Position numbers and translations under genes: made by a program
In this document: positions 1-64,000 of the stretch, one piece after another
How positions within the stretch are numbered: the stretch's first letter is position 1
Layout of the letters: the number at the start of each line of letters is the position of its first letter
From: Oegoconia quadripuncta
Lineage: Eukaryota > Arthropoda > Insecta > Lepidoptera > Autostichidae
Reading direction: 5' to 3'
NCBI GenBank assembly: GCA_949316235.1
Contig: OX438750.1
Span: 14,882,865-14,946,864, forward strand
Length of the DNA stretch: 64,000 nucleotides
Notes under the pieces: model-generated
What the model was told of the DNA's origin: nothing
Database searches by the model: none
The model's input: the letters and a program-made list of their open reading frames with translations, nothing else

Positions 1-703
1 CCGACTTCAAAAGTCATTCTTGCTGAGTTCGTTATCCGTTGATGACATATCCAACTCCATTTCCTTTGAGTGATCTCCTTATGTCAAAGGCGTACTGGTC
101 GCATTACAGCCACCATATGATATTGAAGATGGTTTGCCATCAAAACAACTCTTAGGCTCGTATTACAGAGTATTTATTACTCAAGCAGAGATCTCCACTT
201 GAGGACAGTTAAAAAGGGGCAGCTTTATGTAACTTGTAAATCGGCATCTCTTTCTAACTATGCTTAGCGCAGATCTACGCTTGAGGAACATTCTGAAATA
301 TAGGCCTTAGTATTGTTCTCAGATATTTACTGACGAACACTTGCAGCTTTTGCATAAATAGTTTTACTGAAGGACTGACTTCATATACGACTTTAATAAG
401 GGATGTTACAAAATCGCCCGCAGTGAATTTAGGTGGCCTTTGCTTTCTACAAAGTGGGCAGCAATGATTGGTGTTTAATTATTCTCAGATGCCCCTTAAT
501 TATGCAGCTACAAGTCGCTCAGAGAGTTGTCCTTTTATAAGCTAATTTTAGTCGTATGTCAATGGTTCCAATGTTGGTTTCTAAGGACTTTTGTATTTTA
601 AATTCCATTTATTGACAACTCTTTTTTTACAATAATTTGCATCCATGTTTATATAAATACACAATTCGAAGCAAGTTTTACAAAGTTCCTTTTCAATTCC
701 CAG
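1..703. other. NPC1 intron with a short Harbinger-like MITE
   Basis: AT-rich intron left of the first visible NPC1 exon. No coding signal. It holds a 158-base MITE at 152-310. Confidence 0.6.
152..310 (+). mobile_element. Harbinger-like MITE, family N, short copy
   Basis: Ends TTAGGCTCGTATTACAG and ATATAGGCCTTA are inverse to each other, with TTA on both sides. Internal AGATCTACGCTTGAGG and CAGCTTTATGT match 26262-26563. Confidence 0.6.
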
Positions 704-894
704 GTCCCGTATTGAGCGGGAATATTTCGATTCCCATTTCGAGCCGTTCTACAGGACCGAGATGCTTATTATCAGCTCAAAGAACCTGCCCAAGATCGAG
801 TACACGACGGACGTTGGCGAGACAATGGAGTTCGGTCCGGTGTACCATTCGGAGTTCCTGCTCAAAGTGCTTGATCTGCAGACCAGGATTATGG
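704..894 (+). CDS. NPC1: NPC1 exon: start of middle luminal domain
   Basis: Acceptor CCCAG before 704 and donor G|GTAAGA after 894. It begins with one base that completes a codon and ends in phase 1. It contains [20 protein letters not shown], which matches the family pattern EYFDxHFGPFFRTEQLII at the start of the middle luminal domain, then [10 protein letters not shown]. The preceding exon lies to the left of the window. Confidence 0.95.
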
Positions 895-3800
895 GTAAGA
901 TTGATTTGGATTCCCGGCTTACCTCTTCCTGATAAATAAAATATTTTTATTACTATGTATATTATTATGTGTCCGCTATTTCGACTCCTACAACCGCCAG
1001 GCGCAAACGTGGCAGACCGCGAAAACGGTGGAGAGACGAGCTTGACAGTTTTAATAAGGGATGGTTTGTGCTCGCCAAGAACAAAAACGACTGGAAGCAG
1101 ATGAGGGATGCCTTTGCCCAGCAGTGGGACACTATGGGCTCTTAATAATAATAATTTATATTAAGTATTATAATTTATATTAAGTATTGAGGTCGCAGAT
1201 TCAAATCCCGCTAGGGGCATACATGAATACGGGCTTGTGGTACCCAATGTTTGCCGTTATAATATGTATATATAAACCGAGTAGTAGTAATCTAGGTGCC
1301 GAGTGTGAAACGAGATGACGCTAATATCTACTAATTAAAATATTCCTTCCAGCCCTTGGCAATGACAGCATAAAGGACATATGCTTCGCCCCACTATCGT
1401 CGCCCTTCGAGGGGCCCATGACGCCGGAGAAGTGCGCGATCCAGTCCATCTGGGGCTGGTGGCAGGACGACGCCTCCCAGCTGGAGGAGGACATTACGGA
1501 CAATAAGTACCTGGATAGGGTCCTCTCGTGTAGCAAGTAAGTGGTTCCAACTATAACAGCTGTAATATTTTCTTATACCAGACTCTTCCGATATATGCGG
1601 TTAACTACCGGTGTCCTATGCATAGTTTTACGAATCAGTTTACGCTAGCAGAGAGTCAGAATACTCTCTGTGTCTATACGGCTCACAATCCTTCGTATGT
1701 TTACCGCTCAACGCAGCGGACGCCCTTACCTTCTGTAAGTGAACTCGTTGCGTTCGACAGCAGTGAGCTGTCCCCTCGGTGTGGATCCTCGCCTTCCGTT
1801 AAGACACTGATTTCCAGCTAGTGCCCAGAGAGAGAAAGGGAAGGTACCAGTCTAAAAAGCGGCAGTAATAACAATATGTGTCTTGTATAACAAAAACAAG
1901 ATTACATATAAGTCACGACCAAATAGCCAGAGGAACCCCAAACATAAGCATTTGGGTGTAACAAACATTAAAAGTTCAATGCTTGAAACAACATCCACGT
2001 TTCACCTTTCGAAATATACAGAATGCACACGTGACAGGGGGTGAGCCCATCACCTTCAAATTGTGTCTTTTTGTGGTAAAATCCAATAGTCTCCTGACTA
2101 CGACATCCAAGGGAAGAATCGGGTTGGTTCAACTCTTTTTTTTTTTGGCAAATATGTGCTTGAAAGTTTTAACTAAATATCTCAATTACCCCATTTCTCT
2201 TGTCAGCAACCCGTTCGGCCAGACGTGCATGGCTCTGTATGGCGGGCCGGTGTTGCCAGGGATAGCTCTCGGCGGCTTCCTCACGCCAGGGGAGCCTCTC
2301 ACTAAGAACTCTCGCTTCCACGAAGCCACGGCGCTCATATTGACGTTCCTGGTCAATAATAAACATGACAAGGAGTTGGTGAGTTAGCTTTATAGTATAT
2401 GTAGATGTTGCCACGCCCCAACGGGGTGCATGTTTCATGCCTCTCGTTTTTAAAATCTTTGTGAGTGCAATAAATGGTTGATGGATTGATTGAAATGTAT
2501 GTATAGTAGTTTTACACAATACTTTTTCTATTTATAACAATAGATAAAAAACTGATAATTACGAATGTTTGCATTTATTTTATACAATATTTACAAAAAA
2601 AAAATATATGGGCCCATAATCCACCACGGGAACCCTGTGCGGATTGGTTGATTAGTGTCTGACTTGTGGCCACCTGACAGTCAGTGTTTTTAAGCCGCCC
2701 CTGTAAGCCACTGACTTGGCTTAACGAGTACCTTTAGTTGAATTAGTATCCATAATTACAAGTCTAGTTAGTGTGGAACTAGATGGCGCTATGTCCAATA
2801 TCCAAGGATATTTATTTATGTGGTAAATCTAAAAATAAACATAATTTATGTTAGTAAATTACATTCAAGTAAAACATGCGAGTATATATCCTGTGACCTG
2901 AAACTATTTATAGTTTGGTAGAAGTATTAGAATAATTATTTATTTATATCAGCCTGTAACGTCCCACTGCAGGGCAAAGACCTTTTCTCAATAGGAAAGT
3001 GTATGGGTCATAATCCACCACGCGCGCCCAGCCAATTGATGGATTCGTGTCAGATGAGAATATTGTAACACAAAAATTTATTTAAATTAACATTCTACTG
3101 TTGTTTCCAGCTGAAACCGGCGCTCGAATGGGAGAAAATCTTCATCAATTTCATGAAGAACTACACAGAAAACGAAATGCCCGATTTCATGGACATAGCG
3201 TACACGAGCGAGCGATCGATAGAGGACGAACTCGATCGCGAGTCGCAGTCGGACATCTCCACTATACTCGTCTCTTACTTCATCATGTTCGCGTATATTG
3301 CCATCTCGCTCGGACGCTTCACTACTTTCTCAAGGCTGTTGATTGATAGTAAAGTCACTTTGGGGCTTGGAGGTGAGTTTTATTTAGTTCTTACAATTTA
3401 GTCTGAAATACCTCAGTGCTTAAAGACGAAAGTCATGAATGTGAGTTATCGATGATGACTTATGGGCCTCATAATGGGATGTCTCACCATGGGCCTTAGA
3501 AGAAAGGTCCAGGTCACGCAACCACCTATGGAGAGGGCGATACTCGGCGTATTACTGCATGATCGAATCAAGCATCCTTCCTCCACCACCTCAATGGCTC
3601 AATGTTTGGTTGGGTTTACGATTCGGAGGTCGCGGGTTTGATCCCCAGCAGGGTACATATTTAGTACTCGGTTTGGTTGGTGGTATGGCGTTTTAAATGT
3701 CCACCTGGCTAGCTACCACCATCTTATCTAAATCTGCCGCCAAACTACAATGTTATTAGCATTGTTGTGTTCCGGTTGTCGGAGACAAGATAGCCAGTCC

Positions 3801-6800
3801 CCCAAATAAGATGGGGTTCCACCTTCGGCCCCATCTTCACTTAACATCGGGTGTGATTGAGGTCAAGTGCTAACCCGGTGTGCATAAAAAAAAAAGAATG
3901 AAGAAATCCATAGACAAGCGAAAGTCACCGACATAGCCCAGCGGATTAGTAAGTTAGAGTGGCAGTGGGCAGGGCACATAGTTCCTGAGTGGCATTAAAA
4001 TTCTAGAGTGGAGACCAAACATAGGGAAGCGCAGCGTAGGACGTCCCCTCGCAAGGTAGCGGGAAGTCGCTGATTGCAAACCGCTTCCAACAGCTCGCTC
4101 TGAAAATCGAGGAGGCATGTTCCGCAGTGGATATTAATCATGATGAATACTTCCATAAAAATACATATAGAAACAATTCCTTTTTCCCGATTAATAGTTC
4201 GGGTTATACATTATAAACTAGCTGTTGAAATCATTCTGATGCTCCGTAATGACTTGACTTAAAAACACACTTTATAATAAGTATGACAATGATACTTCTA
4301 AAGTATTTAAAAAGCAAAAAACCCGACAGCATACTTTGTATTTTGCGGGCGACATTGAATTTTTTACTATAAAATGTCCTATGACACTAGGTATCAAGAC
4401 GAATAAAACACACCTTGCACTTCAAAATCGCTCAAGCCGTTTAGTTTAGGCTACGGGAGGTAACAAACATCTACATACATACACACATTCAATCAAAAAA
4501 TACTACCCTCCTTTTTGAGCAGTCAGGTAATAAACATGGTTTTTAATATACTATAATTCGTCATCCCCAGGAGTGCTAATCGTGATAGCGTCAGTGGTGT
4601 GCTCCATCGGGATGTTCGGCTTCGTCGGCGTCCCGGCTACCCTGATCATCGTGGAGGTGATCCCGTTCCTGGTGCTGGCCGTGGGCGTGGACAACATCTT
4701 CATCCTGGTGCAAACCAACCAGCGGGAGGGCAGGAGGCCTAACGAAACTGTCGCCGAGCATATTGGCAGAACGTGAGTATTAAGCAATCTTACATCGAAA
4801 ACTGGGGTTTGATCTTTGACAATTTCATATGGATAAGTGGCAACTCCATTTCATCCAGAGACTCTAAATAGCTCAACAAAAAATGAATATGCATTAGGTC
4901 TGTATGGTTGGTGGTGGGGCATTTTAAATGTCTGCCTGGCTAGCCACCGCCATGTTATCTAAATCTGCCGCCAAACAGCAATGTTTTCCAAATCCAAATC
5001 GCAGCAGCGACCCGGAAACCCCAACACATTAGGGGGACTGGCTATCTTATCTCTGACAACCGGAACACAACAATGCTATTAACGTTGCTGCTGGGCGGCA
5101 GATTTAAATAAGAGTGTGGTAGCTAGCCAGGCGGACATTTAAAATGCCCTACCACCAACCAAACCGAGTACTTAAACATGTACCCCGCTGGGAATCGAAC
5201 CCACGACCTCCGAATCGTAAACCCAGTGTTGTTTTGAGCCACGGAGGCGGTTTGATGCATCCTTATTGTTTTTTTTTACAGGCTGGGTCAAGTAGGACCC
5301 TCAATGTTCCTAACGTCGGTCTCCGAATCCGTTTGCTTCTTCCTCGGCGCACTGAGCGACATGCCGGCCGTGAGAGCGTTCGCGTTATACGCTGGCGCTG
5401 CTCTACTGGTCGATTTCCTTCTCCAAGTCACCTGCTTCGTAGCGCTACTAGCCATTGATACTCACCGACAAAACGCTAACAGGTAACTCTTTGATCTGCG
5501 TTAGTATTAATTCCTAACGCAAAAGAGATGTGTTTCAAGCGAGAGGTTTCTTTATTCTACTATTAACCCTTGCTTACCTATTTCCCTAGGTTCGACGTAT
5601 TCTGCTGTGTGCAAGGCACTAAAGCGGAGCAGGCTAACGACACCGGCGAAGGTGCCCTCTACAACCTATTCAAACACGTTTACGTGCCGTTCCTCATGAA
5701 GCGGGAAGTCCGCGCCTCTGTTATGATCATATTCTTCGCTTGGCTCTGCTCCTCTGTCGCTGTAAGTCATTATTTTTTTAAATACTCTACGATTTAGCGT
5801 TTGATTACAATCATTCACACATTAAGTGAAGATGAGGTCGAAGGTGGAAGCGCTTGGGTGACTGGTTATCTCAACTCAAGCAGTGGAAATACAACAGTGC
5901 TATCAATATTGCTGCTTGGCGGAAAATTTAGATAAGGTGGTGGCTACTGGCCATGCAACATTTAAAATGAAAGAAAATAATCTATATTACATAATAAATG
6001 TTACAAAACAAACTAACATATAAAACATAAAAAAGAACAAACTGCAGAACAATTACAGACAAATACTAGCATTTTGTGTGTCACTGTGGCAAAGAGGAGT
6101 AGGACTTAGCATAATGCTCAGCGCCAAGAACTGGGCAACTATACTAATGATAATAATACTATATAATACCAGTATAATATAGGTATGAATAAATCAAATA
6201 AAAAAATGCTTTATTTCGTAAGTTATAAGAATCACATTTGAAATCGTCATGACATACAGTTATCGCTAGTTATCACTAGGCAGTCTCCCTAGAGAACTAT
6301 TATTAAATTGTTTATTATACAAGTACGATCATAATAACAACCACTCTAACCACATCATCGGCCTCGAAGTATAAGATTGAATTATTTAACACAATTCTTT
6401 TTGTTGTTCCTATAGATAATTTTTATATTGAGTTTTGAGGGTAGACTTAGAATACCCTACCACCAATCAAATCAAGTAAAAACATGTAAACTTTGTTCTG
6501 TAAACCTTGTGTTGTATACATAGAGCCACAGAGTCAGTTAAAGTATATACACTCATTCTTTTTCTATAAAAGTCGCTATGGGACATGTCTTGCTCCATAA
6601 TGGAGGAGAGACCCAGTAACACAGACCTATTATCGATAACACCCATTACGGATTGGTGAGACTATGCAACAAACTACTTTATTGTGGAGCAACATGTGAC
6701 TTCTAGACCAAAACCCAACGCCTCAATTGGTAATATACATTTAAGGTACGAATTCAGCTGAAAATTGTTCGCCTGCCATACTAACCAAGATAGCCAGTTC

Positions 6801-9800
6801 TCCGATCTGCGGGTCAGTACGCTTCCACCTTCGGTCTCATCAGGTGTGATCGAGATCAAGTGCTAACTCGTTATGCATGATAAAATTCGACTATGGTTCT
6901 GTTACGGAGCGGGTCCACGAGATGTTTTAAGAAAAAAAGAAATATTACTGAAACTTAATTATAGAAATTATTAAAATTAATTATACAGGTGCCTACTACG
7001 AAGTTCAAACCCAGTCTGACGTGTAAAACCTAAAATCAATAATGCATCCGCAATCGAAGGGAACTGCAACGTTAGCAATTATATTTATTATATGCTGAAG
7101 GGTTATTTCCATTATATCAGTTCCTTGGAGAAAGTTGTTCGTAATCAAGAGTGGCGAAACCAGTTAATGGGAATTACACAAATTCATCCTGTATAAAGGC
7201 TGTTTACTTCCACAGGTGGCGCCTCACATAGAGATAGGTCTCGACCAGGAGCTCTCGATGCCCCAGGACAGTTTCCAGTTGAAATATTTCCAACATCTAA
7301 CGCGTTACCTCAATATTGGCCCGCCAGTCTACTTTGTAGTCACCGAGGGCCTGGACTATTCGGATAAGGGGACGCAGAATATGATATGTGGCACCAGGTT
7401 CTGTAGACAGGACAGTGTCGCTATGCAGCTGTATTCTGGTGAGTCATTTTAATCTATCGTATTTACTTATGGTAAAATGGTGTAGGTCCAAAGCAGGGTT
7501 TGTTTAATGATTTATTTTTAAACCTAAATCATAATCTTAAAAAAAACGGTTTTCATAAGGAGCAAAACCAAATGGATTTTGAATTATTCTGTAGGTGGTG
7601 GGTGGAATCAATCTCAATACAATTTCTTTCGATATTGTTTAATTAAAGGACATAATAGTTATGCAATATTTTAGTGAGGATTCTGGTATCACGTGATGCT
7701 GGAATCCTCATTTCTCATACACAGATAGGTACTGTTTTACCTATAATTACAAATTGTATTAAAAATAACTATGCCTAAATAGAAAATGGATGATATGTGT
7801 CCATATGTGAATATGGACCATCATCCTTGCGATGCGAGGCTCTGCTTCAACAGTAGGGATGGGATATAAGGCTGTTTTTGTTGATGAAAATATCGTAAAT
7901 ATCATGATATACATCAAAATATCTGATATTTTGTATCCGACTTCTGCGAGTCCTGATTTATAGTTACTTTTTACCATACTTGAGTGACGGAAACACGTAT
8001 ATCGATAGAGAAGACTTTTGACTGTTTTAACATGTCTACAGCTTATCGGGCACCGAACGAGACGTACATAGCACAAGCGTCCAACTCCTGGATGGATGAC
8101 TTCTTTGACTGGGCCGCGTTGTCTAAATGTTGCAAATACTTCCCATCCAACAGCAGCTTCTGTCCCAATAGCGCCTCCGGTAAGTATTGTCTCAAAATTT
8201 ATTTGGAAAAACTTTATATGCCTATAGCAGGATAAGTCTAGAGTTTGATGTCCTAGTAAGACAAAACCTTTTTGTGTACTAAAACTGTCTAAAACATCTA
8301 AAATAAAGGACTGACGAAATAAGTACGGGATAATACGATATTGTAAAATTACATATTTCGGTTAAAGAAACTGTACAAATACCCTTTCGCTTGCCGTTCC
8401 GAATTTACATGTTTATGCGTTCTCTGCGTCCTACCGCCTGCACCAGCACTCCAGCGAAGGACATAACAGACGGATGGTAGTTGCAGATAAAATAAGAATA
8501 ATTATCAATTAAAAACAAGACTTAGATTATAAATTAAAATTAGCATGGACAATTATGATGTCGTCTGACGTCCGCCATATTGGGTTTTTGTGACATCCCC
8601 TATGTACTATTTTTGAAATTCTCGTGATGAGATCTATCCTATCGTGTGTCACTCACTACCGTCATCCCATAGCTAAAATCGGTTAAGAAGTGTAGACTGT
8701 ACGAGGAAACATACATACTTACGCGAAACACATTATTCTCATTTTCGTAGTGCCGTTGTCGGCTAATAAAGTAATAAGACACACCTATTCCCAGATTGTC
8801 AAAGCTGCAACATTCCGCTCTATGGCCCTGAGGCTCGGCCCACAAAGTCCGACTTCCAGCGCTACGTCCCATTCTTCCTCCAAGACAACCCCAACGAGGA
8901 CTGCCCCAAGGCCGGCCACGCTGCCTACTCTCGAGCCGTCAACTACAAATTCCTTGACAAAAACAAGACTGTGTCCAAAATTGGAGCCACTTACTACCAA
9001 GGATACCATACTGTCCTGAAAACGAGCCACGATTACTACTCCGCTTTGAGAGGAGCGAGAAACGTAGCCGCAAATCTAACGGAAACGTTGAACAGGAATA
9101 TGAGAGACGAGGGCAAGAATACTACGGTGAATGTGTTCCCGTATTCAGTGTTCTACGTATTCTATGAACAGTATTTGACGATGTGGCCCGATACGCTGAA
9201 GAGCATGGGCATTTCGGTGTTGTCGATATTCATAGTGACGTTCATATTGATGGGATTCGATCTGTTCTCGGCTTTGGTGAGTGATTTTGTGATTTTAATT
9301 ACTTATGACGGCATGGACTGTACCGACGACGTCTAATTTTCTGTCCTTGTTCAAACAAATTTCCATTTTTTACTGCATATCTAAATGACAATTAAAATTG
9401 AGGCGCAAAAGATGTTGCGTGCGGCGACGTCGCAAATAGGTACTTATTAATAACAATTAACAATGAAATATGGTCGATGCCGTCTTACTTGAGACTCTTA
9501 TCTAACATAAGCATCCATCAGGTGAGATTGTAGTCAAACGCAAAACCAGTTTTTAATAAAAAAAAAAAAACTCGAGTCTCCATATAAATGTAGTATTGTA
9601 TTTTAGTGATTTTTTCAATTGATGTCATTTGCATGGAGACTCGACTCGGAACCAATAAATAGAAGAGCATAGAACCTCCTCCCCATTCTGGTTAAAAATT
9701 GCATCGTGTACACTTCATTGGCAATTGTAATACAAGATCTGGTTTCATGTCAGGTTGTGGTGATCACCATCACAATGATCGTGGTGAACCTCGGCGGGCT

Positions 9801-10178
9801 CATGTACTGGTGGGGTATCAGCCTCAACGCCGTCTCGCTCGTCAACTTGGTAAGTCAACTCACTTGCTGACTTATTTAGGATTCTATAATGTTCCACTGA
9901 TAGATAAAACCTTTATTTGTATTTTTTTTTTATCCAAACGGGTTATCAATTGACCTTAATCACACCTGATGTTAAGTGGAGATGAGGCCGAAGATCAGCG
10001 TACTCACCCGGAAACTCCATCTTATTTGGGGGACTGGCTATCTCATCTCTGACAACCGGAACACAATAATGCTATTAACATAGCTGTTTGGTGGCAGACT
10101 TAGATAAGATGGTGGTAGATAGCCAGGCGGACATTTAATATGCCCTACCACCAACCAATCAGATAGAGAGATGAGTGA

Positions 10179-10261
<83 letters not shown>

Positions 10262-10270
10262 GTGTTTGTT

Positions 10271-10354
<84 letters not shown>

Positions 10355-13300
10355 CGCGTGTGTGCGTGCGTGCGTGTGCGTGTGTGTGCGTGTATGTGTG
10401 TTTGTGTGTGTCTTTCGAGGAAAGCTTACAATTTACTAGTGTAAACACTGCCTTCCTGCCTGTATGGAGAGCACGCCACTGCACATATAGTACCCGCTAT
10501 TAACAGTCACATTTTCAAACCACTACATCAAATATGACGAATACAATACAATAACAAATACTCTTCATTGCACAAAATAATTTACAATAATTTTTGATGA
10601 TAACGATAGAGCACAATTAGGCGGTCTTATCACTAAAAGCGATCTCTTCCAGACAACCCACAGCTATGGGAAATTTGTAAATAGAAAAACAGGTAGGGTG
10701 CACGATGCTACCAACTAAAGAAATAATTATGGATTGAAATGTGTGTAGGTGATGGCGGTGGGCATAGCGGTGGAGTTCTGCTCTCACCTGGTGCACAGCT
10801 TCAGCGTATCGGGCGGGGCCTGCCGCGTGGGGCGCGCCTCGTCCGCCCTCACGAGGATGGGCTCCTCCGTGCTGTCCGGCATCACGCTCACCAAGTTCGG
10901 CGGCATCATCGTGCTGGGCACCGCCAAGAGCCAGATATTCCAGGTGACGCGCGACGGGCTAACTACACAATACTACATACATAAAGTCACGCCTGTTTCC
11001 CGTAGGCGTAAGCAGAGACCATAGACTTCCACTTGCTACGATCCTGGCACACCACTTTCGCTTCATTCACTCTTATACCGTTATTCAGACATGCTCGACG
11101 GTTTAGGATACTTTTAACTTGGCCTTTCTTTAAGACGTCCCCGATTTGATCAAACAAAAAATCTTTGAAAAGGGGAGTTCTTAACTCATTGATGATTGGC
11201 ATTAGTCATTTGTCCAGTAGTGGACTTCTTTCGGCTGATATGATGATGATGACATTAATTGTATTAACAAAGTTTTAAAGAGGGCATTGTTATGGTCTCT
11301 GTACAACCACTGCGAGCTTTGCAGATCTATTGTCCAATTCCCTCGTCTGGTTAAAGTTCGTCCCTTAGGTCAGTGGCCTGCATATGTCACACAATATCTC
11401 GGGAGACTTTAATTAGAGCCTTATATCAAAGTCCCCCCAAAAAGGAGTGAAAAACACTCGCAAAGAATGTATATAGGAGTTTCCTCTCTCTCACCACGGA
11501 ATCTACAAATTTCAAAACTGCTCAAGCAAACCCCGTTCATGTGCTTGTTTAAGTTAATCACACCTGATGTGGAGTGAAGATGAGGTCGAAGGTGGAAGCG
11601 TGCTGACCCGGAAACCCCAACACATTAGGGGGACTGGCTATCTTATCTCTGACAACCGGAACACAACAATGCTATTAACATTGTTGCTTGGCGGCAGATT
11701 TAGATAAGATGTTGGTAGGTAGCCAGGCGGACATTTAAAATGCCCTACCACCAACCAAACCGAGTACTTAAACATGTACCCCGCTGGGGATCGAACCCGC
11801 GACCTCCGAATCGCAAACCCTATGTTGTTTACATTGAGCCACGGAGGCGGTTAGAAGTCTGTCAAGTCTGCAATGTCCGGTTATAAACCTCACCAGAGTC
11901 CTAAGGCTGGGAAGATCAAGCCTGAAGGCTTCCAGGGAAAAGCCTTGCGAGTTGTCCAGACTGCTAGTCCAAAATTTGGCACCTTGGTTACTAACTCGTT
12001 GTATGGAGCATTCGCCTGGTGGTATTTCTATATATTCCAACTGCAAAGTTCCGATCCCACAACGTTATTCTCAGCACTCCTCGGGTCTAGCTCGTTAGCA
12101 ACTTCATTGCTATTGACCATGCATATTTGACCATAAATTTTAAATCTGACTATTTTAAGTGTACCCTGTGTACCTACAAAATAAAGCATTTTTGATTTGA
12201 TTTGAAACTTGAAAACAGCCAGAACTAACTGATTCCCTTCCAAAGCACGAAGGCTTTCGTATAGAAATGCCATTATTGGTCTCCTATCCAAAGGATGACC
12301 AAACCATACATTGCTTAAATTTACCACTCATGGCTCCGATCCTATACTTATGCTATTTATTCCCGCAGGTGTTCTACTTCCGTATGTACCTGGGCATAGT
12401 GCTGTTCGGTGCGGCGCACGGGCTCATCTTCCTGCCCGTTATGCTCAGCTATATAGGTGAGTTACCAAACACTCTTACTCTTACAAGATGTGCTAATGTC
12501 GTTGCATAAAAATATCTAAAATAGACTTACACCCGAATATTCAAAGGCTACAAGCATCCTTACACATCATTCCGTCGCTTTGAATGTAGAAAGACATGAA
12601 AGCAACAGCATGATATTTAAAGGGCTTTTAAAGTTAAGAAGCATTTGAGTATTCGGCCTTCACCACTTGCAGATAAGAACTTATTTGCTCGACAGAATTT
12701 TTTTGTTTCACAAGCGGTTGTAATTTTGCTTTTGGCAACAGCAGCTGATATTTCATGTGTAATATTACTGTCTGTAACTATATAGTAAGTGATGTAATAG
12801 GCCCTTTAATTATTATAATGAAAGGACTCCGTAAGACAAACTTGCCGATTCTCGACTCTTATATTTTGTATGTATAAGTTTTATTGTGTAATTTCATCGA
12901 TAACTTTATCAATTACGTCCGATTGGTCGGCTCGTCCCTCGCTCGGTAATTAGACGGTTTCTCATTGGTCAACAAGCCGATGAAGTTACATAATTTTAGG
13001 GCAGAACTAAAGTGGTCTAATAATCACCCCTCTAGCCACATTTAATACATTTCGAGTATTTTGTAGCTGTCAGGGCCTTTTGATTTCAAACATCTCCCTC
13101 CTACTCCCGTGAAAATAGAAGTTGTATTATTACTATACACATATACAATAATGTGATTCGTTGTTTAATCGATCAGTAGACGTTTCAATTTTTAACACAG
13201 AGAATCTATTAGATAGCATGCTATTCTAATGGCGTCATGTGGGATAGAAAAATGCACCTAGCCCATAAGGCCTAGTTGTAACTAGGCCTCTCTTTGTAAA

Positions 13301-15069
13301 GAGATGGTCCGAATATTTGTCCGCATTACGCCATAAATGTGACTTTAGTTTCGACCCTGTCATTTCCCCCTTTTGCCCGCGCCGTTTTCTGTGTTAGGGG
13401 AAGCCGCAGGCGCATTGGAGCTACCCGTTTTCGTTAGAATATTTTTTCCCATGACTCGAATCTTTTAGGTATTAGAAAAAAAAATTATTAGACAAATTTA
13501 TGTTCACTATTGTTTGAAGAACAGTTAGATTGCCTATAGAATTGCTTGTAGTTTTATTAGAATTTTATTAGGATTTGATTACAAGAACAATATTGACATA
13601 TTTATCACTTAGTAATATTATATGACGTCTAGAATATCTACTACGTTTCTTATTAATTAAATTATCTAAGGTTGCTCAACAAATTAACCAATAAAAAAGT
13701 ATGATATTCCTTCAAATTATTATTTCAAAAGTCAAAAAGTTATTAGACATGTATGACATACATGTCGTATAAATCTATTACCCTGGAACAGCTTTAGATA
13801 ATCAGGAAGTTTGTTATATATTAATATGCTCATATTTATTTCATTTTTTTCATATATGTATGTCTGGCAACAAACAAACACCCAAACTTTCGCATTTATA
13901 ACATTAGTTAGATTAGATGGTTTTAATTGAAGTAGATATTGAATGAAAAGCGACACAGAAAACAAAGTCATTTATTTCTAGTAGATATTTAAGATCTTGC
14001 AAAATTATTGTCACTACCTATTATTTTTGAATATTCTTGTAATCCAGTCCTGAAATTTGTTGGTTATTATTTAAATGCATTGTTACATGCACATTGTGTT
14101 ATTGTTGGTGTCAAAATGAGCCGGACTTGCATGCAATATTTTTCGTTTTTATCACTTGCACATTGTTTTACTTTCGCTTGTATATTGGACCTTTCTAGGA
14201 AATCGATATTAGGTGCCTATTTAGATTATTGTGAATAATTTTACAGCACTTATGGATGATTCACTTGTATCACTTTATTCTTTATTTAACATGAAATTAA
14301 TCATCTTTTTCTGAACTATTCTATTTAAAGATATTTTTATTGATAATTATTTTTATATTTGGAATTGAAGTGAACCGCCATATAATGCTCTAGTTGCGTT
14401 TCGTTCCACTATTTTGTTTATTTATGCTGTGCCTTACTAACCTCGAGGTAAGGAGTGATCATTTGACGCTTTATAATGATAAAGAATTGCTGTAATCGTG
14501 TTATGTATAAAAATGTAACACGGTTTTATTTATATTTACATTGCTATAAATTAAACCAGGATAATGAAACATCAGTTTCGTTTATTAGGAAAATATACAA
14601 TGTTAGGCTTTTTTACATGAATGCTATTTAGGGCTTCTCTTAGAGTCAGGTGTGATTGAAATGGACTTCGCTTTGGATTACGGTTATAATTGTTCGAAAT
14701 TGGCTTAATGGACTTATAACGGGTATGAAGGGAATCAAAGGAACTGGCTAGATCTAACATGTTTAAATTAATGTCATACGTAACGTCACAAATTAAAACG
14801 TCTAGTTAATAACCAATTAAATAGGACTCATTTTCGTCTATGCATACCTGTCTGTCATGTTGATAACTATATATGAAAAAAGGGAATTACGTACAGTCAG
14901 GCAGGTGACTCGACTACCTTTTCCAGGTTCACCAGTCAACAAACAGAAACTGGCCAATCAGATGCTGCGGGGGAAGGAGACGACAGTAGCGGAGACATCG
15001 CTGACGAGAGTAAGAGCCGGCACCGTACAAGCATTTAGACAGTATAACTTCGACACGCTTCTAGCGTGA
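704..15069 (+). CDS. NPC1: NPC1 intracellular cholesterol transporter, 3' part of gene (14 exons, 5' end outside window)
   Basis: NPC1 is the multi-pass lysosomal membrane protein that receives cholesterol from NPC2 and exports it. Joined exons: 704-894, 1353-1536, 2207-2378, 3111-3372, 4571-4772, 5282-5482, 5590-5761, 7216-7438, 8042-8179, 8795-9276, 9754-9849, 10749-10943, 12369-12456, 14927-15069. They give 2,749 bases, that is one base finishing a codon plus 916 codons (915 residues and a stop), without a break. Seen in order: middle luminal domain, sterol-sensing domain (for example [20 protein letters not shown]), third luminal domain, and the last membrane block ending in LSYIG followed by a tail with VNK, as in human NPC1. 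The N-terminal sterol-binding domain and signal peptide are not here. All junctions are GT-AG with matching phase. Whether this is the NPC1a or NPC1b paralogue cannot be decided from the window. Confidence 0.96.
1001..1147 (+). mobile_element. LINE ORF2 C-terminal fragment in NPC1 intron
   Basis: A 48-codon frame ending in TAA, with [33 protein letters not shown] and the end TMGS. This is the usual end of RTE/CR1-type LINE proteins. No upstream reverse transcriptase is present. Confidence 0.6.
1183..1262 (+). repeat. Partial SINE, family B
   Basis: Contains the B-box region GATTCAAATCCCGCTAGGGG and the following ATGAATACGG stretch of family B (see 33304-33580); the A-box half is missing. Confidence 0.5.
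1353..1536 (+). CDS. NPC1: NPC1 exon: middle luminal domain
   Basis: Acceptor CTTCCAG and donor CAA|GTAAGT. It enters in phase 1 and leaves in phase 2. It encodes [11 protein letters not shown], the conserved ICxAPL stretch of NPC1, followed by a Trp-rich WGWWQDD segment and a Cys near the end. Confidence 0.93.
1900..2125 (+). repeat. Interspersed repeat, family D
   Basis: Shares CCTTTCGAAATATACAGAA and GTGACAGGGGGTGAGCCCAT with 41690-41850 (reverse) and 59700-59900. Unknown class; probably a retroposon 3' part. It lies just upstream of the NPC1 exon at 2207. Confidence 0.45.
2207..2378 (+). CDS. NPC1: NPC1 exon: middle luminal domain
   Basis: Acceptor TTGTCAG and donor TTG|GTGAGT, ending in phase 0. 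It encodes [18 protein letters not shown] and then [13 protein letters not shown], the family's GGPVxPxxxLGG and ATALxxTFxVNN motifs. Confidence 0.95.
2608..2722 (+). repeat. Interspersed repeat, family C (SINE-like)
   Basis: CCCATAATCCACCACG, TGCGGATTGGTTGA and GTTTTTAAGCCGCCC are shared with 46124-46285 and partly with 2944-3056. Common type in Lepidoptera. Confidence 0.5.
2944..3056 (+). repeat. Interspersed repeat, family C (SINE-like)
   Basis: ACGTCCCACTGCAGGGCAAAG and CATAATCCACCACGC match the family C pattern. It ends about 55 bases before the NPC1 exon at 3111. Confidence 0.5.
3111..3372 (+). CDS. NPC1: NPC1 exon: end of luminal domain and start of sterol-sensing domain
   Basis: Acceptor TTTCCAG and donor GGAG|GTGAGT (phase 1). 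It contains [15 protein letters not shown], the strongly conserved [14 protein letters not shown] motif, followed by a membrane helix ([17 protein letters not shown]) and [13 protein letters not shown], where the sterol-sensing domain begins. Confidence 0.96.
3586..3895 (+). repeat. tRNA-derived SINE, family A, near full length
   Basis: Head TGGCTCAATG (A-box-like) and GGTTTGATCCCC (B-box-like), then the family body CTCGGTTTGGTTGGTGGTA ... GATAAGATAGCCAGTCCCCC, ending TGTGCAT and an A10 tail. At least fifteen related copies lie in this window. Confidence 0.75.
3896..4145 (+). mobile_element. RTE-like LINE C-terminal fragment
   Basis: Encodes [20 protein letters not shown], a signature of RTE-type ORF2 C-termini, then after a stop [11 protein letters not shown] in another frame. 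Decayed and directly behind a SINE tail. Confidence 0.65.
4571..4772 (+). CDS. NPC1: NPC1 exon: core of sterol-sensing domain
   Basis: Acceptor CCCCAG and donor AC|GTGAGT (phase 2). It encodes two hydrophobic helices and [20 protein letters not shown], the diagnostic sterol-sensing-domain signature. The GC-rich third positions contrast with the AT-rich introns on both sides. Confidence 0.97.
4898..4985 (+). repeat. SINE family A fragment
   Basis: Body segment GGTTGGTGGTGGGGCATTTT to CTGCCGCCAAACAGCAATG only. Confidence 0.55.
5005..5252 (-). repeat. tRNA-derived SINE, family A, reverse
   Basis: Reverse copy from GGGGGACTGGCTATCTTATC to the head, read as GAGCCACGGAGGCGG. The B-box (GGGAATCGAACCC in reverse) is intact. 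It ends 30 bases before the NPC1 exon at 5282. Confidence 0.7.
5282..5482 (+). CDS. NPC1: NPC1 exon: second half of sterol-sensing domain
   Basis: The acceptor has a T9 tract ending in ACAG; the donor is AG|GTAACT (phase 2). It encodes [31 protein letters not shown] and [15 protein letters not shown], all conserved in NPC1. A reverse-oriented SINE ends only about 30 bases upstream of this exon. Confidence 0.96.
5590..5761 (+). CDS. NPC1: NPC1 exon: cytosolic loop after sterol-sensing domain and next membrane helix
   Basis: Acceptor TTTCCCTAG and donor GCT|GTAAGT (phase 0). It encodes FDVFCCVQG, matching the family's LDIFCCVRG at the cytosolic loop, then a polar linker and the helix [14 protein letters not shown]. 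Confidence 0.95.
5820..5972 (-). repeat. SINE family A, degraded, reverse
   Basis: GAAGATGAGGTCGAAGGTGG and GATAAGGTGGTGGCTA follow the family A body; the head is missing. Confidence 0.5.
5976..7215. other. NPC1 intron with SINE scraps
   Basis: AT-rich intron. Only degraded family A pieces at about 6451-6542 (reverse) and 6785-6885 (forward) were recognised; no coding signal. Confidence 0.5.
7216..7438 (+). CDS. NPC1: NPC1 exon: start of third luminal domain
   Basis: Acceptor TTCCACAG and donor CTG|GTGAGT (phase 1). It encodes [16 protein letters not shown] (family IGLDQxLSMPxDSY), then GPPVYFVV and [13 protein letters not shown], with the conserved Cys pair. Confidence 0.95.
7640..7735. 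repeat. Single arm of the foldback MITE family
   Basis: AGTGAGGATTCTGG and ATGCTGGAATCCTCATTTCT match the arms of the element at 28634-29512. Confidence 0.4.
8042..8179 (+). CDS. NPC1: NPC1 exon: third luminal domain
   Basis: Acceptor TCTACAG and donor TCCG|GTAAGT (phase 1). It encodes [19 protein letters not shown], matching SSWIDDYFDWxxxxxCC of the family, with further Cys residues downstream. Confidence 0.94.
8795..9276 (+). CDS. NPC1: NPC1 exon: third luminal domain and following membrane helix
   Basis: This is the longest exon in the window. Acceptor TTCCCAG and donor TTG|GTGAGT (phase 0). It contains [34 protein letters not shown]-like NLTETLNRN and [18 protein letters not shown], all in the family order, and ends inside the first helix of the C-terminal membrane block. 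Confidence 0.96.
9754..9849 (+). CDS. NPC1: NPC1 exon: C-terminal membrane block
   Basis: Acceptor TGTCAG and donor TTG|GTAAGT (phase 0 on both sides). It is 32 codons and encodes a helix followed by [15 protein letters not shown], the family's [13 protein letters not shown] motif. Confidence 0.95.
9922..10160 (-). repeat. tRNA-derived SINE, family A, reverse
   Basis: Reverse copy with TTTTATCCAAACGGGTT, GGGGGACTGGCTATCTCATC and CCTACCACCAACCAAT; the tRNA-like head is replaced by the GT microsatellite that follows. Confidence 0.65.
10181..10412 (+). repeat. (GT)n microsatellite, about 230 bases
   Basis: Long GT runs broken once by TTTTGTGTTTG and fading into GTGCGCGTG variants. Several open frames across it are only repeat artefacts. 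It lies in the NPC1 intron before the exon at 10749. Confidence 0.97.
10749..10943 (+). CDS. NPC1: NPC1 exon: C-terminal membrane block
   Basis: Acceptor GTGTGTAG and donor CAG|GTGACG (phase 0). It encodes [13 protein letters not shown] and [20 protein letters not shown], then AKSQIFQ, matching human NPC1 almost residue for residue. It is very GC-rich at third positions. Confidence 0.96.
10984..11256 (-). mobile_element. LINE ORF2 C-terminal remnant, reverse
   Basis: Encodes [20 protein letters not shown] and [12 protein letters not shown] followed by a stop, the typical end of lepidopteran LINE ORF2. On the + strand it ends with the common CCAGTAGTGGACT ... GATGATGATG tail. Confidence 0.6.
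11548..11852 (-). repeat. tRNA-derived SINE, family A, reverse, near full length
   Basis: Runs from AATCACACCTGATGTGGAG to GAGCCACGGAGGCGGTT, with the B-box GGGGATCGAACCC in reverse. Confidence 0.75.
11873..12206 (+). mobile_element. Open frame of unknown origin joined to a LINE-type 3' end
   Basis: ATG at 11873 opens a 85-codon frame ([20 protein letters not shown], then [15 protein letters not shown]) closed by TGA at 12128-12130. The following segment TTTTAAGTGTACCCTGTGTA to ATAAAGCATTTTTGATTTG recurs at 29096-29166, so it is a repeat 3' end. I do not recognise the protein; a LINE-carried or retroposed sequence is likely. Confidence 0.4.
12369..12456 (+). CDS. NPC1: NPC1 exon: last membrane helix; carries the donor for the alternative tails
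   Basis: Acceptor TCCCGCAG and donor ATAG|GTGAGT (phase 1). It encodes [20 protein letters not shown] and LPVMLSYIG. The split Gly codon at the end can join the terminal exon at 14927 (G|GT) or the candidate at 21556 (G|GC). Confidence 0.96.
12457..14926. other. Long NPC1 intron before the canonical last exon
   Basis: AT-rich, no coding signal. It holds a short LINE-type tail at about 13855-13915 (CAAACTTTCGCATTTATAAC). Confidence 0.5.
14927..15069 (+). CDS. NPC1: NPC1 canonical terminal exon (tail ending LLA)
   Basis: Acceptor CTTTTCCAG; it enters in phase 1 and runs 46 residues to TGA at 15067-15069. The first residues, SPVNKQK, align with PSVNKAK of human NPC1. The tail is basic and ends FDTLLA; a dileucine near the end resembles the LLNF lysosomal-sorting end of the human protein (family knowledge). 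Confidence 0.93.
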
Positions 15070-15236
15070 GCTTGGGATTGCAACGGGAATGAACTGTGGT
15101 ATATTTACAACTGTATGTTTACGGTAATTGATTTATATTTGGGTGGAATATTATAAATGCGTATACAACAATTTGCTCTCTTTTCTCTTCAAAATTTGCA
15201 ATTTAAAACTAAATGGCTATAATATTTGCTGTGTCA

Positions 15237-15242
15237 AATAAA
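15237..15242 (+). terminator. Poly(A) signal of the canonical NPC1 transcript
   Basis: AATAAA lies 168 bases after the stop codon of the 14927-15069 exon, a normal distance for a short 3' untranslated region. Confidence 0.6.
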
Positions 15243-16816
15243 ATTGGGATTATATGGACAAAAATGTATTAGTCACAAAAGTCTTTCATGATAGCCTGGA
15301 GAATGTTCTCCACACAACCTCTCCATATAAACAATGATGATGGAACACGTAATCCCATTAAATCTCTATCAATTCTAGATATGAAGAACCCAAGATTGCA
15401 AACTATGCTAATGTCTTCCTTACGGTTTGATATTTGGCGGTTATACGATCTTTCTAATTTATATTAGACTATCCTATTGCGTGCAGCTCCGCTTCCCGCT
15501 GCGATAAAAAACACCCTATAAGTTAATCTGGAGACGATTCGTCTCTGTACCAAGTTCATTCTCGTTCCAAACTCCGTACTAACGCATCGGTATTCTGTAC
15601 TGTAGTGGGAAGGCAACAGTGGTTTTGCTATACCTACCTTTAAATAGGTATTTTAAAACGTACGACCTGTTTTGGACTATTTGGCCTAACTTAATTTGTG
15701 ACTTCATGAAAAAGAGAAAAGATGAATGGTCTTAATGTAAAGTGTTTTGGTATGAAAATCTTAATTAAACTGCCATTAAACACTAATGTCATGTGAGACA
15801 TCAGAATGACAACTGTGTCATATTACCTGTCCACAAGGATGAATTTTACAAAAAAAAGGTCTTTAGCTTTCGCGTTTCTGTCATCTGCATTTAATATCGG
15901 GTCTGATAGTAATAAAGCATACTTTAGTATGCCCAGATTCGCTGTCGGCTGTGTTACACATTCCTGAAGTCACAAATTTGCTACCCCTTGGAAATGGTTC
16001 TCTTCCCATTAATGACTATTGTTAAAGGCATTTAATGTATGAACGGTGTGCAATTTGTGACATTTATTATTTAAATCGATACTGCAGTAGTGTGATCATG
16101 TCACCGGTTGTATTCCTTCGCGGCTGGTATTTGTAAATTATTAATCTCTCATATTTATTCAACGGATATCCAGCGGACGAGTGCTTACTAAAACTTGAGT
16201 AGTATTACTGACGTAATTGTAAAATTGTCATTAAATAAATTTATTATTCTAATAATTATTGGTGGTCCATTCTTTTTGTATATAGTTCCGTTTACAAATG
16301 CCATGCCCAAGGGTGTTTATCTACTGGAAATTGAGCCAAGCGGAGAGCTGCATTAATTTTATGCAGTATTCGTTATAAAGTGAACGCCGACGGTCGAGAC
16401 AGTCGCGGCCATAATAAGTTTACGCCGTTGATATCTCTTGATCGCAATTACGCACTTTATGGAGGAGACGTAGTAATGCGTCAGGTCTCTATCGGGTACG
16501 CTACATGCCAGTTATATTAACAGAAATAAGTAATTTGAAACCAATCCACTAGACAGTTATTTTTGAGTGCACGTGGCTTCAGTGACCACACGCACATACG
16601 AGTACGATAAAGCGCACATGCCCAGGTAAAATATATTGAAACCTCAGAGAAACGCATAACCACAATTTTGTCAATTATCATCATCAGTCCGTAAAAATCC
16701 CACAGCAGGTATATATTGATCCCTCATATTGAGGGAGTATTTTTGTGATTATGTAATTTGTCAATCAATCAATAATAATTCAATCAATCATTTATTAGTG
16801 ATGCGCAGGTGAAAAA
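15243..16816. other. Spacer or alternative intron downstream of NPC1
   Basis: No supported gene, RNA or repeat seen. Confidence 0.5.
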
Positions 16817-17115
16817 TTGGGTCTTTACCTATGAAATTGGAGTTTTTTTTCTTCGTTAATATAATCATATGTACCAATTCCTGCAACTTTCAAAGCTATA
16901 TCCAAATTTGTTTTTTATTTGGAAAATTGAATATTATTTCAAGGTTTCACATGAAATATTTTTTAATTTCTGGGCTAAATCACATAATAAAAAGAAAATT
17001 AACAGAGCTCTTTTTCATGTGGTTCCTATAATCATTTCTTAGATTCGCTGAAACTTTTATAAAGCGGTTACTTTCAAAAATTAACGCTGCCTATACTTAA
17101 CTTAAAGTTATCCGA
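16817..17115 (+). mobile_element. MITE family E, left part
   Basis: Starts TTGGGTCTTTACCTATGAAA and follows 43630-44050 closely through AACGCTGCCTATACTTAACTT; the right terminal repeat is missing. Confidence 0.6.
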
Positions 17116-17139
17116 TAATGATGACTTTTTCTATCAGCT

Positions 17140-17510
17140 GCGGATGAAGATTTCGGAAGCTTTTGAAGAGACTTTATTCTCACTACGGATGAAGTTTTTG
17201 GAAACCTCGTTTTTTTTTTGCTAAATTGTTTTCTCTAAAGACTTTGCCCTCGCTACGGACGAAGTTTTAAGAAGCATCGTTTTTGAAAAATTTATTTCTC
17301 TTATGTCTTTCTTCGTGAATTTATCGTAACTTTATGTGAGCATCGCCTTTGCAAAATTTTTTTTAGTTTATTTTCTCTGCGGATAAGGTTTTTGGCAGCA
17401 AAGTTTTTGCAAAGGTCTATTCTCTCATGCTCTCTTGCGGATGAAGTTTATGGAAGCATCGTTTTTACGAAAATTCTTTTTTTAATGACTTTCTTCTCAC
17501 TGCGGATGAA
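17140..17510 (+). repeat. Degenerate minisatellite, units of roughly 60-70 bases
   Basis: CTGCGGATGAAGTTTTTGG followed by AAGCATCGTTTTTGC recurs about six times with drift, at about 17140, 17195, 17257, 17380, 17440 and 17500, separated by CTTTCTTCTC-like spacers. Confidence 0.6.
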
Positions 17511-19985
17511 CTATTCAATTATAATTTGCTTAATTTTTATGCAGAAATTAATCAGTTATGTATTTGACAAATCAATTAGCATTGAAAAATTTGTTTAAAA
17601 AAGGGCATCATTTATGAATATTTCATTTAAACAGATACGTTTAGGTAACTTATCACCAAAAGCACATGTTTTCATTTTTACGTCATAGGCAATGCAGCTC
17701 GACATTTTTAGCAGAAAACACATATGTTTAATTATGGCATATTTATTGTTTGATTCAACATGTACAACAAAAATCTATTTAATTAAATATAAGTTGGTAG
17801 AACTATCTATCGGTTTCAGACTTAGTTATTCAGAATTACATTAGTAATCTCCCTGGGCATGTGATCAACTTAGTGGGCGACTGATTTATGACCATGACTG
17901 CCACATGCTAGGGCGTTTATGTATAAACCACTGCGGCTCATCTCCGGTTTGATGAGCACCCACTCTACGGGTCGGGTATCTAACCAAAACGGTTGGTTCA
18001 CGGGACACCCTGCTATTGTATAAATCACGAATATTTTTTATTTTATTGTAATATTGCATGTGTCGATCGTTATATGTTTAGATGTAACGTCAATCGTCAT
18101 TCCTATTTCATTTCGAATTTATTTATTATTTATTAATTTTATTGATGTACTCCTATAGATGTCGCTTGTTAAGAAACCACTGCCTGTATTTTTATTGCAC
18201 TATTTTGTTGTGGTACTTATGTTTATTAGTACTTAATAGCGTCTTAACCATCCTAGGAAGGCAGTTTGGTGAATAGAAGATTAATTTAAAAAAAATATAT
18301 ACTTAATTAGTTGAATTACTAGGCTGTTGACTATTTATAGTGAAACTAATTACTTAGCACATTGCCTGAATTCATCGAACAAAAATATTAATTACATTCG
18401 CAAAGAGACGCGTGTAAATTGGAAGGAATATGTGAGTTTCATGTTAACATTAGATACTTTAAGTTTAGATAGTATTCGATATTAGATGTCTATCTCGTAA
18501 TGTTAGGTGTCTTGATAAGAAATTGACGTATAAAATTTGCGTAATAACGACCATAACACTAGAAAGTGACATTTTATATGAAATAATTTCTACGGTGAAA
18601 TAAACTTTAACACAGTTTCTGACGTTCTTGCCTTTGAAATCCTATTCCTCCAATAATGTTTTAATAGACTTTTTAATTGTCCTTTATGTTGTAGTTTGCA
18701 TGTCGTAGCCGTTGTTATTATATTTATATTTTTATATCTATCAAATATGAGATAGGTAATACACAATTGCAAAATTTATACGATAATTTCTTGAACACAC
18801 ACTATTGTATAATTTTAGCTTTATTTCGCTGTGCACATTGATTTAATTTTTTTTGTCACACCTCTGGTTCTTATAACTAACAAAATGGGCGCCATAGCTA
18901 TTGCAAAATGGTTCTTTCACTAATTTTTGGTATCAAGTGATAAAACTGTGGTGTCGGTAAATATTCAGTGATAAAGGATGTTTGTTAAGGGAGCCCTATG
19001 TTCTTACAGGTACGTCTGTAACCACAAGGAAAGAATAAATTAATTATTTTTAAGTAGGTTTTGTTTTCTTGCTTTGATTGGAAATTTTGTATTATTTTTG
19101 TGATCTTGTATATTTTCTTAAAGAGATTTTTGAGATAAAGCCCTCTATGTTCCTATTAAATTAAATAACATTTTTAAAATGTAATCACATATTGTGGTAT
19201 TAGATAATACTTCACACCGCAAATACACAATTAGCCAATTGTATAAACATACTTATTTCAACTTTTATCAGCTTCTGGAATCTCGACTTATTTAAAATAG
19301 TACTTAAATTTAGAGGGAAAATTAGTTTTCTATGTCCAAAGGTAATGGTAATATCATTATGTCGTATATACCGACCGACAATGCTTATAATCGTAATGTG
19401 ATAGAAATAAATTATATATTTTTTAATTACTTTTTGTTTTATTTTTAGTTGTAGCACCTATGCATGATACGAAGGCACGACATTGTCGCCAGGTATGCAT
19501 AATTATTGTTGCATGATTTGGGAATGCCATATTTAATTCAAATTTCATATCATCACCTTCACCATATCATTATATGTAATAAAAGGTCCAATGTACAACT
19601 TTAAACCATAATTATTTAAAAACTAAATTCTTTTTTCTCTGCCTAAAGGAGCTTCTGAGTCCAAATCAGAACAGTGTAAGAATAAAATTTTATATTAATA
19701 TAGCACTTTATCACTATAGCGACGAGATACGAAAGGTAGAACAGATTCACTAATGTATGTAATACTGAAAACAATGCACAACTAGTCAAATTAAGGTAAT
19801 TCTTAAACAATAACTAAATTATCAGTACTTTTTGCCGAATTTCTCATCAATAAAGTTGAGAATGCTGATTTAAGTAACTAACAGGTATAGAGTTACACAT
19901 TGTATAGTAGTTTTTAATTGTAAACCTACCTCGTTGTAAGTCATATATAAAGATCTTGAAACAAAAACTACATACCCTAAACCCT
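17511..19985. other. AT-rich spacer
   Basis: No supported gene or clear repeat; the open frames here have no family resemblance or splice support. Confidence 0.45.
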
Positions 19986-20135
19986 AACAAATTGGACCCA
20001 ATTGTACTATATTCGTGATACCTAGATAGTAATGAAATAATGATTGTATATTTACATCAATGATGTTGATCATTCATGATGAGTCGTGTATTTTACCAGA
20101 GGCTTAAAATTTGTAATTGGGTCCAATTGGGTGAG
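19985..20135. repeat. Small inverted-repeat element
   Basis: ACAAATTGGACCCAATTGTA at the left and GTAATTGGGTCCAATTGGGT at the right are inverse to each other across about 150 bases. It may be a very small MITE. Confidence 0.35.
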
Positions 20136-21240
20136 CATTACCCATGAATATTTTCAACAGCATTACACGTTACTGGTGGAGTACAGCCTAGTCTCACTGA
20201 GAATATTTTAATTTAAAATAATTCCTAAATAAATTGTATTGTTTAAGAATAAAACCTACGTTCTCTAGTAAATAGTGCACTTCTAGTAAATTTTAACCTA
20301 AAAATAAAACACATGTGTCGTTACACTGAAATGTACCTAACTAATGGTAATTAATCAGTTTTTTATATTTATAGGTTGATTTCGTCAATATTATTAACAA
20401 TTTTATAAACAACAAAAAACATTACCCTTCCTTCCTGGGGCGGTCGGGTAAAAATTAGCTTTAAGCTAAAATGAATTTCATTGAGCGCTAAACAAATATA
20501 AACTCTATCATTTGTGGTATTAACAAACATAAGATTATCAGTTCAACCACATAAAATTATTAATACTGACTATCATTCATTTATCATACTCATTTTCCAC
20601 TCCTGAGCTATTTGAGATTAAATTTATTGCTTTATTTCTTTTGAGATTACCTACTTTATAAGACTGGGACTCGAATAAGTAGAATACAAATTACATCGAC
20701 ATACTATCTTGACCACTGCTTATGCACCAAAAATTTATATCGTTAATATCCTAAGCAAAATATGTAGAAACCACCCTTATTAAATATAATTATGTTTTAA
20801 ACTTTTCGAATGCATTTAGTGAGTACATTTTGGATCTATGTTGTAGTTGAAAAGAAATCTTAAATCAATCAAATAATTAAAATTAAAAAAAGTATTCCGT
20901 CCGGTGACTCACTGGATAAATAAAGATTTCTTTTTTAATACAGAATAAATGAAATTAAATCGCTCTGGCCTCCACTCGAGAAGCCTAATGCTAATTGTAA
21001 ATAATACGTAAATAGCTTTGATGGAGGTTGTTTTCCAGAATTCACAATTATAAAAAAAAATGAAATTCTAGAAAATAACCGTAATTAAAGCTATTTTGTA
21101 TTATAATTGGCTTTTAGGCTTTTCGAGTGCAAGTTATCAGCATATTTTTGATTTATGCTGTATTAAAAAAAAAGAAATTTTAATTTACCCAATGAGGGTG
21201 CTACTGGGCAGAATATACCTACCCTCTCTGTTGTTCCTCT
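20136..21240. other. AT-rich spacer
   Basis: No supported feature seen. Confidence 0.4.
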
Positions 21241-21495
21241 TAGGCCCGTATTAATAAACCAATCTCAATACAAGTCTTGAGGCTGTATCAATCGAGATGC
21301 GTCTTAAGCAGTTGACGCTATCTCAAGCTCCGTGCTATTTATAAACCAATCTTGGGGTCTACTCAGCTGAGATCACTTCTCAAGTATTCGCCTCTGCGGC
21401 GATTGAATGGTAGTCTTGAGTTTCGTTTATTAATACGCGCACCACTCAAGTGAGTACTGCTTGAGTATACACGTGCTTTTCAGGTCTCAAGTTAT
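21241..21495 (+). mobile_element. Harbinger-like MITE, family M, right end missing
   Basis: Begins TTAGGCCCGTATTAATAAAC after TTA. It matches 22730-23072 through CAGGTCTCAAGTT and then diverges, about 60 bases before the NPC1 alternative exon. Confidence 0.65.
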
Positions 21496-21555
21496 TATAC
21501 ATGTGTTTAGTGATCCATGTGTACAGTAGTGGTATGAATGTGTACTTGTGAACAG

Positions 21556-21686
21556 GCATAACACGGCGTCGAGGACGTTGGCGAGTGTTGCCGCGAGCCG
21601 GCGGCACCTACGGCAGTCTAGACGCGACGCCGGAGCCCCGCGCCACCACCAGCGGCACCACCAACGACCTCACCTATGAAATGTAA
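21556..21686 (+). CDS. NPC1: Candidate alternative terminal exon of NPC1
   Basis: A GC-rich island in AT-rich surroundings. An AG at 21554-21555 is followed by a frame that joins the phase-1 donor at 12456 exactly (G|GC) and encodes 42 residues before TAA at 21684-21686. An in-frame stop lies six bases upstream of the exon and the only in-frame ATG is the last codon, so it can be coding only if spliced in. The tail contains TYGSL, which fits the YxxPhi sorting signal, and ends YEM. Against it: the polypyrimidine tract is poor, and a phase match has a one-in-three chance. It could also be a fragment of another gene. Confidence 0.42.
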
Positions 21687-22729
21687 ATGTGTTGGTGTAG
21701 AATTGGAACTAAGATTCTGAAGCGGTAAAATGACAACTGATGGAACGTAATAGTCCAACTTAACAAGCCTTTCTCTTTACAGTTAGTCAACTCTAAAGGG
21801 TACCATAGTGCAGCTCCTCCCTCGGCCAGTGTACCTCCCACCTTAAGCGCTTATTACGCTATTCTATTTGTAGGAAATCGGAAGCTAGCAAGCGCTTACT
21901 ACAACCTAACTGCGGAGACTAATTCGGCATACATCTTGGTTGAAGTAAGGTTGCATTAACAGAACCTAGCCTCCCAGCAATGTATGCCGAATTATTATCT
22001 GCATTTAAGATGGAAGTATATAGTGCGGTCGGGATCTTCCAATCCACTAATTCGCAATATAACTGTTCTAACTTCGATTACACCTTCCTATTTCATAATT
22101 AGATTTCCTTCATATAGGATAGTGTAATAAACTTAAGCTTATGAGTGTACGCTACTACCACAGCCACTCGTATGGTACTTTGGTAGTGTGAAACTTGACG
22201 GCTCCAGCGATCTTACTGTAAAGGATAATATGTGCTGTCGTCATTTAGCACCAAAATTACATTAGCTGCCAAAGTGGTCAAATATATCATGCAATCAAAA
22301 TTATCGATTAATCATGGATAAAGCATCAAAACAGTTCTAATTTAGTACCTACCTTACTGGGATTTGTCGTGATTAAATATTTGAAAAAAAAAAATTTTAG
22401 TAAATTGTTATTGTTTTAATCAAGGAAAATCCCATGCAGGGTTAATGTGCTTGACTATATGGTTCCACGGAAGTCATGAATTTAATTACACTCTTTATGT
22501 CTTAGTTTCGGTTCTACATTTTTAGTGAAATTAAAAGGACTATTAGCAAATTGTATAGCAAGTATTATTAAGGGATCGCTTGTATGGATCTAACTGAATA
22601 TCATATTGTAAAAGTGACTGATCTTCGTCCAGGTTTCGACTGTAAGCAGGTGATTAGCTAAGTTAGATTGTTCGAACCGTTATTTAAATTTATCACTTAA
22701 CATCCGGTGTGATTGAAAAAAATAATCGT
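21687..22729. other. Possible 3' untranslated region of the alternative NPC1 transcript, and spacer
   Basis: No further coding signal. An AATAAA stands at 22126. Confidence 0.3.
22126..22131 (+). terminator. Possible poly(A) signal for the alternative NPC1 exon
   Basis: AATAAA about 440 bases after the stop of the candidate exon at 21556-21686. It matters only if that exon is used. Confidence 0.25.
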
Positions 22730-23072
22730 CGCCATATTAATAAACCAATCTCAATACAAGTCTTGAGGCTGTATCAGCCGAGTGCGTCTTAAGAAGTTGA
22801 CGCTATCTCAAGCTCCGTGCTAATTTATAAACTAATCTCGAGGTCTACTCAGCTGAGATCACTGCTCAAGTATTCGCCTCAGCGGCGAATGAATGATGGT
22901 CTTGAGTTTCGTTTATTATTACGTGAAACTCGGCGCACCTCTCAAGTGAGTACTGCTTGAGAATCCGTTATGCGTTTCAGGTCTCAAGTTAGGTTTATTA
23001 ATCAACACGTTTACTTAAGACCGATCACAAGACTTCTAAATCTTGAGAATGGTTTATTAAGACGGGCCTTAG
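22730..23072 (+). mobile_element. Harbinger-like MITE, family M, near full length
   Basis: Left CATATTAATAAACCAATCTC and right GGTTTATTAAGACGGGCC are inverse ends, with TTA following. The interior matches 21241-21495 and, in reverse, 30196-30538. Confidence 0.7.
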
Positions 23073-23701
23073 AGCGCAACTCGAAAATACAGTAGGTACA
23101 CTTGAGTAAGTACATAATGTTTAAACATCTATATTTTGTATATCAAACTTAACGTCATTTAACAGTCATATTGGTATTTATAAATATCGATTCGAACATA
23201 ACGCTTTGAAAGCTTAGGATAAGATAAGATTGGCCTTACTAGAGATGGCAAAGCAAGATATCTCACACATATGTATAAGTAAAGTATGTAAGTTTACATA
23301 CCGTATAAGCTTAGGTTACTTGTAACATAGATTGTAGACCTATATGAACATTATATTTATAATATTAATTTATAGTTAAGTACTCGTAAGTAACGCTTTA
23401 ATTAGATATTTGACTGTAATAATTCTCGTTCGATTGGTTTTCCAATGAGCTGAAGGATTTTGTTAGACACTGGTTTTTTAATTACCTTGAAAACTTAAGA
23501 GAAGAGACGGAACAAATGTTACTATGGGGCCAGTCTTGAAATGGGGAGAAAATAAATGATGTCAGCTGATCGGCATATTCTGTATGAGGAGGGCATATTC
23601 TGTTTAATAATGATATTAAATAGTATGGATAGATATGTTACATTGCCAATAATGGCGTCGTGCGGCCTGCATATATATTACTGCTAATTTTCTTCTCAAG
23701 A

Positions 23702-24216
23702 TTAAAGGTCATAGCTCATTAGAGCCACCCGGCATTCGCTCCGCACCGCCTCGCCTCGTGCGGTTAGTATTCTTTATATGTACTTATATGGGTATGCGCT
23801 CACTACATCAACTCCGTAGCGTCACCGGGATCGCCTTAGTCGTAAGCCCTCCACGCGCGGACGGCGAGTGGACCACTCGGTGACAACTCGTTGCTCGCAT
23901 GCTTACCTTGCGTTGACTGCGCATTGCCAACGTGCGGGTCCCGAGTGGACCGCGTGCTACCCTCGAATGATTTCACGTGTAGACCAAGTGCCAATTGTTA
24001 ACAGACTTCTCGAAAATTCGTAGACCAAACGACGTCCACTCGTTGACCACGCGGGGTCCACTGGTTGACGACACTAGGTCCGCTGGTTGACCGCGCGACG
24101 CTTATTGGTGATAACGCGGCGTCCACCCGTGGATCACCTGCATACAACGAGTGGACGCCGTGCGACGAGGCGGAGCGGAGTGGGTGCCGGGTGGGTCTAA
24201 TGAGCTATACCTTTAA
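23702..24216. mobile_element. TTAA-flanked GC-rich MITE (piggyBac-like target site)
   Basis: TTAA at 23702-23705 and 24213-24216. Directly inside, AGGTCATAGCTCATTAGA at the left pairs with the inverse of TCTAATGAGCTATACCT at the right, and the similarity continues for about 50 bases (CCACCCGGC, CTCCGC). The interior is strongly GC-rich, unlike everything around it. TTAA targets are used by piggyBac and Kolobok elements. No transposase is present. Confidence 0.7.
24033..24141 (+). repeat. 22-base tandem array inside the TTAA MITE
   Basis: Five units resembling GGTCCACTGGTTGACCACGC follow each other at 21-22 base spacing. Confidence 0.6.
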
Positions 24217-24547
24217 GGAGGCAGCTAGTATTCTTGTTTTTAGCGATTTCAGATTAGGTCCGATACCAAAAGTTGCACTTTTGCTTTGAGTGTCTAAACC
24301 GTCTAACTTTTCTCGAGTCGGAGTAGTAATCAAAAAATCACAGTGTCTAAAGCTAAATATTTCATCAACACGATTAAATTGTTTATATTAGCTATGCTTA
24401 GCTTATGTTTATGTAAATAAAATAGTTATACGAGGAGAGATATCCTTGAAAAGAGAAGTATATCTCATCAGCCTGTCTTACCATAAACCTACTTGGAGAA
24501 TAAATCTCGAAAAATCCTAATTAGTCTTCATTAGCATAAGTATTAAT

Positions 24548-24664
24548 GAATAAATATCTTTGCACATACACACAGCACTGTCAAGTTCACACTAAGAAAC
24601 TAGGTTTGTATTATGGATACCAGATGATTATACTACACAAATATTTTTTATTTGGAAATAAATG
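24548..24664 (-). repeat. SINE family B, 3' part, reverse
   Basis: TATGGATACCAGATGATTAT and ACTACACAAATATT match the 3' half of family B. The 5' half lies at 25037-25180, so one copy may be interrupted by the segment between. Confidence 0.5.
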
Positions 24665-24779
24665 GGATGAGTTGGGACTTATAGATGATTGGTGTAAGTG
24701 TCCGAAATATAAAAAAAAAAAATCCCAACTAATATTATAATTTTTTTTTTTTTTTTTTTATGATTGACTGGATTCGCGT

Positions 24780-25036
24780 TTGACCACAATCTCACCTGAT
24801 GAAAAGTGACGATGTGGTCGGAGATGAAGCACAAATACGAAAGTTTGTGTGTGTGTATGTCGTATGTAGATTTATGTATGTATGTTTGTTACCTCTTCAC
24901 GGCTGGACGGATTTGGATGATATTGATTGGTAGACAGATTAGGACCTGGATAAACATATAGGCCAATTTTTTTGCTAAACCAATTTTGATGAAATCTTCC
25001 ACGCGGACGAAGTCGCGGGCGGAAAGCTAGTACATA
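24780..25036 (-). repeat. Retroposon 3' end, reverse ('fcgcccgcg' type)
   Basis: In reverse: TAGCTTTCCGCCCGCGACTT, CCGTCCAGCCGTGAAGAGGT and a TACATACATA tract before AAACTTTCG. Related tails occur at 46646-46872 and 53905-54067. Confidence 0.5.
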
Positions 25037-25180
25037 TATGTATAAATGAAAAACATCCATAACTCGGGAACACATGTCTGTATTCATCATACAAACATAT
25101 GCCCCTAGCGGGATTCGAATCCACGACCTTTTGGTATAGCAATCAGAGTTTCTAACCACTACACCAAACAGGTCGTCATT
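25037..25180 (-). repeat. SINE family B, tRNA-like head, reverse
   Basis: GCGGGATTCGAATCC (B-box) and CTAACCACTACACCAAACAG (A-box) in reverse orientation. Confidence 0.65.
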
Positions 25181-25553
25181 TAAGTCATGTGCTGGACAAG
25201 TATCTCCCATGGCGCTTGATAATTGTGTTTGCTAAAGTGTTTCGATTATGAGCACATTTTTTTATTGTCGAACTACTTATTAAGATTTTTCAAGACTTAC
25301 CAATAACTTATGGTGCGTACGGACATGCATTTTGGCGAAGCAGAGCACGACCCTGGGTAGCTCTATGGTAAGAGCAAATGCCACAATTGGGAATGGTTTA
25401 TGATTTGAATGGGATTCGAAACTTTTGTTTCCTAATAATTTTTGCTATAAATAATATAGATGTTTGTATAAATATGTCTAATAACATTATGTTATATTAA
25501 TTTCCAAAATAGGTAAGTTTTTTATTTTATTACTTAGTCTTTTTTTTTCTTAT

Positions 25554-25805
25554 GGCCAGTAGGTATTCACAATCGAAGTTTGATTCGATTGCGAGACGAT
25601 TCAGAGGGAATTCGGTCTGTGGCATTCTAATTTGATAGATACCTATGTCAAGTTTGACATTTCTAATCGGAAGATGTCACTGTCTACCACAACATAAATA
25701 ATCTAGATTTAGATAGAAATCGATTCGGCTTGCGACCGAATCTATCGACACGGAAAGTCGGAAAGGTAACAACTGAGTTCGCTCGGAATACTTACGGGCC
25801 TAGAA
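25554..25805. mobile_element. Probable MITE with imperfect inverted ends
   Basis: TATGGCCAGTAGGTATTC at the left and GAATACTTACGGGCCTA at the right are roughly inverse. GAATTCGGTC and GACCGAATC occur inside as a second inverted pair. Confidence 0.4.
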
Positions 25806-26261
25806 TCGCTGTAGTATGAGAGAGACTTATTAATTTCGTTTCTACGCGTAGGTATCGATATTGTTTCAACGGTGATATTAAGTGAGTGATATTAAATATA
25901 TTAGATTTAATAACTTCAAATTTGTATTGTTTTGTTAGCATTATTGTATTTTTTTTGTGTAAATATACGACATGTAGCAAAATTAATGTACCTAAGTATA
26001 TTAAATGCGAGCTTGTGGTCTAACAAAAATGCGCTTTACCGCGCATTGAGTGAGGCTTATTTTCAATTGGACATAATACCTACCCACGTTTGTGACAATA
26101 CTTTAAATTTTAAGAAAAAAAGACAATTAAAATAATATTTGAAATGAATTCTGGTAATAATTCAGAACAGAACAGTTTATGTTTTCTTGTTCATTACGTC
26201 ACGTGTTGTAATTTGACGTCTATTGAAGATATTGGTTGATTCTGATGTGCCTTCTCTAAAC

Positions 26262-26563
26262 TAAGGCCCGTATTACAGAACTATGCTCAAGCGTAGATCT
26301 CCGCTTGAGCATAGTTAGGAAGAGATACCGCTATACAAGTTACATAAAGCTGTCCCTTTTTAACTGTCCTCAAGGGGGCATTAAACCCTCTATGTACTTA
26401 TCTTGTATAGCGGCAACTCTTTCTAACTACTCTAAAGCGTAGATCTACGCATGAGGTCAGTTAAAAGGGACAGCTTTATGTGACTTGTATATCGGCATCT
26501 CTGTCTAACTATGCTCAAGCGCTGATCTACGCTTGAGCAACCTTCTTGAAATACGGGCCTTAG
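26262..26563 (+). mobile_element. Harbinger-like MITE, family N, fullest copy
   Basis: Ends TAAGGCCCGTATTACAG and AATACGGGCCTTA are inverse. The interior repeats the GCGTAGATCTACGCTTGAG palindrome and CAGCTTTATGT several times. Confidence 0.7.
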
Positions 26564-27407
26564 ACTGGTACTATTGCATTTTATTATTCCGGAAACAAAG
26601 CGATAGCACTATTTTAAAAGTGGTTTTAGTATAGGGGAGTCGGATCAGCATCAACACCATCATGTACTTACACAGTAATCTTAAGTAGATAAATTTAAGA
26701 ATCCTTACAAAACTTATTTCAAAACACCTCCTTTGTATGGCATTACTATTATAGCCAACATATGTTGGTGAGTAATTATGTAATAAACTTATAAACATAT
26801 TCATTTGCGCTAATGTAAATTTCTTTGCGTGTGCCTTTCAACGTCAATTTGATATTCTAGCGAGCTTAATATATTTATATGGTACTCGTAATTAGGATGT
26901 TTTCATGATTAAACTTTCCCAAGCTAAGATTCTTTACAGCCTGTTCCAATAAAACCTGTTATTATGATTAATATTAATACAAACGCGAGCGCTGCTCTTT
27001 CTTTTTGCATTAGGTACTTACAAAATACCTAGCCCAAATGTATAGGTATATATTTTTAGAGATATTTTTAATAGACTCCAATAACGACATACTAAAAAAA
27101 AAACATACAAACGGCCGAATTGAGAATGTCCTCCTTTTTGAAGTCGGTTAATAAATACATTCTTTTGTGTAAAATATAGGTAGGTACCTACATAACATAA
27201 CCGTATTTAATAATAGTCACCCAAATGTTATGGATTCGATTCTTGATTACTTATTAGATACAGAAAAAGTAACTATACCCGAATGTGAAAGTAATTAAAC
27301 CGCGTCACTTCTTATAAATAAGGCGTAGTACGCCTTATTTATTATTATTACTTTTATTATATAATAGAAGAAGATTAAAACCACAACTATATGTGCTCAA
27401 ATATTAA
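26564..27407. other. AT-rich spacer
   Basis: No supported feature seen. Confidence 0.4.
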
Positions 27408-27530
27408 TGCTGCTGAAGCGTAGATCTGCGCTTGAGCATAGTTAGAAAGAGATGCCGCTATACAAGATTCATAAAGCTGTCCTCAAGCGGAGATCTCTGC
27501 TTGAGTTAGTTTCTGTAATACGGGCCTAAT
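27408..27530 (-). mobile_element. Harbinger-like MITE, family N, short copy
   Basis: GCGTAGATCTGCGCTTGAGC and ATACGGGCCTAA match family N; one end is missing. Confidence 0.5.
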
Positions 27531-28358
27531 TGGCGCTTTGAACAAGAATATAACCGTTAAATTTTCCTTTCCTTTCTCTATCTTCGGAGCGCGATCTTCA
27601 CAATTTTTTATGGCACCACATGGGCACCAAGAAGGTACCTTAAATAATATGTAATTATCATCAGACATGGTTATTTTAAAAGTCACAAAAACAGAAAGTT
27701 GTGGCGCGATTACAGACTAAATAAAACATACATTGTAAGCAAGACTAATTGCGCAAATAAGACAAAATTGTTCACATTGGTGACTAGTTTCACCCCTTAT
27801 TATTCACCTTTTGTTACTCTTTATGTGAACTTCAGGGTAGGTTATTAATATTCCATAGTAGGTAGGTGTATTGGCAGAGCCTAACAATTTGTAAATAATG
27901 TTAAATACTTACCATGGGAATGATATGTATGACATAGTAATATTTACTTTTATTTAAGGTGACGCTTGCACTATGTACCTATAAAGAACCTCGTTGTTGT
28001 CGCATCTGATTAGAATGCGTCAATCTCGTTGGTAATCCAAAAATAATTTGTACAACCAATATTATATACAGCGTGTTGAATTATAATTAGTTCGCATTAA
28101 ATGTCACTATTTGTAAATAATACCTGTGTAGTAGTGTTTCTAATAAACTTGACTTATATAGATGATGGAGTCTTTAATTACAAGTTTACCACAGTTAGGT
28201 ACAGACGAAGCACTGAGGTGTCTATCCAAACCAAGGCGGAGTGAAGGTATGTATGTATATAGCACGTTTTGTAAGGTCATAGCTACAGACAGCTCTCAAA
28301 AGGAGGATATGTACGTAAGTAATGCTAGCATACACAGAGTTGGAATTCAGCTATTTTG
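27531..28358. other. Spacer with one exon-like segment
   Basis: Mostly empty. 28162-28250 is open and flanked by ATATAG and GAAG|GTATGT, but nothing supports it as coding. Confidence 0.3.
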
Positions 28359-28633
28359 ACAACCTGTTTGGTGTAGTTGTTAGCAACTCTGACCACTATA
28401 CCAAAAGATTGCGGGTTCGAATCCCGCTAGGGGCATATTGTTTGTGTGATGAATACGGACATGTGTGCCCGAGTTATGGATGTTTTCATTTATAATAAGT
28501 ATTTATTTACAAAAAAAAAATATTTATGTAGTATATCAACCATCTGGTATCCAGAACACAAGCCTATAGTTGCTTACTGTGGAACTAGATGGCGCTGTGT
28601 GTATGTCTAAGGAATATTTGTTATTTATTTATT
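28359..28633 (+). repeat. tRNA-derived SINE, family B, full length
   Basis: Head ACCTGTTTGGTGTAGTTGTT, B-box GGGTTCGAATCCCGC, body ATGAATACGGACATGTG, tail TATTTATTATAA. It abuts the foldback MITE. Confidence 0.75.
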
Positions 28634-29512
28634 ATAATGTCAAAAAATTGTGCTTAAATAGTGCTAAATAGTGCTCTAAGGAAAAATTATTGCCACTGTG
28701 AGTTACTCAATATTTTAAGTGAGCATTCTGGCGTCACGTTTTGCTGGAATCCTCATTGCGGGGTATGAACGCAGAGACAGCTTTACATATAATTATAATT
28801 TAAATCCCAAATTACTGTGCGTAAATAGTGCCACCGAAAGATACAAATCCCAGAAATACCTAGTTCTTCAAAAACAAGGAAGTTCGGTATTTAGAAGTCT
28901 TTGTGAAAAGGATTCGCGCAAACGTTGGACTTTTTGTCGGTCGGACTTTTTTTGTTCTCCGCGTGTGTTATTGCATATAGCACAACATAATTTTGTAACA
29001 TAAAAACCTTTTTTTTTTTAAAAAGAGCAACCTCTCGAATTTCTTGCTAGTTCTTCCCAGGGGAAAATTGGATTTTGAACAAGCAGTAGCTTAAAAATGT
29101 AAAATCTGATTATTTTAAGTGTACCCTGTGTACCTACAAAATAAAGCATTTTTTTATTTTGATTTTTGACCATACATTACATTCCAACCTCGCGGACAAA
29201 ATAGTCGGATTTTTTGTCCGGTCTATAAAAAGTCCTTCGTTTGTGCTGCCCCTTTTCTCAAAGGCATCTAAATAACTTTCTTGGTTTTGAAAAACTGTTT
29301 GTGGTACTTGAATATTTGGGTAGCACTATTTACGCACAGTTTTTTTGGGATAGGTACTAGTTATAATCATAGTCTCATCGTATGAGAATGAGGATTCCAG
29401 CAACAAGTGACTAATTAATATAGTACTAACGTGACGCCAGAATGCTTTCTTAAACTACAGTGGCACAAACTTTTTCATTTGGGCATTATTTGGCACTATT
29501 TTTAGACATTAT
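28634..29512. mobile_element. Long foldback MITE with a nested LINE 3' end
   Basis: Arms of about 170 bases are inverse: ATAATGTCAAAAA ... GCATTCTGGCGTCACGTT ... GCTGGAATCCTCATT ... GTGCGTAAATAGTGC at the left against the same motifs reversed at 29340-29512. The loop holds a second inverted pair around GTCGGACTTTTTTTG. A LINE-type tail sits at 29030-29166. Confidence 0.65.
29030..29166 (+). mobile_element. LINE 3' end nested in the foldback MITE
   Basis: CGAATTTCTTGCTAGTTCTT and AAGTGTACCCTGTGTACC to ATAAAGCATTTTTTTATTTT; the second half is the same sequence as 12126-12206. Confidence 0.55.
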
Positions 29513-30195
29513 CAAATAGCGAATTCCACTTTGTGTCTAGCATCACGTAGGTACGAGTACCTAGAAATGTTCGCGTGTTCATTGTCGAGCCGTCGAGTTA
29601 TGTTACTTATTTTTAACATACTTGTAAGCAGTTCATAAAACACGCGTGTGTTATAAACGCAAATAGTGAAGTTATATTCTATAACCACACTATTTGCTAT
29701 GTCAAAGAACACAAGTCTCATACAGCCAAGTGATAACACCATCAGTCCGATGAATAAAATATCGCTGATCTCCATGTGTTGTGGAGATCAGTAATAAAAT
29801 ATGCTTCAAATAGATTATTTTTTTAATTTGAAACAGTAGACAGTGAGCCGTGCGATTTTTTATTCTGTTTCCTCGCAAGTAGGTTAAAAAGCGTCGTACG
29901 ATGTAGGTACGTGTTGAAATTCCGCCTCGTGTGTTATAGCCACCATAACGCACTTATACCATATCACATACCTATTATTGTTATGATACGATACCTATAT
30001 TTGGATGGCACTCTGCCCGAGCGACGACTGTCTGGGACTCTGCCATCCGACTGGGTTTCGGGCGTACCGTCAGATCGAGAGGACACCATGTGGGATCCGG
30101 ACGACGGGGGTTAGCTGGTAGAACGCTCCACTTCTACAAGTTGCCCCGGTCGGCGTGGAGTAGCTCAATGAGCGGCTGTAGATTGGATCCAGAAC
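29513..30195. other. Spacer ending in a GC-rich stretch of unknown origin
   Basis: 29998-30190 is GC-rich and briefly open (LSGTLPSDWVSGVPSDREDT, then stop). It looks like part of a repeat-borne sequence; no family recognised. Confidence 0.3.
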
Positions 30196-30538
30196 TTAGG
30201 CCCGTATTAATAAACCATTCTCAAGATTGAGAACAGTCTTGTGACTGATCTCAAGTCAACGTGTTGATTAATAAACCTAACTTGAGACCTGACAAGCACG
30301 TGCACACTCAAGCAGTACTCACTTGAGAGGTGCGCGTATTAATAAACGAAACTCAAGACTATATCACTCTACGCCGCTGAGGCGTATAGGTACTTCAGAA
30401 GTGATCTCAGGTGAGTAAACGTCAAGATTGGTTTATAAATTAGCACGGAGCTTGAGATAGCGTCAACGCATCTCGGGTGATACATGCTCAAGACTTGTAT
30501 TCAAATTGGTTTATTAATACAGACCTTATACAGGTAAA
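30196..30538 (-). mobile_element. Harbinger-like MITE, family M, reverse, full length
   Basis: Ends TTAGGCCCGTATTAATAAAC and GGTTTATTAATACAGACCTTA are inverse, with TTA on both sides. It is the reverse of 22730-23072. Confidence 0.75.
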
Positions 30539-31015
30539 GTAATTTATTGGCCAAATGACAATATTAGTAATACTTACGTATTATGTTGCAAGTAGTCTGC
30601 ACAGCGCACAGATTACCCCCAAAGCGTCTAAGTATTTCTTTCAAAGTAGAAAATAGGCTACAAGGCGGGAATTGAACCCTCTAAATCCGTTTCGCGGGGT
30701 ATTTATGCTGCTGAACGAGCAGTATCATCAGGGGTTATTCTCATTTCCTGCTAGATATATCTAATTCGAAATAATCTCTAATTTAAAATGTCTACTTAAA
30801 ATGTCACAAAAATCTCTTAACAAATAAACGTATTCTCGGGGTCGTTAGAGATAGATGTCGCATTGCGTTTTAATTGTCCATCACTGGTACCTAACCATAC
30901 ATTCCTAAAAAAACAATTGTTTGACTCTGCTTCTTACTATGAATCTGTATGAATGAAAGTGGGCTATACAGCTAGGGAGATTATCTTTCACAGCCTCACA
31001 GGGTGTGATATACAT

Positions 31016-31127
31016 GGTGTAAATTTAAATGCGTCATAAACTTATATTATTTACAGAAACTTTAATTTCGGATACTGAACAACGCTATTCTATACTATTA
31101 TTTAACGTATTTAAATTTACACCCGAC
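31016..31127. mobile_element. Tiny MITE with inverted ends
   Basis: GGTGTAAATTTAAATGCGT at the left and ACGTATTTAAATTTACACC at the right, 112 bases in all. No internal coding. Confidence 0.5.
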
Positions 31128-31800
31128 AATAATGAAAAATACTATTAGTTTTAGTGTTTCTTTATTAAACAATTTAGTTAAGTAGTAATCTGTTTATCAA
31201 CAACAAATATTTACAATTAAATTAAAAGTAATAAGAACATCGCGGTGACTAGATTCATTTTGTATTATTGAGCACAACACCAACATTGCCCGTACATATT
31301 CCCCACATAGTCGTAAGTTACTGCCATTGTATACAAGATTAAGTTTAATTCGTATAAAAACCTGCCAGTTTTTTCGTTCGTTTCATAATACTAATTATAA
31401 TGATACCTTCACATACACAACCAAAAACGATAAGGGGTATTAACACTCCAAAAATCGAAAGAAAACCAAAGTAACTCACAGAAACAGTAAAAACATCTTA
31501 AACAATATCATATCACTGAGTGCAATTAAGAAAAAAAAAACAATAGAAATAACAATCAAAAGTAAACTTTAAGAACTATTACTTGTATTTAATTTATCAA
31601 CTAGCGTAACATCTAAAAATATTGTTTTATAAATATACTATAGTTATTTGTGTGTCAAGTAAACTATTTTAAGTTTTTAGTAAAACATTTTACACAATAG
31701 AGTGGCGCTGGCGCATAGATGGATGTTTATTTTTGATTTTGACGTGTACGTTTGATGAGATAGCGTACGGTTGTCGCCGTTTTTCACGGATAGAGCAATA
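31128..31800. other. AT-rich spacer beyond the SCP 3' end
   Basis: No supported feature seen. Confidence 0.4.
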
Positions 31801-31805
31801 GTAAA

Positions 31806-31950
31806 TATAGAAAACATGCCGGGCGATGGCATCCCGTGCCGTGCCATTTATCGGCTATAGAAAACATGTTGTGCCTGTCTTCTGTCGTCTTTAGAAAACA
31901 TGCCATGATGGCATCACTGATGTTTTTCGGCTTTAGAGAACTGCCGGGTG
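31806..31950. repeat. Degenerate tandem repeat near the SCP 3' end
   Basis: TAGAAAACATGCCGGGCGAT and its variants occur four times at about 31808, 31858, 31892 and 31934, with GATGGCAT within the units. Confidence 0.5.
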
Positions 31951-32069
31951 ATGGCCTAAACTTCTTGTAATTTGTCGTTGACGAATGCCAATACTGAAAT
32001 GCTTTTGGGCCGGCTTTAATCGTATCGTGCGTGACTTACGTTCCGACTGTGTCACATCTCGAAGTCTGC

Positions 32070-32075
32070 TTTATT
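32070..32075 (-). terminator. Possible SCP poly(A) signal
   Basis: TTTATT on the + strand (AATAAA on the - strand), 114 bases past the SCP stop; a second copy follows at 32081-32086. Confidence 0.45.
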
Positions 32076-32188
32076 TCATGTTTATTTTTATCTACTATCA
32101 CGTCAAAGCCGGCATTTGGTTTACGTATAAATTTTAAGTTAAATAGGTGTGTCAGTCATGGGCCTATATGGTCTATATGAGACCTTGC

Positions 32189-32311
32189 TTATAGTTCTAA
32201 GGGTCCGAACAAATGTTTGGCTTGACAGTTCTCGCTTTGGTCGCCGAGGAATTGTGCGAAGAGCTCTTGGTACCTGCCGATTGTGAGCCCGCCCAACTTT
32301 CTGTCGTCGTC
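32189..32311 (-). CDS. Scp: SCP exon 4: degenerate EF-hand 4 and C-terminus
   Basis: Acceptor TGTTACAG. It encodes GGLTIGRYQELFAQFLGD and ends HLFGPLEL before TAA at 32191-32189, matching the family end (RYQELYAQF ... LFGPL). Confidence 0.95.
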   Translation of the reverse strand, partial: DDDRKLGGLTIGRYQELFAQFLGDQSENCQAKHLFGPLEL

Positions 32312-35300
32312 CTGTAACAGAGAAAATTGGTAGGATACCTGTTTAAAAAGTCCTATCGTAAAAACTAATAGGAAGAACTTTACCATCGCGCGAATATACG
32401 TAGGTACGATATTTAATGTTGTAACACCAAGACTAGTTTTCTGGGTTGCTGACGGTGAATGGAAATAGACCAACCCATTTTTTCCTGTGGATATTGTAAA
32501 ATGTCAAGTAATTTACTAAGCATAGGTATGTAGCTTTAATATACATATTGATGCCCCAGGCGATTATTACGTAAATTAAACAAGGAACATCAAAGACCTT
32601 CCGAATTTTTGATAATATACCGGATGAGTGTTTTACCGTAAGGAAAAAAATAGGGCATATTAGGTAAGTGAAATAGAAGGTATTGGCATAGGTAGTTGAA
32701 TTTTTTTTTTCCGTTGCCTAAGAAAAAACTTTTTAAAATTGAAGCGTAATAATAGATAAGTGTAGCAGAAAGTGTACCTACAAGAAATTAAATATTGAGG
32801 TGGTGACTCAATCAACTAGAAAACCAATCGTGTGTCCTTTGATAAAAGGTAATGATGTTATTTTACACGGAAACGAACTTTCGATAATAGTTAAGTTTTT
32901 TGATAAATTTCAATTTCTGCCTGTCGACACAATTATTACACCCCGTATGAACATTGATGAGCAGTTGCTCTGAAGCTCCTAAGTACGAATAAATAAAGCC
33001 ATTTGCCATTTTCTGCCCATCATAGGTCCAAAATTCCGGATTCTATTCCCAGTTGGATCAGTTAAGCAAAGTAACTGGTAACAGTTAGGATATTCCACGG
33101 AACGGGCTACCGAACAATTTATAACCCAGCGATACAGCGACTATAAGGTCCTAAATTATTGTCCCGTTAACCTTTAGCATTACCAAGTAAATTAGTATTA
33201 TGCCTTTCCATAAAGCCGTAATCACATATAACATGCGCTCAACCGTGTTTTACGTTTAGGTAGGCAGAGATTCTCCACTTGCAGCAATCCTAATATACTA
33301 TAGACGACCTGTTTGGTGTAATGGTCAGCAACTCTGCCCACTATACCAAAAGGTTGCGGGTTCGAATCCCGCTAGGGGCATATTGTTTGTGTGATGAATA
33401 CGGACATGTGTACCCGAGTTATGGATGTTTTCATTTATAATAAGTATTTATTTACAAAAAAAAAAAGTATTTATGTAGTATATCAACCATCTGGTATCCA
33501 CAACACAAGCCTATAGTTGCTTACTGTGGAACTAGATGGCGTTGTGTGTATGTCTAAGGATATTTATTATTATTATTATAGTTTTGATTCTCTCATCAAA
33601 TGCGTCATATTTCATCGCAATTTATCAAACATACTATATCTACGTAACATGTGACTATGGCTATACGAAAAGCGATAATTATTTCAAAATTATTTACGAA
33701 TACTTGGTAAAGACTAACGTGAACAATTTTCACAATATTATGAATCTGTATCGTTTCACAATCATAGTTTAATGTCTCGTACGTAGACGGCCTTTTGAGG
33801 AGCGGTGATTAAAATGTCTGTACTCATAAGTAAATTAGCTAGTTTAATATTGATTCTTGAGTATTTCTTATCCAAAATGACATTAAATATATAAGACCAG
33901 TCAAAACAGTAAAATCTTTTTGGTTCTTTGTCGTAATCGGGCTTAAGTTTTTAACTTCTATTTCATAATTTATTGTCTATTATTTTTTCGTGTTCGACCA
34001 TATCATTCATTTACCATCAGATGAGATTGTGGTCAAACGCTTCACTTATAAGAAAAATATTAAATTCATCCAGCACTGTGCGTTGGGTAGGTTACGTTAA
34101 AAGATAATTTATAACATAATAAAATGGTTTATATGAATAGTGTTATTTTAGAATTATGACAACATGGCGTAATATAAGAAATGAAGTTTCACCGAAAGTT
34201 TATGTACGTGTACCTACACGAAACAATTGAGTGGATCTTATTATTCTACCTACAGAATTAGAATTTGTTTCGTGGTCCGATTGATGTATTAATTTTTTGA
34301 TGTGGACATTAACCACTTTCAGTGCCAAGTCTAGTTAGTCTTATAAATTGGTTAGATAAAAAATCGACCGTGAAATAGAGGAAACCATACCTCGCGGCAC
34401 CTATTGTACTGCGATACGGGTGCGGCTAGTTGGAACAACGCCAGGGGAGAAAGCTCTTTAATGTTTTTATTTAATCTTATTGCAGAATTTTAGCTTCTGC
34501 TCGAATAAAGTGTATAGGTGTTGGTGGATAACGTACCTACCTAACACTTGCATATTTTGTTTTTGTAACATTATTTTGGGATTACTATACCTATAACTAT
34601 TGGTGCGATAAGATCTGGATTGCTGACTGTAAATATTGTGATATAAACCTTTAACTACCTTACAGGTAGTAGCACTGTTTACGTCGTCATGAGCTTTCTG
34701 CCGCTTTTAATTGTAAAGAAGTTCGTCGGTCAAATATTATAAATGGGAAAGAGGAATAGTCCTAGAATCGAGCCTTGTGGAACTCCAATGAAAATTGGAA
34801 TCCTCAATAATCTCTATTGGCATCAGCTTCTAAACCAATGGTTATGAAAAAAAAAACTACCTATGCCAATAATTTCTATTTCACTAAGCTAATATGCCCT
34901 ATTTTTTCCTTACGGTAAAAAAACTCATCCGGTATAAAAATGCTCACAAATGAAAAGCTGCATGGGGTACGCGAGTACGCGTCGACTTTTGCATAAGCAT
35001 TATTAAGGTTTTGTCTACTTGCTTGCTACTATTTATAATCTGTGAAATATATCCACAACTATATACCTATGAATAGGGCTGCGACTCAAAAATCGCGCTA
35101 CCGTAACGATCAATCAAAATCGGACGTTAGCCGTCCGTCAATGTGGCAGTAATTTAGCCCTATCTCTTGCCAAACTGTATTTCTGTGAGTGTGAAATAAA
35201 CCAGTAATCTAAATTCTATGGCCTGTTCCAAGATTTATGCATCTTGTGAGTGAGAAATGTGTAAATAATCACCTTGGGCATTTGTGTTTGCGCGCTAGTG

Positions 35301-38300
35301 ACGACTTCTCGACCGTTCATATTTCTAACATTAACTTGCCCATTGATGGATACTGGTTGTGGTTAGTCCATTGATTTAATATATAAATAATAAATAAATA
35401 TCCTTAGACATACACACAGCGTCCACAGTAAGCAACTACAGGCTTGTGTTGTGGATACCAGATGGTTGATATACTACACAAATACATTTTTTTTGTAAAT
35501 AAATACTTATTATAAATGAAGACATCCATAACTCGGGTACACATTTCCGTATTCATCACACAAACATATGCCTCTGGCGGGATTCGAAACCGCAACCTTT
35601 TGGTATAGTGGTCAGAGTTGCTAACCACTACACCAAACAGGTATAAGTTAATGGGTTAGTACAAAATCGTAGCTTATAATATTAGGCTTCCGAAATCTAT
35701 AATCGCAACACTCCTGCGTCGGCTAGGACGGGTCACGCCACTGCACGAACTTAGTATTTGTTCATCACTCTCAGGTATAATAATATCTTGTTGTGCATTA
35801 AAAAAAAAAAAAAAAATCTAGGTAGGTATACCTTCTCGTAGATAATAAGGCATTTCACGTTTAACGTCTATACTACCTATATAATATTACCGTGTTTCTT
35901 ATGCTTATTAAACTTACGCGCAAACCAATCCTTCCATTTGGTCGGTTTGTGGTATTTTTTGTCCCTTACCAAAAAAAAATTAAAAATCTGTCTATGATAC
36001 CTATAAATCTCAGGAATTATATAAGTTATCGACTTTTGGGCACAGTTATAAAACTTGTTTACTCCCATCAATCACAGTTGAAAGAATTTATGAAATAGTT
36101 ATTTTATTGAACCCGATGAAATTTAATGAATGAACGCGGGATTCACACTTTGTAAAACTACTACCTATTAATTTATTTTGAAGTCATATTTTTGAAAAAT
36201 TACTGTTTCCGCTCTTAAGAGACGAGGTAAGAAAAAATGTAGGTAAAATTATTTGTCCTAGTAGAGATTAGATTAGGAAATATTTCAGGAGAATATAACA
36301 ATGTGCCTAACTAACACAGTTTTAGAGATATTTATTCTATATCTGCATTATCGCATTGTCTCAGTGCCTCAATATAATGCTGTGTTTACATTATACTAGA
36401 ACATAAAAATTTTTCAAGTAGTTGATTGCTTGTAAGAGACGGATGGACCCCTCAGCGCGCGTGTTAGACGTACCTACACTTATTCAGTTTTTTAGCTGTA
36501 GCCAGCCATACAAATATTTTACCTATACCATTAAACAAATCTCATACGGATAACTACTTGTAAACCTAATGCAACTCAATCCCAATTTATCATATTTCAT
36601 ATGTCGCATTTCTGGGCTTGAAACCATTGGATACGACAGTTATAAATGAGATAATCTTCCAATATCGTTCATAGTTTATTTAAACCAGGTAATTGCGTTT
36701 GGTAATATTATCTGACTATTATGGGCGCCCAATGTGGGGCCTAGATGTGAAGTGAATAAAGTTTCTATTACATTATAACTTATTAAAGCCGATACAAATG
36801 TTTAAAAACGTAAATTTTGTATGGATAGTTACAATAAAATATTCTTAATATAGCCCAGGTTGGGCACCAATAAATTGTTTTTAAAGCTATTTAACGACTT
36901 TTTAGTCTTACGATACTATCGCATGTTACTACAGGCTACGCTATGAGTATTCCTATACATGATGCCATCAACTTTAAAACAAGAACGTGCCCCCATATCG
37001 AAGATAATATAATATTACACGTGCAGTCGATTAACTTAAGTTGTTGCTTCTTAATTAACTTCTCTTACTTACATTTAACAAGGAATTGAAGGCGTCATCT
37101 ATGACTTTAACATCCTCAACGACCATCCTCTGCACGCAGTCGTATCTATACTCCTCGACGCCGATAACTCCATCAGAGTTTATATCGATCATCCTGAAGT
37201 TGGACTCGATGAACGCCTTCATCGCCTGAGGGAAGTCTTCGTATTTTTTACCCACGCAGCTGTTTTTGACTGCCGTTTTGAATTCCTCAACCGTGATCAT
37301 ACCGTCCTGTAAATATTTGTGGATTAGTCTTATAGAAGATCAGTGACATTAATAAACATAGAAAGCAGGAAGCGTGTGCATAGCTGTAGCGTGTATGTAA
37401 TTAGATACCTACTGTATTTTCGAGGTTGTTGTGTGTCGTGTCCTTTCTGAAACCGTAATTGATTCAGATTTACGTTAGTGGACAAATCTGGTCACTGATT
37501 TGTTTGGGGTTGGCAATTGAAGGTCTTCACTCTTCACAAGTGCTGTACTTGTTAACAATTGATTAATATTCTGTCACATCAGTTTCTCACAAGTTTGACA
37601 GTTTCAAAATAACGTTTTAAAACACTTCAAATTCATACATTTTATAGGTGAACGAGTCAAAGTACTTTTCGAATTACCTTTACATATTGACTTTAATTCA
37701 TAAACCCACATGCAATAGTTATTCGTAAGGAATAGAGGGAAATTAGTCGTAAGGTATGCGTATAGTTGACTTATTGTATACAGATATTCTTCAAATTCAA
37801 TTCATTAACGTGGAATAAATGAACTATGAGTGGCACCCTGTCCGTGAACATTGTCAGTCGTGGGCTAAATTTTAATGAGAACGATAAATTTTATGTGCCT
37901 AATTACATTGTGAAACATCAATCTATTCTGTTTGGCATCCATCGAAGGGCCGGCCTTCGTGGTATTCTTTGTAATACAATATTTAAGACAGTTGGTTTAC
38001 AGCTATCTATTATAAGCCCTCTGTCATCACAACGAACGTAAAGACTTGGAGCCAAAATTTTGAACACGAGATGAGCCAATCGTCTAATTGTTTCGGATGC
38101 CAAATGAATTCTTTTGAAGTTATATGAAATATTGACCTCGTTGGAAACAAAGTAGCAAATCTAATACTTACTAACCTAAGCAATTGCACGTACCCTTGCA
38201 AAAGAACTTTCTTTGAAAAATTCTTTGGGAAATACCAATTTATTATTTCGCTACTTATTTGCTATTAACTGCACAGTTACATTTCAATAATTCGGTATCT

Positions 38301-41300
38301 ATTGTACAAGTAAATTGTAGAATAAAGATAATTTTTGATGTACTAGTTTCTAGAAGGACAACTACCAATTGATTTATTGATCTCCTTGGCCAAATGGTTG
38401 GGAAGAACGATTTACCAGTTGGGTAAATTTCGAAAAAAATTCGCGTCTTTACGTTTTTTGTTACCTGTTGGGTTAATACTTGTTAACTCACACAATCGAT
38501 CTATAATCTATAATTTCCGCAAGCCCATTCATAAGTGAATGACTCAAAAATCGCTACGCTGATCTCGGTTGGCTTATATTTCTCTCGGCAATTTGGCTTT
38601 ACCTCATTGGTTAGCGTTATCAATAGCGATAATGACAAAGTTACGTAATAGACGCTGATTCAGGTAATCGATGGGTTTGTCTGGCAATGGTGTCGATTCA
38701 GTTGGCAAACGCTTAAACGAACTTTAAATAGTCTATCCCTTTTTGACTACCAGCACACAAAGAAGACAACATGACATTTCGTGTTCGTCGTTCAGAAACC
38801 ATAATCTGAAAGTATAGAACTTTGACGATTTCGAAGATAGAAACTAAATTTACAGGACTAAACTGTCAAGTCATCCTTCTTGTGTGCTCATAGTTACAAA
38901 ATAGTAGTTAGTCACTACCCTAAAATTAGTGTTAAGTAAGCTTGTGCCAACGGAATGGACACCAATACCATTTGCTAGGTAACATTTTGGATGGACAGGT
39001 ATTGTTTACACTCATTTCTACCAAAATATCAGCACTAGGTAACTAAAATTTTTCAAAATTGGTTACCTATTGACTGATATGCTTAATACTCGTACAACCC
39101 ACATCTACTCAAATTATTTAACATTCCCCAATTAAGTACCGTCCATCAAAAACTCGTTTCAATTATCACCGAACTTTTGCAAAGGTACGGCAGGCGTGTA
39201 GCTTTGACCGAAGCGTGCTGATTGCTGAGTAATGTAAAAGGAGGGGGATAACCGACATAGTCTGGCACCTTGTCGAAGTCCGCTAGCTGTGCAATCTCTT
39301 CCCATAGGCTAAGCATGATGTGCTGGTACTTCTGCAAGCGGGCAGCGCTGCAGTCGCCCTTGCCCTCGAGCACACACGACCTCAGAGCCAAGCATTGGAA
39401 GTCGTGGGCGTCGAGGTAGCCATTGTTGTCGATGTCTGAAATGGAATAGAAAAAAGTTAATGTATTGGCGCCGTTGCAATCACTAATCTTTCTCGGTCTA
39501 CCAGACATTTTAATATAAGTATTTCCATACTTCAGAAAGCACGTTATATTTACTGTCCGGGGCCCGCAGTCTCGACATAGATAGCAACCGATTTCGGTCG
39601 TTAACTCCTAACGATCTTATTCTAAATGTTAGTGTTCATAATCATATCGGTTTTTGTTGGAAGCCTGAATCGTAGTTTCAATGGAAACCGATATTTTGAT
39701 ACTAAAGACTCTAATTCTCCAATTAAAATAACATTGTTAGGACTTAACGACCGAATTCGATAACATAACGATCGCTATCTATGTCGAGACTGCAGGCCCT
39801 GGTTGTTTTCAATTAAAAGAAGTCGTTATTTCAAATAGGTGGTCTATGCCCCTTGAAAACACTTGACTGTCAGGTAGATTTCTACTTCTACTGCATCTAG
39901 GTGCAGATGCAGTGCGTGGTGTTTACGAAATCATGGGGCCGAGCTTCACTCCACCTCATTGCATAACGAAGTCTACATAGACGCTAGTGTCAGTCTCCGT
40001 GCCATTTTGTATTTCTTTGGCTACATTATCATTTATCAAAGAGGGAAGGGGGAAACTCCTGTGTACTTCCTAACTTTTTAAATTTATCAGGGGTAATAGA
40101 GTCACGTACCAATCGAGCACCATTGCCGACCTCAGGTATTGGGGTACGAAACGTTTTTTTTTTCACTTTTTGAGTTGATTGAAAATTGTTCAGATAAATA
40201 ATCTGAACTAACTGATAAGTTAATGCATATACTCAGACGTCACGGTGTCAGATCGGACTTTATTACATCTTAATTTTACCATGACAGATGCACTAACTAG
40301 CAATTTAAACACCAATTGTTTATACCTTTTCATTTTTATACCGGATGAGTCTTTTTACCGTAAGGAAACAATTAATAGGGCATATTAGGTAGGTAAAATA
40401 GATAGTTTAATATATTTTTTTTAAAGCATCATCAAATAAAGCGTTGTGTCATTGGACGGTCGCGTCAGTAGCCGATTCCACAAAATTACGTCATTAAATT
40501 AAATAATTTAAAAAAAACTTCTATAAAATTTAAGTTCCAAGTAAATTTAGCGTGAAAGGAACCCTACGAATTCCGCGAGTGACATATCAATCAAATGATG
40601 GTTTTGAAAAAAAACTACCTATGCCAACAACTTCTATTTCACTTACCTAATATGCCCTATTTTTTTCCGTACGGTAAAAAAACTCATTCGGTATATGGCT
40701 GGGGGCTAGAGCGTGCTGCAACAGATGTGATTCACAAGTTTGGCATCTACAGTGTCGCTAACACACAGTATCAATCTCAAATCAATGTCGCAATGCACGC
40801 GTAAATTAGCTCACTCTACCCAGTTGGCCGGCATTGCTTGTAAACAATAGGCTAGTATTAATTTTATAGAACGAATAGGTACGCCGTATGCCAAGACCTA
40901 GAGACTAAGCTTTTGTTTCGTAATGTCTAATTTTCTTTTATTGTTATATAATTGACATCGGTGATATATTGTAGCACGAGTGTTTATAGGTATCGTTACT
41001 CATACGTAAGTGTTGTTTAGATACGCAGTTATATTCTTAAAATATGGAGGCAATGATTCTACCAGGTAACTGATGGACAACGTGAACTAACTTGTTTCTT
41101 CTCGTGGGTGTCGCAAAAGACTTTAGAAAAAAGACACAATTGAAAATATAAAAAACACCCCGGTAACATTTTTCGAACAAATGATTATAATAATATCGTC
41201 CAGGTAGATTAGACCAAAATATAGTGTTAAAAGCAAAACATCTTCGAAACGGCTTAGCCGATTTCCGTCGAACATGGTTAAGAACGTATCTCCTGGTTTA

Positions 41301-44300
41301 ATATTAAATATATTAAAAAAAAATGGAAAACTCTCGAAAGACTGACATCACCGATATACACATCAAAAAAGTGTCAGTTTCCGGGGTTTCCGGGTCAGTA
41401 CGCTTCCACCTTCGACCTCATCTTCACTTAACATCAGGTGTGATTGAGGTCAAGTGCTAACCCGTTGTGCATAAAAAAAGCTAAATATCGTTCACCCGGA
41501 CTGACTATCTTATCAACAGAACAGAACAATGCTATCAACATTGTTGCCTGGCGACAGATTTAGATAAGATGGTAGTATCTAACAAGACGGACATTTAAAA
41601 ATGTCTAACCACCACCCAAACCGACTTAATAAACATGTACCCAGCTGGGAACCGAACCCGCGACTCAAGAAACATTTCTATCAAAAAAAAAAAATTGAAT
41701 CAATCCGTCTCATTCCGTGCGGTTCGTAAAAAGCGACTAAGGGACTTCACATCGAAACATCTCTAGATTTGCACGTTCCAACGGCGATGGGCTCACCACC
41801 TGTCACGTGTGGATTTCTGTATATTTCAAAAGGTGAACCGTGTATCATGTTTTATCATTATCATGACGACCTGTTTGGTGTAGTGGTTAGCACCTCTGAC
41901 CACTATACCAAAAGGTTGCGGGTTCGAATCCCGCTGGGGGCATATGTTTGTGTGATGAATACGGACATGTGTACCCGAGTTACGGATGTTTTCATTTATA
42001 ATAAGTATTTATTTACAAAAAAAAAATGTATTTATGTAGTATACCAACCATCTGGTATCCACAACACAAGCCTATAGTTGCTTAGTGTTGAAATAGATGG
42101 CGCTATGTGTGTGTCTAAGGATATTTTATTTATTATTTATTTATTTATCATTGACAGCCAAAACCATGTTTGGAACAGCCAAACGCTTTGTTTAGGATGA
42201 CAATGGTATTCTGTGCACAAATTATATTTAGGTTAATTTTCGATATATTGGTACGGTAAGGAGCTCTTATTTCGAGCTCCAGGATAAAGCCCGTGACGTG
42301 TAGGTATGTGAAGGGCGAAAAAATATTAAAGCAGTACACCCGATCTATGTAATTTGATTTGTGTAACTATTTATAAAACTAGTCTCCGAGCCGTGGAGCT
42401 TGAGACAAATTTACCAATTGATGCATGTGCCTGCCAATCACAACCATCCTCAATGCCAAAGTAGCGAATACGTGGTTTCTCTCAAATTTCTCAAATACGC
42501 CGTCTCTAAGCGAAACTAATTGCGGAAGCCGTGCTAGATTCGATTAATTGAAATAGTTTTTTTAGTGTTCTCAAGCAGATGTATGTAGGATTTTATTGTC
42601 TCTTTTATTTTTAAACCGACGACCACCGAATTGTTAAATGAGCAATTAATTAAAATACTCACGACGAAGCTTTTAGCTTTCGTTAAAGATAGATTTTATT
42701 TCTAGTGTCCTAGTCTGCGATCTTTGTAGAACAAAATTTTAAACAAGTTTTGATATTAGTACCTACTTATTTCAGACCTTATACGGTAATGAACTATTAG
42801 GTCCTTACCTATAAAATTGGCGTTTTGTATGAAGAATTTCATTAAGACTGTTTTTTGATTTTTGTTTAGGAACGGCAAATCCAAATTTTGCTAAACTTTA
42901 TGTGTATTATCGGATAACATTAAGTTAAGTATAGGCAGCGTTAATTTTTAAGAGTAACCGCTTTATAAAAGTTTCAGCGAATCTAAGAAATGATTATGGA
43001 AAGCACATGAAAAGAGCTCTGTTCAAATTTTTTTATTATGTGATTTAGCCCAGAACTTGCTAACAAAAGTATATCTCCGGAACCTTGAAAAATTAACATT
43101 TTTTGTGGTGTAATAGGTATTTACTGTATTTTGGTGATAGAAATTAAAAATAGTAGGTTGGGTCTAGTAGGTATGCGTGAATTTTTAAATTTAGACTTTT
43201 GTATGATTTTTTTTTATCTAAGTAATATAAAACCTGTTCTTGACAGACGTAAGTAATGTTTTACCGTGAGGAAAATTAGTCTTTATTTCAAGGTCCACGT
43301 GGACGATGTCGCGGCCGGAAAGCTACTTAGCTTATCGAGCAAACTAGGTAGGTAGGTACCTAAGTTTTCTATCGGTCGCTTGGATTGTCACTTATAGTCT
43401 TGGCTCGATAAACTGCAACATTAACTTAACCAATCCGTTGGGCTATGTCACCGATAGAAGTCAGAGAAGAAGAACACAAGTTCTTATGCAGATATCTTAA
43501 TTCGTGATGAGATCACATAGTGAAGCGGCGAGCATCTATAACTCGCTGCGTGACCTTCAGCGGCTAAATTCAACCAATAGTAACGCCTACATTTTCAAAC
43601 TACCAATGGCGATCGGGACGGCAATAATATTGGGTCTTTACCTATGAAATTAGAGTTTTTTTCTTCGTTAATCATTTGTACCAATTCCTGCGATTTTCAA
43701 AGCTATATCCAATTTTGTTTTTTATTTCGAAAATGGAATATTATTTCAAGGTTTCACATGAAATATTTTTTAATTTCTGGGCTAAATCACATAATAAAAA
43801 AAAATTAACAGAGCTCTTTTCATGTGCTTCCCATAATCATTTCTTAGATTCGCTGAAACTTTTATATAGCGGTTACTTTTAAAAATTAACGCTGCCTATA
43901 CTTAACTTAATGTTATCCGATAATACACACAAAGTTTAGCTAAATTTGGATTTGCCGTTCCCAAAAAAAAATCAAAAATGTTTGTATCGAGAAAACAGTC
44001 TTAATGAAATTCTCCATACAAAACGCCAATTTCATAGGTAAGGACCTAATAAAAAGGCAATGTTCTGACTTCTCTCCTACAGATCTCCTCCTCCTGCCCA
44101 AAGGCGTGCTAGCTATAGTATAGCTAAAGTGACTTTTCCGATTACTGTTCTAAAACCGACGTTGACTAAATTTCCTGGCGCAATAAGAAGACATTTTTTT
44201 TTTACTTTCCATTGCTAAGGGGTTCAATGTGAAATATTCAATATCTCTGAAACCAAAGACACTAGAAAAACGACAATATGTAGACTCTACTATGGAAATA

Positions 44301-47300
44301 AATAAATATATTTTTACAATATTTCCAAAAATAACGACATATTTAAAATAAAGAAATGTTAGATGACCTAGCGTCATTTAACATAGGTATTTTAAAAATG
44401 CATGCCCAGAGATATCAATCGCTCTCTCTTTTTTTTCATAAAATATCGATACACTGTACAAACTTACGGTGCAAGCAAACCAAATTGACTGAGACTGCCT
44501 CCTGAAAATAACACGCCGACCGTAACACTACCAGTATAAGATTTTTTTTTTATCCGCAACGGGTTAGCACTTGACCTCAATCACACCTGATGTTAAGTGA
44601 AGATGAGGCCGAAGGTGGTAGCGTACTGACCCGGAAACCCATCTTATTTGGGGGACTGGCTATCTTATCTCTGACAACCGGAACACAACTATGCTATTAA
44701 CATTGCTGTTTGGCGGCAGATTTAGATAAGATGGTGGTAGTTAGCCAGGCGGACATTCAATATGCCCTACCACCAACCAAACCGAGTACTATAAATATGT
44801 ACCCCGCTGGGGATCGAACCCGCGACCTCCGAAACGTAAACTCAATGTTGTTTACATTGGGCCACGGAGGCGGTTAAAATAAAAGATGATCGCGGGACGC
44901 TGATGGAAACACGAACGCAGCGAGCGAGAGCTACATACTGGAAGTGGTAAAGTCCTCGTGCGGCGTGTACCTGTCTAGACCTACTTACGCGTGTGCGAGT
45001 TTAAACGCTGCTATAATAAATTGTGTTCTGGATGCTTGTCCAACAGCTTTTGCAAATTAACTACTTCTTTGATATCTCTACAGTTGTAAAATAAATAATG
45101 ATATTTGAGTTTGATAAATGACTTAAATAATAAATAGCCTCTGCCAACCTCTTGTGTGTAGCTAAAGTTATGCGGTGTTTAATTGTTTTATTCTGCTATT
45201 AAATACCGCCTGTCATATTTTGTCTTTGACTAATTACCGAGTTGTCGTGTGTCTGTTGTAGTTTTGTTATATTTAGTTGTTCAACGCCACAGATGCCGTT
45301 GCCACGAAAAGCAATAACGTTGCATCAAGCTAGAAATGTTATTAGAATTTGGACTTACCAAAAACATGCGGAAAAATGAATTAAATCTCTTTGGAACAGA
45401 GATTTTAATTGTATAGGAATTTATAAAAGTTTTATTTGTGCAGTCCTATATTCAATATATTGTGAAATGGGGGACAAAATCCCATCTTTGAAGCCATAGG
45501 TCAAATGGGAGTTTTTTAGATTCAGTTCGTAAATAATACACAGTCGAAAGACAAAATTGGGATATCAAATTAAAAAAATAAATAAAGCCTGCCTATACCG
45601 GCCAGTTTTTTTACCGTAAGGAAAAAAATAGGGCATATTAGGTAAGTGAAATAGAAGGTATTGGTCTATACCAATATCATCATCATCTATATCAATAATG
45701 AAAAAAAAAATATCAACTACCTACCTATGTAGTTGATATTTTTTTTTCAAAACCATAATCGAATAAAGCTTTAAACGGTCGCGTTTGTAGCCTATTCTCC
45801 ACATAATTACATCATTAAATGAAATAAATAAAGAAAAATTCGTGAAAATAAGAGATCCAAATAAATTTCGCATGATAGGAATTCCATAAATCACCCCAAT
45901 AGCATATCAAGGGACGGCGCTGCGTTATTGAAAAAAAAAAATTAACTACCTCTGCCAATAGGTACCTTCTATTTCACTTACCTAATATGCCCTATTTTGT
46001 CCCTATGATAAAAAAAAAGTCCTCCGGTATAATGGACATAAGCGGAAAGTGGTAGACAGTTTAGGAACGCTCTAACTTAACCATGACATGCAATCCGATA
46101 TGGGTCGAGATGTTGAACCTACCTCATCATTAATACGTCCCCACTGTTGGGGCATAGCCTCTCTCAGGGTTATATAATCCACTATGCGAGCCCAGTGCGG
46201 ATTGGTGAATGTGTGTCAGAATAAGGCCTCCTGACAATCAACGTTTTTAAACCGCCCTTGTATACCACCGATTTGGCTTAACGCAACCGACTATTTAAAA
46301 TGCCCTCTAAAGCACGGAAAAACTCGTGGTCACCTATCCGACTGACCGCGCCAGACACTGACTTGACTTCGTACTGACCTTGTACGCTTTACCTAAACTA
46401 AAAACCCTCTCAACTTCCATCCCATTGACGATCTGTTTGGTGTAGAGATTAGAAATCCTGACTGCTATATTAAAAGGTCGCGGATTCGAATCCCGCTAGA
46501 GACACATGTTTGTATGATGAATACGGACACGTGTACTCGAGTTATAGATGTTTTCATTTAAACCATCTGGCATCCATAATACAAGCCTAGTTGCTTAGTG
46601 TGGAACTAGATGGCGCTCTGTGGATATTTATTATTTATGTAATATAGGTTTCCGCCCGCGGCTTCGCCTATGTGGAATAACTTTATTGCGGAAATTTGTT
46701 TATCCCGCGGGAACTACTCACTTTATCAGGATAAAAATTATCCTATGTTTTAATCCAGGGTATATTCTACCTATATACTAAATTTCAGCCAAATCCGTTC
46801 ATCCGTTGCGCCGTGATTGAGCATCAAATAAACAAACATCCAAACTTTCGCATTTATAATGTTAGTTGATAGAATGTAAAGTAACTGAACAGTGTAATTT
46901 TTGTGATAGTGTATAGCGACCCTGACAAGAATTCTGCCATCTTGGTTAAACTTTGAAGTGTTTCAGTAAGGTGATGTACGTTATACGTTCGGATAAATAA
47001 TCTAATGATTGATAAAACTTTTCGATTGTTTATGAAATGTGTCTATGAACTCTACTTTATCATATTACTGTTAGCGCCTCCATGGCTCAATGTAAACAAC
47101 ATAGGGTTCACGAAGTGAAGGTCGCGGGGTCGATCCCCAGCGAGGCACATGTTTAGTACTCGGTTTGGTTGGTGGTAGGGCATTTTAAATGTCCGCCTGG
47201 CTAGCTACCACCATGTTATTTAAGTCTGCCGCCAAAACAGCAATGTTAATGGCAGTGTTGTGTTCCGGTTGCCAGAGATAAGATAGCCAGTCCCCCAATT

Positions 47301-50300
47301 AATATGGGCTTTCCGGGTCAGTACCCTTCCACCTTCGGCCTTATCTTCACTTAACATCAGGTGTGATTGAGGTCAAGTGCTAACCCGTTGTGCATAAAAA
47401 AGCGACGATTTGCGACAACCTTGTAACAGTCAGAGTTCGAGGTTCGTATCGCCGATCATTAATTTTGTGCAGTCGGTAGCACGACGACCTTAAGAATTGT
47501 TGAACGTTGGTCACCATTTCATGTGACGTTAATTTATGAAATTTTTGTTTGTTGATGTTGATGGCATGTACTAAATACGATTGTTTGGGGTAATGTTCCT
47601 ATTATTCTGGTTGGATCGATCGCGATCGTCCATTTGAACACCCCTTTTGTAGACTCTACATGCCTATAACCGCCTCCGTGGCTTAATATAAACAACATTG
47701 GGTTTACGATTCGGAGGTCGCGGGTTCGATCCCCAGCGGGGTACATGTTTAAGTACTCGGTTTGGTTGGTGGTAGGGCATTTTAAATGTCCGCCTGGCTA
47801 AACTACCACCATTTTATCTAAATCTGCCGCCAGCAGCAATCCGTTGTGCATAAAAAAAATTCATCCTTTCTTTTCTAAATAATAAGCCTTTGCTTTTTAT
47901 TAATCCAAAAAAATAGGAAAGAGGAGATACTAGACTGAAAAGGAGGTTATTAGGTATAGCGTCGCGTAACAGAAGGCGTTTCCATAGGTAAAATATTTTT
48001 AAAGGAAGAAAAATTGCTTTTGCTCTTTGCTTTGCTGTGATAAAAAAATACTTCGAAATCAACGCTGTACATTTTTCTATGGAAAGACGAATGTTTTTAT
48101 TCTAAATTAAAAAATTAAACCGTCCTCATGTGTTCTACTTGCTATACCTACATATCTAACTATCCCACTAAACTTCTACAAAAACCACGTGTAAGGAACC
48201 TATAGTACTTCCTGGTAGGTACAACAGACAATTTTGTAATTTAGCTAGATAGATTAGACGTAGACATCCTAAAATATAAAGAGCATATAAAATACAAGGA
48301 ATTACTTGTTCTGCCAAACGACGAGGCAATTAAAACATGCTATTATTGTGCGCTTCGATTAAGAGAATCGCGGAAAATGCTCGGGATATTTTGATAAAAG
48401 CTTTATAGTATTAGTATTCTATAAATAAAAAACTAGATTTACCCTACTTTTGCAACTAATTCAAGGCAATATCACTGGGGTATCACTGTGAAAGGAGAAA
48501 ATAACACAGTATCTAGTCTGGACTATCTAGTCCAGTGGGCGAAGTGTCAATTTTGTTTAGATGTGACTTTATACTACTGTGTTCACGTTTCCGTGACGAT
48601 TTGTATGAAGCATTATGTATGAACAAACATCAGCGCCCCTAGCGGATTTTTCTGCGTGAAAAACTGTCACTTGACTTTTTGGCGGGAATTCGGCGAGTAA
48701 TATGGAACTTTTATTTATATTTCCTGCAATTTGTATATTTCGAGTTTTGATGTGTAACATAAATGCATAATATTGAGAACCAAAAACTTATGATTTACAC
48801 AATCATTAATTATTGGTGCTCAATAATCTGCCTAATGAAGTGAAAATACATATGACTGAGCCTTCGTATTCCCTCACGATTTGCCAAAATCTTCCATAGG
48901 GATCGTCACCTTATGGAAAAGAAATATATAAGCAATTTAATAACTAGAATTATTATTATACTCGACTATACTTTGAAGAAACTCATACCTTTGCCACAAG
49001 TTTGAGTCCTAAAGTACTGGTTTGACACTCGTTTGGCTGTGTAGCCTAACCCCCGGCCAAATGATAATAAGGCAACCCTAACAAAATGCGTCCACGTCTC
49101 GTTACGGGTTCTTTGCCGAGTAGCCTCGATCAAATACTCATTTATGGGCTAGTTAGATCCTTCCTTGCGATCTGTTGTATCCGGATATTTTCATAAAATA
49201 AAGACTATAAATCAGTTTTTACTTTTAACAGCTCATACATAATAGCATTGGTAAATGTTGCCATGGTACTGTCGTTTCTAGTGGGAATGCTACTAGAAGA
49301 AACTTTGGAACTGAATATAAACTAAATAAAATTGATACCCTTCAATCTATTTCTGATAATATAACTAATATTCCTTGGCCAAGCCTGCTCAGCGTAAATA
49401 ACAATGGGTTATTTATGTTGATTAAAACTAGAAAAGACTAGAAATTTGCTGTAAATTTGGGAGAAATTGACGTTTATTATTTTAATCTAGGATCTCTTCC
49501 AATTTGAATCACTAGTGCATATCAAGTCGAGTTAGATTTAAACACTGTTGTGTTTAAAGCAGGCATCGATCACGTATCTTATGTAGGACCTAATGTTTGA
49601 CTGCTCAGGTATAATAAATAAGTATGTAACTATGCAGACATAATTATTATTGTCTGTAACATAGTCCGTGCTTAGACAGAACTTTGTTTATAGTTGCATA
49701 TAAAATAGATTAGGTACCTATGTGTGGTAGGTCCTGAAATGTATTATAATGTACGTAAGCTATTCTTCGAAATAAATTATTCTATTCTAGTAGTTTAATC
49801 TTAAGTTAGAGATTTTTTTTAATCAAATTTTAAAGAGCTTGGTCGTATTAAACAACCATGTCGCTCTATACAGCCTCTATAGAGTAATTAAATAATGTTT
49901 TTATATAAACAATACACTGCTTTAGCTTGTTCCGAATTTGGAGAGGAGAGTTAGAGATGAGGTGTATAAATAAATACGTTGTAATATTTTCTGTAAATAA
50001 ACACTTCTACCTAGTTTCCAGCCCAAACTTCTCGTTGTTATAAATGCAGGAAATGGATCGTTATCTATGGTGGATAGATAGTAGATAGTATTCAATTTAA
50101 TAATTTTACTACAATATCAACATAGCTGGAAACAAAAATTTCCTAAAACTAACGCGACTTGAAATGTTTGCAGCTAAATATAAAACAGTTCGACATAATT
50201 TGCCATTGTTTTCCAGTAATCCACTTTAGGTACACGTAAAACTTTTCAATAAACTAGACAAACCATAGACATTCCAAGGATGAGCGCGAAAACGTGTAGA

Positions 50301-50945
50301 GTTCATAGCAGACACGTTTCGATCCCACCGATAGATTTATAGCCTGCCGAATAAAAATACCCCAGCGTTGGTTCAAGTCCAATGGGGCAACAATGTGGTC
50401 TATTAACCGACGATAGCTCATTACATAGTATAATAAATTGATCCAAATGTACCATTAAATGAATTATTGGCAACATTACAGTGAGTGGATTTTTATTTAT
50501 GAGACCGTTTGGTTATTTTTGGAGATATAGCTTCTATTGTGTTGCAGTTTTATAACAGTTGACTTACTAAAAGTTTATGCTTATCTAAAAATGTTATTTA
50601 CCTAGACGTGGAAAAGTTTTTGGCAGTTTTGAAAATTTCACACAACCTAATCTTTCTTGGTGCCTACGTATCTGACTAAGCATTAAAATTTTGATTAGAT
50701 AAAGATTTTATTTGATTTGATGATTATCGTCGGTGGCATAGGGTCGGAGTTAATTTCGTTATTTAACGCATCAACAGAAACAAACTTTTACTTTGGCGTA
50801 CATAGTTCAGCATAGGTCTTCATTTTTTTTAAATGAAGTACTTAAACTAAGGGTAGCCGCAAAAGCCGTCACAAAACGCCATGCCAAACTCACCGTAGAG
50901 AAATCGCACAACGAACGCAACTCTGTTGTCCCAGGTGTACGCCAT
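32189..50945 (-). CDS. Scp: Sarcoplasmic calcium-binding protein, complete four-exon gene
   Basis: Coding exons in transcript order: 50945-50894, 39435-39269, 37306-37073, 32311-32189. They sum to 576 bases, 191 residues plus stop, with matching phases (1, 0, 0). SCPs are cytosolic EF-hand calcium buffers of invertebrate muscle. The N-terminus MAYTWDNRVAFVVRFLYD and overall length agree closely with insect SCP. EF-hand 1 loop is residues 18-29 (DIDNNGYLDAHD), EF-hand 2 is 70-81 (DFDKDGMITVEE) and EF-hand 3 is 114-125 (DINSDGVIGVEE); all have Asp at 1 and 3 or Asn, Gly at 6 and an acidic residue at 12. The fourth loop (152-163, DDDRKLGGLTIG) lacks proper ligands, as is usual for insect SCP. 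Intron 1 is 11.5 kb. The gene converges on NPC1. Confidence 0.95.
32616..34935. mobile_element. Two opposed arms of TA-flanked TIR family F, possibly one 2.3 kb element
   Basis: A left arm at 32616-32712 (TATACCGGATGAGTG ... GGGCATATTAGGTAAGTGAA) and an inverse arm at 34838-34935. The same 90-base arms bound the compact copies at 40337-40695 and 45594-46031. A family B SINE is inserted between. No transposase frame was found, so it may instead be two truncated copies. Confidence 0.45.
33304..33580 (+). repeat. tRNA-derived SINE, family B, full length
   Basis: GACGACCTGTTTGGTGTAAT head, GGGTTCGAATCCCGCTAGGG B-box, GTACCCGAGTTATGGATG, A11 stretch, CTAGATGGCG and a TATTATTATT tail. It serves as the reference copy for family B. 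Confidence 0.8.
35383..35643 (-). repeat. tRNA-derived SINE, family B, reverse, full length
   Basis: Reverse of the pattern at 33304-33580, from an ATAAATAATAAATAA tail to ACCACTACACCAAACAGG. Confidence 0.8.
35644..37072. other. SCP intron 3 (part)
   Basis: AT-rich, no coding signal or clear repeat apart from an A15 run near 35800. Confidence 0.5.
37073..37306 (-). CDS. Scp: SCP exon 3: rest of EF-hand 2 and EF-hand 3
   Basis: Acceptor ATTTACAG and donor AAT|GTAAGT; 78 codons, phase 0 on both sides. It encodes DGMITVEEF, NSCVGKKYEDFP and DINSDGVIGVEEYRYDCVQR. Confidence 0.96.
37307..39268. other. SCP intron 2
   Basis: No supported feature; the open frames are unsupported. Confidence 0.5.
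39269..39435 (-). CDS. Scp: SCP exon 2: EF-hand 1 and first part of EF-hand 2
   Basis: Acceptor TCCATTTCAG, entered with two bases completing Asp18; donor AAG|GTGCCA, a weaker than average donor. It encodes DIDNNGYLDAHDFQCLALRS and ends in IAQLADFDK, splitting EF-hand 2. Confidence 0.95.
39560..39799. mobile_element. MITE in SCP intron 1
   Basis: GGGCCCGCAGTCTCGACATA at the left and TATGTCGAGACTGCAGGCCC at the right are inverse, extending through GATAGC; the inner GGTCGTTAA and TTAACGACC also pair. It lies 125 bases upstream of SCP exon 2. Confidence 0.7.
39800..40336. other. SCP intron 1 spacer
   Basis: No supported feature seen. Confidence 0.4.
40337..40695. mobile_element. TIR element family F, compact copy
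   Basis: TATACCGGATGAGTC at the left, inverse CATTCGGTATA at the right, with arms of about 90 bases containing GGGCATATTAGGTAGGTAAA. TA flanks fit a Tc1/mariner-like target. The centre has no coding capacity. Confidence 0.65.
41378..41480 (+). repeat. SINE family A, 3' end
   Basis: TCCGGGTCAGTACGCTTCCA to GTTGTGCATAAAAAAAG only. Confidence 0.6.
41498..41667 (-). repeat. SINE family A, degraded, reverse
   Basis: ACTGACTATCTTATC to GGGAACCGAACCCGCGACT, tail-to-tail with the copy before it. Confidence 0.55.
41690..41850 (-). repeat. Interspersed repeat, family D, reverse
   Basis: In reverse it reads ACACGTGACAGGTGGTGAGC and CCTTTTGAAATATACAGAAA, shared with 1900-2125. Confidence 0.5.
41864..42149 (+). 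repeat. tRNA-derived SINE, family B, full length
   Basis: Best-preserved tRNA-like head in the window: TGGTGTAGTGGTTAGCACCT and GGTTGCGGGTTCGAATCCCG. Ends in a TTTATTTATTTATTTATC tail. Confidence 0.8.
42797..43112 (-). mobile_element. MITE family E, reverse partial copy
   Basis: Begins TTAGGTCCTTACCTATAAAA, the inverse of the right end of 43630-44050, and follows it in reverse to CCTTGAAA. Confidence 0.6.
43630..44050 (+). mobile_element. MITE family E, full length
   Basis: ATTGGGTCTTTACCTATGAA at the left and TTCATAGGTAAGGACCTAAT at the right are inverse ends of a 421-base element with no coding capacity. Confidence 0.7.
44541..44875 (-). repeat. tRNA-derived SINE, family A, reverse, full length
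   Basis: Complete from a T10 tract (the tail) through GGGTTAGCACTTGACCTCAA to the head CCGAAACG ... GGGCCACGGAGGCGGTT. Serves as the reference copy for family A. Confidence 0.8.
44876..45593. other. SCP intron 1 spacer
   Basis: No supported feature seen. Confidence 0.4.
45594..46031. mobile_element. TIR element family F, compact copy
   Basis: TATACCGG at the left and CCGGTATA at the right, with GGGCATATTAGGTAAGTGAA arms; CGGTCGCG and TAGCCTATTC near the centre are shared with 40337-40695. Confidence 0.65.
46124..46285 (+). repeat. Interspersed repeat, family C (SINE-like), fullest copy
   Basis: ACGTCCCCACTGTTGGGGCA, ATAATCCACTATGCG, TGCGGATTGGTGAA and TTTTTAAACCGCCCTTGTA in order. Confidence 0.6.
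46429..46640 (+). repeat. SINE family B, internally deleted
   Basis: GATCTGTTTGGTGTAGAGAT and CGGATTCGAATCCCGCTAG, then a jump from TTTTCATTTA to ACCATCTGGCATCC. Confidence 0.7.
46646..46872 (+). repeat. Retroposon 3' end
   Basis: TTTCCGCCCGCGGCTTCGCC, AATTTCAGCCAAATCCGTTC and AACTTTCGCATTTATAATGT, the common lepidopteran tail. Confidence 0.55.
47074..47401 (+). repeat. tRNA-derived SINE, family A, full length
   Basis: GCGCCTCCATGGCTCAATGT head to GTTGTGCATAAAAA tail. Confidence 0.8.
47670..47859 (+). repeat. tRNA-derived SINE, family A, internally deleted
   Basis: Intact head CGCCTCCGTGGC and B-box GGGTTCGATCCCC, then a jump from CTGCCGCCAGCAGCAAT to CCGTTGTGCATAAAAAAAA. Confidence 0.75.
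47860..50893. other. SCP intron 1, proximal part
   Basis: About 3 kb without a supported gene or clear repeat; open frames lack any family resemblance. Confidence 0.45.
50894..50945 (-). CDS. Scp: SCP exon 1 with start codon
   Basis: ATG at 50945-50943 in a strong insect start context (CAAAAATGGC). Seventeen codons plus one base, then donor G|GTGAGT. It encodes MAYTWDNRVAFVVRFLY, the conserved SCP N-terminus. It is too short for ORF callers and was found from the family's expected start. Confidence 0.93.
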
Positions 50946-51120
50946 TTTTGATTGGAATTTAGATGAGGTCTAGTTGTTGAGGCAAGTTGCGCGGCGGCGG
51001 TCGCACGGCGACTGCCGGCCGCCGCTCGCGCCACTCGGCTCCGAATTAACGGAATAAAACAATATTGCGGATCGCTCGCGACGTGACGCGGCGGCGCTGT
51101 AAATATCTATAGACTCAACG
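50946..51120 (-). promoter_or_regulatory. Probable SCP 5' untranslated region and core promoter
   Basis: A CpG-rich block directly upstream of the SCP start codon, unlike the AT-rich neighbourhood. A TATA-like CTATAGATA lies at about 51104-51112, which would place the transcription start near 51075 and leave a leader of about 130 bases. No muscle-specific site was identified with confidence. Confidence 0.3.
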
Positions 51121-51271
51121 CAAGACCCTTTCGATTTAACCGCTTCCCCAGCGGTTGGCAGCCGCGGTTGATGCGCTTGACCCGGCTTAAGCGTGGTGCA
51201 CATGCCTTGATCAGCGATCAAAGAAGATAAGCTTTCATCTGAAATCTGCCCCTACCCTAATTGTTTGAGCC

Positions 51272-51532
51272 TAAATAAATAATAATAAATAAATAATAAA
51301 TAATAAATATTTCAGACACTTACACCAATCATCTAGTCCCAAACTAAGCAAAGCTTGTGCTATGGATACTAGATAACGGATAAACATTCATAAATATTTA
51401 TATAAACATCCATGACTCGGGAATAAATGTTCGTATTCGTCACACAAACATTTACCCCTCGCGGGATTCGAACCCGCAACCGTTGGCTTCGCTGACAGGG
51501 TCACTATCGACTACACCAACTGGTCGTCAAAT
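51272..51532 (-). repeat. tRNA-derived SINE, family B variant, reverse
   Basis: CGCGGGATTCGAACCCGCAA (B-box) and GACTACACCAACTGGTCGTC (head) in reverse; the body differs from the main family B (TAGATAACGGATAAACATTC). Confidence 0.7.
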
Positions 51533-51568
51533 AACCTAATTTTATTTATAAATTAAGTAAAAAATAAG

Positions 51569-51847
51569 AGGTCGCAGATTCGACTCTCAGTGAGGTACAT
51601 GTTTAGTACTCGGTTTGGTTGGTGGTAGGGTTTTTAAATTTCCGCCTGGCTACCAACACGTTATCTAAGTCTGCCGCCAAAAAAGCATGTTAATGGCATT
51701 GTTGTGCTCCCGTTGTCAGAGATAAGATAGCCAGTCCCCCAAATAAGATGGGGTTTTCGAGTCAGTAAGCTTCCACCTTCGGCCTCATCTTCACTTAACA
51801 TCAGGTGTAATTGAAGTCAACTGCTAAACCATTGCGCATAAAAAAAT
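51569..51847 (+). repeat. SINE family A, head truncated
   Basis: GAGGTCGCAGATTCGACTCT to GCGCATAAAAAAAT. Confidence 0.65.
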
Positions 51848-52209
51848 ACAAAATGGTAGTTTTCATTATATGTATTATGAAACGGCCAACCTTTTTTTTT
51901 TTTTTTTTGTTTAATAAGAATGGGATCGCTCTTGACCTTAATCTGGACTAATGTCGAGATAAGGTCTACGATGGAACGAGCAAACCTTCATAAAACAGGG
52001 TTTTCATCTTAATTTAACTATCTTCACTTGCATTGGCAAGAACATCACAAAAAGTTATAACATGAAATTTTGGTTAACAGTACAGCCACAAAATAAAATT
52101 ATGGAGACATTTCCTAAATGAGCGAATCAAATGCATTGATTAGTAACAGACTATGTGACACTTCTTAAGCTTATATGTGCGGGTCGTGTCCGACTCTGCG
52201 GTGATATTT
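51848..52209. other. Spacer after the unrecognised gene
   Basis: A T18 run near 51893 and the CTTGACCTTAATC edge of a decayed SINE; otherwise nothing. Confidence 0.35.
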
Positions 52210-52372
52210 TTATGACAGTAAATTAAGTTTGTAGACCTTCGAAGGCGCGTTTCGCTTGGAGTTTTGTCTGTGGGCTTTCGGAATAACATAGCCATCTTGG
52301 GGATAATCTCTACTCGCATTTGTATTATTTGCCACGGTAAATGCATGCACGCCGCCGCCCCGGCGCAGTAAC
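52210..52372 (-). CDS. Terminal exon of the same unrecognised gene
   Basis: Acceptor CTTTTTTAG, one base completing the Met codon begun at 53306, then 53 residues and TAA at 52212-52210. It contains DYPQDGYVIPKAHRQNSKR and ends VYKLNLLS; the end is basic and polar. It is GC-richer than its surroundings. No clear poly(A) signal follows closely, which lowers confidence. Confidence 0.4.
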
Positions 52373-52845
52373 CTAAAAAAGTTGCTTGTTGCAGGCCATA
52401 GAATGAAATAGGTAATTTTTACTGCCTTATCTCCCTGGATAAATATCGATATGGGCCCAATTTATAAGAGTTTCTCATAAAGTTTCAAGGGCTTGTATGT
52501 TATAAGCTGCCCATATAGTCGATTAGTGTGTGTACACCCTTACCTGCACTCCCAGACTGCAAGGCCGCCATTGCATCAGAGCATAGCTCTTTTTACTCCG
52601 AGCAGAGCCGATACAATTAATAGATACCTAACTAATTAGGAGACGAAAGTTATTATTTATTTCTCTATTAGTAATCAAATAATTGATTACAGCGACATTG
52701 ACTTGTATCTTTCAATTTATTTTCATTATGACATCCAGTTATCTTACTCGTATCTTGTCTTTCAGGCATACATATGTTCGGCAACCAGCACTCTCTCACA
52801 ATAGAAGAGTCTGGGGTGTGTTGGTCACAAGACGATAGATAGTTA

Positions 52846-52990
52846 TAAATAAATAATAATAAATATTTCGAACACTTACACCAATCATTTAGTACCAACT
52901 AAGCAAAGCTTATACTATGGATACTAGATAACGGATAAACATTTATATAAACATCCATGACTCAGGAATAAATGTTCATATTTATCACAT
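52846..52990 (-). repeat. SINE family B variant, 3' part, reverse
   Basis: TAGTACCAACTAAGCAAAGC and GATAACGGATAAACATT match 51272-51532. Confidence 0.6.
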
Positions 52991-53305
52991 AGTTATTATG
53001 CTTACCAGATTACCACAAACCTTTACCCACAATACCCACAAAACCCACAAACAATTTGAGGGTAAAAGAGTGGGAAAGTTTTAGATTAGTCTGGGGTCGA
53101 AGGCAGGTATAGATAGAGTCACGTAGGGCACCGTCTACCTTCAGTACACAGTATATCCTGGCTTACAGGAGTTACAGTGGGAAGGGTGCGAAGGTGAGAT
53201 GGTATTTATATTATTATCGTTCAGCCAATTTGTTACTTCATACACATTAATGTATAGGATTATGTGGGAACCTAATTAATAGGTAATCATCAATTGCTTA
53301 CTTAC

Positions 53306-53385
53306 ATGGCACTGAAATGTGCCCTCTGACCATAGGATTTGTACGAAAGCTGAAGGTCATTGACAAACTTTTGAGGATCCTTTTT
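53306..53385 (-). CDS. Exon of an unrecognised minus-strand gene (upstream piece)
   Basis: An 80-base open segment between a good acceptor (TTCATTCCAG) and a good donor (AT|GTAAGT). In phase 0 it encodes 26 residues with a globular look, including KFVNDLQLSYKSYGQRAHFS, and leaves in phase 2. The next exon at 52372-52210 continues the frame exactly. I do not recognise the family. Earlier exons would lie between here and the TXNDC15 promoter near 55.3 kb but were not found. A second frame is also open across both pieces. Confidence 0.4.
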
Positions 53386-54400
53386 CTGGAATGAAAATGA
53401 AACTTAAATCTTTTACAGTCGATAGCCGACTTTGTAGTCGATGTTGAAAAAGGACCTTGATAATACGTAAGAGACAAACGGACAACAAGGGGAACGCTAA
53501 AATACGCCAAAAAAAGGATAATGAATTCTAGGTTAGACAAAAAAAATCCTATATTATGCTTACGCCTTACATTATTATTAGGTACAATGGGGCAAACTGA
53601 GATAACAATACATATAATCTATACAAATATTTTTTTATAGAAAGTAAATAAATATTAGGCACCTAATCATGCTCAGGAAAAAAGCCAAGGTAATATCAAC
53701 AAATCACACGAGCTAAATATACGAATAGGTAGTTTATTTATCGCTATCCGCTGGGGAATCGAACCCGAGAACAGTCTATTTATAGGACTAATAATAGTGG
53801 AGAAAGTAGGTACAATTTTAATTGTGACTTTGCGTTAAAAGTAGTACCCGAATACTGTACGTTACGACTGTCGAAAAATTATTATTATCTCTCTACTATA
53901 TTAACTTTCCGCCCGTGGCTTTGGATGAATTACTTTACCGGGGTCGGTTAAAAAGTACCCAATGTCCTTCTTCATGTTCCAGCTACCTGACTACCAAATT
54001 TCAATCCAATCGGTTCAACAGTTTAGGAGTGAAACCCGAATAGACTTTGCCATCTATAATATTAGTAAGTTTTGAAGTATGGATCTTTTTTTCCAGGTGT
54101 CTGTTCTACGTTTACGAATATGTAGATGTGTTGTCAGAGTTGTTGGTGATTCAAGTATTTACCCGACTAAGACGAAGCCAAAAGTAGCGTAATGTGTTCA
54201 ATCTATCTATAAGTATATAAGTATGTGTGTTATACCACCTACATCATAAATACCTCAGCTGATTTTGTTATAAAACGTAGATTATTGATATTCTTGTATG
54301 AATTATGAAGTGTGAACAGACGCACAGTGAAGAATCATACGGAGTTATAAGGTTGCCAGATTGGGCGACAAGCTCCGATGGTCGATTGGCGACTTATAAA
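53386..54400. other. Spacer or intron with a retroposon tail
   Basis: 53905-54067 holds TTTCCGCCCGTGGCTTTGG, AATCCAATCGGTTCAACAG and a TATAATATTAGTAAG end, the same tail family as 46646-46872. No upstream exon of the unrecognised minus-strand gene was found. Confidence 0.4.
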
Positions 54401-54409
54401 TGCAATCGG

Positions 54410-54594
54410 CGCTAAGTCGCGTCGCGCTGTTTAGCTAATCTCAGAAATAATTTGGTTGGGTTGGAGTGGAGGGCCGCGGCCTTCTTCTCACCGCGAGGTA
54501 TACATCCCGTTACGGGAGGGCATCCCACATAACCGTCTCGCCGACCCCCAGATGAGGCGATAAATGTAACGCATTTCCCCGCGAGAAAAAAAAA
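54410..54594 (+). repeat. GC-rich retroposon-like segment with A-rich end
   Basis: A GC-rich block (GGAGGGCCGCGGCCTTCTTC ... TTTCCCCGCGAG) ending in A9, set in AT-rich DNA. Probably a retroelement 3' end; family not recognised. Confidence 0.3.
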
Positions 54595-55356
54595 GACATG
54601 CGAAGGAATAAAGTTCAACAAAGAAGTTTCATAATTCCAAATGTTTTTTTTTTGTTTTTTAAATATTATACCACTGGTTGTCTTTTAACGTACTTATGTT
54701 ATGTTACCTTGGGATCTTCAAGAGCAGAGTGAATAGGCATTTATTGATATCGTGTGCTTCATCTTCCACCACATCGTCAATTTCCATCAGGTGAGATTGT
54801 GGTCAAACGCGAATTCAGTCAATCATAAAAAAAATGTTGTTCTTTATTATGGTGCACCCTTACTTGTTTTTCGATCTACACAGCCCGGGCTACCTGGAAA
54901 AGATTTTTAGTGATAGTCACCTAATTGTATTCTATTGTAATTATCAAAAATTATTGTACATTATTTTGTGCAATTAAGAGTATTTGTTGTTGTCCTGTAC
55001 CTGGCGATAGAAAATTTACATCCAGAATTAAATTATCTTGATTTCAGAGAAAAACCTAGTGCCGCCGCGTGAAAAAGCTTGATATAAATTTTGATGACTT
55101 ATATCGGCACGGATCTGGCAACCTTATGTAAGCCTTATGTAGAATATAACGCAGCTGTCAGAGCTAAGACGCGGCGGTATGGTTTGCTCTCCCTAGCCTT
55201 TCCATTCATGTGCATTCATGGAAGAACAAAACATCAATCGATAAGCAGCTGTCAGAAAATGAAAACATTGGTATATTTTGGAATTCTAATTTTCCGGCAA
55301 ACAAATATCTTATATTTTTCGCCCACATAATCACACCGCTCCGAACATCAAATAAC

Positions 55357-55408
55357 ATGTATTTTTGTATTCGCAATGACGTAATGTTTGTTATTTTACT
55401 TGTAATAG
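55357..55408 (+). CDS. TXNDC15: TXNDC15 exon 1: signal peptide
   Basis: ATG with A at -3, seventeen codons and one base, donor ATAG|GTAAGT. It encodes MYFCIRNDVMFVILLVI, a signal-peptide core that finishes in exon 2. Confidence 0.9.
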
Positions 55409-56776
55409 GTAAGTTTTAATCTTAGTTTACAAACAGGCAACTTCAACATTCCTCGGAGTCAACCATCCTGTTTTAAACGGATCCATAAGCTCATTTTATT
55501 ATGCTAAAGATGGCAAAAATCACTGTCTTATTGTGCTAGAAGAGCACGATATAAAAAGCCATATATTAAAAAAAAAATCAGTGTAGAAAAATGAAATTTT
55601 TATCAACTTTATAGTACGTCGTCCTGTGGCTGATATGATGATGACGATAGAGAAATTTATGGAGAAGGCCTATGTTTATTAGTGTACATCCAGTGGATGA
55701 TATGATGATGACTGCTACATCCACCTTACGTCCTCACTATAGTACAAAATCCATCACTAGGGTTTGTGTCTGGCTGGCTACTTACCACCTGATAAGTTTA
55801 TGTTGGCTTAAAGAGTGCCTTCAAGTGAAAACAACTGGGACCAACTATTTAATGTCACCCTCGCACAGAAACCAATGCCACTAGTGGTAACCCAACAAAG
55901 GACTTTTAGACATTTTTAACTTGTTACTAATTCAATTTTATTCCAGGCTTGGCGACTGTAACCACACAATATGATGCAGATGAGGAAGCAGAAGTTGAAT
56001 CACAAGATGACATAGATATTCTCAATGTTGATGAGTCAGAATCTCTCCTATCCAATGTTGTGTCCGATGTGAACAAAACGTTAACAAACCTTTACAATCA
56101 TGTAACTTCAGCCAACATTACCACAGAAAATACAACTCGGACTAGTAACGGAACTAGGAAGTTGGTCAAATGTAGAGATATCACCTATGAGGTTAATGAA
56201 GAAGCCGAGCCATCTATTGAGATAATTAATGCGACTCGGTTAGCCAAGCTTCTACAAGCTAAGCCAGATATTACCAGGAGAGATATGGAAGCTGATTGCA
56301 CTTTAGTACTGTTCTATACTAAAGCTTGTCCATTCAGTGCACATGCCGCTCCACACTACAATGCCCTAGCAAGATCTTTCCCTAATGTAAAAATGGTAGC
56401 TCTTGATGCTTTAAAATATCATGGCATAAACGCCCAGTATGGCATTGTCGGTGTTCCAACTTTAAAAATGTTCCATAATGGGCGACCCGTTGGCAAATTC
56501 AATGGAACAGAATATAACATTTATTCATTTGGTAAATTTATTCACACTATAACTGGTCAAAATCCACATGTGTTGTTAGTTACTTCAAAAGATTTCCAAG
56601 GGCCTGTTTCTAGTGTGGTGGAACAGGAAACAGACTATTTTTTGGTCTTATCATGGTTGTTTATTATTGTGTGTACTGTATACTACTTCATGCAGTCAAG
56701 GTGGTGGAAGATGATTGTTGAGGTGGTGCAGAATAACTGGAGAGAATCTGAAGCTCAACATGAGCACAATGATTAG
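55357..56776 (+). CDS. TXNDC15: Thioredoxin domain-containing protein 15, complete two-exon gene
   Basis: Exons 55357-55408 and 55947-56776 encode 293 residues. TXNDC15 is a single-pass membrane protein with a luminal or extracellular thioredoxin fold; in mammals it is linked to cilia. Residues 1-23 form a hydrophobic signal peptide. Residues 25-90 are acidic, with several N-glycosylation sequons. The thioredoxin domain covers about 125-220: CTLVLFYTKACPFSAHAAPH holds the redox site at 145-148 as CPFS, a CxxS form also known in this family, so a classical dithiol disulfide exchange is unlikely. The cis-proline motif GVP is at 186-188. A membrane helix spans about 249-266 and the short tail is cytosolic. 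The start at 55357 is the only in-frame ATG ahead of the splice. Confidence 0.95.
55947..56776 (+). CDS. TXNDC15: TXNDC15 exon 2: thioredoxin domain and membrane anchor
   Basis: Acceptor TTTTATTCCAG; two bases complete Gly18. The frame then runs without a break to TAG at 56774-56776. It carries CPFS, GVPTLKMFHNG and the helix YFLVLSWLFIIVCTVYYF. Confidence 0.96.
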
Positions 56777-56895
56777 TTTTAGGCTTGTTCTTTTATTTTT
56801 AGTTGATTGTTGAATATATTATGTTGCTTTTTCATAACTTGTATTTTCTTACCCAACTAAGGCAAATGCAATGAGCTCAAGAGGTTTCAAGATGA

Positions 56896-56901
56896 AATAA
56901 A
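56896..56901 (+). terminator. TXNDC15 poly(A) signal
   Basis: AATAAA 120 bases after the TXNDC15 stop codon. Confidence 0.6.
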
Positions 56902-57169
56902 AAATTACAGTTTTTATCCTTACATTGATAATAATAAGAAATACATTGCAATTATTGTTTAGTGGTTGCACACACTAATTCATTAGGAAGCAAAAAGTGA
57001 TATCTAATTCTTTTGTTTTTAGTATCTGTTTATTATTAAAGTTGTTTGTACGAGATAATCTTTGGAACTAATCGGATTCAGAAAATCCTTTCACAGAAAG
57101 CTACACTATCCGCGAGTGACATGGGTGATATTCAATGATATTAAATAAAGTGGATAAGTAATGGGTGAA

Positions 57170-57317
57170 TGTTATTAACATCGCTGCTTGGCGGCAGATT
57201 TAGATAAGATGGTGGTAGCTAGCTAGGCGGACATTTAAAATGCCTTACCGCCAACCAAACAGAGTACTAATTAATCGTAAACCCAATGTTGTTTACATTG
57301 AGCCATGGAGGCGGTTA
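57170..57317 (-). repeat. SINE family A, partial, reverse
   Basis: CGCTGCTTGGCGGCAGATTT to TTGAGCCATGGAGGCGGTT; the B-box region is deleted. Confidence 0.65.
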
Positions 57318-57407
57318 AAGTTTATGGGCCCTCTTGGTGGTGCACTATTATGACCTTGTCCTAGTGTGAGGAGGCTGTGCCCCTACAGTGAAGGGAATTG
57401 TGTTTGT

Positions 57408-57655
57408 TTTTCTTTTTTTTTTATGCACGACGGGTTCGTACTTGACCTCAATCACACCTGATGTTAAGTGAAGATGAGGTCGAAGGTGGAAGCGTACTGA
57501 CCCGGAAACCCCAACACATTTGGGGGACTGGCTATCTTATCTCTGACAACCGGAACACAACAATGCTATTAACATTGCTGCTTGGCGGCAGATTTAGATA
57601 AGATGGTGGTAGCTAGCCAGGCGGACATTTTAAAATGCCCTACCACCAATCAAAC
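57408..57655 (-). repeat. SINE family A, head missing, reverse
   Basis: A T11 tract, GGTTCGTACTTGACCTCAAT and GGGGGACTGGCTATCTTATC to CCTACCACCAATCAAAC. Confidence 0.7.
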
Positions 57656-58000
57656 ACTTTTTAAACACTATTATTAAAATACATACGGATATTATAAGGA
57701 TCACCCATAACTACATTAAAAATCATCAGTTACATTCTCACAAAAAAGGCTGATTAGTTTTACTTTCATTGTGAGAACGTATGATTATTTATTCTCGCGT
57801 CTGGCGATTGTAGAACGTACTTCGCTCAAAGGGTTAGCCACGCCAACAAGCGAGGCAACGTTGCCAGCGTCTTCGGTAACATACAGCATGTGGTGATTAC
57901 GACAGAGTATCGTAAAATCTATGGTCCATGGCTTTATTTCGAATTAAGAAAGATCTAGGGTTGAGCTATAGTTTTTAAAGAATAATATCAACATGAAATA

Positions 58001-58006
58001 TTTATT
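58001..58006 (-). terminator. GRHPR poly(A) signal
   Basis: TTTATT on the + strand (AATAAA on the - strand), about 100 bases past the GRHPR stop. Confidence 0.55.
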
Positions 58007-58104
58007 AACAAAATATATACTATATATTGTATGTCATCCACAATACATCCATCAGATAAAAGGGTAGGTATCTTTGTAGCTTAAATCTAAAATTTCTATA
58101 AAAT

Positions 58105-58740
58105 TCACTTTAACTCTGCAGGCATTTCACTGCCTTTTAGAGCAGCTAGTATATTTTGTGCTGTCAATTCACTCATTGTATTTCTAGCTTCTATTGAAGC
58201 ACTACCAATATGTGGTAGTACCACACAATTTTTCAACTTAAACAAGGGATTATCCAATGGCAATGGTTCTGGTGTAGTTACATCTAATCCGGCAGCTCTA
58301 ATAGTGTTATTTTGTAACGCATCTATCAAAGCATTCTGATCAACTGTACCACCGCGACTTGTGTTAATAAAAACAGCTGTACGTTTCATTTTCTCAAATG
58401 CACTTTTGTTAAATATTTCTTTCGTTTCGGGAACTAAGGCAGCACAACATATGACAAAGTCACTTTGTGCCAGTATCTCATCGAAAGTAACTTTGGTTGC
58501 TCCAATTTCCTTTGCCTCTTGTTTCGGACTGCGATTGTAATAAAGTATCCTGGATGTATTGAATGCTTTCACGCGCCTAGCGACTGCTTGGCCTATTCTT
58601 CCGAAGCCAACAATCCCGACAGTAGCAGCGGCTAAGCCGGGTCCTGTCATCCATGTCGGCGCCCAAGACACCCAGCCACCAGTTTTGGCTTCCTCCTGGG
58701 CTTCAGGCAAACGACGTGATGTGGAGAGAAGGAGTGCCAT
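58105..58740 (-). CDS. GRHPR: GRHPR exon 3: nucleotide-binding domain and catalytic residues
   Basis: Acceptor AATTTTCAG. The exon opens with ATG, but this is an internal codon: ALLLSTSRRLPEA continues the fold from TAELT of exon 2. It ends with TGA at 58107-58105 and carries GFGRIG and the Arg, Glu and His of the active site. Confidence 0.96.
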   Translation of the reverse strand: MALLLSTSRRLPEAQEEAKTGGWVSWAPTWMTGPGLAAATVGIVGFGRIGQAVARRVKAFNTSRILYYNRSPKQEAKEIGATKVTFDEILAQSDFVICCAALVPETKEIFNKSAFEKMKRTAVFINTSRGGTVDQNALIDALQNNTIRAAGLDVTTPEPLPLDNPLFKLKNCVVLPHIGSASIEARNTMSELTAQNILAALKGSEMPAELK

Positions 58741-61085
58741 CTGAAAATTATTTAATAGTTCAGAATATTTCATTAATGCAAACTAAGGTTTAATCAGTGA
58801 ACTTATTTAAAGATTGACTATGCAGACATATGACTATTTTAAGGAAAATGGATGAACGAAACTTACGCGAAAGTGATATAATGATGCAATGGGTTCTGTC
58901 ACATTGTGGACTGAAAGGTAATAAAGAGGCTGACTCACTAGCGAAGCGTGCAATAACTGAAGGGATGCTTAGAGATGATATTGCACCAGATTACTCAGAA
59001 CTACTCTCCAAATATAAAAAGAAAGTGAAGTGTGCATGGAACGAATATTTTGATGAGAGGTCTAAAGATAAAGGAATCTGATACCAATCAATTCAGAGCC
59101 CCCCGCATACACCCTGGTTTGCCGATCAAAGAAAAAGAAGAATAGAAATCATATAGTTTTAGCTCACACTTGCCACTAAATAAGTTTAGCTATATCATGA
59201 AAAAGACCAGCTTTCCCAACTGTGATGTGTGTGGTATTGTAGAGGATGTGCACCATATATTGGTGGAATGTGTCCGGAAGGAGCACCAACGAAAGACACT
59301 GATGATGGAACAGAGGCTAAATAGACTAGATGGGGGAATATTCAATGAGATCCTAGCACATCCAAAACCGAATGCTACGCAGATTCTATTTGCCTTTGTG
59401 AAATCATCGGTGTCTCGCTAGAATTAATTTTAAATAGATTATGTCAGTAAGAGGTATAAAGTCCCTAAATCAAAACCTAACAAGAAAAAAATATTGACTA
59501 AAAAAAATCTTTTTAAATTCTCATAACTTGGTAACAATAGAATTTAATAATGCCAATTAGGTTAGTAAGTAGTGACTCTGCCTATGAAATCAATGTTTGC
59601 AAGTTCGAATCCAACTAGGGGTAAATGTTTGAGTGATCAGGAGTAGTATTCTGTAGCTCCATCGATAATCATTAAAGCATGACTACAATATTCTTGGTGA
59701 TACATACATAACTTCACAACCTTTATCACAATCAGAGATATCCCAAACATTAGCATTTAGGTGTTCCAAACATTAAAAGTACACCCACTCACCCACAGTT
59801 CACTTTTAAAATTTCAGAAACGTATATGTGACAGTATATGGCCCATCGCCATTAAAACATGCGCATTTATATTGTAGAAAGTCCCTTAATCGCCCTTTAC
59901 AACACCCATGGGCAGAGACATATGCGGAAACAGCACAAAATGATTCTGTCTAATTCAAATTGAAACATGGATGAAAATATGCAATAAGAATACTGGTAAA
60001 CAGATTGATTATTAAACTTACAGTAAGCTCAGCAGTGGCATCCGTCAGCACATCAGGTGTATACCCAACCTTAATGCCCCTTTTATTACATTCTTGTACA
60101 TCAATATGATCATAGCCCACCGATATTGTAGCCACAACCTTCAGTGTGGGTCCCGCTGCATCCAGTAAAGCTTTATCAACCTTGTCTGTTAGAGCGCAGT
60201 AGATCCCCTGGACGCCCGATACAGATTTGAGGAAATCCTCTCTTGGCACAGGCGATGGTTTCTCCCAGAGTGTGACATCACATCTGGAATTGATATTAGA
60301 AATGTTTAATGACAAAATAAATCACTTACTTCATATTAGCTTTGTTTACAACCTTTTTATAACTGTTCACCAATAAAAGAACATTCACCTGATTGATAGT
60401 GGCCTGATTTGGTATCACGAATTCCAAGATGCGTTGATGCTATTTTTATTTAAATTTACTCTTGATGTGTTAAGACAGATACACCGAAAGAGGGAGATTT
60501 CTTAACCTTATATATTATCTATTTGTCATTGACCTGGCCCACTAGCCAGGAGGTCCTTTTAGCAGTTCCATGGACCGGCAGTTTCATTCCTTAGTCAACA
60601 AGCCATACCTGTTTTGCACAGCTTATTAAAGCGAGCACAACATATTTAAGCTGAATGGGGTCTAATTTGATTATAGAATTGTTTTTAAAAAATGTTGCTA
60701 ATTGTACTTTAAACTTGAATAAGTTACACAAAGCAGTTCTTCATTTGAAAATAAGGGCAAGATGCTGGGTCAGCTCACAAGTATTTATTTTGTGCTTGAA
60801 TGTATTTAGATTCAAGTACAATTTAGCAACTGTATCTACATACAGTAAATTTTAATGAATACTATGGTTTGTGAAGTCTGGATCTTAGCGAATAGGACCT
60901 AATAATTTAAAAGTCTACATGATCATGATTTACTTTCAAATATCTTTTGTGCTTGTATACATAACTTAATCCATGAACTTATTTCATGGAATATTTATTA
61001 CTTACTCTTTTCTCAGCAAATCCACGCCACACTCCGGCATATCGGAGCGTGTGACGAACACCTTATATTTCCCTGCGCCGCTCAT
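58105..61085 (-). CDS. GRHPR: Glyoxylate/hydroxypyruvate reductase, complete three-exon gene
   Basis: Exons 61085-61006, 60283-60022 and 58740-58105 give 978 bases, 325 residues plus stop; human GRHPR is 328. The enzyme reduces glyoxylate and hydroxypyruvate with NAD(P)H. The N-terminus has KVFVTRSDMPECGVDLL. VATISVGYDHID and GYTPDVLTDATAELT form the substrate-domain hinge. The Rossmann motif GFGRIG is at 159-164. The catalytic triad of D-2-hydroxyacid dehydrogenases is intact: Arg243 (NTSRGG), Glu272 (TTPEPLP) and His291 (LPHIGSAS). The C-terminus GSEMPAELK matches the family. The gene converges on TXNDC15, with about 1.3 kb and several SINEs between their ends. Confidence 0.96.
58830..59421 (+). 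mobile_element. LINE remnant in GRHPR intron 2: RNase H end and zinc knuckle
   Basis: Two open pieces on the opposite strand to GRHPR. 58830-59081 encodes MMQWVLSHCGLKGNKEADSL, the C-terminal RNase H motif WVxSHxGxxGNExAD. 59170-59421 encodes FPNCDVCGIVEDVHHILVEC, the CxxC...HxxxxC knuckle that follows RNase H in Jockey/R1-like elements. A stop separates them, so it is dead. Confidence 0.75.
59560..59900 (+). repeat. Decayed SINE family B piece followed by family D repeat
   Basis: GTTCGAATCCAACTAGGGG at about 59608 is a decayed family B B-box. 59735-59900 carries CAAACATTAGCATTTAGGTG and GTATATGGCCCATCGCC, similar to 1900-2125. It lies in GRHPR intron 2. Confidence 0.45.
60022..60283 (-). 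CDS. GRHPR: GRHPR exon 2: substrate-binding domain
   Basis: Acceptor TCAATTCCAG, donor ACT|GTAAGT (phase 0). It encodes CDVTLWEKPSPVPRE, GVQGIYCALTDKVDKALLDA, SVGYDHID and GYTPDVLTDATAELT. Confidence 0.96.
60284..61005. other. GRHPR intron 1
   Basis: AT-rich; no coding signal or recognised repeat. Confidence 0.5.
61006..61085 (-). CDS. GRHPR: GRHPR exon 1 with start codon
   Basis: ATG at 61085-61083, donor GA|GTAAGT (phase 2). It encodes MSGAGKYKVFVTRSDMPECG, in line with the KVFVTR start of the family. Confidence 0.93.
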
Positions 61086-61970
61086 GTTCCTCGCAATACT
61101 ATCCAAAACACAGTTACGTAGTGCACCAGACAGCGGGCCAATGCCTCTATAAATCATGTATCGACACAATAGGTTTCTTCCAAATTAGTCCAGGTGATTT
61201 CCGTGTTTGCTTTGTGATAATTCGCGACAAGGCCGCTCAGTTTTCCGGTAAGTATTTAGGAGCTTGCGATTTTTTATTAGCCTCACTTTTGAAAAGCGAT
61301 GGTTTAGCCAAATAAATCGTTAAGTGCAGAGCGGCAACGGTAGTCAGAATAATTTTCCCTCTTGTGGATTTTATGAATGCTATAGCGCTCATAATATGTG
61401 GAATAGTTTGCACAAGATCAACAGGGGAAACTAAAAAAGTTTCAATCACATCAAAAAACTCAATAGCAAAGAGTATAGTAACTATTTACCGAGAAAGAGT
61501 GGCAACTCCGTGGTTAAATTTGCATGTATAGACAATGCTGCTGCCAGCGATTGGTTGAGGAATTAAATCTATCTATACATACCTACGTACACTGATTATA
61601 TAGGTAGAAACTGGGTTTAGAAATAGGTATTGTTGTTTATGAGGAAATTTTTATTTCTCATAACTAATTTCTTTAAATTAGCTATGAAAAACAAGTATAA
61701 CAAAAACAAACAACAAATTAACAAAAATCTGAACTTTTACAAAAATTTCAAATGGAAATCGACGTTGACTGATAGCTCCACATGACACCACCCACCGGTA
61801 AGATGGCGGCTGCTGCCACAGAACACTAATAACGGTTAGTTCGTCAACCGCAGTTCAGAGGTCGCAGTCTGCTATGAAAATTGATGACATTTGAAGTGTG
61901 CCCTCCCTGCTCAATAGTTACTAATGTATATAAAAAAAAGTACTCTGTGGTACTAATAACCTTCATGTAA
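61086..61970. other. GRHPR upstream region
   Basis: Holds the GRHPR promoter, which was not resolved. A strong + strand donor (TTTTCCG|GTAAGTATTT) at 61247 could end an untranslated first exon of a divergent gene. Nothing else is supported up to the P-like element. Confidence 0.3.
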
Positions 61971-61978
61971 GGTTTGTG

Positions 61979-62006
61979 CATGGACTTATTATTTAAACAG
62001 GACTGA
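61979..62006 (+). repeat. Left terminal inverted repeat of the P-like element
   Basis: 28 bases, identical to the reverse complement of 62839-62866. It begins CATGGACTTATTATTTAAAC and is preceded by target copy GGTTTGTG at 61971-61978. Confidence 0.9.
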
Positions 62007-62451
62007 TAACTATCAAAAGAATCATTTAGGAAAATGATCACTATGTCAACGCAATAAGGTATTAAATTGGATGCACCATACACAAAGGCAAATCCGAGCC
62101 GAGAGATAGAAATAACGGAGGCCGTGTGTCTCGTTCTTACATCTTGCCAGCAAAAAAAATGATTATGATCAACAGTTTTGGCTACTCAAAAATTCCATTG
62201 AAACACTTATATTTTTATGTTATTTTAACAATTATAAATAAACAAATAACATTCGCATTAATTTCTTTTCATATATTCTTAAATCAAACAGAAAACATAC
62301 ATTTTTATTTCGATTTTGTTATTTTTATGGTAACCCTGAAAAGCATGTCATGTCATGGCGGTTCGGTGATGGTTCGGTGTGATTTTGAATTTTCTTTGCA
62401 TTAAAAGTTTTTGAAAGTATTTGTTATATTATAACAAGTAAAAGGAGTAAA

Positions 62452-62522
62452 ATGGTGAAAAAGTGTTGCGTTTATACTTGCCCAAGTGAATCCTATGGTG
62501 GTTGCAACATATCTTTCCACAG
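62452..62522 (+). CDS. THAP zinc-finger exon 1 (P-like transposase N-terminus)
   Basis: ATG (context AAAATGG), 23 codons and two bases, donor CAG|GTAAGC. It encodes MVKKCCVYTCPSESYGGCN followed by ISFH, the opening of a C2CH THAP domain (CxxxxC then FHxFP). It lies wholly inside the inverted-repeat element. Confidence 0.7.
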
Positions 62523-62646
62523 GTAAGCTAAAAATAATATTTTTGTAAATCAAAGAAGTAGGATGCCCATGAATTCTTGAAATGAGTCGAAATATGTGAA
62601 ATATGTGTGATTGATTAGGATCCTGACTGTTGTACTATTATTGCAG

Positions 62647-62875
62647 TTTCCCAAAAAATGAAGAAATGCGAAATAAATGGCTCACGCCGGCTAATGTCAA
62701 AACGCCAAAGTTTTTTGACAAATATTTTATTACAACATTTGTCCCAAGTAACAAATATATTGTGGTCACCCTGTTAGACAGAGACAAACGGCCTCTACGT
62801 TACACATCCTGCTCGGCTCGTTTTTCAGCGGCGAGTACTCAGTCCTGTTTAAATAATAAGTCCATGGGTTTGTGA
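62647..62875 (+). pseudogene. THAP exon 2, joined to transposon 3' end by internal deletion
   Basis: Acceptor TATTATTGCAG; one base completes Ser, then FPKNEEMRNKWL continues the THAP fold. After NKWLTP the sequence no longer looks like THAP: the expected Cys-x2-His and the AVPTLF-type end are missing. The frame runs into the right subterminal and terminal repeats and stops at 62873-62875, beyond the transposon edge. This is what an internally deleted P-type element would give. Confidence 0.55.
62839..62866 (-). repeat. Right terminal inverted repeat of the P-like element
   Basis: 28 of 28 bases match the left end in inverse orientation; followed by target copy GGTTTGTG at 62867-62874. Confidence 0.9.
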
Positions 62876-63070
62876 CATTGACAAGTGAGTTGTCGGGCCC
62901 AGGAAAATGAAAGGCGCCAAATTGTCAAGTCGCCTGACTTTTAGTCGTCAAACCCCCAAAAATATGAGAACGCTGCTGCTTACATTTCATTTTTAGGGGT
63001 ATTTTTTTTAGGAGTTGGTAACACCTTGACAGATAATTTTAACCGTACCTACCGCTCTAGAATGGATTGA
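62875..63070. other. Short spacer between the P-like element and the LINE
   Basis: No coding signal; GTGACATTGACAAG and TTGTCAAGTCGCCTGAC give it a few weak inverted pairs. Confidence 0.3.
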
Positions 63071-64000
63071 ACTTGGACTGTGACCACAGAGTACTATGAA
63101 TATACGGAAAACTGTGACGATGATGTTGAGAAGTCCCATATTCATAGTCAAATTTCTTTATCTCATTCAGTATCGGAAGTTAATTTCAAGAAAGTCGAAT
63201 GGTCTAAATTTACTGAAATTTGTGAACAAGAACTTTCTAATTTTCATAGAAGCTCCGATCCACTCACAGACTATAACAACTTTATTCAATTTTTAACTGA
63301 CATTTTACTAACATTCCCTAAGAAGTCGTATTGCCCTATTAAAAAACGCAAGTATATGGTATGGTGGAATGACATTTGTCATCAAGCTGTACTCCAAACC
63401 AAATTGGCATTTAACTCTTTTAAAAAATTTCCAACTATGGAAAATTATATTTTATATAAACAATTCGATGCAAGGAAAAAAAGAACCTTAATTGAGCAAA
63501 AACTTTTGAGCTGGACTAACCTTTGTGCATCATTTAATCGTATGACTTCCTCTAAAATTATATGGGACCACATTCGTCGATTTAAATTTTCAAAAAATCA
63601 TGTGTCTAATAGCAGCAAAGAGAGCAAACCTCATTTTCTGGATGATGACAATAACGCCCTAGATTTTTTGGACAAAATTGCTTCATCTTGTGCCAATGTA
63701 GCCTCATCTAAATTAACTAAATATTTTTTTTCTTCGGGTTCTTTGCATGCTCAATGGCTTCAAGATCCATTTAAAATAGATGAACTTCTTGCTTCTATAA
63801 GAAATAAAAAGAATACTTCTCCTGGCCCTGATTTTATACCATACGTAGTCATCAAAAATCTGCCACGCCATGCTTTATCAACTCTGGTTGATATTTTCAA
63901 TCAATTATGGATCAATAATGTTATTCCCTCTATCTGGAAAGCTCAGAACGCAGTCCCAAATCCAAAGCCTAATAAAAATCCTAATAGCATAGATTCGTTT
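63071..64000 (+). mobile_element. 5'-truncated non-LTR retrotransposon, reverse-transcriptase frame open to window edge
   Basis: One frame (codons starting at 63071) is open for 310 codons to the last base. It encodes a linker with MVWWNDICHQAVLQTK and then the start of a reverse transcriptase: NKKNTSPGPDFIPYVVIKNL, VDIFNQLWINNVIPSIWK and NPKPNKNPNSIDSF, matching the SPGPDxIPY ... PxxWKxAxxxPxPKP pattern of Jockey/CR1-type LINEs. No endonuclease domain precedes it, so the copy is 5'-truncated. The catalytic YADD box would lie past the edge. Confidence 0.85.

Follow-up and report, generated by a model that had tools for sequence, protein, structure and literature searches.

Introduction

P elements are the classic example of a transposon that sweeps through a species and causes hybrid dysgenesis. 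The end of the Drosophila P element begins with CATG, and internal deletions of P elements originate from incomplete gap repair after excision. In Drosophila melanogaster the element makes 8-bp target duplications, carries perfect inverted ends of about 30 bp as well as subterminal inverted repeats, encodes a transposase consisting of a THAP domain, an HTH and an RNase H domain split by a GTP-binding insertion, and is accompanied by short internally deleted derivatives of 0.5–2.8 kb (the parts of PMC7776569 that deal with this element). All of these traits are also found in the moth element described here, as is the start with GT and the end with AC of the target duplication, for which the motif GTCCGGAC is given for Drosophila in the part of PMC3276498 compared here. 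Outside flies there are few well-described P families for which a full-length source is known, zebrafish being the example in the part of PMC7776569 used here. According to the same part the zebrafish THAP9 transposon resembles the moth element in its P-type transposase, its 8-bp duplications and its many internally deleted copies, but it has 13-bp ends, 12-bp subterminal repeats and 400-bp spacers, whereas the moth element has 28-bp ends and subterminal arms of 47 and 49 bp. The P superfamily was reported in every arthropod of one survey, four Lepidoptera included (PMC6327564, as far as compared here). We found no lepidopteran P family described with its copies and ends in the open literature, repeat databases aside, which leaves their absence unproven.

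Here we analyze a stretch of 64,000 nucleotides from Oegoconia quadripuncta (contig OX438750.1, positions 14,882,865 to 14,946,864), in the following called the window. It almost certainly contains a non-autonomous, internally deleted DNA transposon of the P superfamily, with a full-length relative in the same genome as the presumed source of transposase in trans.

Results and Discussion

Structure of the element

The transposon is 888 bp long (window 61979–62866), and together with its two target duplications it occupies exactly the range 61971–62874 that had been proposed in an initial annotation made from the sequence. Its 28-bp terminal inverted repeats CATGGACTTATTATTTAAACAGGACTGA begin with CATG and agree in 28/28 positions (left end at 61979–62006 on the forward strand, right end at 62839–62866 on the reverse strand), and the flanks on the forward strand show the 8-bp target duplication GGTTTGTG at 61971–61978 and 62867–62874 with 8/8 identical bases. 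None of 100 shuffles gave a match for such ends, even at up to 3 mismatches. From the 608 inverted 14-mer pairs of the window lying no more than 5 kb apart (overlapping shifts counted), two have flanks agreeing in at least 7/8 positions, namely the element itself (8/8) and a pair at 42970–43860 (7/8). Local alignment revealed in addition an imperfect subterminal inverted repeat with a left arm of 47 bp at 62095–62141 (forward strand) and a right arm of 49 bp at 62772–62820 (reverse strand), whose score of 33 was equalled by none of 2000 Markov-resampled pairs (mean 16.3, largest 31). The combination of terminal and subterminal inverted repeats is a trait of the P superfamily. The four observations on which the initial annotation had been built, being the 28/28 ends with CATG, the 8/8 duplication, the subterminal pair and a THAP-type first exon, could all be confirmed, the exon being described next.

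The window copy carries on its forward strand the remnant of a transposase gene. Exon 1 (62452–62522), recognized by a profile match and splice signals, contains the start codon and the beginning of the THAP domain and is followed by an intron (62523–62646, GTAAGC ... TTGCAG) that fits the splice motifs and the gene model of the full-length element, in which it is also present. Comparison with this element shows that the start of exon 2 (62647–62684) is broken off within the THAP domain by the internal deletion. Exons 1 and 2 joined match the Pfam THAP profile above the cut-off (E 1.5e-7, profile positions 1–43 of 87), and neither of the two frames singly gave a Pfam match at E 1. The latter half of the domain, with the second zinc-ligand pair (C-x2-H), is missing from the remnant.

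A 97-aa reading frame within the element is kept in 34/40 copies, with three of the others shortened and three showing no exact match to the splice motif. The product of the Drosophila KP element is a repressor of transposition, which keeps the second half of the THAP domain and a dimerisation region. From the intact frames one might suppose that the short element is likewise maintained as its truncated THAP protein represses transposition, but we regard this as improbable, as the 40 copies are too much alike (mean distance to the majority 0.29%) for the survival of the frame to show selection and the protein includes neither the second THAP half nor any dimerisation region. Most likely the THAP remnant of the short element is a passive leftover.

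Copies and insertion sites

Multiple copies sharing the ends but flanked by different 8-bp duplications had been named as the outcome of a genome search that would confirm the initial annotation, and such copies were found. In the host assembly (622.6 Mb, 45 contigs) the perfect 28-mer occurs 1206 times (600 on the forward and 606 on the reverse strand), the reversed control giving 0 and 0. As there are two ends per copy, the genome contains at least about 600 copies or fragments with a perfect end; among the first 100 end places listed some have no perfect partner nearby. A search with the whole element, in which 40 of 807 first-look candidates were scored, listed at least 41 near-full-length copies; 40 of these, among them the window copy, reach at least 99% identity, and another one has 98%. 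The 40 copies other than that of the window lie in 39 retrieved loci, which form a first set selected by similarity to the window copy. They gave, again with the window copy, 40 elements paired at both ends, all of which (40/40) have an 8-bp duplication, flush in 36 cases and offset by an additional base in 4. The script left unpaired one more copy (L040), which carries a 1-bp insertion in one end and whose flanks CGTCAAAC agree 8/8 by eye, and another locus (L024) harbors two copies in opposite orientation 23 bp apart, both having an 8-bp duplication of their own. Via the THAP exon we found a second set of 28 loci, which contained 25 paired copies, 25/25 with an 8-bp duplication (24 flush, 1 offset by one base), and 3/28 loci remained unpaired. 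Thus, in both sets together 65/65 paired copies show 8-bp duplications, at different places. In 5/65 paired copies (L030, L031, L034, L039 and L087) an additional base separates the duplication from one of the ends, which suggests a slightly imprecise joining. Kolobok and PIF/ISL2EU are other THAP-bearing transposons with TTAA or 2–3-bp duplications, and the paired copies with their 8 bp fall outside of both.

Sites without the insert were sought by comparing 66 joined flank pairs with the sequences retrieved from the genome, which gave 10 matches across the junction, one of them (L010 in L003) representing the same place and being uninformative. We inspected the best 4 of the 9 spanning matches (those of L101, L041, L105 and L098, 93–97.5% identity) and found that in these related repeat copies the element is absent and the 8 bp of the target are present once, with 8/8 identical bases in three cases and 7/8 for L041. 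The expectation of sites lacking the insert was therefore borne out for four other copies but not for the window copy, which has no empty site in the assembly, its joined flanks returning their own two flanks and 38 copies of the repeat on the left. This left flank (61819–61913) belongs to an abundant dispersed repeat and is 97–100% identical to at least 38 other sites, with 40 of the 435 first-look candidates scored. Drosophila P prefers promoters, and a motif AAGATGGCGGC left of the insertion was considered as a gene promoter; it was rejected since the adjoining left flank belongs to the dispersed repeat.

Animals commonly possess cellular THAP genes (PMC10027918, in the part compared here), and an exon of such a gene lying between chance inverted repeats could have mimicked a transposon. 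With 65/65 paired copies bearing 8-bp duplications at different places and with related sites free of the element the probability of this is vanishingly small, and the duplications, the number of ends in the genome and the empty sites already refute it.

The insertion sites of the element share a palindromic motif that spans about 18 bp, AGTnn[GTTnnAAC]nnACT, in which the brackets enclose the duplication. Counted over half-sites, T is found three bases outside the duplication in 59/80 (p 8e-15), G four bases outside in 42/80 (p 1e-11), and A five bases outside in 39/80 (p 8e-4), and the duplication itself begins with G in 46/80 (p 1e-14). The AGT/ACT blocks of the moth motif thus lie 3–5 bp outside the duplication, whereas the Drosophila motifs reach at most 3 bp outside, in logos that span 3 bp on each side and may have missed a wider motif (PMC3276498, in the part compared here). 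The extended motif offers a testable point on how the transposase reads its target.

The two sets differ in size, with 890 bp in 36/40 copies of the first set, and 878–879 bp in 19/25 and 890 bp in 2/25 copies of the second. The longer class is marked by an 11-bp tandem duplication that is absent from the full-length element and was seen in the aligned columns of 39/40 copies of the first and 1/25 of the second set. Copies differ by 0.56% (first set) and 0.75% (second set) in mean pairwise comparison, and because of this the burst appears to be recent, in agreement with the recent movement that had been proposed, and need not be continuing now. The mutation rate of butterflies is about 3e-9 per site and generation, which would put the age of the burst in the order of a million generations, with both the rate and the sampling being rough.

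The full-length relative and its transposase

A search of the host genome for the P-type RNase H domain, in which all 128 candidates were scored, gave 109 matches, and none were found in 14 control genomes. On C17 (~1.5–17 Mb) and C1 (~4–6.3 Mb) such matches are crowded, many of them broken or partial. The first 30 of the RNase H loci (~3.4 kb each) contained no copy of the 28-bp ends at up to 7 mismatches, which at first suggested that the autonomous partner is missing. This was overturned by a THAP search with the protein P0001 from Spodoptera litura. It returned at least 151 matches, with 150 of 1467 candidates scored, and the matches listed were mostly to the first exon; among them two showed 72–74% identity to the second THAP part, both upstream of P-type RNase H matches. 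In this way we identified at C6:11457446–11461802 a complete element of 4357 bp (in the following the C6 element) with the duplication GACTAGAC on both sides and ends that agree with the 28-mer in 28/28 (left) and 27/28 (right) positions. A longer copy encoding a THAP domain and a P-type RNase H had been foreseen at 2.5–4 kb and was found slightly above this range, the Drosophila P element in comparison having 2.9 kb.

The window copy can be aligned with the C6 element over both of its parts. The left part (element bases 1–706, window 61979–62684, forward strand) is homologous to bases 1–696 of the C6 element with 686/708 identical alignment columns and 14 gap columns, 11 of which represent the 11-bp tandem duplication. 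The alignment places a filler of 13 nt (62685–62697, forward strand) at the deletion junction, and it is followed by the right part (element bases 720–888, window 62698–62866, forward strand), homologous to bases 4189–4357 with 168/169 identical positions. Bases 697–4188 of the C6 element (3492 bp) are absent from the window copy, and with the same ends and a P-type transposase in its full-length relative the proposal of a P-like, internally deleted, non-autonomous element is supported. Because of 9 substitutions in 863 aligned positions and the one mismatch in the right end, the C6 copy is not the exact mother of the window copy; it is a close sister of the ancestor and not necessarily the ancestor itself.

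With 1.5 kb of transposase DNA as query for further sources in the host assembly (4 candidates, all scored) we obtained five matches, consisting of the C6 copy, three pieces on C17 (96–99% identity) and a 69% relative on C17. The three pieces sit in two places about 8.8 kb apart and may be read as one interrupted copy. Within the sensitivity of this 1.5-kb search the assembly contains one uninterrupted full-length source. At C1:20928115–20931899 two perfect ends lie 3785 bp apart with a first-exon match and no P-type RNase H match inside, which may represent a long copy that has undergone another deletion or an invasion.

The predicted transposase of the C6 element has 888 aa and is encoded by three exons (bases 464–534, 659–830 and 1260–3683 of the element) with GT-AG introns. 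Its last exon of about 2.4 kb accounts for 807 aa, and the three coding exons with the 2.4-kb last one are a difference to Drosophila P, as is the distant position of the transposase in the tree described below. All five domains scored over the Pfam cut-off, namely THAP (PF05485, 7.4e-19), HTH (PF12017, 2.7e-18), RNase H N (PF21787, 3.3e-34), the GTP-binding insertion (PF21788, 6.9e-38) and RNase H C (PF21789, 6.2e-16), and the scan gave P-type domains only. In the comparison with the Drosophila P transposase structure 6p5a (E 4.6e-23) the catalytic D/D/E residues, which we take to be D230, D303 and E531 after checking the positions on the sequence, are aligned with D, D and E.

This transposase also bears on a different origin of the short element. 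A MITE of the hAT type or of another type with 8-bp duplications might have captured a THAP exon of the host, and hobo is a hAT element. It also makes 8-bp duplications (PMC3276498, in the part compared here), and THAP exons of the same type are present in other moth protein models (P0003 and P0004). However, the full-length relative has the same ends on both sides of a complete transposase with P-type Pfam domains only, the Pfam scan detected no hAT-type transposase in it, and the THAP exons of the window copy are the first exons of its transposase gene model. We therefore consider such a capture highly improbable and, for practical purposes, already refuted by the Pfam scan of the full-length relative. 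None of the outcomes that the initial annotation had named as speaking against it, which were a lack of other copies, a hAT or other transposase in the longer copies and THAP exons belonging to a cellular gene, was seen, and the element can be classified as a member of the P superfamily.

How this P-superfamily element moved and became shortened we infer from known P elements. A transposase from a full-length copy, either the C6 one or a lost or unassembled sister, would bind to the terminal and subterminal repeats, excise the element and integrate it at strand breaks in the target that lie 8 bp from each other, preferably at the palindrome of about 18 bp, and repair of the resulting 8-nt gaps would give the target duplication. 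The short derivative may have arisen by one internal deletion with filler, as after incomplete gap repair following excision, and would then have been amplified in trans to several hundred copies.

Phylogeny and other P families

Using the 807-aa last exon as query, 7994 candidate proteins were scored and 106 of them are relatives at E 1e-10 or better, the nearest being 91% identical. The nearest named relative with the full domain set is P0019 from Euphydryas editha (54% over 84% of the query), which has the THAP and all P domains. From the same species P0074 is related in part, with 78% identity in a stretch covering 19% of the query, and P0002 has the same THAP type joined to a stretch that by eye resembles the start of the third exon. 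These three proteins and P0001 from Spodoptera litura are annotated as THAP-type, THAP1-like or unnamed and were likened by protein alone. As the nearest protein relatives are lepidopteran, the assignment to a lepidopteran-type genome was also correct on this basis. In Diatraea a zinc-finger protein model starts with the same THAP type, as does a ZZ-domain protein of Amyelois, and in Colias AAA-type domains are linked to a P-type transposase (P0003, P0004 and P0070); these joins are either captured transposase exons or fused gene models. An exact 22-mer of the end had 0 matches in viral contigs and 0 in a collection of genome contigs, and for P0001 6 pattern stretches were found in viral contigs, none of which was confirmed.

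A tree of 29 rows places the C6 transposase next to the 91% protein (100/100) and within a clade that includes P0019 (100/99), at a great distance from Drosophila P. Three other families of the host genome, represented by L063, L067 and L075, group with Drosophila P (100/100), a placement that is less sure than the support figures suggest because Drosophila P and L067 have long branches. Besides the C6 element the genome contains five other groups of P-type loci (L056–L061 and L067–L078), whose copies are 99.4–100% identical over 0.8–3.4 kb and lie on different chromosomes. When one member of each group is compared as a protein, the identity does not exceed 39% between groups and 44% to the C6 element, and because of these identities they are separate families, two of the five grouping with Drosophila P in the tree. 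Three further P-type groups show equal scores and frame lengths (774, 788 and 780 aa). Judged from the near-identity of their copies, the host genome seems to have seen recent movement of several P families.

A lepidopteran P family had been expected to be of interest, and the family is indeed new, but its novelty is smaller than supposed with the superfamily already surveyed in Lepidoptera (PMC6327564, in the part compared here). As far as the open literature shows we apparently deal with a new family of a known kind of transposon, and what stands out is that several P lineages appear to have been active recently at the same time. Quite possibly, and we put this forward tentatively, the moth harbors a live multi-lineage P system outside flies, in which deeply separate lineages, some of them grouping with Drosophila P and others not, moved recently side by side, with one short derivative at 600 or more copies, one uninterrupted source and a palindromic target of about 18 bp that is undescribed for Drosophila P in the literature compared. 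One uninterrupted source with hundreds of short dependants and other near-identical families would make it a natural system for studying the spread of P elements, their parasitism by their own deletions and their control.

Other features of the window

The inverted-repeat pair at 42970–43860 has long near-identical ends and flanks agreeing in 7/8 positions (TTTATAAA/TTTATATA) and is probably another DNA transposon. At 63071–64000 an open frame of 310 aa runs off the window and by eye resembles the endonuclease/reverse-transcriptase region of a non-LTR retrotransposon, the frame giving no Pfam match. Long frames are also present at 8770–9336, 55931–56776 and 58105–58782, which by eye resemble NPC1, a thioredoxin-domain protein and a glyoxylate/hydroxypyruvate reductase, respectively. 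Finally, the 888-bp element is flanked by a perfect 13-bp inverted pair AGTACTCTGTGGT at 61939–61951 and 63083–63095, 1131 bp apart.
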